A stretch of DNA of 64,000 bases from Amanita rubescens (taxonomy: Eukaryota > Basidiomycota > Agaricomycetes > Agaricales > Amanitaceae), in contig WION01000065.1 in NCBI GenBank assembly GCA_015039365.1, positions 1 to 64,000 on the forward strand, given 5' to 3'. Shown in pieces: positions 1 through 64,000 of the stretch (the first letter of the stretch is position 1; each line of letters opens with the position of its first letter). Under the pieces are notes generated by a model that was not told the origin of the DNA, did not search any database, and was given only the letters and a program-made list of their open reading frames with translations. Made by a program: the position numbers and the translations under genes.

Positions 1-91
1 TGTCGTCCATAGACGCAATCTTATTCTCATTTCCCATCCGCGTTTCTAGTCTCGAGTGTCCTAGTGATTGTGTCGGGATCACCTCCTAACA
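1..91 (+). repeat. 5' LTR, 3' end only
   Basis: Identical by eye to 6021-6111 and ending in CA (...cctcctaaca). The first roughly 168 bases of the LTR lie before the window. I could not identify a tRNA primer-binding site directly after it. Confidence 0.9.
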
Positions 92-322
92 AAATCATAA
101 GACTCTTAACACTACCACACTCGTTCGTCCGTCGTTGCCCACAACGGACACACAAATCATTCGACGGTCACTGTGCTTGATAGCACTAGTAGCCCACTTC
201 AGATATACCTACCTCCTCACGCTGCACATTGCGCGTATCCACTACCGCTTGATAAACCCGGACTCGAGGGTTAACGAGATAGAACAGGGGCTGCTCTAAA
301 CTTTGAGTTGCAGACCTTGTAA

Positions 323-5852
<5,530 letters not shown>

Positions 5853-5857
<5 letters not shown>

Positions 5858-6111
5858 CGGTCGAGATTTCATTTTTATTTCATTTCATTTTCTTTTCTTT
5901 TAGTTACAAGAAGTTCCCACGCTTACTTAAGAATTCCGCGGAACGACGGCGTGTGAATAACGAGTCCGAGTATATATACCTGAACACTAGTTACATGTCC
6001 CTTAGTCTTATGATTGTTTCTGTCGTCCATAGACGCAATCTTATTCTCATTTCCCATCCGCGTTTCTAGTCTCGAGTGTCCTAGTGATTGTGTCGGGATC
6101 ACCTCCTAACA
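5853..6111 (+). repeat. 3' LTR (about 259 bp)
   Basis: It starts TGTAACGG and ends ...TAACA, the usual TG...CA termini. Its last 91 bases match window positions 1-91. A TATATATA motif at 5971-5978 is a plausible LTR promoter element. The start is inferred from the TG next to the polypurine tract, because the 5' copy of that end is out of view. Confidence 0.85.
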
Positions 6112-7319
6112 CATGAGTCCAGTCATGTTGAAGCTTGAGTTCTAGAAGTGGCGATGTGCCAGTGGCCTTGAATGAAGGCCCTTATATATATCATACAGCA
6201 ACACTAGACAGTTCAAATTGCAAGTCAGCTGGAACACGTCGGGCTGTCTATCTGGATTTAGTGCCTACGACTGTCGTCGGAGTCGTGTAGACCATCGGTT
6301 TAAACTCCGCCGCCGCCCGCCGGACGATTTGTAAGGCGGCTCGCTCCTGCAACTCCCACAAACTGCCGTTCCACTGCGGCCCCATTCAGAAGGGGACATA
6401 ACAAACCGGCGAGAAAAATGGCAATAGAATCAATGCTGGTGACAATTTAGAAAGTAGGCCCATGATTTCCTCCGATCGTTAACCACTCTCATTCACAATA
6501 TACATAAAACACTTTTAAGCATCCCAATCTTTCTGGTTCCTCGGTCATGCCGACCATGATTTGGTTCACACTGCGTATAGGGAAGGGCGCTTGGCCTTTG
6601 CCAAAGCGCAGTGGGCCTGATGAATGGGTGATGTGACATTCATAGAAATCTAGATCCATGCATGGCAGGACACTGAGGACAGATATCGTCTTTGACGAAG
6701 AACGTGAAAGGACACCACGCGTCGTCACATGCTCATCGCATTGGCTAGAATTTCTTTCTCGGCTATTCAAGTAAAGACCCTCGATTCTAACGTGCGCCTG
6801 TCACTTTCCAAGCTTTGTAACAAGGTTTCATTCCTGTACCGAACACGTTGAAGCTTCTGATAAGCCCTGTCCCCCAGATTCTGATGGCGTACTCTTCCCA
6901 TCTATTGTTAGGCGGTTTCTGTGCGACTTCAAGTCGAATCGAACCCTCTCTAACTTAGCACTTGCTGTGACAATCTAAATACTTATGCTAGCACAGTCAA
7001 GTCAATTAAGGCAACAGATATCCCCATGTGTCCTGGCTTCCAGCGCCGCAATATGCCCATGCATTCTAGACTAAACACTGACAGTTAGCCGAGCCAACGC
7101 ATGTAAAATGCCGTTAATTAAGGCAATATATGGTTCAATTGAAAACAGGCACGTGAGGGGGTATATATGTCGTATCTACATTGCATGCGCATGTCCATTG
7201 TCCATGAAGCGGGGTAAAGCTTAATAATGACAAGGTGTAAGAAGGTTTCACCTAATGATTAGTATATACGGTTACGATTATGTATGTTTCTGTGCTTCCA
7301 TAGAGGAAGCGAACGAGCT
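6112..7319. other. Intergenic, nothing recognised
   Basis: This is unique DNA between the LTR and the 3' end of the TBC gene. A short GC-rich patch (about 6300-6380) and small ORFs on either strand show no family resemblance or credible exon structure. Confidence 0.5.
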
Positions 7320-10300
7320 TCAAGTCCTGGGTAACGAAATCGTCGCAATCGCGGTACTCTTGCGCGGTACTTGCGCTTGCGTCTGACGCTTGACCTGAGC
7401 TTCCATTTTAATACGCTGCTTCCGGATATCGTCGTCCTTCAGCTTTTGATCCAACGCCAAAGAAACGAGAGCGTCAGGACTGGGAGGGAGTAACCTCAGC
7501 GGTGGGTGGCGAATGATATCGAGCACCATCTTGTCGCTAGTCACTTGAAGTATCTGCACGCGACAGCAGTTGAGGACCGCGAGACCGACCCGAATGAGGA
7601 ATGGAATGCCTTGATAATAATCGTTAGACGTGGCGCTTAGCGTCAATCGGAACTAACTGACCTTCATACATGAAGATATCCCACACTCGATTGACGTAGT
7701 CAGTTGGAAGGGTATTCGCAAAGACCGACTTGAACCTAGCGTTCCCAAATTCAGCTATTACATGTATCAACCTCAACAACATCACACATACCAATCAGCG
7801 CAAATAACCTCCGGCGGGATACTCATATCCATCAAGATCCGCTTCGCTAACTGCGAATCGTTATTCTCGAGCGCACGACTGAACAGCGTCGCATCAACTT
7901 CAAGCTGGGTATTATTAGTCGAAAAGTAAGGTCGAAGGTAGCTGTCCATCAGAGAGACAAAGATCCAGAACACTTCTTCTTCCGGTCCCTGAAGCAAAAG
8001 TTGTCCAACGATTCTAGTCAAACCTATCATACAGGTCAGCCGCGACACGCCACGATTGCTCAGACCATACCAATGTTATATCGGATATCCGGAACCATGT
8101 TGAGATACGCCTGCAACACGGTCAAAACCGGACTTTCCTTCCCCTGCAACTGGGGATGTTCCCTAAAAGACTGAAAAACATCCGCCTCGATCCTCTCCGA
8201 AGCCGCCACATGCCCCCTCGAACACAACTGCGCATACACCCCCGCAACGGTCCTCCCCTTCCCATTCGTCACGTGCGACCACACGAGATACCTCACCGAT
8301 GCCGGAACGCCTTCCAACAACATCTTTTTGATCTTTTTCGTCTTTCTCGCTTGCACCGGTAACACGGACGCCATCAACGACACCCACCGAAGTTCCCGCT
8401 GTCGATGCGCATCGATCGAGTGTTCGTTCTCTTGCGCAATCTTGAGAGGCGACAGAGGCGGATCCGTCCTCGGCGAATTCCGCGAAGGAGAATCCGACAG
8501 CCCAGCTCCCGACCGGAAAGAATAGGTTGACATCGCAGGGCTCCCTGGAGAAATCGGCCCCGAGGGAGGCTCCAACAACCCGTCCTTCCCCAACTCCTCG
8601 CTATTTCGACCTGTCGAAATAAACGGAAGATTCGGCCGCACAAGTTCAAAATCGGTATCTTTGACTTGCACTGTATCCACGTTTTCGGCCGTTTGCGAAC
8701 ATGAGCCCAAACTGGACGTTTCGTCTTGTTTGCTTCTACGCTTCCGAAGATTGGGTAGCGACAACTTTGTCCTCAGCGAGTTTTGCCTCCCCGCGGCGGG
8801 CGATGAGCCAACTGCAAAGAATGATCGGGAATCGCTGATAATAGACGCAGAGTCGGTGTCGATAGACGGTCGAATGCTCTGAGACTGTTTCTCGGACGTC
8901 AGCTCGATAGGCGATAAAGGTCCAGAATGTTGGCTCGATGCTGCTAATGAGCTAATATTAGTCAGCAATCAGAAAGAGAGCTGGACAAAACGCACGAGTT
9001 TCTAGCTGTCGTGAGCCAGGAGAGTCAGTAAGTCCCAACTTGGACGCGACGGTAATGATGGCCGGTAAACTTGGACCAGGGCCAGGCTGCAAAACTCCCG
9101 GTATGTAAGCGTTATTGACGCTGACAACAGGTGAAGTGGGAGGGCCGAGCCGCTCAGAATCATTGTTCACAGGAGGACCCAAACTATTCTGTAGCAACGA
9201 AAGTGGCGAAGGACGAAGAGGCGACGATTTAGCGATAGACTTCGCAAAAGGTGCTGCTGCTGCTGCTGATGACACTGACGACGCGGTCGGAGATGCGGGA
9301 ACCGAGGTCGAGACTGCCACGTTGCCAGAAGAAAACGAACGCTTTACGTCAAGCTCTGTACTATCAGGATATCTAGAGTGGGAAATTTTAATTTAATTAA
9401 ACCTAATGCTAAAGCAACTCGCCTTTTCAGTCCAGACGACGAATCCTCAGCAATAGGAGCTGACGAATCAAATCCTGAAAAACTCCTCGAACGAGGTCTC
9501 GCGCCGGGCGCTCTGGGCGAAAACCCAGTTCGCGGAATGACGTTAGAAGCGGTATGATGTACCGTAGCGGCACGCTCGACAAGATGCGTCGGCTGTTTCG
9601 GTGCGGGAGGGGTTGGAGTCTTCATCATCATCATTCCGCTCGTCGGGTGCGGAATGGGCGCCGTCGTGGGCCTATAGGATACCGTAGACGCCTTTGTCAT
9701 CTTAGCCGGAAACGGATCGGTGCTGAACGTGATCGGAACAGGTCCCATTGACACGGCAAAATCTGCCTCTATTCTTCCATAAATCGTTGGACCTCTCCAA
9801 GGTTGACTCCCCGCGGGCGGTGGTAGCGGGCGGGATAAAGCCATATGGATGACCCCGACAGAGTTCATCCTAGGCAAGCCTGGTTGCATTGCGGTTGACC
9901 TCGCCTGGGAGGACTGGATATAAAGTGGGCCGGGGCTGAGAAGACCGGGGGATTTGGGGGCATTCGGATGGGGTAAGAAAAGGCTTTGTCTTTGATTTGT
10001 ACCCGGGATCAATTCACCTCGAAGATCAGCGAGAGAAGGGCGGAGTTTATCGGGGACGTTGTTGTCCGTTGCTACTGGAGAAGGGGGCGAGGGAACGGGT
10101 GAAGAAGCCGAAGCAGGGGTAGGTGATGGAAATTCTGGGGAAGCACGTGTATCAGGTTCTGGTTCGGGCTCGTCGGTAGGTTTAGGTATCGAAACATCGG
10201 TATCAATTGATTCCACGTTCAACTGTTCTAAAGTTGGCTCTGGGGAGGATAGGGGTGATTCGTGAAAGGTAGACGAAATCACGTGACTAGGTAATTCCTC

Positions 10301-11608
10301 ATCGTCTTCCACCACGATTTGCGAACCGGATCCTTCTTCTGCGGCTTTAGAGGATGCTTGAGATGCGGGCCGCTCGGTTTGAACAGTTTCTTGACGGGTT
10401 GAAAAGGTGATGTCTGCGTTTGACGATGTCGAGTAACACGACGCTACAGATTCGTGTTTCGATGAAGTTGGAGACCCCCACGTAGTATGAAGAAGAGGCG
10501 AACGTTCATTAAAAGGCACGTTATCACGAAACGCTCGATTTCGAGGTTGAAGCACGAGCGGTATTGGAGGTTTGCTTGGGAATCTAAATTTGTGGAAGTC
10601 TAAAGATGCCAAACGGGGTGGAGGTCGAACCTCTGCCTCCGAACTGCGTTTCGACTCCACGCTTGGTCGTGAATCCAAGCTAGGACCCGAATCGGTCCTG
10701 GGCCGAGAGTCGGGAATAGGTGGTGGCGGTTGTTCATTGCTAGCGATGGCTCCTCCCACGGTACTAAACCTGGATAGCTTGCTCGCCATGGAGTACCGTG
10801 AATATCTATAGTCGTCGTAAATGGCATTCTCCCAAGAGCTGGAAGAGGATGCGGAAGGAGCAAGTGATGGACGGCGAGCTTCAGAGTCATATCCCTGCGG
10901 AAAGCTCTGAGTAGAGGGAGAAGGGGATGGTTCGGGTATTCGAAAATCTTTGGGTATCGTTGGTTCGTTCGTGGGAGGGTCATGAGTCTCAGTTACATGC
11001 GGCACTGCAGGGCCCTGGGACAATCGTGTGCTATAGCGACTGCTGCGGGACCAATTATCGTCGTCGTCATCGTCATCGCGAGAAAGTGCCTGAAGCATCG
11101 TCAAGCCAATGCCAGCTTCCGCATCAGAGGATGCGGCGGAGTTGCGAGATGGTAGCTCTTCGTAAGTGGCATAGGACTGTTCCGCAGTCGTCGGGGGTTC
11201 GCCACCTGGAAGAGAAAGGTCGGATTTGGGTGGCGTTGTAGGTTCAGGAGAAAATTGGGTAATGGGAGATGGAGAAGTCGGTGATGATGGGTTATGCGTC
11301 GACTTATTGGGAACCCTGAGAGGGGCAGTGACTAGAGGAGAGGGGGGACCATTGTCGTAAGCGGACATGGCGGTTGCGATCGAAAACACATGGTCAACGG
11401 GAGAGGTGGTGATGCTTGCGCTTTGGGATGTTGGTAATGAACGTTTTGAGTGACTTGGAGAAAACGTAGGGTCAATATTGAAGGGAGGCGAGGGTTTATC
11501 ATCGTCCGCAGAGATTCGAGGCCTCAGCACTGGGGATTGAACCGAAGAAGAGTGTCGAGAAGAAGAGGATTTGACACTCGTGGTAGAAGTGGAAGATCGC
11601 TTCGTCAT
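7320..11608 (-). CDS. TBC-domain (Rab-GAP-like) protein with long disordered N terminus
   Basis: TBC domains normally accelerate GTP hydrolysis by Rab GTPases. I chose the ATG at 11608 (MTKRSSTSTTSVKS...); an upstream exon is possible. A Ser/Pro-rich, low-complexity region of about 800 residues precedes the TBC domain. Introns are visible near 9350-9400, 8950-8995, 8050-8095, 7765-7790 and 7645-7665. TBC hallmarks follow in order: LLEGVPASVRYLVWSHV, VLQAYLNMVPDIRYN, then EEEVFWIFVSLMDSYLRPYF, then FANTLPTDYVNRVWDIFMYE. Two catalytic positions look altered. The IxxDxxR arginine finger reads IEADVFQ. The YxQG glutamine finger reads YNIG across the intron at 8050-8095. This suggests a TBC protein without classical dual-finger GAP activity. 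It is followed 0.7 kb upstream by VTI1 in the same orientation. Confidence 0.88.
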
Positions 11609-12332
11609 GACTGGTTTCTTCAGTTTTCCATGAAAACGTACGTGTGAACCAGAGAACCGGCCAACGACACCTTCGCAATACCCCTGTGAGTGGAGTGACG
11701 CGTTGACGTGGATGGCGCATGACGCAAAGGGGAGAACATACCAGATACTTTCCCTCATGTTCGTTGAGCTTCATCAATACAACAATTTCGTCACTCTGTG
11801 AGCGTGAAGTCAAAAAGTTAGGATTAAAATGGAGGCAGAAGACGGCACCTTTAGAAACATGAGATCGCCGTCATTCTCAGCGACACAGTCGCACAGAGCG
11901 GTGCACTTTCCTATTCCGCCCTTTGCAGCGAAGCGTGTCCAGCGCGCGAGCTCAGTAGCGTCCATGGGCGACGTCTAGACGGCACGAGGCGATGGACGGA
12001 GTGCAAGATCTGCAGCCAAGTTACCATATTTTGCTGGCGAACAAACATACTCAAACTCATGTCACGCTGTGTCACACCCCGACAGGATCTGTCGTAGTAT
12101 AGAAGAAGTTCAACTCAGCGCACAAACTCATTTTAAATTTGGGTTACGTTAGTCCATTCGTAATGCGGGGCCGGGAATACGTCGGAGCGGGACAATGCCA
12201 CATTGTTCATACACATAGACAGCGCCTACTACATAGATAAAACAAATAATGAAGTCATGTCAGTACGAAATCACAACTGCGGGTATAAATGTCTTCAATG
12301 AAAAGCGTCCAGTTCGCCTATGCGTTCATGCC
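11609..12332. other. TBC 5' flank / VTI1 3' flank
   Basis: This stretch presumably contains the promoter and 5' UTR of the TBC gene and the VTI1 terminator. Open frames continuing upstream of 11608 (to 11813) could hold an extra TBC exon, but no splice pair was convincing. Confidence 0.4.
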
Positions 12333-13239
12333 CTAACGACGGACAAGCTTCAAGTAGAGAATGACCAGTATCAGGATCACGAAAAACACAGCGATGGCGC
12401 CCAGAATAACACGTTGCTTGTACATCCTGCGTAGATCGAGTCAAAAATATATGTAACAATTAGTACGGACCACTCACTGCATAATCATGCCTTTGAGTGT
12501 TCCAGCTGCACGATCGATATGAGAATCAGACGTGCGCACCTGTAAAGTCAAATAAGATGAACTGAGGATATGATGATTCGGACCAGCAACACGCACCATA
12601 TCCCTCGAATTCTCTATCTGCTCTCGCTGAACCCGGAGCGTGCGCAAAATATCAGCGCCCTGTTCTTCCGTCTCCAGCGCAAGTCTTGTGGAATCCGTCA
12701 ACCTCCGACGGCCATCGCTCAGAATCTCCGTCCCCGTCAACAACCTCGCCCTTTCGCTCCGTTCATCATAGGGATCATCCGAATTGCTCGTCAAACTCTT
12801 AGGACCACGCGGACCGAGCAAATCTGTTCTCGCCAACTGCGCATGAGACTCTTTGGAAAGCTTCTTATACTTTGCAAGCTCAGCCTTGGCTTGTTTCAGT
12901 CGAGAAGTGTACTGTGGACGCAGAGACTTGGGTATGCCTTGACTTTCGATTTCGAGCTGAGAGACCTGCGACAAGTACCGCTCAACGGTGTGATTCGAAC
13001 CGGAAAGGAGCGACTCACGATATCATCCGCCTCGTCTAGCTCAATTTCGACCCGCCGCAAGGCCGCCTTGCGTTGCTCTGTGTCACGTCGGATTGACAAC
13101 CATTTTCCACTGTAAAAATGAAGACTATACCTCCTCTCTCGGGCTTTCCACTACCGTCTAGTTTATCCCGGATACCCTGTATGATATGCTTAAAGTCTTG
13201 GTCATATGAGTCGAATAGGCCTGCTGGAGAAGAGTCCAT
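12333..13239 (-). CDS. VTI1: Vti1-type Qb-SNARE
   Basis: Vti1 is a Qb-SNARE used in Golgi, endosome and vacuole fusion. The start at 13239 gives MDSSPAGLFDSYDQDFKHIIQ, matching the Vti1 N-terminal helix (SYDQDF). Exons follow in order: the N-terminal three-helix domain (LRRVEIELDEADDIV, then SQLEIESQGIPKSLRPQYTSRL...AELAKYKKLSK); the SNARE motif (TEEQGADILRTLRVQREQIENSRD, with a likely zero-layer Gln in VQREQ); then VRTSDSHIDRAAGTLKGMIMQ; and a short last exon with the C-terminal membrane anchor (VILGAIAVFFVILILVILYL) ending KLVRR at the stop 12333-12335. The penultimate intron starts gtgagt and joins MQ to MYKQR in phase. About five exons encode about 225 residues, normal for the family. The frame looks intact. 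Confidence 0.93.
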
Positions 13240-13562
13240 AATGGCTGTAAAGGCCCGGGGTTGCGCAACAACGTGACAGATAGCTTGTCACAAATCCACG
13301 CGCCGCTATGCCGTAATCATACTCACAAGCTGTCAAACTCAAACTATATAACTATCAAGTACCACTTTTTTGCTTTGAAGCAAGTCTATTAGGTATACGT
13401 CGACAGGCGACAACTAATGACAATTTCTTTATTGATTCCATCATACTTCCGATAAAAACAAAAAAAAACAAAATAAATGATATGAAAAGAACAATTGCTT
13501 CTTCAAAGCCTGATCCTTAGCGCTATATAAAGACTAGGAGAAAAAAGTTAGATTTAGATTGG
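13240..13562. other. Intergenic between VTI1 and ABC transporter
   Basis: This AT-rich stretch includes an A-rich run near 13450. It lies between the VTI1 start and the 3' end of the ABC transporter and probably holds the VTI1 promoter and the transporter terminator. Confidence 0.4.
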
Positions 13563-16178
13563 TTATAACAGATTGAACACGTACGCGACACGGTATATGA
13601 TGTTGATGCTAATCATGATCGCGCACCACTTGCCGTACGAGATCTCACCCATGTCAAGGTACTTGAGAATGTCTGATCCCAGAACCTTGCATTGGTCAGG
13701 GATGGATGAGGGATAGGCACAAGAACATGTTCCGTTGACCATGGTGACACAATCGAATGTCAAACCACGGAAATCGGACTAGAAAATGTGTTAAGAACAA
13801 TCTAGCGGAAACCTCATTCGTATACGCACGCTGCACAAAAGCTCGAAGGCATATTTCTGATAATCCATGAAGTGGAACGAGTAAAACCAGAAGTGCGGCA
13901 ATGACGCCGAGCGGATGCTATTAAAAGAGTCAGCACGCGAATGTTGTTGGCCGTAACGCGACGACGTACAAGTACCCTCCAACACTCATCCAGAAACCGT
14001 TGACGAAAGCAGAGATAGCCAGCGCGGCGATAAATACTGGGATCAACGAAGCAATGACGAGTACCTGACTCTCCGCAACCAAAATGGCGAGGAATAAGAA
14101 CGACAGGAAACGGAAGAAGTGTACCGCTCCAGAATGTAAACCCTAGATGCCCATTGTGTTAGATCGTGCTGAAAGTGAGGGTGGTGAACTTACAATGGCC
14201 CAGTAGCAAATAATGGTGAAAAAGATGGTGCACAAAAAGAGGAATGGAATGTTAACGAGTGTGTTTGCCAAGACGAAGGGCAGTGTAGTGTAAAGGCCGT
14301 TTTTGGTCTCACGGTAGAAGACCGCGCGTTCTTCCAAGACTGTCGATCAAATCAGGATATAGATACGAGGCTAAGGGTTCGGTACTTACATCCTGGAATT
14401 CCAGCGACGGACATCTGAGCCCCTATTTAGATCGAGTTGATGAAGCAGTGAACAAGGATACTCACAAAGGCCAAGAAAGCAACACTATAGAAGTGGACAG
14501 ATAGCCGATCATTAATCTTCGAATCCGCAAGTCCCAACTTAATCCAGATAGTACTTTGAACGGAGTGAGATATAAAAAAATTTGCGGAATGAAAAGGGTG
14601 ACATACGCCAACATCAAACCCATTCCTCCGTACATGCCTGCCCTAACACCGTAAGCAAGTAGATTGCGCGAATAGTTTTTGGCCATTCGCTCGGATAAGA
14701 CATAAGTCTTTTGCCACAAAGTTCCCAAGGTTCCGGCCCTATAGTAGGACTCGTAGGCATCGGTGAAACTGGCGCCGTCTCCCACTACCGGCAGGGTGTC
14801 AGTAAGCGAGAGCTTGCCAGTGATCTTCTCGTCTTCAACAGGATCAGACATAGTGCTTAGGTAACGTGCGCGGAACTCGTCGATTGAGGGCTTGGGTCTG
14901 GTAACGATGGTCGGATCCTCAGTTAGGATAGGATCGAAATCGTTGTTGAGCATGTTCATCGCGTGCTCCACCGGGGTCACCTGAAAAAAAGTTAAGCTTG
15001 ATCTGGACGCCGTAATATGGAGTCAGACTTACGAAACGAGGCACCGGCCAACCCCATCTTTCGAAGAATCGTTCAAGGTTGTCTACACGACCTTTGTAAC
15101 ATGTCTTTCCTTCTGCCATCAACAAAAGTGTCGTGAATTGGTTGAGAGTAGCGATTGACGGCTGATGGATCGTCGCAACCACAATGATACCCTCCGCACG
15201 TGCCAAAGTTGCTATAGAGGACATGACCTCTCGGGCGGATGTACTGTCCAGCTATAATAGACGAAAGAATGTTAGACGCGAAACAATAACACAATATTCG
15301 ACTTACACCTGAAGTGATTTCATCCAGGAAGAGGATACGTCTAGACCACGTCAACCAACCCCGTTTGGACCTCTGATAGATTGTGAACTTACGGGTATGT
15401 CACCATCGCACAGGCTGCCGTTACACGCCTTTTCTGACCTTTTTTCACATGATCAGGTTATATCACCAAATGCGGCTAGGCCAATACATACCGCCGGAGA
15501 TACCCCTTTGAATTACAGTTCCTATCTTCTGATTTGCGCACGTCTTCAAACCCAAGGCAAAGATGACTCTTTCTACACGTTCAAGAACTTGCCTCCGGGG
15601 CAGAAGAGGAAGGCTGGATGTTGTCAACGTGTTATTCACGTGGGATCAGGGAGGCACTTACTGAAGCCGCAACGCATATGTGATACATTCCCGTACAGTC
15701 AACACACCAAGCAAAGCATCGTCTTGCTCGACGAAACTGGAAATACGATGCATACGTTCCGAACTGAGGGGGGTGCCGTTCAAGGTCGCCTTTCGAATAT
15801 TATCATTAGCTTGATGAGACCAGCAGATCGCAAAGGGGTTTACCATAAAGCCTGGCATCGAGTGTTTCCTGAAGGCGAGCAAATCCAATAGCGTACTTTT
15901 ACCTTTTCCAAGGCTAAGCCACCAAAAAGTGGAGACGGCACCGAAGTTACGTACCAGCACCTGAAGGACCCTATCGAACATGTCATCTAAAATTGATTAA
16001 GGTCAAGAAGAAAAGAAGAACTTACCATTATCGCAAGCATCTCTCCAGGCCGGGTTTCGAGAGACACATCGTCGACGAGCTTTATGAACTTAGTTCCATT
16101 TTTCCGGGAGGGTATCTGGTAGCTAATGTGAGAATAAGAAAGGACGGAACCGTGTCTGGGTGCTTCGGGGGCGGGCAT
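13563..16178 (-). CDS. ABCG-type half-size ABC transporter
   Basis: This is an ATP-driven membrane exporter of the ABCG (White/BCRP) layout, with the nucleotide-binding domain first and the membrane domain second. The start at 16178 gives MPAPEAPRHGSVLSYSHISYQIP. Many short introns split it, and splicing restores each key motif: Walker A GPSGAGKST is formed across an intron near 15900-15960, and the signature ISGGQKRRV across one near 15440-15490. Walker B is RILFLDE, followed by ITSG where PTSG is usual. Then come the ARAEGIIVVATIHQPS H-loop region, VTPVEHAMNMLNNDFD, and a membrane domain with the family motif ERAVFYRETKNGLY, about six hydrophobic segments and a Cys-containing extracellular loop (TCSCAYPSS...QCKVLG). 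The predicted size is about 620-650 residues. The substrate is not predictable. Confidence 0.9.
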
Positions 16179-17380
16179 GACGGTTGTCTACTACCGTATA
16201 GTTGGAAATGAAATAGCCCAAGTACCACCGCACCAGTCAAAATGGGGGGAAGAGAGAATGGAGGAAAATATTTACTGTCAACTGTCTGTTTTAAAAGGCC
16301 ATCACTCCTGACGGATATTTGTACACTGATGATCAACGGCTAAGCGGTTTCGGGTAGAAACCCCGTTGTGGATAGCCTCTAACTCCAAATGGTTCGATCG
16401 TCGAAAATTCGCTGAAGCCGAGATATCAGCTGTGATCGCATTTCTTCTTAAGAGAAGCGGCACACAAACACCCGCCGTCACGCGTACAGTCACATAACCT
16501 TCAATGCTAGGCAACGTCGACAACAAGCTCTGATATATCGTCATGCCACTTGACCATATATGTGGACTCGTAGGGAGTAGCTATAGGCTGAACTGGGAAC
16601 ATTGGCAGCGACCACATTCTCATGACGCCGTAACCATCGTCTGATAACCCTTGCTGCGTGACAATTATCGCTCGCACAGTTTTGCATCCGCAATTCCTGT
16701 GAGGCTCAGCTGGGCTTACGAACTGATGCCGGGATGGTATAAACTCGAGATAACTTCGCAACAACGCCCGGGGACACAGGCAGAATCTGTGAAATGGAAA
16801 CGCGTAAGACCTTGGGGAAGCCAAGTGTTTCACACGGACCCAATTATAATATTTTCTTTTTCTTCACGTGCATCAAAGATATGCCGTACTCGTCCGTACC
16901 TTGCGGCTACGCTCCACATTGCAATCAGCGCTGAGCAGGCACAGGGATCCACACTAGCAAACATATTTCTTTCTCAAGTTACCCAGTCCATGTTTCTGCC
17001 TGAACCAAGCCTCGGAAGCGCGACTGCTTATACGCAAAGATCATCCGACTCCGAACAATCGCAGCAAAGAGGGGTGTCTTAGCCACAAGAGCTAACGTTG
17101 AGACCAGATTTGGCGCTGAGAACTGATCGTGGGGCGTCGCTAGGGAACGTCCCAACCTGGTATCCCATGGGAGCCCATGGGCTGCAGATAAGTCTGTGCA
17201 AGTCTATTCTTGTGCAAACGGCCGTCGAGAGTGTTGAGTACACAGCAAGGGAAGCACTTGGCTGGGAGTCCAAGTCGACGGTTATAGGGATGTTTCGAAA
17301 CGTAAGCAATACAGCATCCTTCATGACTCTTATACAGCCCCTACCCTGTTCCGAATATATATATTGTAATCAAAGATTTA
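16179..17380. other. Intergenic, ABC transporter promoter side
   Basis: About 1.2 kb between the transporter start and the Brc1/Rtt107 stop. Several ORFs of up to about 140 codons occur on both strands, but none resembles a known family or has a credible splice pattern. I see no gene I can support. Confidence 0.4.
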
Positions 17381-20300
17381 TCAAAACGACCCTGGAACCC
17401 TGAAAGCATGGTTGTCCCATTCAGCCAGTTGTCTAAGGGCCCCTGACAGTATGAATTCCTGATTATAAATTGGGTGGTGAGCGGCAATAGGCCGCCATAC
17501 GGAAACCTCCTCTGGGCACGATATGATATGCCTATTGGCATTGGCGCTCAACATACGAGTTGTCGGCGTTGTCGCCGAGAACTGAGGTCAACAGTCAGCT
17601 TATTTGGGCTGTCATGTCACCAATGTACGTTACCTGTGCACCACAAGCAATGATTACGTTCTTCAAGAGTTGCATATCCGTTTGGACTTTGGGAGTAACG
17701 TAAAACGTTTTCCCCGCGAAAATTTTTCCTCCTTTTGCTCGTTCAATAGCGTCCTTCAATTTTAAAGAGAATTTTTCTTCTCCGGCTTCATCGCGAAGCA
17801 GATAGTTCTTCTCAGCTGAACGTAGATTAAGCATGATTGCTTAAAAAGTACTGGTGGCACATACGAAGAAGTTTCTTTGCGGCAGCCGAACGTTTCGCCC
17901 ATTCTTCGGATAATACAAAAGGTCCGCTCGCCATTGCACAAAGGAATTTCTCCGTACGCACAATTCTCGGTGCAATCAGATGCGTACACTCCGTGGCATG
18001 CGTGGTCATCTTGACGCCCAGCCTGACAAGTGCCTATCACCAATGTCAACACCGCCTTCCACCGTGATGAAATGACAAACCTTTGAAACGTCATCTGTCA
18101 AAGAGACTTGTGTCGTCAACAATACCACGTTTCGTTCAACCTTGATCTTGTCCCTTCACAGTACGTCAACACCCCAAAAGGAAGAAGCGAATACATAACA
18201 CTTGCTTTGTAACATCGTCGATCTTTTGACGTTCCATTGCAGCAGAGTCAAACGACACTCGAGGCTTCTTCTTGATCTCCAGCTCTTCCTCTTCCTCATC
18301 ACTGCTCTCATTGCTTTTCCTCTTACGACCAGTGATACTTGACGTCGGACGACGATCCGCGGCCTTTAATAGCTGCTTTTGCACGGCACCGAGACTGATC
18401 CTTCCCTTCTTGAGCGCGCTTTGATACTGGTTCATATCAGGCATGATTTCATCGTGAAGTCTTTGAGACGCCTTGAGCGCTGCACTACGCTTTGAGGTCC
18501 GAACCGCCGCAGATGAGTCAGGAGGGGGCGGTGAAAGAGGCGACGACTCTAGGGCCGATTTTGATGGGCCTGCGGGTTTCCGTTTAGGAGTTATCACCTC
18601 GACCTCGTCTACGTCCATATCATGGGCTAAGGGCTTTCTCCTAGTCTTGCCACTTCGAGTTCGTGATATATCGTTCTCCTCTTTCTCGTCGCTTTCCTCT
18701 TCCTCCGCGTCTTGTACAGTCTGCTTCCGTTTTCCCTTTCCGTCCGCTTCCTTTTTAACGCTTGAATTCGGCATCTTGCTTGTTTCAATCTTAACCGTGA
18801 CTGGCTTGGACTGGGTTGTCGGCCGTTTGACAGGTACATCGTCGTCCTCGCTTTCTTCTTCCTCTAGCCTTATAACTTCTTTTATCTTACTTTTCCTCCT
18901 TACCGCTTTCTTCCCTCCAGAACTCGACTTTCGAGTTAGATCTAGAATAAGATCATCGTCTTCCTCCGTTTCATCCGAGTTATCCGATTCTCTGGCTCTG
19001 CCAACATCGGACTTCCGCCCAACGCTATCAGGTACTTTGTTCGGTGTTGATTTGGCAACAATTCGATCATGGCCACTACCACCGTCGCTTTCTTCTGAAA
19101 GCTCCAGGTCAACTGCCTTCGCTTTTCCTTTGCCCTTTTTCGTCACGTCGTCCTTCTTGAGAGTCTTCCCTCTTCTCAAGCGAGAGCCATGTCGCCCTGA
19201 CGTTTTACCCATATCGTCACTTTCGTCATCTTGGGCGTCTGCGGCTTTGTTCTGCCGGGACGAAGATGGTTTGGTAATATCGACGGCTTCAGCGACGTGC
19301 TTCTTTGATCCCTCCGGTTTGGCCTCTTTGCCCTTTATAGGACTTGAGGGTTTCACCGTTTCCACAGTTTTCTCATCTTCCGAGGCACCCTTCCCTTTGT
19401 TCTGTAATTTTCCTCTCGACTGCTGAGGCTTTTTTTCTTTATCTTTCTTTCCTTTGGGCGAATGTTTGATCATCTCATCATCTTCCCGCCAGGGATTAAC
19501 AGCTGCCTCCACCTCCCGCGCATCAGCGCTCCCGGTAGCAGACAAGGGGAAGTCCAAGAGATCAACTTCCATGCGGTGCGTATCCGAACCGATCCCGTTC
19601 ATGTCTCTTTTTTTCAGGGGGCTCGATGACTGGCCAATGACGAGTGGGCGGTCGACTTCCCCACCTACGCTGCCCTCGTCATCCATCCCGTTCAGCTCAG
19701 CGTCAAAGACATCATCTTCCTTTTCCAGCGCCTCAAGTTCCTCTTCACTCTCCAGCGCAACCCATCCTCCCGCTCCAATATCTCCATCATGGTCACCATC
19801 GACTTCGGCACCTCCAGAGACGGTAAACCCGCTTCCTACACCTCGTTCGCCAAGCAACTTGGCAAAATCCATACCGGGTGGAAAATAGATGTATTTCTCT
19901 ACGCCAACAGTCAAGTTTCGCCATTTGATAAAACAGTCTTCTATCCATGTATGATTAACGATAGGGATGGACCACGCTGCCGCTTTGGTAGTTTTAGTGC
20001 CCGATAAGCTATATTGGAGCCGTGAGGAAGAGAAGGTTCAAGAACGAAACGGACTTACTACGCCGCGATGAGAACGGTGTTTCTGCCTGACATACTAGGT
20101 GTGAACGTGGCCCCCATTGTAGTTATCAACTTCTTGAGGTATTCACGCGCTTCGCCAGTATAGTTAGTTACTGTGATTTCCTGCAGCGTGTAGCTCGTAA
20201 GCCGGGGGTTATCAACATAGTAGTAGTAGACACGTACGTGATTCGAGAACTTCTCAATCAGTTTCTTGGGTATAGGATAATGAAGCAGTTGATCCATAGG

Positions 20301-21383
20301 GCGGCTTACAATCCCAGTCGCGTGGACGTAGAACACCCAACCCAGCGTCCCGATCGTCTTGTTCTCTCTCACAGCTTTAACGTACGCCCGGCCGCTTCTC
20401 CATTTCGTCACGAGAATGTCGCACTTGCCGACATTTTGGGTTTCCTCTACTTTGGTGCCTTCGCCACCGTTCGTCATGTATGGGACAATGATACCACCGC
20501 ATCGAGCGATTCCTGACTCGATCGCTGTCCGTCGAGACGGTGGAAGCTCCAAGGACATTGACAACAAGATCCGTCGGCCATCCCATATATTCGTAGAGTG
20601 TCCCGTTGGCAACGGCTCGTTTGTCATGTGTCCTGAGTATCTTAAGCGTGCCTTCTTTTCCGGAGTTAATGTGTGGTGAGCTCGTTCATTCTCCTTTACT
20701 CCATCCTGTTGGGAAGCGGTAAGACTGCGCAGGCAACCTGGATCTGGCCATTCATACTCCTTCGCTGGCAAGTTGCGGCACCCTAACCGGACCGAGTCAT
20801 CGAACCAGTGAGGAAGAAGGACATGCACGTGTGTTTGTTCCTTGAAGTGCATAGCGGTGTCATACTTGGGGGACGTGTCTGACACGCAGAAAAGGTGGGT
20901 GACGTCGCGGGTGAGAGCAGTCCGCCATTGCCCACCGAGGGCGGTGATTCCGGCGGAGAGTACTTCGACATCTGATGATGAGAGCTATGGACTGTCACGG
21001 ACACGTGAATGTGCGTTAGTTGCAGACGTACTTCCGTTGCAGAAGCAACTACCCCTGAAAAGATCATCGCTGGATCCGCGGAGTAATGCGACGGTGTTTG
21101 TACTTTGTCCAGGATGATGGATCGTTCCACCCACATGTCCTACCTCATTTCAACATCAAATGCACGGCTACGAAGAATAGAGACTAACCGTGACAACGGA
21201 GACTCGCGGGTCCACATCCTGACATCCCTCAAACCTGTTTGTGTCTGTAATGATGTGCGTAGCTAGGTGAATAGACTTTGCCTGTACTGCGCCGTTCTCG
21301 AGGAGGACATGTTTAAGTTCCGCGCTCCTTTCTGCAGGTATCGAGGGCGAGAGATGGAAGACGACGCCGTCGAACAGGGCCAT
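17381..21383 (-). CDS. Multi-BRCT DNA-damage scaffold, Brc1/Rtt107 type
   Basis: Brc1 (S. pombe) and Rtt107 (S. cerevisiae) protect stalled replication forks; the C-terminal BRCT pair reads phosphorylated histone H2A. The start at 21383 gives MALFDGVVFHLSPSIPAER. N-terminal BRCT repeats follow: ...HIITDTNRFEGCQDV; FSGVVASATEV...LPHWFDDSVRLG; WDGRRILLSMSL...LGWVFYVHATG; ITVTNYTGEAREYLKKLI...NHTWIEDCF. A long charged, Ser/Lys/Glu-rich linker is encoded mainly by 18166-19914. The C-terminal pair comes next: GVKMTTHATECTHLIAPRIV then RTEKFLCAMASGPFVLSEEW; and GKTFYVTPKVQTDMQLLK. The last exon reads ...HIISCPEEVSVWRPIAAHHP...SGALRQLAEWDNHAFRV, typical of the family end, with the stop at 17381-17383. 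The conserved R-T-x-K-F in BRCT5 fits the phosphopeptide pocket. The frame appears intact over about ten exons. Confidence 0.87.
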
Positions 21384-21588
21384 TCGCGTAAATTAAGTCG
21401 AGTCACGACATGCGCGTCGCGTCGCGAGGAGTTTCAAAGTTAAAACTCCGACGTTCACGGTTGCCGAAGCTGTGCAAAATGTTGCCGAGCCATATTAGTG
21501 TGCTGACAAAGTGTCTTATGTGTCGAGCTTGGCCAGAAGACTCAAGAGCCACGCAACCCATGACTGGCGGCCGACGACGCTCGCTGAG
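21384..21588. promoter_or_regulatory. Compact bidirectional promoter (Brc1/Rtt107-like and Rab-like)
   Basis: The two start codons are divergent and only 205 bp apart, so both promoters must share this interval. No clear TATA box was seen. Confidence 0.6.
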
Positions 21589-22811
21589 ATGCGCACAGTC
21601 AAGTTAGTCCTGATTGGCTCTTCCGGTGTTGGCAAAACTGCTCTACGCGGCAAGGTAATGACTTTACCGCTGTTAAGAACTTGCGTTGACCCTGCTCACA
21701 GTACATTACGGGTCGCTTTTTCGGCGGTTATCGAGCGACCATCGGGGCAGATTTTATCACAAAAACTTTTCCGCATCCAACGAATCCGGAAGACTCGGTC
21801 ACGCTACAGATCTGGGTCAATACGCATGCTACAATTTATCTCGGTTCGCCCAGCTAATTATTAGAATAGGACACTGCTGGACAAGAGCGCTTTTCTAGTT
21901 TATCAAATGCATTTTTTCGTGGCGCAGATGCTGCACTTCTCATGTTCGACGTCAATCAGCCAGATACATTGGAGTCGCTCACTAAATGGTGGGACGAATT
22001 CTGTGCCCGCGCGCCTGTAGACGAGGAAGACATGGAGAACTTTTGTTGTGTCGTCGTCGTCGGAAACAAGATCGATGTTGAAGATGGACCGAATACTCGC
22101 GTGACGGAATCAGCTGCTCTGCAATTTCTCGAGCGCCTCGTGCCCACCGCTTCTAGACCACCACTCACAAGCGAGGAAGATATCCCTTTCATCATCGAAC
22201 AACCACCAGACGAGCCCATTATCCCTCAGCTCATATACCCTAACGGAAATGCTCAGCAAAGCATGGAATCCTATACCTCCCACTTCAATACCATCTCATC
22301 TTCCAAATCCGGCATCTCGACATACTTTACTCCATCCTCATCTCTCTTCGACACATTCGAGTCAGCACTATCCTCTCCTCGCACGTCTTCAATATCCTTG
22401 CATGATGAACGTCGCGATCGACGTCGACGGCGCCGAGGCTCAGACGAGACAGCTAGTTCTCGTAGTACGGAAACCGTCACACCCAGTCTCTTTGCATGTG
22501 AAAATTTGGGAGGTACGGTGAGAACCACCATCACTGTCCCCGACGACGACTTTGATCGTCTAACCTCGTCGCGTTCTGGGTCTTGGACCCAAACATCGCC
22601 ACCTTATCGTGGTCCAAAGTTGTTCTTCACGTCCGCGAAGACTGGAGAGGGGGTGAATGACGTGTTTGAGTACATTGCCCATCGCGTCGTTTTCATGTCA
22701 GAATATGAAGAGCGGGCCGAGGCGAGGCGTTTGAAAATGCGTGACGGTAATGCTGCAGACGCTATTCATCTGCAATTGTTCAATCATGGAAAGGGGTCTG
22801 GTTTCCTATAA
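21589..22811 (+). CDS. Rab7-like small GTPase with long insertion and no prenylation cysteines
   Basis: Exons are 21589-21654, 21702-21815 and 21870-22811, giving 373 residues, nearly twice a normal Rab. G1 is GSSGVGKTA; the switch I region is YRATIGADFIT; G3 WDTAGQERFSSLSNAFFRGAD is formed exactly at the second splice; G4 is GNKID; G5 is TSAKTGEG. The switch II sequence and WWDEFCARAP are Rab7/Ypt7-like. Between G4 and G5 there is an insertion of about 120 residues rich in Ser, Thr, Pro and Arg (including DERRDRRRRRRGSDE). The protein ends ...NHGKGSGFL, so the C-terminal Cys motif needed for Rab geranylgeranylation is absent. It may act off-membrane or by another anchor. The frame is intact and clearly coding. 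Confidence 0.9.
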
Positions 22812-23029
22812 ACGGACTTGTTGCTCAACGTAGTCCTTCGTTATGCTACTTTCGATTTGTATTATACGTACACCCTTTTTGTTAAGCTATTTATACATAT
22901 GTCAAGGAATTTGGACGGACTCAAGATACATAGATTGAATGAAGGTTAAGTTTCGTCAGGTTACGCCAAGGCGAGCTTTTTGAGATTCCCCGAGAAACAA
23001 TGACAGGCTAAGTGCTCAATCGGAATATC
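22812..23029. other. 3' flank of Rab-like gene
   Basis: AT-rich presumed terminator; nothing else seen. Confidence 0.3.
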
Positions 23030-24960
23030 TGTGAGGTATGCATGAACGAGAATTTAGCTCACTCCCTCGCACTCTAGTCTGCAACAAATTTGATTCACAT
23101 TTCGTCATGTTTAGTAACACAACAACACAACAACTTGAAGTATACTACACGAAGCAACTAAATTACCGGACAGGTTCCCTGTCGAACCTCCAGACGTCAT
23201 TGGCCAGTCCATTGAAATTGATCGTGACCTGGTGCAATTTTATGACTATCGATTCATAATTTCTGGACGGAAATAGCATACCGGAGTAAGAGGAGCGCCG
23301 TTCTCGAGCCTCATAAACAAGTTTTCGCCGATAACTTTAATCCTATAGAGCATCGCATTCATTTCACAATAGCGAAGTTCACTGTCCTGACTTACCTGTA
23401 CAATCCAGTTCGTTCTTCAATAAGTTCAAACTGTTCACGTCGAGGACGAATAACAACTTCGCTTCCCTGTGTGACAATGACTTAGCTCACGAATATTGAC
23501 AGTCAGACTAAACGGACAGGAACATGGGCCTTGACAGTGACACCCCCTTGAGATAAAAGGCTGTACAAGGTAATGAGGTTGCCTTCCCTTTCCAGGACCC
23601 ACTGTAAACTAAGTATCAATATGTGTTTGTATGCGGACCCATAAACTGCATCACCTTCTGGTTAATACCTCCAGTTCTTGGGTATCCGATAATATTGGTG
23701 TCCGGCGCAGCGCTGCCGCCCTTCAGGTCGAAGTATGACCCTGTGTCAACGTTGACAATTTCGTAGGTTCCGTTGTGCGGGAGCATGATTGCTATGCAGA
23801 GCTGAGGTCGTATTGACTGAGGAGAGTTGGGATGCGATGGCCGCTCTTATATCTTGACGAACGGTACACGTTCCTTCGTATGATTCGTGGCCATGTCCTT
23901 GGTGCAAACCTTTCAATTAGTTACTTTTTTCGTCTAATGTCCAACGGTTGACATGCACAATGGTCTAGACACGCACACATATTGTGCTTCTCTGTCAATC
24001 CGTGGAAGCCCACTGCTTCAAAATGTTCGAGACGTAAGGGTACGTTAATACATCATGCTTTTCTGTTGTTCCATCGAAGAACTACACTCCTGCGAATGTA
24101 CGAAAAAGGCATTCAGCTTCTGCATGTTTGGTGTGGTAATGGCACTTACAATAATATGCGTTCCCCCGTGATCTTCGTACAGACAATTCAAGTAGTTCTA
24201 GACTGCTTGACAATCCGCCGCGTTCCTACGCTGGGATTATGCGGCACACGATGAACGGTGTTTTGCGTATGGGAAAAATGAAATGAAATGATCAAGAATT
24301 GCTCATTCTGACGAAAATGGTCATCTGGAGGGGTGACTTCTGGGAATGTTTCTGGAATTATGGCACTTATGTATAAGTGCGTAAAATTAGAAAGTCGAAT
24401 AAATGATCACGCGATGGTAATCGTTCCCTTTGTTTCTTCTATGACTTAGGCTTTCAAGCGCATTTTAGCCTCCGTGAAGAACGTAGGATCCAGAGATGGA
24501 TTGGCACCTGATCACCAGCCTCAAAGATACCACGTGAGCGCTTGCTTTCGCTGGTATTGTTTGACATCTGATAACGATAGACCTGAGTTAACGAGGGCGG
24601 GAATAAGAAGACCAACGCATCCAATTCGAATAAGGTAAGTTGGTTCATTTCGAGTCAACGACGGAGGAAGACGAAAAATGGACGCATTGGTTTGAATGAG
24701 GTAAGTTTGGCTTCTTGAAGAACAAGTTGACAAGCGCGAATTGCCAGCTGAGTCCATCTCGGTCGACGTCCACGGACGATTTGTATCCTTCACACGCTGC
24801 TCGTGGCTGAATCGAAAAATAAGGCAAGGCGGTCCCACTAGCCAGAGCAGCAAATACACAATGTTTATGGTCGCGGGGCGCATATAATCAACGTCGTCAA
24901 TGCAGGGCATTAGTGAAAGCCAGTGGACGTGCTAGTGGTAGTTGCGCGTTGACAATTTGC
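23030..24960 (-). repeat. Segmental duplication copy A (lectin-bearing, about 2 kb)
   Basis: The lectin gene together with its 5' flank is shared with 28765-30560, 32430-34450 and 43020-45230. Landmark shared strings include gtgctt/ctctgtcaa...cgtggaagc upstream of the gene and ggatccaga(g/a)atgga near the distal end. Copy A is closest to copy B. The distal part (about 24450-24900) contains minus-strand ORFs found in all copies that I cannot assign. Confidence 0.8.
23163..23786 (-). CDS. Ricin-B-type (beta-trefoil) lectin, copy A
   Basis: Small cytosolic-type fungal lectins of this family bind glycans and are often linked to defence. ATG at 23786; exon 1 reads MLPHNGTYEIVNVDTGSYFD and ends NQK, then an intron of about 50 nt, then W: the ricin-B QxW motif is split by the intron. 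Further exons give VLEREGNLITLYSLLSQ, then EVVIRPRREQFELIEE, then IKVIGENLFMRLENGAPLTP, then LHQVTINFNGLANDVWRF with stop 23163-23165. Five exons encode about 140-145 residues. No signal peptide. Domain architecture and size resemble Rhizoctonia solani agglutinin. The frame is intact. Confidence 0.85.
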
Positions 24961-24984
24961 TGATGCAGTTTACTACTATGTAGT

Positions 24985-25560
24985 ATGGTGCGTTCAATGT
25001 CCCAAAAATGTCTTTGCGCCGAAATGCCTCATTCGTACTAGGGGCAACAAGGAATGACCAGCCGAAGAACGCATCCTTTCCGATGTACTAAGTTCCCCAA
25101 CTGCATCCGAATCGGTCAAGCGTCGTGTGCCATTCTGGAGTGATGGGTCCTTGAAACCTTCATATCCAAAACCGTTCCGTGGTTCGGGGATTATTTGGCG
25201 CGTGGAGACCTGGGCGACATACTCAAATACAAATGATACCATCGTCCATAGCTTTGTACAATACAAGATTGAAATTAGATGCATATCACACGGGGGCAGT
25301 ACGTGCAACTAACGACGTTGCTGCACCAGAAATCGCAAACATCGCCCGTGTCCTTTGCTTCCGTTTCCTGGACTGTATGCCCCGTCTTTGACCATCGCAT
25401 CGCTCACAACTTGGTACCCAAACCACAGAAGCGGCGGAAACGTGAATGTAAATTGTATAATTGCTACCGCGGCGACGAGGCCTGCAATTGCTTGGATTTG
25501 TGGTATGGCAGCCAACCATGAATGCTGGAAAACATTCTTAATTACGCAAGGACCGGCCTC
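24985..25560 (-). pseudogene. Amino-acid-transporter-like remnant
   Basis: On the minus strand a segment near 25515-25309 reads AAIPQIQAIAGLVAAVAII then QFTFTFPPLLWFGYQVVSDAM. This resembles a late transmembrane segment of the Aa_trans (amino acid/auxin permease) family of fungi. Upstream and downstream I cannot join it to further membrane segments without breaks, so it is probably a decayed or partial gene. The neighbouring minus-strand frame to about 24994 may be its degenerate 3' part. Confidence 0.4.
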
Positions 25561-26447
25561 GGAAGTTCAATAAAAGGCGGAGGTCAGAGAGGGATGTTGA
25601 GAGAGAAAGTCGCCAAGGCAGGGTCTGTGCGTGGATCCAATGCTGAAGTTCCCGAACAAATCGAGTGTGAGGGAAGCGAGGCGGGGAAACTGGGCTCCGT
25701 CGCACCTGACGAGGAACCAGGATGTACTACTCAGGCATGGATTTGTGATGTTAAACACGCGGCCGGCGAACGCGGGGTAGTTGATCAAATGCTGCTCCAT
25801 CGACTGCTATCGGGGGAGGAAGTTCACGTCTTATACGACCCACCTACTCGCCCCATATCGATTTCTCCAAACAGCTTCTTCGATGTGACAGTGGCCGGCA
25901 TCAAACTATGTCCTTGTATATCGCTCGATTACGCAGCTTATTGTGTCAGACAACATATGTAAATGACTTAACTAGATATGAAGGATTCGGCAACGTCATG
26001 ATACATCTGATGCCTATACCATACCCGAACTGACACCTGACCAGCAGGTGGCCGGTGACCGCCCGCGGGTTAATGATTCTGCTGCTCGTGGGCAGTCCCG
26101 TAGTCCGCAGCCGCGTACTCCATCTGAGACCCTACCCTGTATTGCCCATGTTCATCCATATGGATCCATATTGTCTCCTTATGGGCGTTAGATGGGATTT
26201 TAGGCCACTTAGGAGCTTGCGCCTTCTCGCCCAATATTTTCTATGGAACCTCTATCAGATACCAAGGTTTTCAAAAATCGCGCAGACCACTGACATTATA
26301 TTCCTTTTGATTCTTTACACGCACAAAGGGGGTGTACCCATTGTATACATTTGCACGGTTCACAGAAGGATGATCGATTGTTGCCACTAGTGGGTGTGCA
26401 CCGTGGCCAACCACCGCCACAAGCGGAACCTGCTTATTCCCGATTTT
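25561..26447. other. Unassigned DNA
   Basis: ORFs of about 80-146 codons occur on both strands (for example plus 25522-25962), without recognisable domains. Some of the minus-strand sequence may belong upstream of the transporter remnant. Confidence 0.3.
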
Positions 26448-26702
26448 CTATGAGGGCATATGAGGTTCATACGAAGTGACATTATAAGAGCCATATTCAC
26501 TAACATCTCGTGGATGCCAAAGTCCATAGTACGACGAGATTACGTCCACCTGGCTTGAAGGATAAAGAATTTCGTCAATTTCATCCATACTTGTACCTGC
26601 AGCCTGTGTTTGCCGGGAAGACTGACCAGCACGCGGACGAAGAGGAACTATCATGGCAGAGGTGCCGAGTACGAAGAAAAGTAACGCGTGCAAGAATAAC
26701 AT
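26448..26702 (-). CDS. Small secreted protein candidate (84 aa)
   Basis: The single-exon frame from ATG 26702 starts MLFLHALLFFVLGTSAM, a good signal peptide with a hydrophobic core and small residues before cleavage. The mature part is about 65 residues, rich in Ser, Tyr and Pro, with no cysteine. A TATAAAA motif lies about 140 bp upstream on the same strand. No family was recognised. Size, secretion signal and location in a duplication-rich region fit a fungal small secreted protein, but the ORF is short and could be chance. Confidence 0.5.
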   Translation of the reverse strand: MLFLHALLFFVLGTSAMIVPLRPRAGQSSRQTQAAGTSMDEIDEILYPSSQVDVISSYYGLWHPRDVSEYGSYNVTSYEPHMPS

Positions 26703-26843
26703 GAGTGCAAGTGCTGGGTGAACGATTTGAGTGTTGGTTGGCAGTGGAATTGAAAATGAAAATGAAAATGCTTACTGTGATGCAACGAACAAAGATGTGG
26801 GCAAGAGAGACCGGCTCTGAGGTTTGGCGGGGATCTGGCGCAC

Positions 26844-26850
26844 TTTTATA
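26844..26850 (-). promoter_or_regulatory. TATA box for small secreted protein
   Basis: TATAAAA on the minus strand, about 140 bp before the ATG at 26702. A second TATAAAAA at 27101 on the plus strand faces the other way, but no credible ORF follows it. Confidence 0.4.
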
Positions 26851-27029
26851 CTGGTGGGTGCTGGCCATGGAACCTCATGGGACGCGCTTGAAACAACCCC
26901 TCATCAGGGAGCTTCGATACGGTGTGATGTTCGACTCGAGGCTATACGGCAACAGACTCACGGTGTAGTCTCACATGAGCTCCCATCACCCCGTCTGTCG
27001 TCGTGTCTCTGGATGGCACTAGCATCATA

Positions 27030-27900
27030 AGGGACGCGTTCCGAAAGCGTTCCGAAAGCGATCAGACAGCCTTCATTGCCATGAAGTACTCTGATCCCGC
27101 TATAAAAAGGCTCTACAGCAACAGAGTTCCAGCACGAACATTAACATAAATGATAAGGACGACCACGAACTTAATGCACGAACACGAATGCCAACCTGTG
27201 GTCATTTCATACTAGTATGCACAAGCGACGGCTAGGACGATGATTTGGTATCGATGGCTGGTGATGGTGACAGTGATTGGAATGGTAGGGAACATAGTGA
27301 GGAAGGGGAGATGCAGACAATTAGTAGCGCGTCACATGCGCCATTCCTTCTTCCCATGACCCGTCAGGCCCCAGGGCTCAGGCTCACCCTGCTCGGACTC
27401 TTGTCACGACGAATGCGAACGAAAAACGGACGTGCGACGAGGATAGGGTAGAACGGGAGGCGGCGATTATCGAGTAAGTTATTACTAGCAGCGCGGACGA
27501 GGTCAGACCCTGACGTGTTCTGATGTACCGTTATCGATGCCATCAGGTACTCATGTAGCGTCAATCGGTGGGTTCTCTGGTATATTAAAACCATACTTAG
27601 CTGAGCGCACACATCATTTTGCCGTGGTCCATCGGCACCGTCTAGTCACTGTCGCCCATCCTCGGCTGAACGCGCCCACGCTTGGGGGTTCTCTGGCACT
27701 ATTACTCGCGGTCCCACTGGTAGTTTCCCTAGCACCATTGGTTGCACGGACGCTGATATTTTCTCCTTAATCGCTCCCTGTTTTACCCATGGTTTACCAG
27801 CACTACTCTCCTTTCACGGTACGCTCATCAACACCATCGCTGATGCCAGTTTCCACTCACCACCAACAGAGGGTGAATATCTGGTCCTATCATTCGCTGT
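27030..27900. other. Unassigned DNA with plus-strand TATA at 27101
   Basis: A TATAAAAAGG motif at 27101 is followed by several short ORFs but no supported gene. It may be the promoter of a degraded or noncoding transcript. Confidence 0.25.
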
Positions 27901-27904
27901 CTCG

Positions 27905-28450
27905 CCCAGGTTCGCATTCCCCAGGGTTCTTGAGAACCGTTCGTCACGCCGCTGGCGGTATTCTTACACCAGCACCTCCGTGGGTTTTTAATCGTTCGCC
28001 ACCCACTCACCTGCGGTATTCTTACACTGGTACCGCTATGGTCTTTGAGAACCGTTCCACACACCATCGTCCGCGGTTTTCTTATGCCAGCACCCACGTA
28101 AAATATTCCCCAGCCCTTGCCCACAGTTTTCTTACACCAACACCACGGTCTTTGACAACCGTTCCTCACGCCGTCGCCTGCGGTATTCTTACACCGGCAG
28201 ACCCATAGTTTTTTAGAACCGTTCCCCACCCCCCGCCTGTGGTTTTCTTACACCACACTCGTAGTTTTCGAGAACCGTTCCCATGGCCCCGCCCACGGTT
28301 TTCTTACACCAACATCTACATGGTTTTTGAGGACTGCCCTCCATACTCCCGCCCGCGGTTTCCTTACACCAGCGAACCTATAGTTTTTTAGGACTATTCG
28401 CCACCCCTTCGCCCGTGGTTTTCTTACACCAGAAACTCCATGGTCTTCGT
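27905..28450. repeat. Minisatellite, about 50-60 bp unit
   Basis: A landmark ttacacc (or close variant) recurs at about 27964, 28022, 28082, 28132, 28189, 28248, 28304, 28364 and 28424, that is every 50-60 bp. Each unit also carries gaaccgttc and a cc(c)gc...cggttttc core. About nine imperfect copies. On the minus strand the last 60-bp units are open and would encode 20-residue repeats (GVRKPRAGVWRAVLKN-like), but I see no gene containing them. Confidence 0.85.
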
Positions 28451-28764
28451 TACCCACCCCTTCGGCCGCCGAGTTCAATGTTGGCGGAGTTTGCAGCCTC
28501 ACTGTTTTCAGGTCGAGGACGTGAAATTTCTCAGAATTAGACGATGGCGACTCGTCGATTACCCTCGTGCCTGACATCATTCTCATTGCCGCCACCAGCG
28601 GACCAGTGATGCTGCGGCAAAAGTTTCGGTAGCGGTACAACCAAAATACACGGATATGCGGCGGACTGCCGTCATACCAGCGAGGTCGAGGCGAGGCGTT
28701 GACACATGGTAGTAGAAGCGCCGCAGACATTGTTCGTCTGCATTCACCCATGAAAGAAGGCAAG

Positions 28765-30560
28765 GATAAATGTGTCTCTTGAAGCTTGTCGTCAGTGTGG
28801 CAATAACTCAGAATATTTATAGCGATAACGACGCTTGTGGGTGAAGAGAAAAATTGTCCTACGGAACACGGAACGGTCTAGCGCCGCACAAGTGGTTGTC
28901 CGAGGCTTCATGCTTCTGAGATCTGAACAATAGAGGACGTGTGTATGAATGAGAGTTTAGCTCTAAACTACCTCGCACTCTAGTCTGCAACAATTTTGAT
29001 TCACATTTCGTCATGTTTAGAACACAACAGCACGACAACTTGAAGTAACACAAAGGAACTAAATTACAGGTTCCTTGTTGAACCTCCAGACGTCATTGCC
29101 CCGTCCATTGAAATCGACCGTGACCTGGTGCAACTTTTATGACTATCGGTTCATAATTGTTGAACAGAAATAGCATACCGGGGTAAGAGGAACGCCGCGC
29201 TCGAGCCTCATAAACAAGTTTTCGCCGATAACTTTAATCCTATAGAGCATCACATTCAATTCACAATAGCGAAGTTTACTGTCCTCACTTACCTGTACAA
29301 TCCAGTCCGTTCCTCAATAAGTTCGTATCGTTCACGTCGAGGACGAACAACAACTTCGCTTCCCTGTGTAACAATGGCTTAGCTCACGAATATTGACAGT
29401 CAGACTAAACGAACAGGAACATGACCCTTGTCGTTGACGCCCGCTTCTTGAGATAAAAGGCTGTGCAAAGTAATGATGTTGCCTTCTCCCCTTTCGAGGA
29501 CCCACTGCAAACCAAGTATCAATATATGCTTGTATGCGGACCATAAACTGTTTCACCTTCTGGTTAGCGCCCCCGTTTCCAGGGTATCCGATAATATTGG
29601 TGTCCGGCGCAATGCTGAAGGCCTTCAGGTCGAAGTATAACCCTGTGGCAACGTTGACAATTTCGTAGGTTCCTTTGTGTGGGAGCATGATTGCTATGCA
29701 GAGCTGAGGTCGTATTGACTGAGGAGAGTTGGGATGCGATGGCCACTCTTATATCGGTACACGTTCCTTCGTATGATTCGTGGCCATGTCCTTGGTGCAA
29801 ACCTTTCAATTAGTTACTTTTTTCGTCTTATGCCCAACGGTTGACATGCACAATGGTCTAGACACGCACACATATTGTACTTCTCTGTCAATCCGTGGAA
29901 GCCCACTGCTTCAAAATGTTCGAGACGTAAGGGTACGTTGATACATCATGGTTTTCTGTTGTTCCATGGAAGAACTATACTTCTGCGAATGTACGAAAAA
30001 GGCATTCAGCTTCTGCATGCTTGGTGTGGTAATGGCACTTACGTTCCCGCCGTGATCTTCGTACAGAGTGCGTAAAATTAGAAAGTCGAATGAATGATCA
30101 CGCGATGGTAATCGTTCCTTTTGTTTCTTCTATGAATAGTCCCTGACTTAGGCTTTCAAACGCATTTTAGCCTCGGCGAAGAACGTAGGATCCAGAGATG
30201 GATTTGCACCTGATCAAAGATACTACGCGAGCGCTTGCTTTCGTTGGTATTGTTCGACATCTGATAACAATGGACCTGATTTAACGAGGGCGGGGAATAA
30301 GAAGACCAACGCATTCAATTCGAAAAAGGCAAGTTGGTTCATTTCGAGTCAACCACGGAGGAAGATGAAATGATGGACGCATTGCTTTGAATGGGGTAAG
30401 TTGTCCTCTTGAAAGACAAGTTGACGAGCGAGCGCGAATTTCCGGTTCCATCTCGGTCGACGTCCACGGACGAATTGCCATATCCTTCCGTGGCTGAGTT
30501 GCGTAGTCGTCGGAGAATGAAAATGGCAAATCCGATTGTGTGGCTTTGTTTATATGCCGT
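28765..30560 (-). repeat. Segmental duplication copy B (lectin-bearing)
   Basis: It matches copy A across the lectin gene and its upstream flank and shares the left-hand part (ataaatgtgtct... aaattgtcctacgg) with copies C and D. It lacks an internal piece present in copy A near 24160-24370. Confidence 0.8.
29059..29688 (-). CDS. Ricin-B-type (beta-trefoil) lectin, copy B
   Basis: Same five-exon plan as the copy at 23163-23786. Start MLPHKGTYEIVNVATGLYFD; exon 1 ends NQK before W (QxW split by an intron). Later exons read VLERGEGNIITLHSLLSQEA, EVVVRPRRERYELIEERTG, IKVIGENLFMRLERGVPLTP and LHQVTVDFNGRGNDVWRF, with stop 29059-29061. Substitutions against copy A are concentrated in KAFSIAPD and the loops, while the frame and splice sites are kept. 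This suggests a working paralog under selection. Confidence 0.85.
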
Positions 30561-30575
30561 TCGTTACAATAATCT

Positions 30576-31905
30576 ATGGCATCTCATTCTCAAGCTAGTC
30601 TAGGCATTGGAAAGGCTCCACTCGCCAATGCTTCGACTGAACGTCGCTTCGTTTCGGCTCCAAACACTAACCCTGATTTTGGGGTTACTCTCTTCGAGGC
30701 CTCGCTGAGCACTGCAACCAAAAAGCGCAAGATGACATCAGAACTCACTCCAGACAACGCCGATAAAGTCTTAACCTCCTCCCTTGATTTCTCAAAATTC
30801 CATATAGCAGTGTCCGAGAAAGCTGAGATGACAGAACAGGAAATGTTTGCACTTTTGAAGTCATGCGTTGTCGATCCTCACGTTGGTGGTCTCATCTGAC
30901 TGGGCCATCATGTTACCTGACGCTTTATATAATGGTAGATTGTCTCATTTTCTAGTATTCGAAAGAGACACGTCGAATCACTTGGACTTAACCTCACTTA
31001 TGACTTAGACTTGCTCGAATCAGAAGTGGAGGCGGCGAATGTCCCTAACTCATCTGCGAACACTTACCTGCAGCAAAGTTCAATGGGTCACATCCGGAAA
31101 CATTTCAACTTGACGGTATATCGTCCTTATTTCTTCTGTGAAACCAAAGTAGAACTCAACCGTATACCTTTTCTCGATTCAGAACGAGTCAGGCGCACGG
31201 TGTATGATTGACCAGTTTCTCGTCGCCGGGGTTATATACGCGCAAACCATATTGGATCAGAACGTCGCTGTCAGGGATGATGTCGTCAAACACTATAAAA
31301 TCAACAACCCATATGTTGCCGTCTTTACTGAAGTTCCAATTCCTTATACGAAGGTGCGGTGTGGGAATACATCCTATACGTTCCATGGCGTCCTAGACTA
31401 TGGGATTGGTTTTATTTCAACCAAGCTGAAGGGTAAGCTCATATACATGCTCCTTGTTTCATACTTCACCATGATGGCCAGATGCACTGTGCATGGGTGG
31501 TGTGCCGTTTGAGCCCAGCAACGCATTGAGTGGCATCATCGTAGCGAAGAGCCTGGAAGAATTTCGAAATGCCACACCCCAGATCACTGCCCAAGTGCTC
31601 ACAATTCTGACTGTAACGTTCGTTGCCATCTCATCTCATCCTATATGATTCTCAGTACTTTTGCAGGAAGCGCAAATCCTTCACTGGAGCACTCGCTCAT
31701 GGTAGCTTGTGGCGTTTCTTTACTGCTTATGATGGGGGCACTCAAATTAGGATATATGCATCGGGGATCTTTGCAGCGGATAAAAATCAAGGGCTCATCG
31801 TAGAATTATTGAAAGATATGGTGAGTTTCCGTACGATTTTAAGTGACTCAAGCATGCTTGCCTGACTAGTTCCGATAGATCCTCTATCCCATTTCCCCAT
31901 GATCA
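30576..31905 (+). CDS. Hypothetical protein, possible degenerate PD-(D/E)XK-like nuclease domain
   Basis: The first exon (30576-30898) encodes MASHSQASLGIGKAPLANAS... with no recognised domain. Downstream frames that look joined by short introns read MGHIRKHFN..., FLDSERVRRTVYDQFLVAGV, NNPYVAVFTEVPIPYTKVRC then GNTSYTFHGVLDYGIGFIST, SGIIVAKSLEEFRNATPQIT, and KRKSFTGALAHGSLWRFFTA. This order resembles fungal PD-(D/E)XK-type proteins in which a conserved Asp (GVLDYG) is followed by a V-E-A-K strand and an L.DG..WRFF strand. Here the E-x-K motif reads IIVAK, with the expected Glu missing, so catalysis may be lost. Exon joins are uncertain. Confidence 0.45.
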
Positions 31906-32429
31906 CGACAGATCTTGCCCAAGTCCCTATATTCGGAAATATATAAGCTAGTAATAATGGTCAATGGAGAAGATGTGTTCACAAACTTCTACCGTGCGGT
32001 TCGTGCCACATAAGGCTCTAAGTGTGATGAGCAATATCCGACATACTTATTAACGGGTGTAAATGGAATATCTCAACACACGTTTCAGGGAAATGACTAC
32101 GATGGTATCGAAACTCGTAGCGATGGAAATACCCGTGGTGCAGGTAATCTTATCGAGCCTTTTCCGGAAGATGTCGAGTCGTCGAAAATGCTAGGGTCCA
32201 TTTCCGGGGGGCTTATCGCAATGAGTTTTTCCCACCACATGTGGCCCCGAAACACGCCTTCTCAAGCGTCGGAGAGTTTCCGAACCGTTACCGCGAGATG
32301 CCTATGCACGACCCGAATCTCCTGAATTCATTATCGCAACGACGAGTGCTTCAAGTTGTCGTATGATCGCTTCTTCTTCGGCTGAGCATCGCTCGTTGGT
32401 AAAGCTTGCCTTTCTCAGGTCAAGAACCA
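31906..32429. other. Unassigned DNA after the putative nuclease-like gene
   Basis: It may contain further 3' exons of the upstream gene. No frame is convincing. Confidence 0.3.
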
Positions 32430-34450
32430 CAACTGGCGAGCGAGAATTACACAATTAATGCGATTGATGTATGGAAGTACTCTGAGTTGAACCGCTAGCC
32501 TGCCACAACTTCCAGTTATATAAATGTGTCTTTCGACGCTTGCTGCTAGTGCAGCAGTAACCCAGGATACTTATGGTGGTACCAATAACGATTGCTCGTG
32601 GGTGGAAAGAGAAAAATTGTCCTACGGAACGGTATACCACCGCACAAGTGGTCGTCCGAGGCTCCGTGCTTCTTATCCACTTCTGACTGAACAATAGGGG
32701 ACGTGTGTTAGCTCTAAACTACCTCACACTCTAGTCTGCAACAATTTTGATTCATATTCCGTCATGTTTAGTAACACAACAACACAACAACTTGTAGTAC
32801 GTAGCACGAAGCAACTAAATTAACAGATGGTCTCCATGTCGAACCTCCAGAGGTCATTGCCAAGGCCATTGAAATTGACCATGACCTGGTGCAATTTCAT
32901 AACTATCGGTTCATTTTTGGACGGAAATAGCATACCGGAGTGCGAGGTTCGCGGCTCGCGAGCCTCATAAACAAGTTTTCCTCGATACGTTTGATCCTAT
33001 AGGGCATCACATTCAGTTCTCGATAGCAAAGTCTATTGTCCTCACTTACCTGTACATTCCAGTTCGTTCCTCAATAAGTTCAAATCGTTCACGTCGAGGA
33101 CCAATGACAACTTCGCCACCCTGTGTGACAATGGCTCAGCCCACGGATATTAACAGTCAGACCAAACGAACAGGACGGCCTTTGCTGGTGACACCCGCTT
33201 CTTGAGACAACAAGCTGTGCAAGGTAATGATATTGCCTTCTGCCCTTTGGAGGACCCACTGCAAACCAAGTATCAATATACGCTTGTATGCGGACCATAA
33301 ACTGTTTCACCTTCTGGTTAGCACCACCAGTTCTCGGGAATCCGATGATATTGGTGTTCGGCAAAAGGCTGCCGCATTTCAGGTCGAAGTACGACCCTGT
33401 GGCAATGTTGATAATTTCGTAGGTTCCGTTACGCGGGAGCATGATCGATATGAAGAGCTGAGGTCGTATTGACTGAGGAGAGTTGAGCTGCGATTGCTGC
33501 TCTTATATGTTGACGAACGATACACTTTCCCTCGTATGATTCGTGGCCGTGTCCTTGGTGCAAACCTTTCAAGTAGTTACGTCTTTCATCTAGTAATGTC
33601 CCAACAGTTGACAAGTAAAATGGTCTAGACACACGCACATCGTGCTTCTCTGTCAAGCCGTGGAAGCGCACCGCTTCAAAAGGTTCTAAACGCAAAGGCA
33701 CGGTATGCTTCTCTGTTGCTCCATGGAAGAACTACATTCCTACGAATGTACGAAAAAGACATTCAGCTTATGGAGGCTTGGTGCGGTAATGATACTTACA
33801 ATATATTCACGGCTGTTCTAAGCTGGTTAACAACCCACCGCATCCCTAAACGGCGATTTCGCGGCACACAAAGATGAACGGTGTTTTGCGTAAGTTCGCG
33901 GCTTTGGACATGAAATGACCCAAATGATCAAGAATTGCTTCTCCTGACGAAAAAGGGTCATCTGAAAGGGTGTACATCTGGAAAGGATTAGCACCTATGC
34001 CTAAGTGCGTGGAATTGGATAAGTCAGATGAATGATCACGAAATGGTAATTGTCTCCCATACTAACCAGAACTGTCGTGAGAATCATCTGCTAGCCCTAC
34101 TGGTGCGAAGTTTCTTGTATGAATAGTCTTTGACTTAGGCTTTAAAACGCATGTCAGCCTCGGCGAAGATCATAGGATCCAGAAATGGATTGGCACCTGA
34201 TCACCTGCCACACAGATACTACGTGAGCGTTCGCTTTTCGCTGGTGTTGTTCGACTTCGAATATGGTAAGTTGGTCCATTTCGAGTCAACAACGGGGATG
34301 AGAAGACGCTCGGACACATTGCTCTGAATGGGGTAAGTTGGCTCATTGCGCTTCTTGAGAGACAAGTTGACAAGCGCGGATTGCCGGCTCCATCTCAGTC
34401 GATGGACGAATTGTATCTTCGCAGCTGAACCGAAAAATAAGTCAAGAGTC
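32430..34450 (-). repeat. Segmental duplication copy C (lectin-bearing)
   Basis: Closest to copy D (43020-45230). Both begin with a gcgagaattaca...attaatgcgattga string and include the tgccacaacttccagttatataaatgtgtctt leader, which is absent or shorter in copies A and B. Confidence 0.8.
32820..33442 (-). CDS. Ricin-B-type (beta-trefoil) lectin, copy C
   Basis: Five-exon plan as in the other copies. Start MLPRNGTYEIINIATGSYFD; exon 1 ends NQK before W; then VLQRAEGNIITLHSLLSQEA; then a diverged segment FMRLASREPRTP in place of FMRLERGVPLTP; the last exon reads LHQVMVNFNGLGNDLWRF with stop 32820-32822. All splice boundaries and the frame are kept. Four lectin genes in 21 kb indicate local amplification. 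Confidence 0.84.
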
Positions 34451-35395
34451 CCACCAGATAAATACACGCAGCTGTTTAGGAAAGAGGAAAGCGCGGTTTT
34501 GTGACGAGGTGACGCGGGCGAGAGAGTCTCTCGCGCACTTTGAACTCGGACCGTCACCTCGCCTTCTCAGATCCATAGAATATTCTCTCATTCATCACAT
34601 AGAATCTCGAAACGCGTATACAAGCACCCAATCCAATGCCCGGACGACGCAGAAACGTGAGTACTACTCAGGCGAGTTCGCCCTCGGACGGGATGAGGCC
34701 TCAGGCATCTGGCCCCCCCGCCGACTGCGGCAGTAACCAGTCACCCTCCCCAGAGGAATTAGATGCCTTTTCCAAGCTTATGGAATTGGGCGGGGTGCCC
34801 GTCGTACAGGACGGCTCCCCATCTCGGCAGCGTGCTCTTCCTCTTACTCCCGGGGATGACGACAACCGTCCACCTGTCAGTTCTCGTGCCAGAGGCAATA
34901 ATAGAGCTGTTCCGCCACCGCCATCTCCTCTCTGTCACCTATTCCGGAGCTGGAACGGACATTGCCAGACCCAGTTAGTGCCTCGGATGCTCCCCGTCCT
35001 TCTCCCCCACCCGCGGACCGGTTGGGGCTAGTCCCGCCCCTCGTCCACTTACACCGGAATCTCCGGTGGCAGGCCCCACTGTGACGCGTGATCAGGTTGA
35101 AATTAAGCATGTGAAGTGTGGAATCAGAAATTTCCATATTTCACGGGTTGAATTTGTTAAGGTGGAATTAGGGGCGGAAATTTCACCTTTATTTTTCTGC
35201 ACCTGAGAGGTAAATTCAAGGTGATGAAGAAAGCAACGGGTATGAATCATATTCAACGCTTAAAATAAGTTATTTTATAACCACTATAGTATATGTATGT
35301 ACCTATCGGCGTTGTAGGAACTTTTTGTACTCCGATTCCCCCTGCACGAGCAACTTCTCTCGCAACTCCTTCGCGCTGCGTCGCCCACCATGACA
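34451..35395 (+). other. Unique DNA with a Pro/Ser-rich ORF at 34636-35031
   Basis: The ORF starts MPGRRRNVSTTQASSPSDGM and is rich in Pro, Ser and Gly, with a short conserved-looking core (PSPEELDAFSKLMELGG). It could be the first exon of a hypothetical gene, but no continuation was found. The DNA from about 35090 to 35290 is AT-rich and noncoding. Confidence 0.3.
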
Positions 35396-35680
35396 GGTGG
35401 GCGCATCCAGTCTAACAACGACTCGGATAGCGCGCACAACGAGTCTTGAGGATCCATTCCAGTTTCCCCGTGCTGCGTTGCCCACCACGGCAGCAGCGGG
35501 CGCGTCCCGTCTACCACCGATGGTGCGCGCAACAAATCTTGAGGATCTATTCCCGATGTGGGCGGTGGCGGTGGTGGCGGCGGAACCCGGGTTGCGGACG
35601 ATGATGATGGCGTGAGTGGCGCGTCCAATCCACCAACGATAGTGCACGCAACAACTCGAGGATCCGTACCCGAAGCAGTG
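35396..35680. repeat. Three imperfect tandem repeats (about 100-130 bp)
   Basis: The motif gcgcgtcc(a/c)... accaacgat(a/g) (g)tgcgcgcaacaa ... cttgaggatc recurs three times. The intervening DNA carries ggtggc runs. An antisense open frame of 173 codons spans it but looks like simple-sequence translation. Confidence 0.6.
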
Positions 35681-35887
35681 GGCAGTAGTGGTGGTGGTGA
35701 TATGCATGCGGGTATGGGTATGGCTTAGGTACGGGGTAGTACGACTGTACGAGTACGTTGCCATTTTACGTACCCGGCGCGCTACCAGAGAGGAGGTCGG
35801 AAGTGCGTCCGCTTGGTCCAGCATAGCGGTGGTCGTCCAGGGACTGGCAGACGTCTGGGGTATCCGGGAGGCGCAGACGACACTAGT

Positions 35888-36231
35888 AAGGATAGCGCCC
35901 TGTACAACTGCGCCAAATGCGATGGCCTCGCCGGGGTTGATACCTTAAAGGGTTCCTTTCTGAACTAGTCCTTGAGGAGTTGCTGAACCTTGGGAATACG
36001 GGTCGAACCACCAATGAGGATGACTTCGTCAACATCCTCCTTCTTAACGTTGGCATCCTTAAGAACCTGATCAACAGGTTTCAAGGTCTGACGGAAGAGG
36101 TCCATGTTAATTTCCTCGAACTTGGCGCGCGTGAGGGTTTCCGAGAAATCGTTTCTGTCTTCGAAGCTTTAAGTTTCAATCTCGATCCTGACGCTCTGTT
36201 GACTGGACAGGGTACGCTTGGCCCCAACTTC
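35888..36231 (-). pseudogene. Misplaced duplicate of the Hsp70 internal segment
   Basis: This stretch matches 36971-37312 in the same orientation. It encodes the Hsp70 region from about the [20 protein letters not shown] segment to the [15 protein letters not shown] segment, with point changes and small indels (for example accttaaagggttcc for acccttggagggttcc). It replaces the true 3' end of the adjacent BiP-like copy. The junction lies near 36231, where cgcttggcc runs into ccaacttctcttcgagg. Confidence 0.85.
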
Positions 36232-38270
36232 TCTTCGAGGTCCTCAGTGCTAGCGTTGGAGCTGTTCTCTTCGATCCACTCTGTAGTATCCTTGATGGTG
36301 TTGAGGATTGTCTTCTTGTCTTCCTCGCTGAGTTTTCCACCAAGACCGTCTTGGTCGCCAAGTTGGGTCTTGAGACCGTAGATGAATGATGACAGGGAGT
36401 TGAGCGCCTCGATGCGCTTGCGTTGAGCCTCGTCATCCGCTGCGAATCTCTCAGCCTCGGCGACCATGCGCTCAATTTCCTCTTCGCTAAGGCGTCCCGT
36501 CTCGTTCTTGATGGTAATGCTCTCGGATTTACCACTGCAAACATGTTAGATGGATGGGCATTCTAAGATGAAAATTATGTACTCACGTTCCCTTGTCGGC
36601 GGCCGAGACCTTCAAGATACCATTGGCATCAATTTCAACCGTGACCTCGATTTGAGGAACACCGCGAGGAGCAGGAGGAATACCGGTGAGTTCAAACTTG
36701 CCGAGCAAGTTATTGTCCTTTTTGAGCGAATGGTCAACCTCGAAGACTTGGATAAGGACAGTGGGTTGATTGTCGGCGGCCGTCGAGAAGCTAAAACATG
36801 TCAGCAAGGATTACAATAAAATTATTATGCTACTCACATCTGACCCTTGCGGGTGGGAATGACGGTGTTGCGAGGGATCAGCTTCATGAAGACACCACCA
36901 GTGGTCTCAATACCGAGAGTAAGAGGGTTGACGTCGACCAGGACCATGTCGCTCGTGCCTTCATCACCAGCGAGGATAGCGCCCTGGACGGCGGCGCCGT
37001 ACGCGACGGCCTCGTCGGGGTTGATACCCTTGGAGGGTTCCTTTCCAGAGTAGTCCTTGAGGAGTTGTTGAACCTTGGGAATACGGGTCGAACCACCGAC
37101 GAGGACGACTTCGTCGACATCCTCCTTCTTAACGTTGGCGTCCTTAAGAACCTGCTCGACGGGTTTCAAGGTCTGACGGAAGAGGTCCATGTTAATTTCC
37201 TCGAACTTGGCGCGCGTGAGGGTTTCCGAGAAATCGTTTCCGTCTTCGAAGCTTTCAATCTCGATCCTGACATTCTGTTGACTGTACAGGGTACGCTTGG
37301 CCTTCTCGACTTCGCGCTTAAGCTTGCCAAGAGCTCGGAGATTCTTGGTGACATCGGTGCCGGTCTTCTTCTTGTAGCCTTTGATCAAGTGGTCCATTAC
37401 GCGGTTGTCGAAATCTTCACCACCGAGATGAGTGTCACCAGCAGTTGCCAAGACCTCAAAGACACCATCGTCGATCGAGAGGAGAGAAACATCGAAAGTA
37501 CCACCACCGAGATCGTAGACAATGATCTGGGACTCGCCCTTCTTCTTGTTAAGACCGTAGGCAATAGCAGCGGCGGTAGGCTCGTTGATGATACGGAGGA
37601 CGTTAAGACTGGCGATCGTTCCGGCACCCTTTGTTGCCTGGCGCTAAGCATCAGTGGAAGTCTAAAAGGCGTTAGTCAATCCTCTCCAGAGTTGCGTTAT
37701 GGTACTCACAGGCCAGTACGGTAACGACGGCATGGGTGACCTTTCCACCCAAGTAAGCCTCTGCTATTTCCCTCATTTTTGAAAAGACCATTGCGCTTAT
37801 TTCTTTAAACGTCTGTCGTAAAGTGAGAAAATAGCCTGAAATGTTTGACAAAAAAAAACTTACAAAGTTGCGGTCGAGGCTCTTGCGTTTGACAATGGCT
37901 TTCCGTTCTTTTTGATGACCTCGAATGGCCAGTGCTTCATATCTTTCTTGATATCGTCATCATCCATACGGCGACCAATTAGCCGCTTCTCATCAAAGAT
38001 TGTGTTCTCAGGGTTGGAATGGAAAGCATTCTTCGCGCTGTCACCAACACTAGGAGGCGGCATCAGTGAAAGTAGCGACATTTCGACAAATCAACTTACA
38101 GTTGTTCCTTGTCGGTGAGCTGACCCAGGAAGGAGTGACACGGTTACCCTGATCGTTGGCGATAATTTCGACCTGAACGTGCGCTACACCTATAAACGCA
38201 TATTGTTCCCCGATCTGAAAGACAAATTAGAATGAATCCATGCCGATCCAAAAGTACATACTTCCTCCAT
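36232..38270 (-). pseudogene. BiP/Kar2-type Hsp70 pseudogene
   Basis: Translated pieces follow ER Hsp70 order: [52 protein letters not shown] then [106 protein letters not shown]. The SEEDKK...EWIEENSSNAST part matches the BiP lid. Defects: the N-terminal phosphate loop (normally IDLGTT) is not encoded and the region reads EQYAFIGVAHVQVEIIAND; the NDAQRQ segment near 37645-37655 has a frameshift plus a stop replacing Gln; the C terminus is cut after LEEKLG. No signal peptide or HDEL-type end is present. It looks like a recently decayed copy of an essential gene that must exist elsewhere. Confidence 0.85.
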
Positions 38271-39929
38271 TTTTGACGGGACCATGTCGCTTATTTCTTC
38301 TGTCTTTGAACAGAGGCTGCCATAACGGTACTGGGTTGGTGATTTCTGCGTGATGGTCTTTGAGGATGACAATTGAAAGATAGGAGATCAAATATGCGAG
38401 GGAAATCAAAAAAAAACATCATAAGTCCACTATTTGCTTCTATTTGTGACGTGTTGATTCTGACTCCCTCCTGCGCGCTCTAGGCTGCCTCCCCCCCACC
38501 ATCGCCTACACAATGAGGTAAACCGGCGGCGTCAACAAACCTAACCTGAGACCATCGGCTGAATTCACCAAATGCACTCTCGCTAATGGTATCGCTCGTG
38601 GCGCTACCACTGCTCTTGCTTCTGACGACGCTAACCCCAGCAAGGTCAACGACAAAGACCGCCTCCCTCGTTTAAAGTTGTTTTCAGCCCTTCCGCTCTC
38701 CTACCCTCCACTCCCTCTGTCACAATCAGCATGAACTACAGCGACTCGAAGGGCATGACACATAGTAGGTCATATCTCAATACCACCTCAGCAGGCAGTA
38801 AATCCTCACCTTTTGATTGACGAGGGGTAGCGGCCTGCATGGAAAAGGCAGGCGAATCAGCGGGTAGCGAGTGCTACTGCCGCTTCAGGTAAGTGCCGTT
38901 AAGCACTTATTCCCCGTTTTTGCTTATCACAACGTCGCAGGTGTGTCGTTTGGCTGTCAGCTTCAGGGTTGTCATGGGCTCATTGGACGGATGACGAGGG
39001 GATATGTACTGGGCCTGAGGATGGTGATGCAATGATTGGAACACGTTTAACTCCTTATTCTTTCCATTGTAATTGCCAATAGCAGCAATATAATTGAATA
39101 TTTCTCCTCGATAATGGGTTGAAAATACAGCCTTTGCCTTGCATGAGAATAGACAACATAAGTATCAAAAAGTGAATGATAGATGCTAGGAATTTGAGAC
39201 GGAAAAATTGCCAATCAGGTACAGAAACTAGGGGTTGAGGTGTCTCAAAAATCGAAGGAATTTGCGCACCAAATTCAACCTCTTGTTGCATGAATTTCCG
39301 CACCTCAAGGGCGCAGGAGTACTGACAGACATCAAGTTTTTTAATACTCTCATTTGTGTGTTTTCCACCGAATTTGTAAGTTAAATTTGATGCGAAAATA
39401 TGCTGAAATTTAAGGTATGAAATTCCCCCTTCGCACGGTGCTCAGTGCCCCTCGCGTGTGCGTGGTCAGTCTGGCACCTTTCCGTCTACTCGATTCCAGC
39501 CCATCAATAAACGACAGGTTGGATTTTCTTGCGCGAGATTCGCGACGTCCCGTTTTCCGACTCCTGACGTAGCTCGGGATTCTGAAACCACCCGTACGTC
39601 ACAATCCAACCTTTTTCTTCCAATTTCTCCGAGTCTAGTCAGAAACTCGACGGTATGCCGTCTCTTCGCTTCTTCGTGTTCAATCTAACCATTCCCCTAA
39701 CAGTGATCCTCGTCCCGCATGTCCATCACTGTTCCCCACATCGAACCACATCTCAAGCCGCCGCCTAGTTCAACAGGTGCGGCTCCGGAGCGGAAACGGG
39801 GAAGAGACAAGTGGATGTGGACAGTGAAACGAATAACGATACTGAGTCGAGCGTTCCGAGTGAAAGAGGAACAACAACAGAGCAAGAAAGTAAAGTTGAC
39901 CCCCGCCGACGGCGCTTACTGCCTCTGCT
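38271..39929. other. Unassigned DNA
   Basis: It contains small ORFs on both strands and an AT-rich interval (about 39040-39420). A plus-strand Ser/Pro-rich frame near 38520-38730 follows a short pyrimidine tract, but I cannot support a gene. Confidence 0.3.
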
Positions 39930-40085
39930 GCAAGCTCTTCCAAGAAGTTTACCGAACCGTTGGTTCGTCTCCAACAAAGCGTCCACACCCGACACGCATT
40001 GTGATTTGGGTTGAATGACGCCAAGTCAAAGAAGAACTTAAGCGCTGGTCCGAGATGGTCGACAACTTACAAGCGCATCAACGTG
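39930..40085 (+). repeat. Dispersed copy of a gene-end sequence also at 56460-56560 (minus)
   Basis: The string gacgccaagtcaaagaa(g/a)aacttaagcgctggtccga(g)tggtcgaca occurs here on the plus strand and at about 56480-56545 on the minus strand, each preceded by at(t/c)gtgat(t/c)tgggt. The 56.5-kb copy lies just after a predicted transmembrane segment, so this is probably a second, broken copy of that gene's 3' end. Confidence 0.7.
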
Positions 40086-40299
40086 GTCCGTGTTCAATAT
40101 GCAACTATTTTGATACAGTACTGACATGCTTCAATAGGCTCATATGCTCTTTCTTTTTCAGTTAGCACGAGTCAGAATCACGAAGTCTTAGATAATGTAA
40201 TAGCCAGCAATGATAGCTTATAGAAATTGGCATATCAGCGTATAATGGTCATCTTTATATCACTCAACGCTAATTATACCATATACATAAGTGCGTCTC

Positions 40300-40639
40300 C
40301 CGGAAAACAGCAAGACATGTCATGGAAGCTATTGTGAAATGAGTATATCTGTCCTCCGACGCCCGTTCTTAACTTGTATCCTTCCTCGGTACCTCGTATC
40401 CACCTTCAAACTTGACACCGTGAACTTTCTGCACAAGCCCCTTGACCTCCAAAATTCTGAGCTTCCTGCGCTTTCAAGAACGCTGTCTTGGCTCGATGAA
40501 GCATATAATCCAGCTCTTCGTACCCTTCCAACGCGCACACTTGCCCAATTCCGTGTTCCTCGCCCAAACTTCCTCTCGTCTTTTCCAACACACCCTCGAT
40601 ATTTAGAGACTCGCAAGTCTTTTCGGTCGCGCGGGGGTG
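40300..40639. other. Unassigned minus-strand open frame
   Basis: The minus-strand frame 40406-40591 reads ...ALEGYEELDYMLHRAKTAFL, which looks protein-like, but I do not recognise it. It directly follows the polymerase gamma fragment and may come from a different gene joined by rearrangement. Confidence 0.3.
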
Positions 40640-41425
40640 ACGGTGCCTATGGTATTGACTTGAGGGAGGATGATGCCCCGAGGCTTGTCATCCTTATCCT
40701 CGAAACCCAACTTCCACCCACCACCCTCCCAGCGACCATCTGGTTCCGATCTCTTGAGCTCATCCAATAACTGCGCACCGCGTTCAACTCGAGCGCCTCT
40801 TTCGCCTCTCCACCCGGACTCGTCAGCACACCCATCCACTGCATGCTTGACGAAAGTTTTGCCGAGGGAAGACCCCACGTTGGGTTTTTCACCGTTCTTT
40901 TGAAGTAACTTGTGGAACGCAAAACCGTGATGAAGAACTAGATCGGCGAGCGTCGAATCGGCAGGGTTGGAGAACGTAAGAGACGATCCGTGCTTGTAAG
41001 TTTCAGAGACGGAAGAAGGAACGCGGTATATCCAACCGTGTTCTCTCGAATGAAACAAAGGATAGCCTCTCCACGCCAACTTGAGCAGGAGCAGTGCAAT
41101 TCGGTTTCCCACCGAGTCCTAGGGATTCGCTTTCGATGCGGGCGCGATCGAAAGAAGCGTTGTGGCCCACAACGAGTCGGTTTGTATCTGGACCAAAGGG
41201 CCCATGAAATGGGCAGGCGAGGAGGATTCGCCTAACGGCCACGGGGAGATCCAAGCGCACGGAAGAGGCGGCATTGACGATGACGGGGTACGGCCCGGGA
41301 TGACCCTCTTTCGGCATGGTTTCTACGTCAAAAACAAACATGGATTCCGGGACACCGTCGTGGATAATAAAGGAGACGGGTTCGTTGAAACTGGCACCGG
41401 CGTCACGCTTGTAGTAGTAGTGTGT
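40640..41425 (-). pseudogene. Mitochondrial DNA polymerase gamma (Mip1) fragment 1
   Basis: Minus-strand frames read YYKRDAGASFNEPVSF then MFVFDVETMPKEGH (Exo I DVET motif), LVVGHNASFDRARIE (Exo II), then directly RIALLLLKLAWRGYPLFHSR then EHGWIYRVP (start of the spacer/polymerase part), and later LLDELKRSEP...GIILPQVNTIGTVT. Intact Mip1 has more than 200 residues, including Exo III, between Exo II and the RIALLLLKL segment. Here they are deleted and the reading frame changes at the join near 41110. The fragment is therefore rearranged and non-functional. It shares the RIALLLLKL...SSLTFS stretch with the inverted fragment near 49.8 kb. Confidence 0.75.
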
Positions 41426-43019
41426 GGGAGAGATTCCATTCGAAGGGGAGGAAGAGAGGCGTTTGCGAGGTCAAGTGCTGCCTTGCCCCGCACTTCCATA
41501 CCTACACTCTCTCCCTCGTGTTCATCCAAGTGGTGCGTCTGTTTGGCACAGTCGCAAACTGCATCTCCGGACTTTTCCCCTGCGAGAGGAACGCCTACGA
41601 AGGTGTTCCGATTTGGGTTCTGCTTGTGATGACGTCATCGTGATCACCGCTAAGCGATGAGTCTACGCATTTCAACGCTCAGATGTCAGTTTTGAGGAAG
41701 GGTCATTCACGAGAGGAAAAGGGATACTAGACTTTCCTTGAGTGGGTCCTTGAGTCAAAACAGATGGGCGAAGCCCCGAAACCTGGGGGTCGGCAAAGCG
41801 AGCTGCTGGGTGGGTGGGCACCGAGCAGGTCAGCCGTTCGACCTTTCGACCGTCGGACTAAGAAGAAAGGAAGACGTCTGATGAAAGGCGGCTTAGAGTC
41901 TTCCTTAGTTCAGACCTGAGAGAGGGAGTGGCGGGTGGGGCGCGAAAAAGGTCCAGAAGCTGGCAGCGACAAGTAGCGCGTCACATGACCACCGGATACC
42001 GGCAGCCAATTTCAACCGGTACTGGATTTCTGCGTCGGAAGCGTCCGTTTGACTTCAAACTTCTCAAGGGCAATGATACCAACATTATCAATCTGTTCAG
42101 GTCATCTGGACTCTCTACACCAATGCCTAATAACTGAACTCGACGTGCAGCGTGAAGATGATGAATCGGCGAGGTTGACGCGTACTGCGGACGCTTTAGG
42201 TCAATGCGATCTCCGCGCACCCGGGCCGCGAGGCAGATTTGGCCCCCCTCTGAGTCGTCTTAAGCCCACCAGTATAATCAAACACAGGTGTATGCCGATG
42301 ACGCGAACTTGTATGGCAACGGTGGCGATGGCGATCAAAATGATGCAGAGCCAAGGCAGCCTGTCGCACCTCGGTCGCAACGCGATCTAACCAGGCGACA
42401 ATATATTGAATTCAACTACTTTGACTGCCTCGATCGCTTCGATCGGGGCTCCTCAATGACGTCACCCGAAAGGCTCGCTACTCCCATTCTAATGTACACA
42501 CGTTGGAAAGCGCGAACAGCATGCGGGAGGTGCTATCTCCCTTTCCCCCAGACCTTTCTACCGTTACGGAGGAAACATCCTCCGTGGATTCGGGGCGACT
42601 CGATACGCAGGACAATGTATCCACGAGTTGGAAAGCGTGAGCCGCACGTCACCATGAACATCCCTGGAATAGGGATGAGTGAGCAAGCCTCTTGGGTGGG
42701 TGTGACGAGACGTGTCCAATTTCCTTCCTATCGCGTGAATACATCGTATGTATGAACAGATTCCTCAGTCGTCGCTATGTAAGTCGTTGAACTGCTGTGC
42801 CAGTGGTGCCACTCGAGTTTGGAAAATTATGTTCGGGAGATGGTTCTCAGCGCCTCTGCCAGGTTGTCCTCTTGGAGACCATAAGATACACATACGGTCA
42901 TGAAATCGTGTTGCGGAAGTAATAGTAACATTAACTAGGAAAGTGGAGGTGTGAAAAGGTAGCCTTGAATGAATATGCCAGTCATGACAGCTCGCGTACT
43001 GAGATGCCCTCGTTGGGCG
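41426..43019. other. Unassigned DNA
   Basis: Plus-strand ORF 42288-42755 (155 codons, MYADDANLYGNGGDGDQNDA...) is the longest frame but has no recognisable domain or splice context. No other gene is supported. Confidence 0.3.
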
Positions 43020-45230
43020 GGTACAACTAGCGTGCGAGAATTACAGAATTAATGCGATTGAAGTATAGAAGTATTCTTAGTTGAACCCTAGCCTGCCACA
43101 ACTTCCAGTTATATAAATGTGTCTTTCGAACTTGAAGCTTGCCGCTAGTGCAGCAATGACCCAGGATACTTATAGTGGTGTCGATAACGACTGCTTGTGG
43201 GCGGAAAGAGAAAAATTCAATGTCCTACGGAACGGTCTACCACCGCGCGAGTGGTGTTCCAGGGCACCGTCCGCTTCTGAGATCTACGTGTGTATGAATG
43301 AGAGTTTAGCTCTAAACTACCTCGCACTCTAGTCTGCAACAATTTTGATTCATATTCCGTCATGTTTAGTAACACAACAACACAACAACTTGTAGTACGT
43401 AGCACGAAGCAACTAAATTAAATGAGGGGCTCCATGTCGAACCTCCAGACGTCATTGCCCAGGGAATTGAAATTGACCGTGACCTGGTGCAATTTCATAA
43501 CTATCGGTTCATATTTTTGGACGGAAATAGCATACCGGAGTGCGGGGTTCGCGGCTCGCGAGCCTCATATACAAGTTTTCGTCGATAACTTTGATTCTAT
43601 AGGGCATCACATTCAATTCTCAATAGCGAGGTTTATTGTCCTCACTCACCTGTACAATCCAGTTCGCTCCTCAATAAGTTCATATCGTTCACGTCGAGGA
43701 CGAACGACAACTTCGCTACCCTGTGTAACAATGGCTCAGCCCACGGATATTGACAGTCAGACCAAACGAACAGGAACACGGCCTCTGTCGGCGACACCCG
43801 CTTCTTGAGACAACAGGCTGTGCAAGGTAATGATATTGCCTTCTGCCCTTTGGAGGATCCACTGCAAACCAAGTATCAATATACGCTTGTATGCGGACCA
43901 AACTGTTTCACCTTCTGGTTAGCACCACCGGTTTTCGGATATCCGATGATATTGGTGTCCGGCACAACGCTGCTGCCCCTCAGGTCGAAGTACAACCCTG
44001 TGGCAATGTTGATAATTTGGTAGGTTCCGTTACGCGGGAGCATGATCGATATGAAGAGCTGAGGTCGTATTGACTGAGGAGAGTTGAGCTGCGATTGCTG
44101 CTCTTATATGTTGACGAACGATACACGTTCCCTCGTATGATTCGTGGCCGTGTCCTTGGTGCAAACCTTTCAAGTAGTTACGTCTTTCATCTAATGTCCC
44201 AACAGTTGACAAGTAAAATGGTCCAGACACACGCACATCGTGCTTCTCTGTCAAGCCGTGGAAGCGCACCGCTTCAAAAGGTTCTAAACGCACTCCACTT
44301 TTCTGTATACTACCATGCTTCTCTGTTGCTCCATGGAAGAACTACATTCCTACGAATGTACGAAAAATGCATTCAGCTTATGGAGGCTTGGTGCAGGTAA
44401 TGGTACTTACAATATATTCACGGCTATGGTCTTCGCGCAGACTAATTCAGGTAGTTCTAGGCTGGTTAACAACCCACTGCATCCCTAAACGGCGATTGTG
44501 CGGCACACGAAGATGAACGGTGTTTTGCGTAAGTTCGCAGGCTTCGGACATGAAATGACCCAAATGATCAAGAATTGCTTCTTCTGACGAAAAAGGGTCA
44601 TCTGAAAGGGTGACCTTTTGTGTACATCTGGAAAGGTTTTTGCAATTATAGCACCTATGCCTAAGTGCGTGGAATTGGATAAGTCAGATGAATGATCACG
44701 AAATGGTAATCGTCTCCCATACTAACCAGAACTGTCGTGAGAATCATCTGCTAGCCCTACTGGTGCGAAGTTTCTTGTATGAATAGTCTTTGACTTAGGC
44801 TTTAAAACGCATGTCAGCCTCGGCGAATATCATAGGATCCAGAAATGGATTGGCACCTGATCACCATGCCACACAGATACTACGTGAGCGTTCGCTTTTC
44901 GCTGGTATTGTTCGACTTCTAATGCCGATAGACCCTGTGGTAACGCGGGAGGAGATACGAAGATCAACACATTCGATTCGAATATGGTAAGTTGGTTCAT
45001 TTCGAGTCGACAACGGGGATGAGAAGACGCTCGAACACATTGCTTTGAATGGGATAAGTGCGCTTCTGGAGAGACAAGTTGACAAGCGCGGATTGCCGGC
45101 TCCAGTCTCAGTCGACTGTCCAACACGGACGAATTGTATCTTCGCAGCTGAACCGAAAAATAAGTCGAGACTGTCCCACCAGCTAGAGCAGTAAATACAC
45201 ACATCCAGTGTTTGTGGCCATATCGACAAC
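43020..45230 (-). repeat. Segmental duplication copy D (lectin-bearing)
   Basis: Best match is copy C over its whole length, from a gcgagaattacagaattaatg-type start to an accgaaaaataagtc...gtcccacca end. It retains a piece (about 44410-44460 and 44890-44980) that copy C has lost. Confidence 0.8.
43418..44043 (-). CDS. Ricin-B-type (beta-trefoil) lectin, copy D
   Basis: Same plan as the other three. Start MLPRNGTYQIINIATGLYFD; exon 1 ends NQK; next exon begins WILQRAEGNIITLHSLLSQE; the last exon reads LHQVTVNFNSLGNDVWRF with stop 43418-43420. The first intron is slightly shorter (the atggtccgc part is reduced to ggtccgc). The frame and splice sites are intact. Confidence 0.84.
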
Positions 45231-48200
45231 ATGATTATCGGTTAAAGCCAGCAGGCGCGCTACATTCAAAATGTTTGGCGGTGTTTGTACCCTCACTTAC
45301 TTAATCATTAATGGATTATATAAGCTGGCTTTTCGATCAACACTATGTACCACACTGTCAAAAGACTGTTTAACGCGACGCCGAATCAGGATAAACTTTC
45401 ACGACCACTGCTTCAATCAAACTCATCTTCAAACCAGAACCGGTACAAGAGCCCGCAGGGCCAGGGCATCGTCGGCCGCTGCGCACCGTAACAATAATAC
45501 TTCAGTCCTAGCACCAGGGCGAAGTGGAAGTAGAGGGGACGTGAAATTTCGACGAAGACGAGTCGATTACGACGACCGGTCGTCACCGGTCAGGCACATA
45601 TCACTCAATCTCTCACGAGGAGCCCGCCAGCATAGCCCGCGAAGCTACATTCGACCCGTGACCAACGGCACCGATTGACAACTTTCATTTACTTAAGTAA
45701 GGCCACCTTAATCCATTCAAATGCGGGGAACTTCTCACATCCCTCCGCCGTCGACTCGAAATGGGCCAACTACCCACCTCACGCGACCATCTTCTCAAGG
45801 AAACGCCAACGTGTACGATCAGCAGACACCCCGTTTAACGTATTGATAAAAAGAAGGAATTATATAATGTTCTTCTGACGCTTAATATATAGAAGATCGT
45901 GATGGGAACGATAGGATTCCCTGATGCGGTAACCGAGTCTATTTCACTTTCAGAGTCGCGAGCGGCCACACAAATTCGAAACCCCCATACCTTGCCGCTC
46001 ATCGCAAGAAGCCGTCCTTTGAGATGTCCTTTTTTCAGTCAGGAAACGCAATGGGTGGTCAGTATAGCGGATCATTCCCTCTGTTCGATTACTTACGCAA
46101 TAATCTATTCAGCTCCGTATGCCGCATAACCCACGCACGGAGACTCGCGGTAAAGTTCTAATTGGATTCATAGAATCATACCACTCAAATAGCCTTCTTG
46201 AAGTTGTCAAGGGCCTTTCCGCACATTCGCAGGAGCAGTGCACTTCTACGGATTGACAGAGAAGCATGAGATATCGCCACGCATTTGCGTTACAGAACAT
46301 TTTGCATGTCAACCATTAGACGGATTGGTAACTTTGCGCCAAGGACATAGCCGCAAATCGCACGACCTAAAGTGTTGAGACAAGCTCGCCCGGATGGTAG
46401 CAGTGGACCCTTGCCATTGTTGTTATGCTAACTATAGAAACCAAAGGTAGTTTTCTCGTGTGTATCACAACTTGAATCCAAGAACGTTCACGCCGAATAA
46501 ACTTCCGCCCTTGCCCTGGGATTCATCCCTCGAGACTAAGTCGAGAGTCCAAACGGCATCCTATCATTATATTCGACAGTCATCATCCATGGGGCCCGGG
46601 GCAAAAGCCGTTAGACCGTAGTCACTGAGTTTCTGGGGTTCATTTTGAAATACCAGAAGGAACTGGACCGATATCTAAACCTAGCCCAGGCAATATTTAT
46701 TTGGGAAACTGGAAGAAAACGAGAGGGGATGGTCATTCGGACGCAAGCCTAATTCAATACGGAAGACGGGAAGACGGATTGTGATGGCGCCCATGAGTGT
46801 TGCATGGATTAGTTTGTTAGAACTGTACTAATCCATGCAAACTACCCGACGCGAGCGTCCAGAACAGAAATCCTTGCACCTGCATATGGTATTTAGCCAG
46901 AATGCATCCAACCGTGGCTTGTCAGCCGCGATACAATCCCAGTCAGAGCCTGAGAGGGCATGGTTATCACGCGGCTAGAGTAACTGTCGCGTCGTCATAC
47001 CGGCGTAAACGTTAGAGAATCTGGGCGAGTCTTCCAGAGAGTCTGGAGGGTGAGGATAAGTCTTCATTATTCGTCCCTCTCGGGGCGAACCGGGGATGGT
47101 CACGTTGATGAGAGGTAATCCGTGTCGGCTACTGATAATGCTTGCCATGCATGTCGGGAGGAAGATGGAGGCGCTGGGTATTGTTTGCGGGAGAGTTGAA
47201 AGGGAGACGCAATCTTCTTGGGATTGTGGTAGAAAGAGACGCGCGTCGCCCACTAGGCGGTGAGGATGGTTGTGGAATGAGACGGACGATATCGATTCCG
47301 TGAGCGACGAGGTTGGTTGTGATATCTCTTACTGGTAGGTCGACCTGAATCTCTGCGGGTAGTACTGGAGATACTGTGCGGGGTGTCTGGGTTGCGAGAT
47401 CTTTCACAATTCGTTGATGATTGAGACATCCTTAATGCAGTGGACGTGAATGAGAGAGCTCTCCACGGGAGGTCATGATGATGGAAAAGACAAGTGGGTT
47501 CGGTTCCAGCGCGAGACAAGGAGACATATGACCAGATTCGTACATCCACGCTCGTGTCAGCTGAAGCAGACGCATGGGAAGATGTTTACCACTTTATCTG
47601 CGATTCCGCCGCATGGCACTTCTGGATCCTGAAGCTTCATTAACGGATGGTGGGCTGTGACCGGCGAGCGAATCGCCTGAAGAAGGTGAACTCAGGGTTC
47701 CTTTGGGACGCCGTAACTGAGAGGTTGGGTGCGTCGTCTCGAGTTCGGAGGTGCCGGGATAGCGACCGGCGGGCCGGACACGTGGTCAAACCAATACCGA
47801 AGACTTTTCATTATCCATTCCTCTCCATGTTTGATATGGCGAATATGAAAGAGGCGTGGTCAATATGGTGTCGTAGATGAGGACGCGACGAGGGTGAAGG
47901 TATAATCAGTGGATGACGATACCGAGTCTTCAATTTCTTATTATTACCTGACTCTAACCTTGCGCGCACACAGGTTTCGATAATACCCAAATACTTCTTT
48001 TCCGAAGCCCAATATCCCGCCCACTCTGGACCATCTGGCATCCAGCCCACCGATGCTGCATCACCTTTTGCACCCACTGAAGAAGGATTGGATGGAGAAG
48101 ACCAAGGCCTTACGAACCACGGATAGTCCGTTTCGATCCGAAGTACGCGTCGTTGGGGAGAACGACTCGTCGATTCTTTTCGTACCTCGACATTGGGGGC

Positions 48201-49079
48201 AATTGGGAGGATGGAATGATCAAGGAACGATGGGAGGCGTTGAGAGCTCATCGGAGAGGGCCAAGTGTCGACGACGTGGGCGTAGTGAACGGATGGGATT
48301 GGGGAGGTGCGGAGGGCGAATTGAGGCATGTCGTATGTATGTTGGAAGGATTATCGAGATTTATTGTGTGCGTGTTCTCTCCTATTCTCTGATTCGCACA
48401 ACTGACCCGCGCACGCAAGTACCATCACATTAAGCCGAATGAGAGGCACACCTTCTCCACCGCTTTTGCAGTCAAGAACTGGTCGACAGGCAACGAAGAC
48501 ATCAATGAGGCCATCCGGCTATTCCCAATCATGCTACGCATATCGAAGTGCTCTCCGCCTCCTTCTTCTTGAATCACCCGATCCAAACGCCCTCATCTGG
48601 CACCGTCCCCCTTATACACTTTTCTGGCCAATCTAAATTGGCAGGGGAAGCTGCCGGAATGCAACCGCCGACTAGGGACTGAAGGGACAGTCAAGATGAC
48701 CGATGATGGCGAGTGTCGCGTTTCCTCTTACTCGTTTGTTAATTGGTTGATCTCATCGCGCAGGCAAAGGAGGAAGAAGAGCAGGCGAGGGAATGAGGAG
48801 ATGCGGAAACAGTGGAAAAGCTGACGAGGGCTAGGATGTATATGGAAGATTCTTTTCAGGTGCCTTATCAGTCCGAGATGGATTGGGACGGCAACGAAAA
48901 CGAAAACGACGACGACGGAAATACTAAATAGAACTTGGGAATCGCTCACTTCTGCCAACTCACTCATAGACGTCGCGAGATTCCATTGCAACATCGAATT
49001 GGAACAGGACAAGGCAAGCGTTCTCAATAAACTCGTCCGAATTACTCGTTATGCCCCATTTGTTCCCTCCCGTTTCTGG
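45231..49079. other. Gene-poor, unassigned DNA
   Basis: Several frames of 60-172 codons occur (for example minus 47811-48329 and plus 48053-48433), but none matches a family I know and the two strands compete. Plus-strand GNWEDGMIKERWEALRAHRR near 48200 is protein-like without identity. Given the flanking pseudogene fragments, degraded gene pieces are likely. Confidence 0.3.
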
Positions 49080-49960
49080 GCCTGAATCCGAATCCCAACC
49101 TTAACCTCGACCCATCTACCTTCTAACCTACTGCGCTGCCGACGTCCACACAGCCTCCTTCCTCTCCCGGTGTTATCCTTCTCAAGCGTGCTTACCATGG
49201 GGTTCGTTAACAGCGCTTGGGAGAGGTATATTGAAAGCGCCGAGCGGGCTTATAGAGGGATGGAAGAGGGCGTGAAGAGGATGTTGATCGAGTTGGAGAC
49301 GAGTGCGAAGGAAATGACGACAACGGGGGAGCGGGAGAAGGATCCGTGGTTGGCACAGTTGGATTGGACCCTGAAAAAGGCGCGAAAATCGAGGGGTGTG
49401 GTGAGCAGTGCCTTTTTCGTTGCTTCTTTGCTCAAGTTACGTCAAGGCGCAGGAACCTGATGAACCTGAACATGAACATGACACGTTGCGAGGATCCAGT
49501 GTGGCTCAGTACTCTCGTTACTTCCCCCGTATCGTCCCGTTACTGCTCAAGCTGCGTATAATGGATTTCCACTCAACTTCTCGAAATAAGGCTGGAATTA
49601 CGTCGACGGTAAAGGAAAAGTGGGCAAACTTCGTGCCGCTCGTGGTCAGAAGAGAGGGTTCAAAAGACCTGGAAGACCGAATACATGAACTTGCAGCTCG
49701 CGAAATGGTACTGGGACTTGACGAAACCCAAAAAAGGTTTACCTTCCGGTACGATCGATCTCATCCCTCGAAACCGAATTGCACTGCTCCTGCTCAAGTT
49801 GGCGTGGAGAGGCTATCCTTTGTTTCATTCGAGAGAACACGGTTGGATATGCCGCGTTCCTTCTTCCGTCTCTGAAACTTACAAGCACGGATCGTCTCTT
49901 ACGTTTTCCCTGCCGATTCGACGCTCGCCGATCTAGTTCTTCATCACGGTTTTGCGTTTC
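49080..49960 (+). pseudogene. Mitochondrial DNA polymerase gamma (Mip1) fragment 2
   Basis: Frames in order: YCAADVHTA (Exo III type YCxxD), then, after a one-base frame change, PVLSFSSVLTMGFVNSAWER then YIESAERAYRGMEEG and REKDPWLAQLDWTLKKAR, then VPLLLKLRIMDFHSTSRNKA, and RIALLLLKLAWRGYPLFHSR then EHGWICRVPSS. This is the region that follows Exo II in Mip1, so it is partly complementary to fragment 1 and partly overlapping it, in opposite orientation about 8 kb away. Frame breaks at Exo III and before RIALLLL, and the loss of everything beyond SSLTFS, show it is a pseudogene piece. Confidence 0.75.
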
Positions 49961-51148
49961 ACAAGTTGCCTCAAAAAGACGGAAGCCAACGTGAGGTCTA
50001 CCCTCGGCTCTCCAAAACTGATTATACCGCTGTGTTTTGTTCGTGCTTTTTTGTTGTACGTTTTCCCTTAATGTATCAATACATATTGTCTTAAGAAGCA
50101 TTGTTCACGAGTTCTGATTGGGATCACGTGCATCAAGATGTCAAGTGGAAATAGAGTGGTGAGAATAGAACAATAACCAGGGGACCTATTTTGGGTTCGT
50201 TTGTGCGTTCATCAATCACGATCGTCACCTTGGAGCGTGGTGGGAATCCCTCGTGGGGGCGTCAGGAAAGGAAATATTCAGGGGGTATAGTGACGGGCGC
50301 AGCGCGAGGCTTCCACGTCAACGGCGATCTTCCTTCGGTCCTCACGCGTATAAGCGCTGACAGCGCTCATGACTTGCCCCGTTCCAGTTTGACTCAAACA
50401 CTGACTTCAATGACCTCACGGCGGTGGCCGCCGCAGTAGACGTCAAGCAGTGTCATTACATAGTGGTGCCTGCCACTGTGGCAGACCGGTACGCAACTCT
50501 TCTTTTCCTTTCTTTTCTCGACCTGGCTGATTCGGAGCTCTGTTGTAGCACTCATGGAGATGTGATTGCGCCTAGTTTGCGCCACTAGGTCACGCAAATT
50601 TCCAAGTAGTTGATCCAACGTTTAACGGCGTGTGGTTGTGCTCCCTTAATGCAAGAAGTCTGCCCTTGGGTGTTTGAGCTGCGTGAAGCACGATTGAAGA
50701 AACGAAGGCCGTAAGTACGCCTATTCTCTTTGGAGCAATCGTTCCCTTGCAACTATGGCTGAATCAAACGGCGGGGTCAACAACTCATCTATTAGGATGC
50801 AGTCGGCACGTTCGCAGTCTGATTCTCAGCTCTCGAAAGTCCTTTTTGCGGCATAGAAGTTGATTCCAAATGGCCCGTTAATCATTACAGCGCAACAAAA
50901 CACTAGAGTCGTCGTCACCTCATGGATTTGCAGGCTAAATAGGTTCCAAGCAGCCCGGGACAAGACTATGATGACCTTCCCTGCCTTTCCTTGTATCATC
51001 CACGATGGCCCACCCGTCTCCTCGCCCAACAGTTACAACCTGACCTTCTTCGAGTCCCATCTCAATGTCTCCCTCAGGCTTGAACGCATATAATGTGCGA
51101 TACATCCCAGCAGGAAGTTATGTATCGGCTCACGCCGCATCAAAGTCC
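49961..51148. other. Unassigned DNA
   Basis: No supported gene. Short frames only; some sequence near 50860-51100 may be the 3' flank of the DUF6699-type gene. Confidence 0.3.
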
Positions 51149-51730
51149 TTACGGTTCGAAATTACGAGTCTCAGTACCCCGGCCCGTCCCGGCCAAGCCC
51201 TTGAACCATACCTTATCCAAAAGATAATCCACTTTCCTAACTCCTCCATTCCTCGCAACCCATTCCGCAACCCATTCCTTCAAAGTTCCATTTGCGCACC
51301 GCTTGTAGAACGCCTGGTTCACTTTATCCTTCATCACGGGATCCAGCCTTTTCCAACCACTGTGAGTGATCTGCTCATGCAACGTGCGGTGAATCTGAGA
51401 TAACACGTTTCCCAGAGTCATAGTAGGATGTTCAGGGAGCGAAATCGTCCCCATCTGTTCGCGGTAACCGTATGGGCTGGACCCGAGGACGATAGGCCAT
51501 TCAGGAATCTCATCGCATACAATTCCAAGGCGGGACACTAGGGGACGCGTAGCGGGTTGAGCTAAGGTATTGACGCTGAGAAAAGCTGGCTCCCCATGGA
51601 TGATTTGCATGGGTAAGTACTGCGATGAGAGATTGAATATGAAGTCGTTGCTAGGCGTGTCACCATTGAGGAACGGATGGATAGCAAATGCGCCACCGAA
51701 CCGGAAGAGGACGACTGTCAGACTGGGTGT
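51149..51730 (-). CDS. DUF6699-type hypothetical protein (5' end uncertain)
   Basis: The frame reads, with one intron near the start: FGGAFAIHPFLNGD...FNLSSQ, then EPAFLSVNTLAQPATRPLVS then RLGIVCDEIPEWPIVLGSSP, LPEHPTMTLGNVLSQIHRTL, and WVARNGGVRKVDYLLDKVWF then KGLAGT. The order HPxL, ATxPxxxxLxIV, WPIxV, TxxDVLxxIhxxL, RxGVRRVDYL, FxGL matches a small family abundant in agaricomycetes (DUF6699), of unknown function. An upstream exon carrying the start is likely beyond 51730. No defect is visible in the part read. Confidence 0.65.
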   Translation of the reverse strand, partial: TPSLTVVLFRFGGAFAIHPFLNGDTPSNDFIFNLSSQYLPMQIIHGEPAFLSVNTLAQPATRPLVSRLGIVCDEIPEWPIVLGSSPYGYREQMGTISLPEHPTMTLGNVLSQIHRTLHEQITHSGWKRLDPVMKDKVNQAFYKRCANGTLKEWVAEWVARNGGVRKVDYLLDKVWFKGLAGTGRGTETRNFEP

Positions 51731-51774
51731 TAACGAGGGCCGTAATACTCTGCAGATATAGCTCTCATGCTTCG

Positions 51775-52140
51775 TGACGTCTGGTTGGGAGGAGGTGTGG
51801 TATCGGGCCGCAACCGATACAATACGTTGGCATTCTGCATGTGATAAATTGATCAGCCGAGCGCTTGTAGCCCCAGCGACGGCAAAGATTCCTCACCAGT
51901 GACGCTATGAAACGCGGCGCTTCGTCTCGCTCGTATCATCAATCACAAGCCCACCCGATTCCAAAGTATCGTTCAAATACACAGAGCAGTGCGTATTGAA
52001 CAGCGTAGTCTGCGCCCTGATCATTCACGTCCAGATTTTTTAGTCTGGACATGTTAGTTTGGTAGATGGGGATGGGTCGAAGAACATACCGAGAGGTATT
52101 AACGGGGTAGCACCCTTGCGCGGTAGTTTTTGGAGAAAAT
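51775..52140 (-). repeat. Decayed gene-family repeat, copy 1
   Basis: Shares ctggttgggaggaggtgtgg...cgcaaccgatacaata and cgttcaaatacacagagc...attgaaca with 53935-54330. On the minus strand a frame reads like FNTHCSVYLNDTLESGGLVI. This may be the extracellular part of a protein, but the frame is broken within the copy. Confidence 0.6.
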
Positions 52141-53934
52141 ACCTTCCATGTTTAGCCTGAGTTCCTCTTACGCGATGGCAGTAGCACGCCTCTAACAACC
52201 CCCATAATAGCCGCGTTTAGTAAGTCTGGTAGTTGGATTCTACAAGAGAGATTATAAATCGGGGCGTATAGGATGATCGAATAGCAATTCACAGTACTGG
52301 TGACTTTTTTATATAGCATGTTAAGGCAACGCCAGGCATGCTGTTACGTGGATGCGGAGGCCTTCGCTTCTGTCGTGACCTTGAAAGTTGGCTGGACAAG
52401 TGAGCGAAAACGCGATTAGGGCTAGGATGGTGGGGGGTAGTAGCCAGACGGTGGTAACGTGAACGTTGGGGGACGACGGGAGAAAGGGCCCTGGGATCAG
52501 ATGCGCAAGTCGTCAAATGTGGGCAGATATGCTCGTGAGACGGCAAAGTATTATCATAATAGTCGGTGCGGAAAGGATTTACGAGGCGAAGACGGAGCCT
52601 ACATATGAGTGAGAGCGTGTAAGCGAGTAAAGGCGGAGGTGTGATGAGCTGTTTCGACCAAATATGGAGGCCACGTCAGCGTCGTTAGCAGTCACACCCA
52701 AATGCTGGAAGGAAAACTTACTCGTGTGATCCAAGCGCGCTTTAGTATAAACCATCAAGGTATACCCTGAAGGATTAAACTCAATGCCCCCACTCCTCTT
52801 CCATACTCGAACTGTAGCTTATCAACGAATGTGATGGTCCTCAAATAGAGGGTTTAGAACTTTGCTATGTAACGTTTGTGTATGTCAGCTTTTACGATGT
52901 CGAAGGAAGACGAGTGGGACGCACTTAAGATTCCCAGATTAATTATACCAGTAGTGGGCCCTTCGCACGTCGGTTGGATTTGTTGTGAGATACATGTCCA
53001 AGCCCGTGTAGGTTAGGCAGCAGGTCATCGTCTAGATTGAGGTTTGGTCGTGCACTTGTAGCACAAGGCCGGGAGGGTACGTTGGAGAATGGTGGTGGCA
53101 CTGAGTCTGACTTGAAAGTTGAGGAAAGTTTATGACTTGGCGCTTAATGTAAAGACGAGGGATGTAGAGGGAACAAAGTGGTCTCACTGCAAGGTTATAC
53201 ATGGTTGGGAGACGGGCGCGCGGAAGAGTTAAACGGGGAGTCTCAGAGAAAAGAACTTGTTGAGAGCGAGAAATGGCCAGCGGCCAGCTGGGGACGCATT
53301 TGTATTCGAGCATCGAACCGTCTCTACCCCGTCCCTGTTGAGCGCTGAGCCTTCACTGTTGTAGACGATGGTGATCGCTGACGCAAGCCACCCCTGCATC
53401 AAAATGCAGATAAAACGACATGATCCGTCGTTCTCGATTACACACATTCATGCACCCCCACATCCCTTTCTTCAGTACGCCAGCATCTAATCCAACTGTA
53501 ACCCGGCAGGGGTATCGTCGTCAGGCAAAAAGTTTGCCGCCACTTGTTACATGCCACTCTAGGAGATCGCCCGCCAATACGGTCACCTGAGGAAAATGTC
53601 CACTGATTCTTCACGAACTCGTGATTACCAGCTCCAACTACTCCTGCCCATCGAACGCTTTGCGCGCTTCGGCCGTATATTCGCTTGAATTCTGTAGAAG
53701 AAATGGCGAAATCGGAAGAAATTTTTCATAGTACCGGGATTGCTCTGCGACAGGGCGAGGAAGCAGTTGCAGAGGAGAGAGGAACGTGCCCGTTGCATTG
53801 ACGTGGAGGTTATCAACTTTTGTGATAATCATCAGAGTGCGGGCCATGCAGCTCCTCGTCATTACGTCGGTCGATGATGGAGTCGTAAGCTCGTGAGGCG
53901 AAGTCACTGGGTTGGAAGTGGGGTATGGGCATGC
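52141..53934. other. Unassigned DNA
   Basis: No recognised gene. Minus-strand frames at 53229-53447 and 53638-53994 look weakly protein-like but have no identity. Confidence 0.3.
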
Positions 53935-54330
53935 TTTGAGTCCGGTTGGGAGGAGGTGTGGTATCAGGCCGCAACCGATACAATATGTTGACATTCCTCA
54001 CGTGATAAAACCATCTGGTTCAACGGGCTGATCAGCCGAGTGCCCAACCCTGCGTGCCAATTGTCAGTTACAGAGTAGCCCCAGCGACAGTAAAGCCCTC
54101 ACCCGTGACGCTATAAGACACGGCTCTTCGTCTCGCTCATATCATGATTCACAAGCCCGCCCAAGTCCAACGTATCGTTCAAATACACAGAGCCGTGCGT
54201 ATTGAACATGATTCACGTTCACCTTTTTGAGTTTAAACATGTTAGTTTTGGTAGATGGTGGTGGGTCGAGGAACATACCGAGAGGTATTGACGGGGTAGC
54301 AGCCTAGGGCGCAGTAGTTTTCGAAGAAGA
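53935..54330 (-). repeat. Decayed gene-family repeat, copy 2
   Basis: Paralogous to 51775-52140. The minus-strand frame includes FNTHGSVYLNDTLDLGGLVN and RRWGYSVT-like segments with breaks. A third partial copy lies at about 54395-54570. Confidence 0.6.
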
Positions 54331-54394
54331 GTTGCTTGAGTAGAGGGCAGCGTGCAGACCCGGAACGAGATCGTGACGCCGAGTGTTCAACCCC

Positions 54395-54570
54395 TGCATG
54401 CCAGTCGTTAGTTACAGAGTAGCCCCAACGACGGTAAAGAGTCCTCACCCGTGGCGCCATGAAACATGGCTCCAGTCTCGCTGCCCGAGTCCAACGCATC
54501 GTTCAAAATAAACAGAGCCGTGCCACGTGTTGAACAGGGCAGACTACGTCCTGACCATTCACGTTCGCGT
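54395..54570 (-). repeat. Decayed gene-family repeat, partial copy 3
   Basis: Shares agttacagagtagcccca(g/a)cgac and the cgttcaaa...aacagagccgtg block with the two copies to its left. Confidence 0.5.
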
Positions 54571-54689
54571 TTTCCTTTTTCGTTCTGGAGATACTAGTGG
54601 GAGATGGGCCGAGGAGCAGGGCGTGCATTACGAGATCGTGGTAGTAAACCACGCCGTGACGCCTCAATTACCCACTGCCATCCATCTGG

Positions 54690-55181
54690 TTAAGCGCTGA
54701 AAATCGCATCGCGCAGTCCGACTCTATCAAGCCAAATTGAAGCGGTCACGGTAGATGAACGATTCCTGAGAGACGCCAGATGGAGTAGCGCCGTGCTCCA
54801 GACTGATGGAGATTGAGTTGGAGCACACTTTGGGAGGTAGAACCGTTCCATAGTCGGGGCAAAAGTTCGACAACGCGCCGCGCGGGAACCAGAAGAGAAG
54901 GGGACGTATTTCAGCATTGTAAGAGGGGATTGTCAGCTCCTGGAGCAGATAGAACGATGTCGGTGGATTGGACACTGCTGAGGCGAGGCTGAAGTGAGTT
55001 GATCGTCCGGCCTAGACTGGGCGTAATACAGCCGTTGTTCGAGCAGGCGTTGTACACGGCGAACTTGCCAGTGAGCAGAACGCAATATAAAGAGTGGCTG
55101 AGAAGTTGATATTGATTGATGGTGGTAGACGTCATGCCAGAGCCGAAACGCGTTCAACTCCCATCTCAGCACGTCCTGCAT
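54690..55181 (-). pseudogene. Cys-containing secreted/membrane protein homolog, copy a
   Basis: The minus-strand frame reads CVLLTGKFAVYNACSNNGCI then TPSLGRTINSLQPRLSSVQS and ends early (...PLLQC stop). Its paralog at 56515-56990 encodes the same block (GCIAPTLGNSLQPCLSNVQS) followed by a transmembrane helix. Copy a lacks the helix, so it is probably truncated. Function unknown. Confidence 0.4.
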
Positions 55182-55504
55182 TCCTTATCAATGGGCGGGA
55201 ATCCTTATTTTAAAAATTTTCTGACCCGGCATCTACGTACACATGCAACAGGCTGGAGAAATGCTAGTAATGCAGTACTTCTCCGAGTTTCTGAATGTAA
55301 GCACCCTGGTCCTCCCAAAGCAGGGGTGCTGTTAGGAGTCATCAGCTTCTCAAACGAGGAAGGACAATAAAATCGTCGGATTAAACTGGATCTTCGTCGC
55401 GAATCTCCAGTGATCAGCGCGAAAAGATCCAATATCATCGATGGGCTTCAATTAGGTGGGAGATGGCACCGACGTGGAGTTTATAAAGGTTGAGGTAGCA
55501 TTTG

Positions 55505-56125
55505 GGTGGTGTATGGGCGCCGGGTGTGGATCAAGGATGTTAATGGCCTGGATGAAGAATCTGAGGCCTGCCGAAGAGCGTCAGTAAAGGTACATAGAGA
55601 AAGAGATGAACGCACTTTCGTAAGTGCTGGACCCATCTGTCCGTCTCCGTCGTTTTCCACCCTTGCCCCGTATAGCCTGAACAGCCCACATACCCTATCC
55701 TTTGCTTGGTAGGACGCCATGTAGTCGCCACATTCATCGAGGATAACGAGAGCCGAAATCGCGGCGCTAGCGAGGTGATTGCTCGCTTAGCGCATATTGC
55801 CAGGCCATGGTACAGATATCTGGTGAAAGAGGCCTCAGTAGACAACGTTGGCAGTGATCTACCAGCCTTTTACCTTATCTTTTTCACACGTTTGTTGGCT
55901 CGATTATAAATTGGTTAGGTTGCGATGGACGGGCGGAGCGAATAGAAGATAGTGGTTGGGCAGCTTGTGTGGAAGGGGGTCAGCGAAGGGACGGAGCACC
56001 TTCGTAAGTGTAGCGCCCGCCTGTGGCCTGATTATGAGTCCATAGTTTCGAGAAAGAGCTGAAGACGGGGTGAGTGGGGTCCACGTTGCCGAACGGAGAA
56101 TATGTACGACTGGGCCTGAGAGCAA
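55505..56125. repeat. Local duplication, left copy (partner 56868-57510)
   Basis: Shared landmarks in the same order include agtgctggaccc(a/t)tctgtccgtctccgtcg, gccgtatagcctgaacag, acattcatcgagga(t/c)aacgaga and cgcttagcgcatattgccaggcc(a/g)tggtac. Indels and substitutions separate the copies. Confidence 0.8.
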
Positions 56126-56139
56126 CGCGGATCCTGGGG

Positions 56140-56510
56140 GTCAGTGCTGCCTGAACTTATATATGTAACTACTTATTGTGTCTGGATAACGAGTATTACA
56201 ACAAGGGCGGGGGTCAGTAGCAAAGGAAACGCGGGAGACTGGGAGTATCTGCAAATGAAACACGAGATACTCGTTCACCGGAAGCAATAGCCTCAGCAAA
56301 GGCGGCGTTTCACACAGGTACCAGGCCGGCGAATCTGGGCCACGTCGGGTGAGGGTGAAGCAGGGTCTACAACCATGCTGGGGGGGTGGATAGCGCCAAA
56401 TGAAAAAGCCGAGTTGCGAGCGCTGAAGGCCATATAGTGATGAATGGCGCGCCTGCTGCGGACATGCTTTCCAGTCTGTTGAGATGCGTTTGTCGACCAC
56501 CTCGGACCAG
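56140..56510. other. Unassigned DNA between duplicates
   Basis: Likely the 3' part of the same decayed gene family on the minus strand; no motif recognised. Confidence 0.3.
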
Positions 56511-56514
56511 CGCT

Positions 56515-56990
56515 TAAGTTTTTCTTTGACTTGGCGTCGGTTTGATTTTGACCCAGATCACGATGGCGCCGATGACGACGAGGAGAGGAAGGAGGACGGC
56601 AGCGACGGTTTTTTCGCGGGAAGAAGATTGAGAGGTAGCTAAGTAGGATGAAGCAGTGCTGAGAGACGCCTGGTGGAGCGGTGTAGGTAGCGGTAATGGT
56701 GGAGCAGAGAGAACGATGTTGATGGACTGGACATTGCTGAGGCAAGGCTGAAGCGAGTTGCCGAGAGTTGGCGCAATACAGCCGCGGCCTGAGCACGTCT
56801 CGCGTGGGCGCGACGAACTTGCCGGTGAGTGGAACGCACGAAGAGCGGCTGAGAGTGACGGTGGTGGATGGGCGCTGGGTGTGGATCAAGAATGAATGAA
56901 GCACCGTCAGCAAAGGTATATACAGAAAGGGATGAACGCACACCTTCATAAGTGCTGGACCCTTCTGTCCGTCTCCGTCGTTTTCCACCC
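56515..56990 (-). pseudogene. Cys-containing, single-pass membrane protein homolog, copy b
   Basis: The minus-strand frame reads ETCSGRGCIAPTLGNSLQPC then LSNVQSINIVLSAPP, a Ser/Thr-rich stalk (STASSYLATSQSSSREK), a transmembrane helix (TVAAVLLPLLVVIGAIVIWV) and a short basic tail (KIKPTPSQRK). The upstream part (CVPLTGKFV) is in another frame, a one-base shift relative to copy a near 56795. The likely topology is extracellular N terminus and cytosolic tail. Family unknown; other pieces of this family lie from 51.8 to 57.5 kb and at 40.0 kb. Confidence 0.45.
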
Positions 56991-57510
56991 TTGCGCCGTA
57001 TAGCCTGAACAGCTCACATAGCCACCCTTTGCTTGGAGGACGTCATGTAGTCGACACATTCATCGAGGACAACGAGAAGTATTAGGGATGTTCAGAGGCG
57101 AAACGCCGAAATCGCCTTTCGCTTAGCGCATATTGCCAGGCCGTGGTACCTGATCTGGTGAAAGAGACCTCAGTAGACAAGTCACAACTTTTGCAGTGAC
57201 CCACCAGTCTTCTACCCTCGTCTTTTTCATACGTTTGTTGGCTTGACCATAAGATTATATAGGTTGCGATGGACTGGCGGAGACGGGAGTGTGTGTAGAA
57301 GCGGGTCAGCGAAAGGACGGAGCGGAGCACCATCGTAAGCGAGCGCCCGTCCGCATTGTTGCTCCACTGGCCTGAGAGTCCGTAGTTTCGAGAAAGGGCT
57401 AGAATAAGTAGAAGGAAGACGGGGTGATCGGACGGGGTCCTATAGTACCACGTTGCCGAATGGAGAAGTTATCCAAATACGTATGGCTGGGCCTGAGAGC
57501 AACCCAGTTC
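56868..57510. repeat. Local duplication, right copy (partner 55505-56125)
   Basis: See the partner for shared landmarks. This copy has an extra roughly 20-bp piece near 57080 (attagggatgttcagagg). Confidence 0.8.
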
Positions 57511-57972
57511 CTGGGGGGTCTGTGCTGCCTCGTGAACTTATAGTTCTGCGCACTCCGAGTCTCAACCCTTTGACCAGACGCGCCATTCGGTTTCGCTCAT
57601 ACCCGTGCCACACAGTCACTACTACACTCGCATCGCTCTGCGTCGTGCGCGCTCTCAAGTCTTGACCAAACGCTAACCAGCTCCCACGGTTACCCGACGC
57701 ACCGTTATCTCTTTGATCTCGACTCGCCAGACACACCATCTACACTTCACGTATAGTAGGTCAAGCCACATCATTGAAATCACCGTTGCTGCTTGCTGAT
57801 ATCTTAATCCAGAGTCCAGGCACATCATCCATCGAGTCCAGTACACAACTCTTCTTGATTCACATTTACAACCCAGCTAGAGTCACTGCTTTTTCCACTA
57901 TCTCTGGTGAGCATTTCCTTTTCACCACCCTCAATCAAACAATCTGATCTTGATCCTAGCACAACATCAGTC
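57511..57972. other. Transition to AT-richer DNA; presumed promoter of the G-domain gene
   Basis: Around 57.75 kb the base composition shifts visibly to lower GC and stays low to the window end. The last part precedes the ATG at 57973. Confidence 0.5.
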
Positions 57973-60900
57973 ATGGCAGCTACAACTGGTGCACCTTCTT
58001 TGAGTAGTAGGCTAATTTATGTGACTCAGCATTACTAATCCTTGACTGACATATCAGATGCAGATGAGACACATGTTCAAATACTCAAGGAACGCTATCT
58101 ATGCCCACATTTTCACATCCTTGTAATTGGGAGGGCTAATGCAGGCAAGACAACCATCCTTGAGAAGGTTTGTGGTGTAGCAAAGGGAACAAAGCCCATC
58201 ATATATGACATGGATGGTGAGTTGCCAGTCTGACTTTTGTGATTCTTTTGACTGCTGAGTTTCTTGTAGGTAATCAGCTTGAACAGTCTATGATTCATTT
58301 GATGCCATCAGTTGAGGTACTAAGTCAGATGAAGATGGATGAATATACCCATTCATATGCAATGATAACAGAGAGGCCTGCATGATATTGAGCATCAAAT
58401 TACATACCCTGGAAGTAACTTTATCTTCCATGACTCTCGGGGTTTTGAAGCTGGTTCAACTGAGGAATTGGAGATTGCTTGGAAGTTCATTGAAAGGAAA
58501 TCTGTAGAAACTGAGCTGAAGAATCAGCTGCATGCAATTTGGTATCTTGCTTTATCCCTTTACAATACTGTCTAACCTGGTTTCCTGTAGGTACTGTATA
58601 CCCATGGATAGCCCTCGTCCCATTCTATCTGCAGAGCTTGAATTCTTCAATAAAGGGACAGGCAAAGGTAAGTCCTAATGAATTTGTGTACCATCTTGTT
58701 GGGTTTGGAGAGATTATTGTCACCTCCTTTCCAATGGCTAAATTGCCACAAAATCAACTAAGTAATCAACAGTGTACTGATTAGCAAATATTTCCCTTAC
58801 AGTTCCTTTGGTGGTTATATTCACCAAATTTGATGGTCAAATAAACATTGAATTTGCCAATTTGACTGATGTGAAGAATGAAGATAAGTGGGAGAGAGCC
58901 AGGGAAATTGCTCAAATCACTTTTCAGAAAGTTTATCTTCCAAAAGTGTTGGATGCCAAATGTCCTCCCAAGGCATATGTGCAACTGGAAGGTGAGAATG
59001 ATGAGGATTTCTTCCCAAAAAATGGGAGTAATGTTGTTTCATAGACATGGATTTACCAGAGAAGAATTGTGCTGAATTAACTCAGCAAACTGCTGATGCA
59101 ATAGATGATGACAGCATACATCAGCTGTTTGTTTCAACACAGATGAATAATCTTGACCTTTGTGTTAAATCTGCACTTCAGTGAGGATCACATTCAAAAT
59201 GTCACTTACTGACATTGACATTGTTCAGACATGTTCTGAAACATAAACATTGGACATGGGATGATGTCATTCTCATAGTTTTTGGAAAATTTCCACATTT
59301 CTGGGTATGCATTTTTGTCAAACTGCACATTGGCATAGGAAAATTTAAATGGCAATAGGTGGACAGGAGTGGTAGGTGGCCTTCATATGGAATGATAAAT
59401 GCTTGCAAAAGTTCATCAGGAGGTAAGTAACACTCCAATACCTTCACATGAAAACAAGATTAGTCATGCTTCAGATGGCCAATGAAAAACTGAGTGAAGC
59501 ACAGGTCAGTTGTCACCATATTCTTGGTGGCAGGATCTGATAATATTGATATCAGTGGGTAAGTGACATTGCACTAGCATAGATCTGATATATTATCTGA
59601 TGACAACAGTTTGTGAGTAATGCTTCCCTTTATGATCAGCAGTCTTGTCCCATAATCTACAGGAAGTGAGTGACATGACTCAATTTTGATTTTTGGTAAA
59701 TGATCCTATGGTGCATCATATGACCAATAGAAAGTGAGTTAATCTATCATTGTAAGCAGACTTCTCAATCCAGTCTCTCATGGACAGGGAGTGAGTAATA
59801 CAACACTGCTTCACACTGCATCTGACCTGCTTAAAGAAAGTAAGCAACATTGATGTTTGTGCAGCTTATCAGACATAACTCAATGAAGAACAGAAAGTTG
59901 GTGACATGCTATTATCTGAAAGAGAGTCTCAACAAATTTCATTGGATTAATAACAGGAAGTAAGTGAGATTTCCTTTCTGTCTGCTTATAAACATTACAT
60001 CTTGTCTTAAAACAACAGACAGTAAATATTTCTCCCATTCAAAGCCTCTTGACAAGTTATTTCAACACAAACAGGATGTATGTGATCCTTGAGATGTGAA
60101 TTAATCATATGAAATACCATGGCAAAAGAGAGTTGGTGGCATTTTTTTCTTTTTTCCCAACTCATGGTGCTAATTCTATTCTAAAAGGAAGTGAGTGATG
60201 CTAGTCACTCTGCTACAGGACAATTTGGACACATTGTTTTGTTCTACAGATTGTGGGTGATATTGCAAGTTTTGTGAAAAGCAGTGAAATCACATCTTTT
60301 CCTATGAACATAGAAGGTTAGCAGCATGTCATGCTGGTTTAGTGGTTCAAAAGATGACCTTATCAAAATTTTGCCTAATGCCAATAGTATGTGAGTAACA
60401 TTGCAAATATTTATGAAAGGTTGCTTATGTATTCTTTTCCTGTGACTGACAGGATGTGAGCAACATTGAAGATTTTTGCAGAAGGCAGTCCAAGTCTCAT
60501 CACATCTTTTCCTATGACCAACAGCGAGTGAGTGACATTGCACATTTTGTGAAAGGCAGTCTCATCACATCTTTTCCTATGACCAACAGTTAGTGAGTGA
60601 CATTGCACATTTTGTGAAAGGCAGTCTCATCACATCTTTTCCTATGACCAACAGGGAGTGAGTGACATTGCACATTTTGTGAAAGGCAGTCTCATCACAT
60701 CTTTTCCTATGACCAACAGCAATGTGAGTGACATTGCACATTTTGTGAAAGGCAGTCTCATCACATCTTTTCCTATGACCAACAGTTCGTGAGTGACATT
60801 GCACATTTTGTGAAAGGCAGTCTCATCACATCTTTTCCTATGACCAACAGTTGGTGAGTGACATTGCACATTTTGTGAAAGGCAGTCTCATCACATCTTT

Positions 60901-61692
60901 TCCTATGACCAACAGTTGGTGAGTGACATTGCACATTTTGTGAAAGGCAGTCTCATCACATCTTTTCCTATGACCAACAGCAAGTGAGTGACATTGCACA
61001 TTTTGTGAAAGGCAGTCTCATCACATCTTTTCCTATGACCAACAGGTCGTGAGTGACATTGCACATTTTGTGAAAGGCAGTCTCATCACATCTTTTCCTA
61101 TGACCAACAGGTTGTGAGTGACATTGCACATTTTGTGAAAGGCAGTCTCATCACATCTTTTCCTATGACCAACAGGTTGTGAGTGACATTGCACATTTTG
61201 TGAAAGGCAGTCTCATCACATCTTTTCCTATGACCAACAGGTTGTGAGTGACATTGCACATTTTGTGAAAGGCAATCTCATCACATCTTTTCCTAGGATA
61301 AACTTTTCTCCATGTTCAATGAAGAAAAGGAAAGGAACTTTGGAGTCAAGGTACATATTTTTGTTCTTTTTTGAGGCATAGTACATACATAACTTATGCC
61401 ATTGCAAAAAGCCTATTAATTGCCAGGTCTTAGTTTGTAAATCATTTCTTTTCATTTGCTGTATTTATGCTTAAACCTTCAAGCAATTATCATCATTGCC
61501 AAGCTATCCTTTTGGATCAATAAACCATTTGTGCTATCAGTCACAGAAGCCTTGGACCAATACAAACAAAAAAGCTATGTTCAGAAGCTCAAGACTGACA
61601 TTACTCCTGACATTATTCACTCTGATCATCAAGATTTGGTCACATTACTCTATAGGCAGGTGACACACATTGATGGTGGGTACTTTGTCTAG
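57973..61692 (+). CDS. Septin/AIG1-like G-domain protein, with a micro-exon array
   Basis: P-loop GTPase of a family expanded in agaricomycetes; role unknown. Exons: 57973-58003, 58058-58216, 58270-58316, 58372-58541, 58591-58667, 58803-58991, 59045-59180, 59229-59304. These join in phase to give G1 GRANAGKTTI, RGLHDIEHQITYPGS, G3-type FHDSRGFEAG, AIWYCIPMDSPRP, G4 IFTKFD, LPEKNCAELTQQTADAIDDD, FVSTQMNNLDLCVKSALQ and WTWDDVILIVFGKFPHFW. A probable exon 59339-59371 is followed by a one-codon GAG (59420-59422), exon 59475-59504 (MANEKLSEAQ), the spacer array to 61296, then exons 61297-61350 (DKLFSMFNEEKERNFGVK), 61427-61436 and 61484-61692 (IIIIAKLSFWINKPFVLSVT...). With 3-nt spacers the model closes at 435 residues. 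One spacer is 4 nt (60720-60723) and would break the frame. The 5' two thirds is secure; exon choice from 59305 on is inferred. Confidence 0.75.
59505..61296 (+). repeat. Array of 29 intron-like units separated by one-codon spacers
   Basis: Every unit starts GT (gtgagt, gtaagt and close variants) and ends AG, mostly (a)acag or atag. Between consecutive units lie 28 spacers: 27 of exactly 3 nt and one of 4. Spacers begin at 59556, 59610, 59663, 59731, 59788, 59837, 59894, 59957, 60019, 60075, 60133, 60188, 60250, 60314, 60388, 60453, 60525, then about every 65 nt to 61241. The spacer at 60133 could instead be 60129-60131. Units before 60528 differ in sequence and in length (46-71 nt). Spacers read as codons W F E K G K K E ... 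down to V V V V, with no stop in the phase fixed by flanking exons. Many units keep a tgac-type branch-like motif before the AG. Confidence 0.8.
60528..61296 (+). repeat. 65-bp tandem repeat: 62-bp identical intron-like core plus variable triplet
   Basis: Eleven 62-bp cores (60528-61240) appear identical by eye, from gtgagtgacattgcac to tcctatgaccaacag. They alternate with triplets that differ: tta, gga, caat, ttc, ttg, ttg, caa, gtc, gtt, gtt, gtt. A twelfth core (61244-61296) has one substitution and a 3' deletion that creates a new tag end directly before the next exon. Confidence 0.95.
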
Positions 61693-61740
61693 TCATGCAT
61701 TCATGTAATTATATCAAATCCGGTCAGCTCGTCGCTCCCA

Positions 61741-61870
61741 TTCCCCCAAAAAAAAATTTACCTTTTTGTGGGGGTTTTGGGGGGTTTAGGGGTTTTTTTT
61801 TTTTGGGGGGAGGGGGGGGGGGGTGGGTTTTTTTTTTTTTTTTTTTTTTTTTTTGGGGGGTTTGGGGGTA
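61741..61870. repeat. Homopolymer-rich low-complexity tract (possible assembly artefact)
   Basis: Long runs of T and G alternate (for example about 24 T then G runs) right after an a-run. This is atypical for the neighbourhood and may be low-quality consensus. Confidence 0.7.
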
Positions 61871-62284
61871 ACACAGATGGGACAAGGTGTGGATCAGGTG
61901 TGATCAGGGTGACATGTTCAAACATGTTCAAACAAAAACAGAAGTGCTGCCGGCATTGCTATAACTTATCATTTCTGGTCCTTGGGGATCAATGATATGA
62001 GTAATGAAGCTCAGTACAAAAAAAAGTTTCAATGCTATTCTTGCCATGCTATTGTAGTTACTCATCAATTTCTCAAGCCAACTTGTTAATTTGGGCCACC
62101 AGGTGGCAGATCCAAGGCCTTTTTTTTGAATTGTGTCATGGAAGTAAAAGCTGTTATAAAACTAAACTATGACATGACTTATATAGCGTCTACCTTGTGT
62201 ACTACAGATGGGATGGTGTAGGAAAATGCAGGATGGGTGCAGGATGTCATAGATCAGTAGAGTGCCCACTGGCATGCCAAGTTG

Positions 62285-62910
62285 TGATTGAAACTGAACC
62301 GGTTCTAAAATCATCCAGGATGGCCCAGAACTGGAACTGGAACTGCTTAGAACCGGCAAACTTCTGGTTCAAACTGGCTAAAAACCAGTTTGAACTGCTA
62401 TAACATGATGTGAGAGAGAAGATGTATTATGTACTATACTAACCCTTGACAAAGTGAATTAGCATGTATTACGAATTTAAATAGGCAAAACAATCATTTG
62501 TGTTCAATGTTCAATAGCACTAAGTGTAAGTTAGTAACAATGTTACAGTATGTATGTATGTATGTATACATATTTCAGGACATTTCACTTATCTGGGACC
62601 CTGAAACAGGCCCTCAGTGGTAAAACCAATGTCAGACATGGGTGGAATACAATCAAAACAGTGAGAGTACATGTTCCCCTGGCAATGAAAATCATTTTGA
62701 CTATATCTCAGCCATTTCTTGGCCATTTTTTTTGATCCAGGACTCAATTTCAGGCTAAGGTGTATGGCCTATACATTGGGATAATAGTTGTAAGGGTTAT
62801 AACTGGTTCTGAACCTCAAAATTTGAGAACTGCGAACTGCTCATTTCCCCAACCATGGGAAGAACTTTTTTTTGGTTCAAAGTTCAGTTCAGTTCCAGTT
62901 CTAAGAGACA
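62285..62910. repeat. Possible inverted-repeat element
   Basis: The left block (ccggttctaaaa... ccagaactggaactgg) and the right block (ggttcaaagttcagttcagttccagttctaag) contain reverse-complementary gaactggaactg/cagttccagttc strings facing each other about 0.5 kb apart. Ends are not defined. Confidence 0.3.
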
Positions 62911-63139
62911 GGACTTTGAATCACTACCTATGGGAATCACGGCACTCATGCCATGCTACTTGAATCATTAGTAAATCATATAGCTTGAGCGAGGTCTTTA
63001 CGGTCCCCCCCCTTTCCGATCGGAGTCCGATCGGAATCCTAGGATTCCTATAGGAGTCTGATTGGAATTTATTACATTAAGATTACAAATTTTTGAAAAC
63101 TGGATTTTCGGTTGGACTGGTATCAGACTTAATCGGAGG

Positions 63140-63270
63140 CTGTCCGACAGACAGACAGTCAGACAATTATTGTGTCAGATAATCAGAAAATCAGACAACC
63201 TATAGTCTAAATAGTGTGCATCAGACAATCAGCAGTCAGACAATCAGTGTGTCAGATGTGATCAGATGTG
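63140..63270. repeat. Short tandem (tcagacaa/t-type) repeats
   Basis: The words cagacaatcag, cagataatcag and gtgatcagatgtgatcagac recur many times within 130 bp. Confidence 0.7.
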
Positions 63271-64000
63271 ATCAGACTTTTGCCATGTTAACTGATGTAG
63301 CTGGTAATGATCCATAGTAGGGCACGAGTCAGTGCAGGTGGATGCAAGTGGTTTCTTGTGATTGGAACTTGACTCAGTTTTAGACAATTACCATGTCAGC
63401 CACCATTAATCACCACTCTGTTACTAATAGTTTTGACTCCCACTCATTATGCACTGGCATGCCTGATTAGTTGGACAGACCCACTTAATATCTCTACTTA
63501 CTCATCTTATCTATCATTCAATGGTTGACTCATTCAGACTTCCAAAATCCCTCTTTACCCCTAAACAACATGATTGTCTGTAACACTTTTTTCAATCTCT
63601 GTCCAAAACTTTTAGTCTACTAGCATCCTATTGTATTAGCACTCATCAATATCATCATTCTCTTGTTTGAGTTAACCATTACTGAGTTAAGTTAACTTTG
63701 CCAGATTGGATGCTTCTAGTGTGGAAGAAGTCAGTAGGCAATGATAATGACAAGTGAGCATAACATACTGCCAGTGACTGTCACCAATATGCTTCTAACA
63801 ACCACACCCCAGGGCCATGGCACTGCTACCATCACCAAATAACCAAGAACTCATCTCCACCCCCTTCAATCCACCCCTTGACTTCAAGTATGATACATAT
63901 GTACATAATCACAAATCCCTCATATTTACCTATGACAATCATACCTGCGTTCATAGTAACCACCAGCAACCCAACTGATAATCACCAGACTGGCACACCC

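Follow-up and report, generated by a model that had tools for sequence, protein, structure and literature searches.

Nearly every residue encoded by the intron arrays of a large Amanita GTPase family very probably has its own 3-nt, phase-0 exon, lying between short GT-AG introns. We analyzed a 64,000-nt stretch of the Amanita rubescens genome (contig WION01000065.1, hereafter the window), in which such an array sits inside a G-domain gene, between the G domain and the C-terminal domain (Table 1).

Architecture of the window array

The joined ordinary exons of the window gene match A. rubescens P0001 at 97%, and its public gene model (P0003) ends upstream of the array. A first-pass annotation had described positions 59505-61296 as 29 GT...AG units of 46-71 nt separated by 28 spacers, 27 of them 3 nt long; our parse reproduced this layout (29/29 units GT...AG), the remaining spacer being the 4-nt CAAT. 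Units 18-28 are eleven 62-nt introns with zero differences, and TRF reported a 65-bp period with 12.3 copies in the variable part of the array. No Rfam match was found in the window. The single codon preceding the array is GAG or GTG in most copies, the constant-part peptide is contiguous in proteins P0002 and P0031, and exons related to the post-array exon occur in 11 other stretches (blastn). The C-terminal domain was found at 150 places in the genome.

Table 1. Features of the window gene and its array
Feature	Positions	Strand	Evidence
Eight ordinary exons, G domain to ...KFPHFW, 296 residues	57973..59304	+	Stop-free joined translation
First four ordinary exons	57973-58006, 58058-58216, 58270-58316, 58372-58541	+	
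Last four ordinary exons	58591-58667, 58803-58991, 59045-59180, 59229-59304	+	
Linker exon VDR..., 13 nt, frame break of the window copy	59359..59371	+	9-copy alignment
Single-codon exon GAG upstream of the array	59420..59422	+	P0031 ...VGRDE-MANKQ
Exon MANEKLSEAQ, phase 0	59475..59504	+	MANKQLSEAQ in P0031
Constant array part, introns 1-16, mutually different	59505..60455	+	Parse
Constant-part codons W F E K G K K E T D R E I K Y D	59505..60455	+	Same in most paralogs
Variable array part, introns 17-29 (18-28 identical)	60456..61296	+	Parse
Variable-part spacers CGA TTA GGA CAAT TTC TTG TTG CAA GTC GTT GTT GTT	60456..61296	+	
4-nt spacer CAAT, frame break of the window copy	60720..60723	+	Parse
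Post-array exon DKLFSMFNEEKERNFGVK, phase 0 from its first base	61297..61350	+	blastn
Exon PINCQVLV(S)	61412..61436	+	Read by analogy with TACQVLAA of P0049
Last exon, C-terminal domain ...IIIIAKLSFW...VTHIDGGYFV and stop	61484..61692	+	tblastn with P0052, translation

The window array is not due to chance. Its 3-nt-spaced units form a chain of 20 before the 4-nt spacer, and in copy L038, whose introns have diverged, the longest such chain reaches 28. With both strands searched, the longest chain was 3 in positions 1-57400 of the window and likewise 3 in positions 61700-64000 plus the next 16 kb. Minus-strand control chains reached at best 2 outside the array and 1 opposite it, and in 200 dinucleotide shuffles no chain rose above 4. 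Plain read-through was also considered and is excluded by 43 stops in the MANEKLSEAQ frame, the first at residue 22.

The spacers had been placed in phase 0 throughout, which does not hold: beyond the 4-nt spacer CAAT, the remaining 8 spacers and exon DKLFSMF are in a different frame from the first 19 spacers. Residue 11 of the read-out, initially read as either L or R, is R (codon AGA). Besides this spacer, the window copy has a second frame break in its 13-nt linker exon, which measures 12 nt in 7 of the 8 other aligned copies and 15 nt in the eighth. Neither break is present in the sister copy C82. The window copy is probably decayed; with these two frame breaks, full inclusion of its array would give no full protein.

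Recurrence of the layout across the genome

The constant array start was found at at least 40 places on 38 contigs of the A. rubescens genome. We fetched and parsed 20 of the 40 places with their flanks (WIN, C82, L009-L013, L015, L016, L024-L027, and L028-L035), while C667 (L040) was parsed for the array alone, L014, L038, and L039 came from other searches, and L017 and L018 (contig ends, five units each) were excluded. All 24 genomic copies parsed show the single-codon layout, and all fetched copies belong to one gene family. Their 1252 parsed spacers comprise 1221 of 3 nt, 20 of 6 or 9 nt, and 11 of 4 nt. The 9-nt spacers that a stricter parsing rule gave in L009, L011, and L013 are single codons under a looser one, and the parser's intron ceiling of 90 nt was sufficient for all other copies. 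Apparent stops in L016 were rejected as a parser artifact of 2-nt spacers. Lesions comprise the 2- and 4-nt spacers of L016, the 4-nt spacer of L011, and a TGA beside other damage in L039. Runs extend from 28 to about 87 single-codon exons in one gene. By extrapolation, the genome would hold some 4,000 to 9,000 such exons, haplotype copies included.

Junctions of the form AACAG-N3-GTGAGTGA number 2614 genome-wide, compared with 10 of the same form with a 4-nt spacer, 34 with a 6-nt spacer, and 7 in a reversed control of the 3-nt pattern. Among these 2614 spacers there is one stop, against about 122 expected at 3/64. The nonredundant old arrays, whose introns are unique, hold 1 stop in 539 codons versus 17.9 expected from intron interiors, and the young arrays, built of near-identical units, hold 0 in 346 versus 10.7 expected; these counts omit L016 together with L024, L026, L029, L030, L033, and L034 (contig end or haplotype duplicates). 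In the old arrays, with L039 and L011 also omitted, NAA and NAG codons occur at 141:8, against 30:28 in the window gene's ordinary exons (Fisher P = 6e-12), an excess of NAA that is expected if each acceptor is used. The first-pass annotation had also raised zero-length splicing. This may apply at one post-array site in other copies, an AG|GT junction lying about 60-80 nt past the last array codon in 7/8 copies examined, rather than within the array.

The read-out as contiguous peptide in related proteins

An alignment of homologous G-domain proteins had been proposed as a check on whether each residue has its own 3-nt exon, and it supports this reading: the array peptide is contiguous in P0002 and P0031, which are intron-free open reading frames on contigs of 1.4-1.9 kb. 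P0031 reads FPHFWVGRDEMANKQLSEAQ-WFEHGKKDTDKQIVYDG, and P0002 reads WFEKGKKESDREIEYDG. Compared with shuffles, the window read-out scored +13.9 standard deviations for P0002 and +12.9 for P0031. The 60-residue tail of P0002 had a log-likelihood of -172.9 under frame 0 of the genomic arrays, compared with -257.0 under frame 1 and -248.6 under frame 2.

At the far end of the array, the L039 read-out reached z scores of 7.8 against P0052 and 8.2 against P0059. For L038 with its flanking exons, 0 of 2000 shuffles were as good against each of P0049, P0052, and P0059; for its array without flanks, the corresponding numbers per 2000 were 2 (P0052), 22 (P0049), 46 (P0021), 58 (P0059), and 816 (P0071). 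Across all comparisons of read-outs with protein tails, from which L016, L024, L026, L029, L030, L033, and L034 were omitted, 25/36 had z scores of 5 or less. A protein search with a composite, tail-only query gave no match at E values up to 10.

Identity to the window G domain is 82-83% for P0002 and P0031 and about 60-64% for P0049, P0052, and P0059; at these levels, the five proteins come from relatives or paralogs and not from cDNA of the window gene. Since they are intron-free, they are presumably derived from transcripts. Against the genome, P0031 and P0002 reached an exon identity of at most about 89% among the matches listed, so they are not transcripts of those loci. The few stops and the contiguous peptide from both ends of the array make it most likely, as judged from sequence, that the spacers are translated single-codon exons.

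Divergence of codons and introns

In the variable part of the window array, intron divergence is 0, whereas spacer divergence is 0.615 per base. When the comparison is restricted to units with at most 6 mismatches to the master intron, eight of nine young arrays have per-base intron divergences of 0-1.4% and spacer divergences of 0.31-0.67 per base; the ninth, L015, has an intron divergence of 5.3%. L009 and L011 differ at 6/2781 intron bases and 9/150 spacer bases. The window copy, C82, and C604 are 97.7-99.4% identical in long matches around the array, yet their variable codons differ. At the protein level, P0049 and P0059 share 95.0% and 94.3% identity before and after the hypervariable region and 31/53 aligned residues inside it, the region being 72 residues long in P0049 and 55 in P0059.

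Rapid codon change is not constant, since some haplotype pairs are quiet and 60/60 compared codons are identical between L012 and L040. In the haplotype pair L031/L034, introns differ at 17/3483 bases and codons at 0/186, and no excess of codon change was found in old-array haplotype pairs. Homogenized repeats in which chosen sites vary, as in the HNWD genes, are seen here, with the old haplotype pairs and L012/L040 as counterexamples.

L040 contains a block duplication of units. Adjacent identical codons gave P = 0.013 for the window array, with values of 0.058-0.51 among the eight other young arrays. Of eight old arrays, one gave P = 0.003 and the others 0.086-0.68. There is no clear enrichment across young and old arrays, and duplication unit by unit is therefore poorly supported as the sole process. 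Distinct codons summed over eight arrays numbered 63, against a permutation mean of 86.7 and a minimum of 78 (3000 permutations). Array-specific codon sets are thus supported over the eight arrays jointly, and singly in three of them (L010, L013, and L016).

Alternative explanations

The array could be a minisatellite, that is, a tandem repeat in one intron of about 1.8 kb whose spacers are never translated. Young units are indeed near-identical tandem copies, and the earlier caveat stands that the frame survives omission of the entire array, both flanking exons being in phase 0. Such skipping, however, leaves the single stop in 2614 spacers unexplained, and the persistence of 3-nt spacing among the diverged introns of L038, the third-base and NAG biases of the spacers, and the presence of the read-out in intron-free proteins make this explanation very unlikely. 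It is also highly improbable that introner-type elements invaded an ancestral contiguous exon, with near-identical introns separating all of its codons, which would themselves be the old sequence. Identical introns do occur at many positions in many genes of the family, and introner-like elements are known in fungi (PMC4457414). Against this, insertions would not be expected to fall at each codon boundary and leave 3-nt spacing, the variable codons differ among the otherwise near-identical window copy, C82, and C604, and L040 shows duplication of a block of units instead. An assembly or sequencing artifact is scarcely credible: arrays of identical young units are hard to assemble and odd spacers could be errors, but constant starts recur across contigs, old arrays with unique introns recur nearly unchanged on two or three contigs (L028/L029/L030, L031/L034, L032/L033, and L025/L026), and independently sequenced proteins contain the read-out.

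Two further possibilities, each of which we consider unlikely, concern how the codons vary. With the same architecture, the spacers could be changed not by selection but by a mutation process that targets the 3-nt junctions. After duplication, spacers change and introns change little or not at all, in several spacers two or three of the bases have changed, and spacers of young arrays carry 1-nt indels (CAAT, AATT, CATT, CTTC, and CA). On the other hand, no mechanism of this kind is known, some introns carry indels too (lengths of 61, 63, and 65), haplotype pairs are quiet, and frame-breaking variants are rare genome-wide (the 10 four-nt junctions of the form tested), although selection could remove such variants. 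The other possibility is that variable skipping of units in RNA yields many protein forms, as a splicing-based generator of diversity. Every skip keeps the frame by construction, and P0049 and P0059 share flanks and differ in the region; their substitutions lie both inside and outside it, though, so that they look like alleles or paralogs and not splice forms.

Discussion

Under the reading that we favor, of translated single-codon exons, intron definition would remove the array introns singly, most simply from 5' to 3', so that splicing of each codon to the exon upstream of it precedes use of the next donor. A spliced product of a copy such as C82 would carry WFEKGKKETDREIKYDRQGVVG.... With a unit that consists of a single codon and a single intron, the frame survives when units, however many, are gained, lost, exchanged, or skipped. 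Unequal recombination and conversion probably use the near-identical introns as handles, and the rapid change of codons would be due more likely to diversifying selection than to targeted mutation. The product would be a GTPase that is conserved except for one hypervariable segment, and this pattern leads us to guess that the segment is perhaps a recognition surface. A broader scheme, in which intron handles, junction-aimed rewriting of codons, and RNA skipping form a codon-resolution diversity system that supplies a repertoire of GTPases for recognition, seems doubtful. Pfam gave G-domain and other matches, all below curated cutoffs; PADLOC gave weak matches only, and a PDB sequence search gave two weak GTPase matches. 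NACHT, NB-ARC, and WD40 were absent from the Pfam scan of P0052, P0049, P0002, P0120, and P0121 (E values up to 0.1).

Spliceosomes are thought to be poor at handling tiny exons, and single 3-nt exons are curiosities. In TAL-effector repeats and PRDM9 zinc fingers, near-identical units each carry one or a few hypervariable residues; the constant part there is protein, whereas in A. rubescens it would be spliced out of the RNA. Introners are known as scattered insertions.

Introners resemble the Amanita array in providing many near-identical spliceosomal introns per genome (PMC9860276 and PMC4457414), and the words "tandem" and "Amanita" are absent from the former. Micro-Ex8 of Drosophila homothorax is a 3-nt, alternatively spliced micro-exon (PMC7392893) and, like the putative Amanita exons, a single codon between introns; it is isolated, whereas those of A. 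rubescens come in runs and number an estimated several thousand in one genome. Schistosoma micro-exon genes (PMC10526429) are likewise built from many very short exons (3-81 bp), but their introns reach 5 kbp and their proteins are secreted, in contrast to the introns of about 44-90 nt and the cytosolic-type G domain in Amanita. Short exons between long introns, as in Schistosoma, are thus not what the 46- to 71-nt window units show; the 3-nt spacers do fit spliceosomal micro-exons, taken as exons of up to about 30 nt between canonical introns. In filamentous fungi, Xlr2 of Trichoderma contains one functional, regulated microexon, of which its authors state that none had been described in these fungi before (PMC11121469); Amanita has an array. 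The Podospora HNWD NOD-like receptors het-d and het-e undergo concerted evolution, with near-identical repeats and hypervariable sites (PMC12222747). They share with the Amanita family homogenized repeats with hypervariable sites in nucleotide-binding proteins, but their conserved repeat part is protein (WD40), whereas in A. rubescens it is the intron, and the variable codon alone would be translated.

GT-AG introns, micro-exons, and concerted evolution are all known parts, and we found no description of their combination, nor of single-codon exon arrays, in the literature searched, which lay mostly outside subscription journals and preprints. One practical consequence is that gene models of this GTPase family are cut short, as P0003 is for the window gene. 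The arrays also raise the question of how the introns are kept identical when the intervening codons change. They offer a natural system for intron definition with acceptor and donor 3 nt apart and would amount to exon shuffling residue by residue.

Results

The window array parses into 29 GT...AG intron-like units and 28 spacers, 27 of which are 3 nt long, as the first-pass annotation had claimed. However, the remaining spacer, of 4 nt, breaks the phase, contradicting the further claim that all spacers lie in phase 0. The longest chain of units spaced by exactly 3 nt comprised 20 units here and 28 in L038, a copy of a distant subfamily, compared with at most 3 in control sequence (window positions 1-57400, and 61700-64000 plus 16 kb beyond) and at most 4 in 200 shuffles. 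The array sits downstream of a G domain that spans eight exons and 296 residues and gave Pfam matches below cut-offs only; a C-terminal domain follows the array. Among proteins, the best match (97%) belongs to Amanita rubescens (Basidiomycota, Agaricales), and the public gene model P0003 stops upstream of the array. The linker exon ahead of the array is 13 nt long, versus 12 nt in seven and 15 nt in one of the eight other copies aligned. Given this linker and the 4-nt spacer, the window copy cannot be read in frame by splicing as in its relatives, and it has probably decayed. In the sister copy C82 (linker and array, with the G domain fetched in part), the linker is 12 nt and all 39 spacers are 3 nt.

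Positions of features in the window
Position	Feature	Details
1-6000	Strand asymmetry	AT skew 0.25-0.27; GC skew 0.10-0.18
53376-56247	Segment missing from contig C604	~2.9 kb; C604 otherwise collinear
58001-64000	Lowered GC	0.39-0.40, down from 0.44-0.53 elsewhere in window
59359-59371	Linker exon	
59505-61296	Array	
Ends at 61692	C-terminal domain	
61740-61870	Long T and G runs	27 T at 61828-61854; near 61703, where C604 collinearity ends

Genome-wide, the junction AACAG-N3-GTGAGTGA was matched 2614 times (1308 + 1306), against 7 times for its reversed control, 10 with a 4-nt spacer and 34 with a 6-nt spacer. Among the 2614 N3 spacers, TAA or TGA occurred once and TAG never, while about 122 stops are expected at 3/64. 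Since 490 of 1221 parsed 3-nt junctions have the exact form, the genome appears to hold about 6,500 single-codon exons, the estimate running from 4,100 (fraction in young arrays, with near-identical introns) to 9,200 (fraction in old arrays, with diverged introns), haplotype copies included. Three of the ten 4-nt junctions lie in contig C749 and the sole stop junction in C537; these copies are perhaps decaying.

The 62-nt intron of the array was matched at least 410 times across the 75.7-Mb assembly; the constant array start was found in at least 40 places on 38 contigs (40 scored of 125 candidates) and the C-terminal domain in at least 150 (150 scored of 204). In 24 parsed genomic copies, some of them haplotype duplicates, 1221 spacers were of 3 nt, 15 of 6, 5 of 9 and 11 of 4. 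The shortest complete array, that of the window, has 28 codons, and the longest, in L014 and L035, have about 87; L040 has 79. Most begin W-F-E-x-G-K-K-x-x-D-R-E-I-x-Y, and old arrays end in K-I or similar. The distant subfamily copies L038 and L039 keep this layout despite diverged introns, so the layout is older than the split of these subfamilies; in both, W (TGG) is a single codon and the intron after it is of the GC-AG type (GCAAGT). In seven copies (L014, L027, L028, L031, L032, L035 and L038), AG directly precedes GT about 60-80 nt past the last array codon, forming a candidate zero-length (recursive) splice site, and several have a further single codon downstream.

Among the protein matches are proteins from short JGI contigs with ORFs unbroken where genomic genes have introns, from which we infer that they are transcripts. 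As the first-pass annotation had proposed to check, the constant read-out stands contiguously right after the linker in P0031 and P0002 (window read-out, z 12.9 and 13.9, respectively; 300 shuffles), and the P0002 tail fits frame 0 of genomic arrays. This contiguity and the near absence of stops support its proposal that each residue has its own 3-nt exon. P0052, P0049 and P0059 continue through the whole array region to the C-terminal domain; their REIL-PELFSVFG has its counterpart in L038 in S-E-I, each a single codon, then another codon, for L, and then the exon PELLLLFG. With flanking exons, L038 was matched by 0 of 2000 shuffles against each protein; its array residues without flanks aligned much more weakly (2, 22 and 58 of 2000 shuffles as good), which is expected of a variable middle and also limits the proof. 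Array residues of L039 alone reached z 7.8 against P0052 and 8.2 against P0059, and z exceeded 5 in 11 of 36 comparisons of read-outs with tails. P0049 and P0059 are 95.0% identical before the region and 94.3% after, versus 31 of 53 aligned residues within it, the same variability pattern among what appear to be expressed sequences.

Discussion

In eight of nine young arrays, introns differed by 0-1.4% per base and spacers by 0.31-0.67 (units near the master, or repeated, intron); in the ninth, L015, the values were 5.3% and 0.67. Between the sister arrays L009 and L011, 6 of 2781 intron bases and 9 of 150 spacer bases are different; the codon changes fall in units 20-22 and 48-49, and in units 14 and 19 the spacers are unequal. 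Long matches flanking the array are 97.7-99.4% identical among the window copy, C82 and C604, and their variable codons nonetheless differ. In L040, intron marks reveal duplication of units 41-58 to 59-75, with one unit lost, two intron substitutions and codon differences TTT/CGA, CGA/CAA, GAT/TAT and TAT/TTT (as read by eye). By contrast, haplotype pairs of old arrays had no codon excess over introns, and all 60 codons compared are the same in L012 as in L040. Block duplication, unit gain, unit loss and codon change thus all occur, unevenly, and selection and targeted mutation each fit the codon variation.

Codon choice is also skewed: 95% of the codons in old arrays and 88% of those in young arrays end in A or T, and NAA outnumbers NAG 141 to 8 in old arrays, against 30 to 28 in the window gene's ordinary exons. 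Avoidance of NAG is expected if every acceptor is used, because NAG would give a second AG 3 nt downstream. NNC is avoided as well as NNG, and acceptor ambiguity does not explain the avoidance of NNC.

No array of single-codon exons was described in the literature searched, which does describe single 3-nt exons, schistosome micro-exon genes, introners and stwintrons; the parts of the gene layout are known. The data show the layout, spacing, coding nature, wide occurrence and variability of the arrays; translation of the spacers as single-codon exons is most likely. The introns would be removed one by one by intron definition, most easily 5′ to 3′. The array product may form a variable recognition surface, by analogy with HNWD receptors (PMC12222747).
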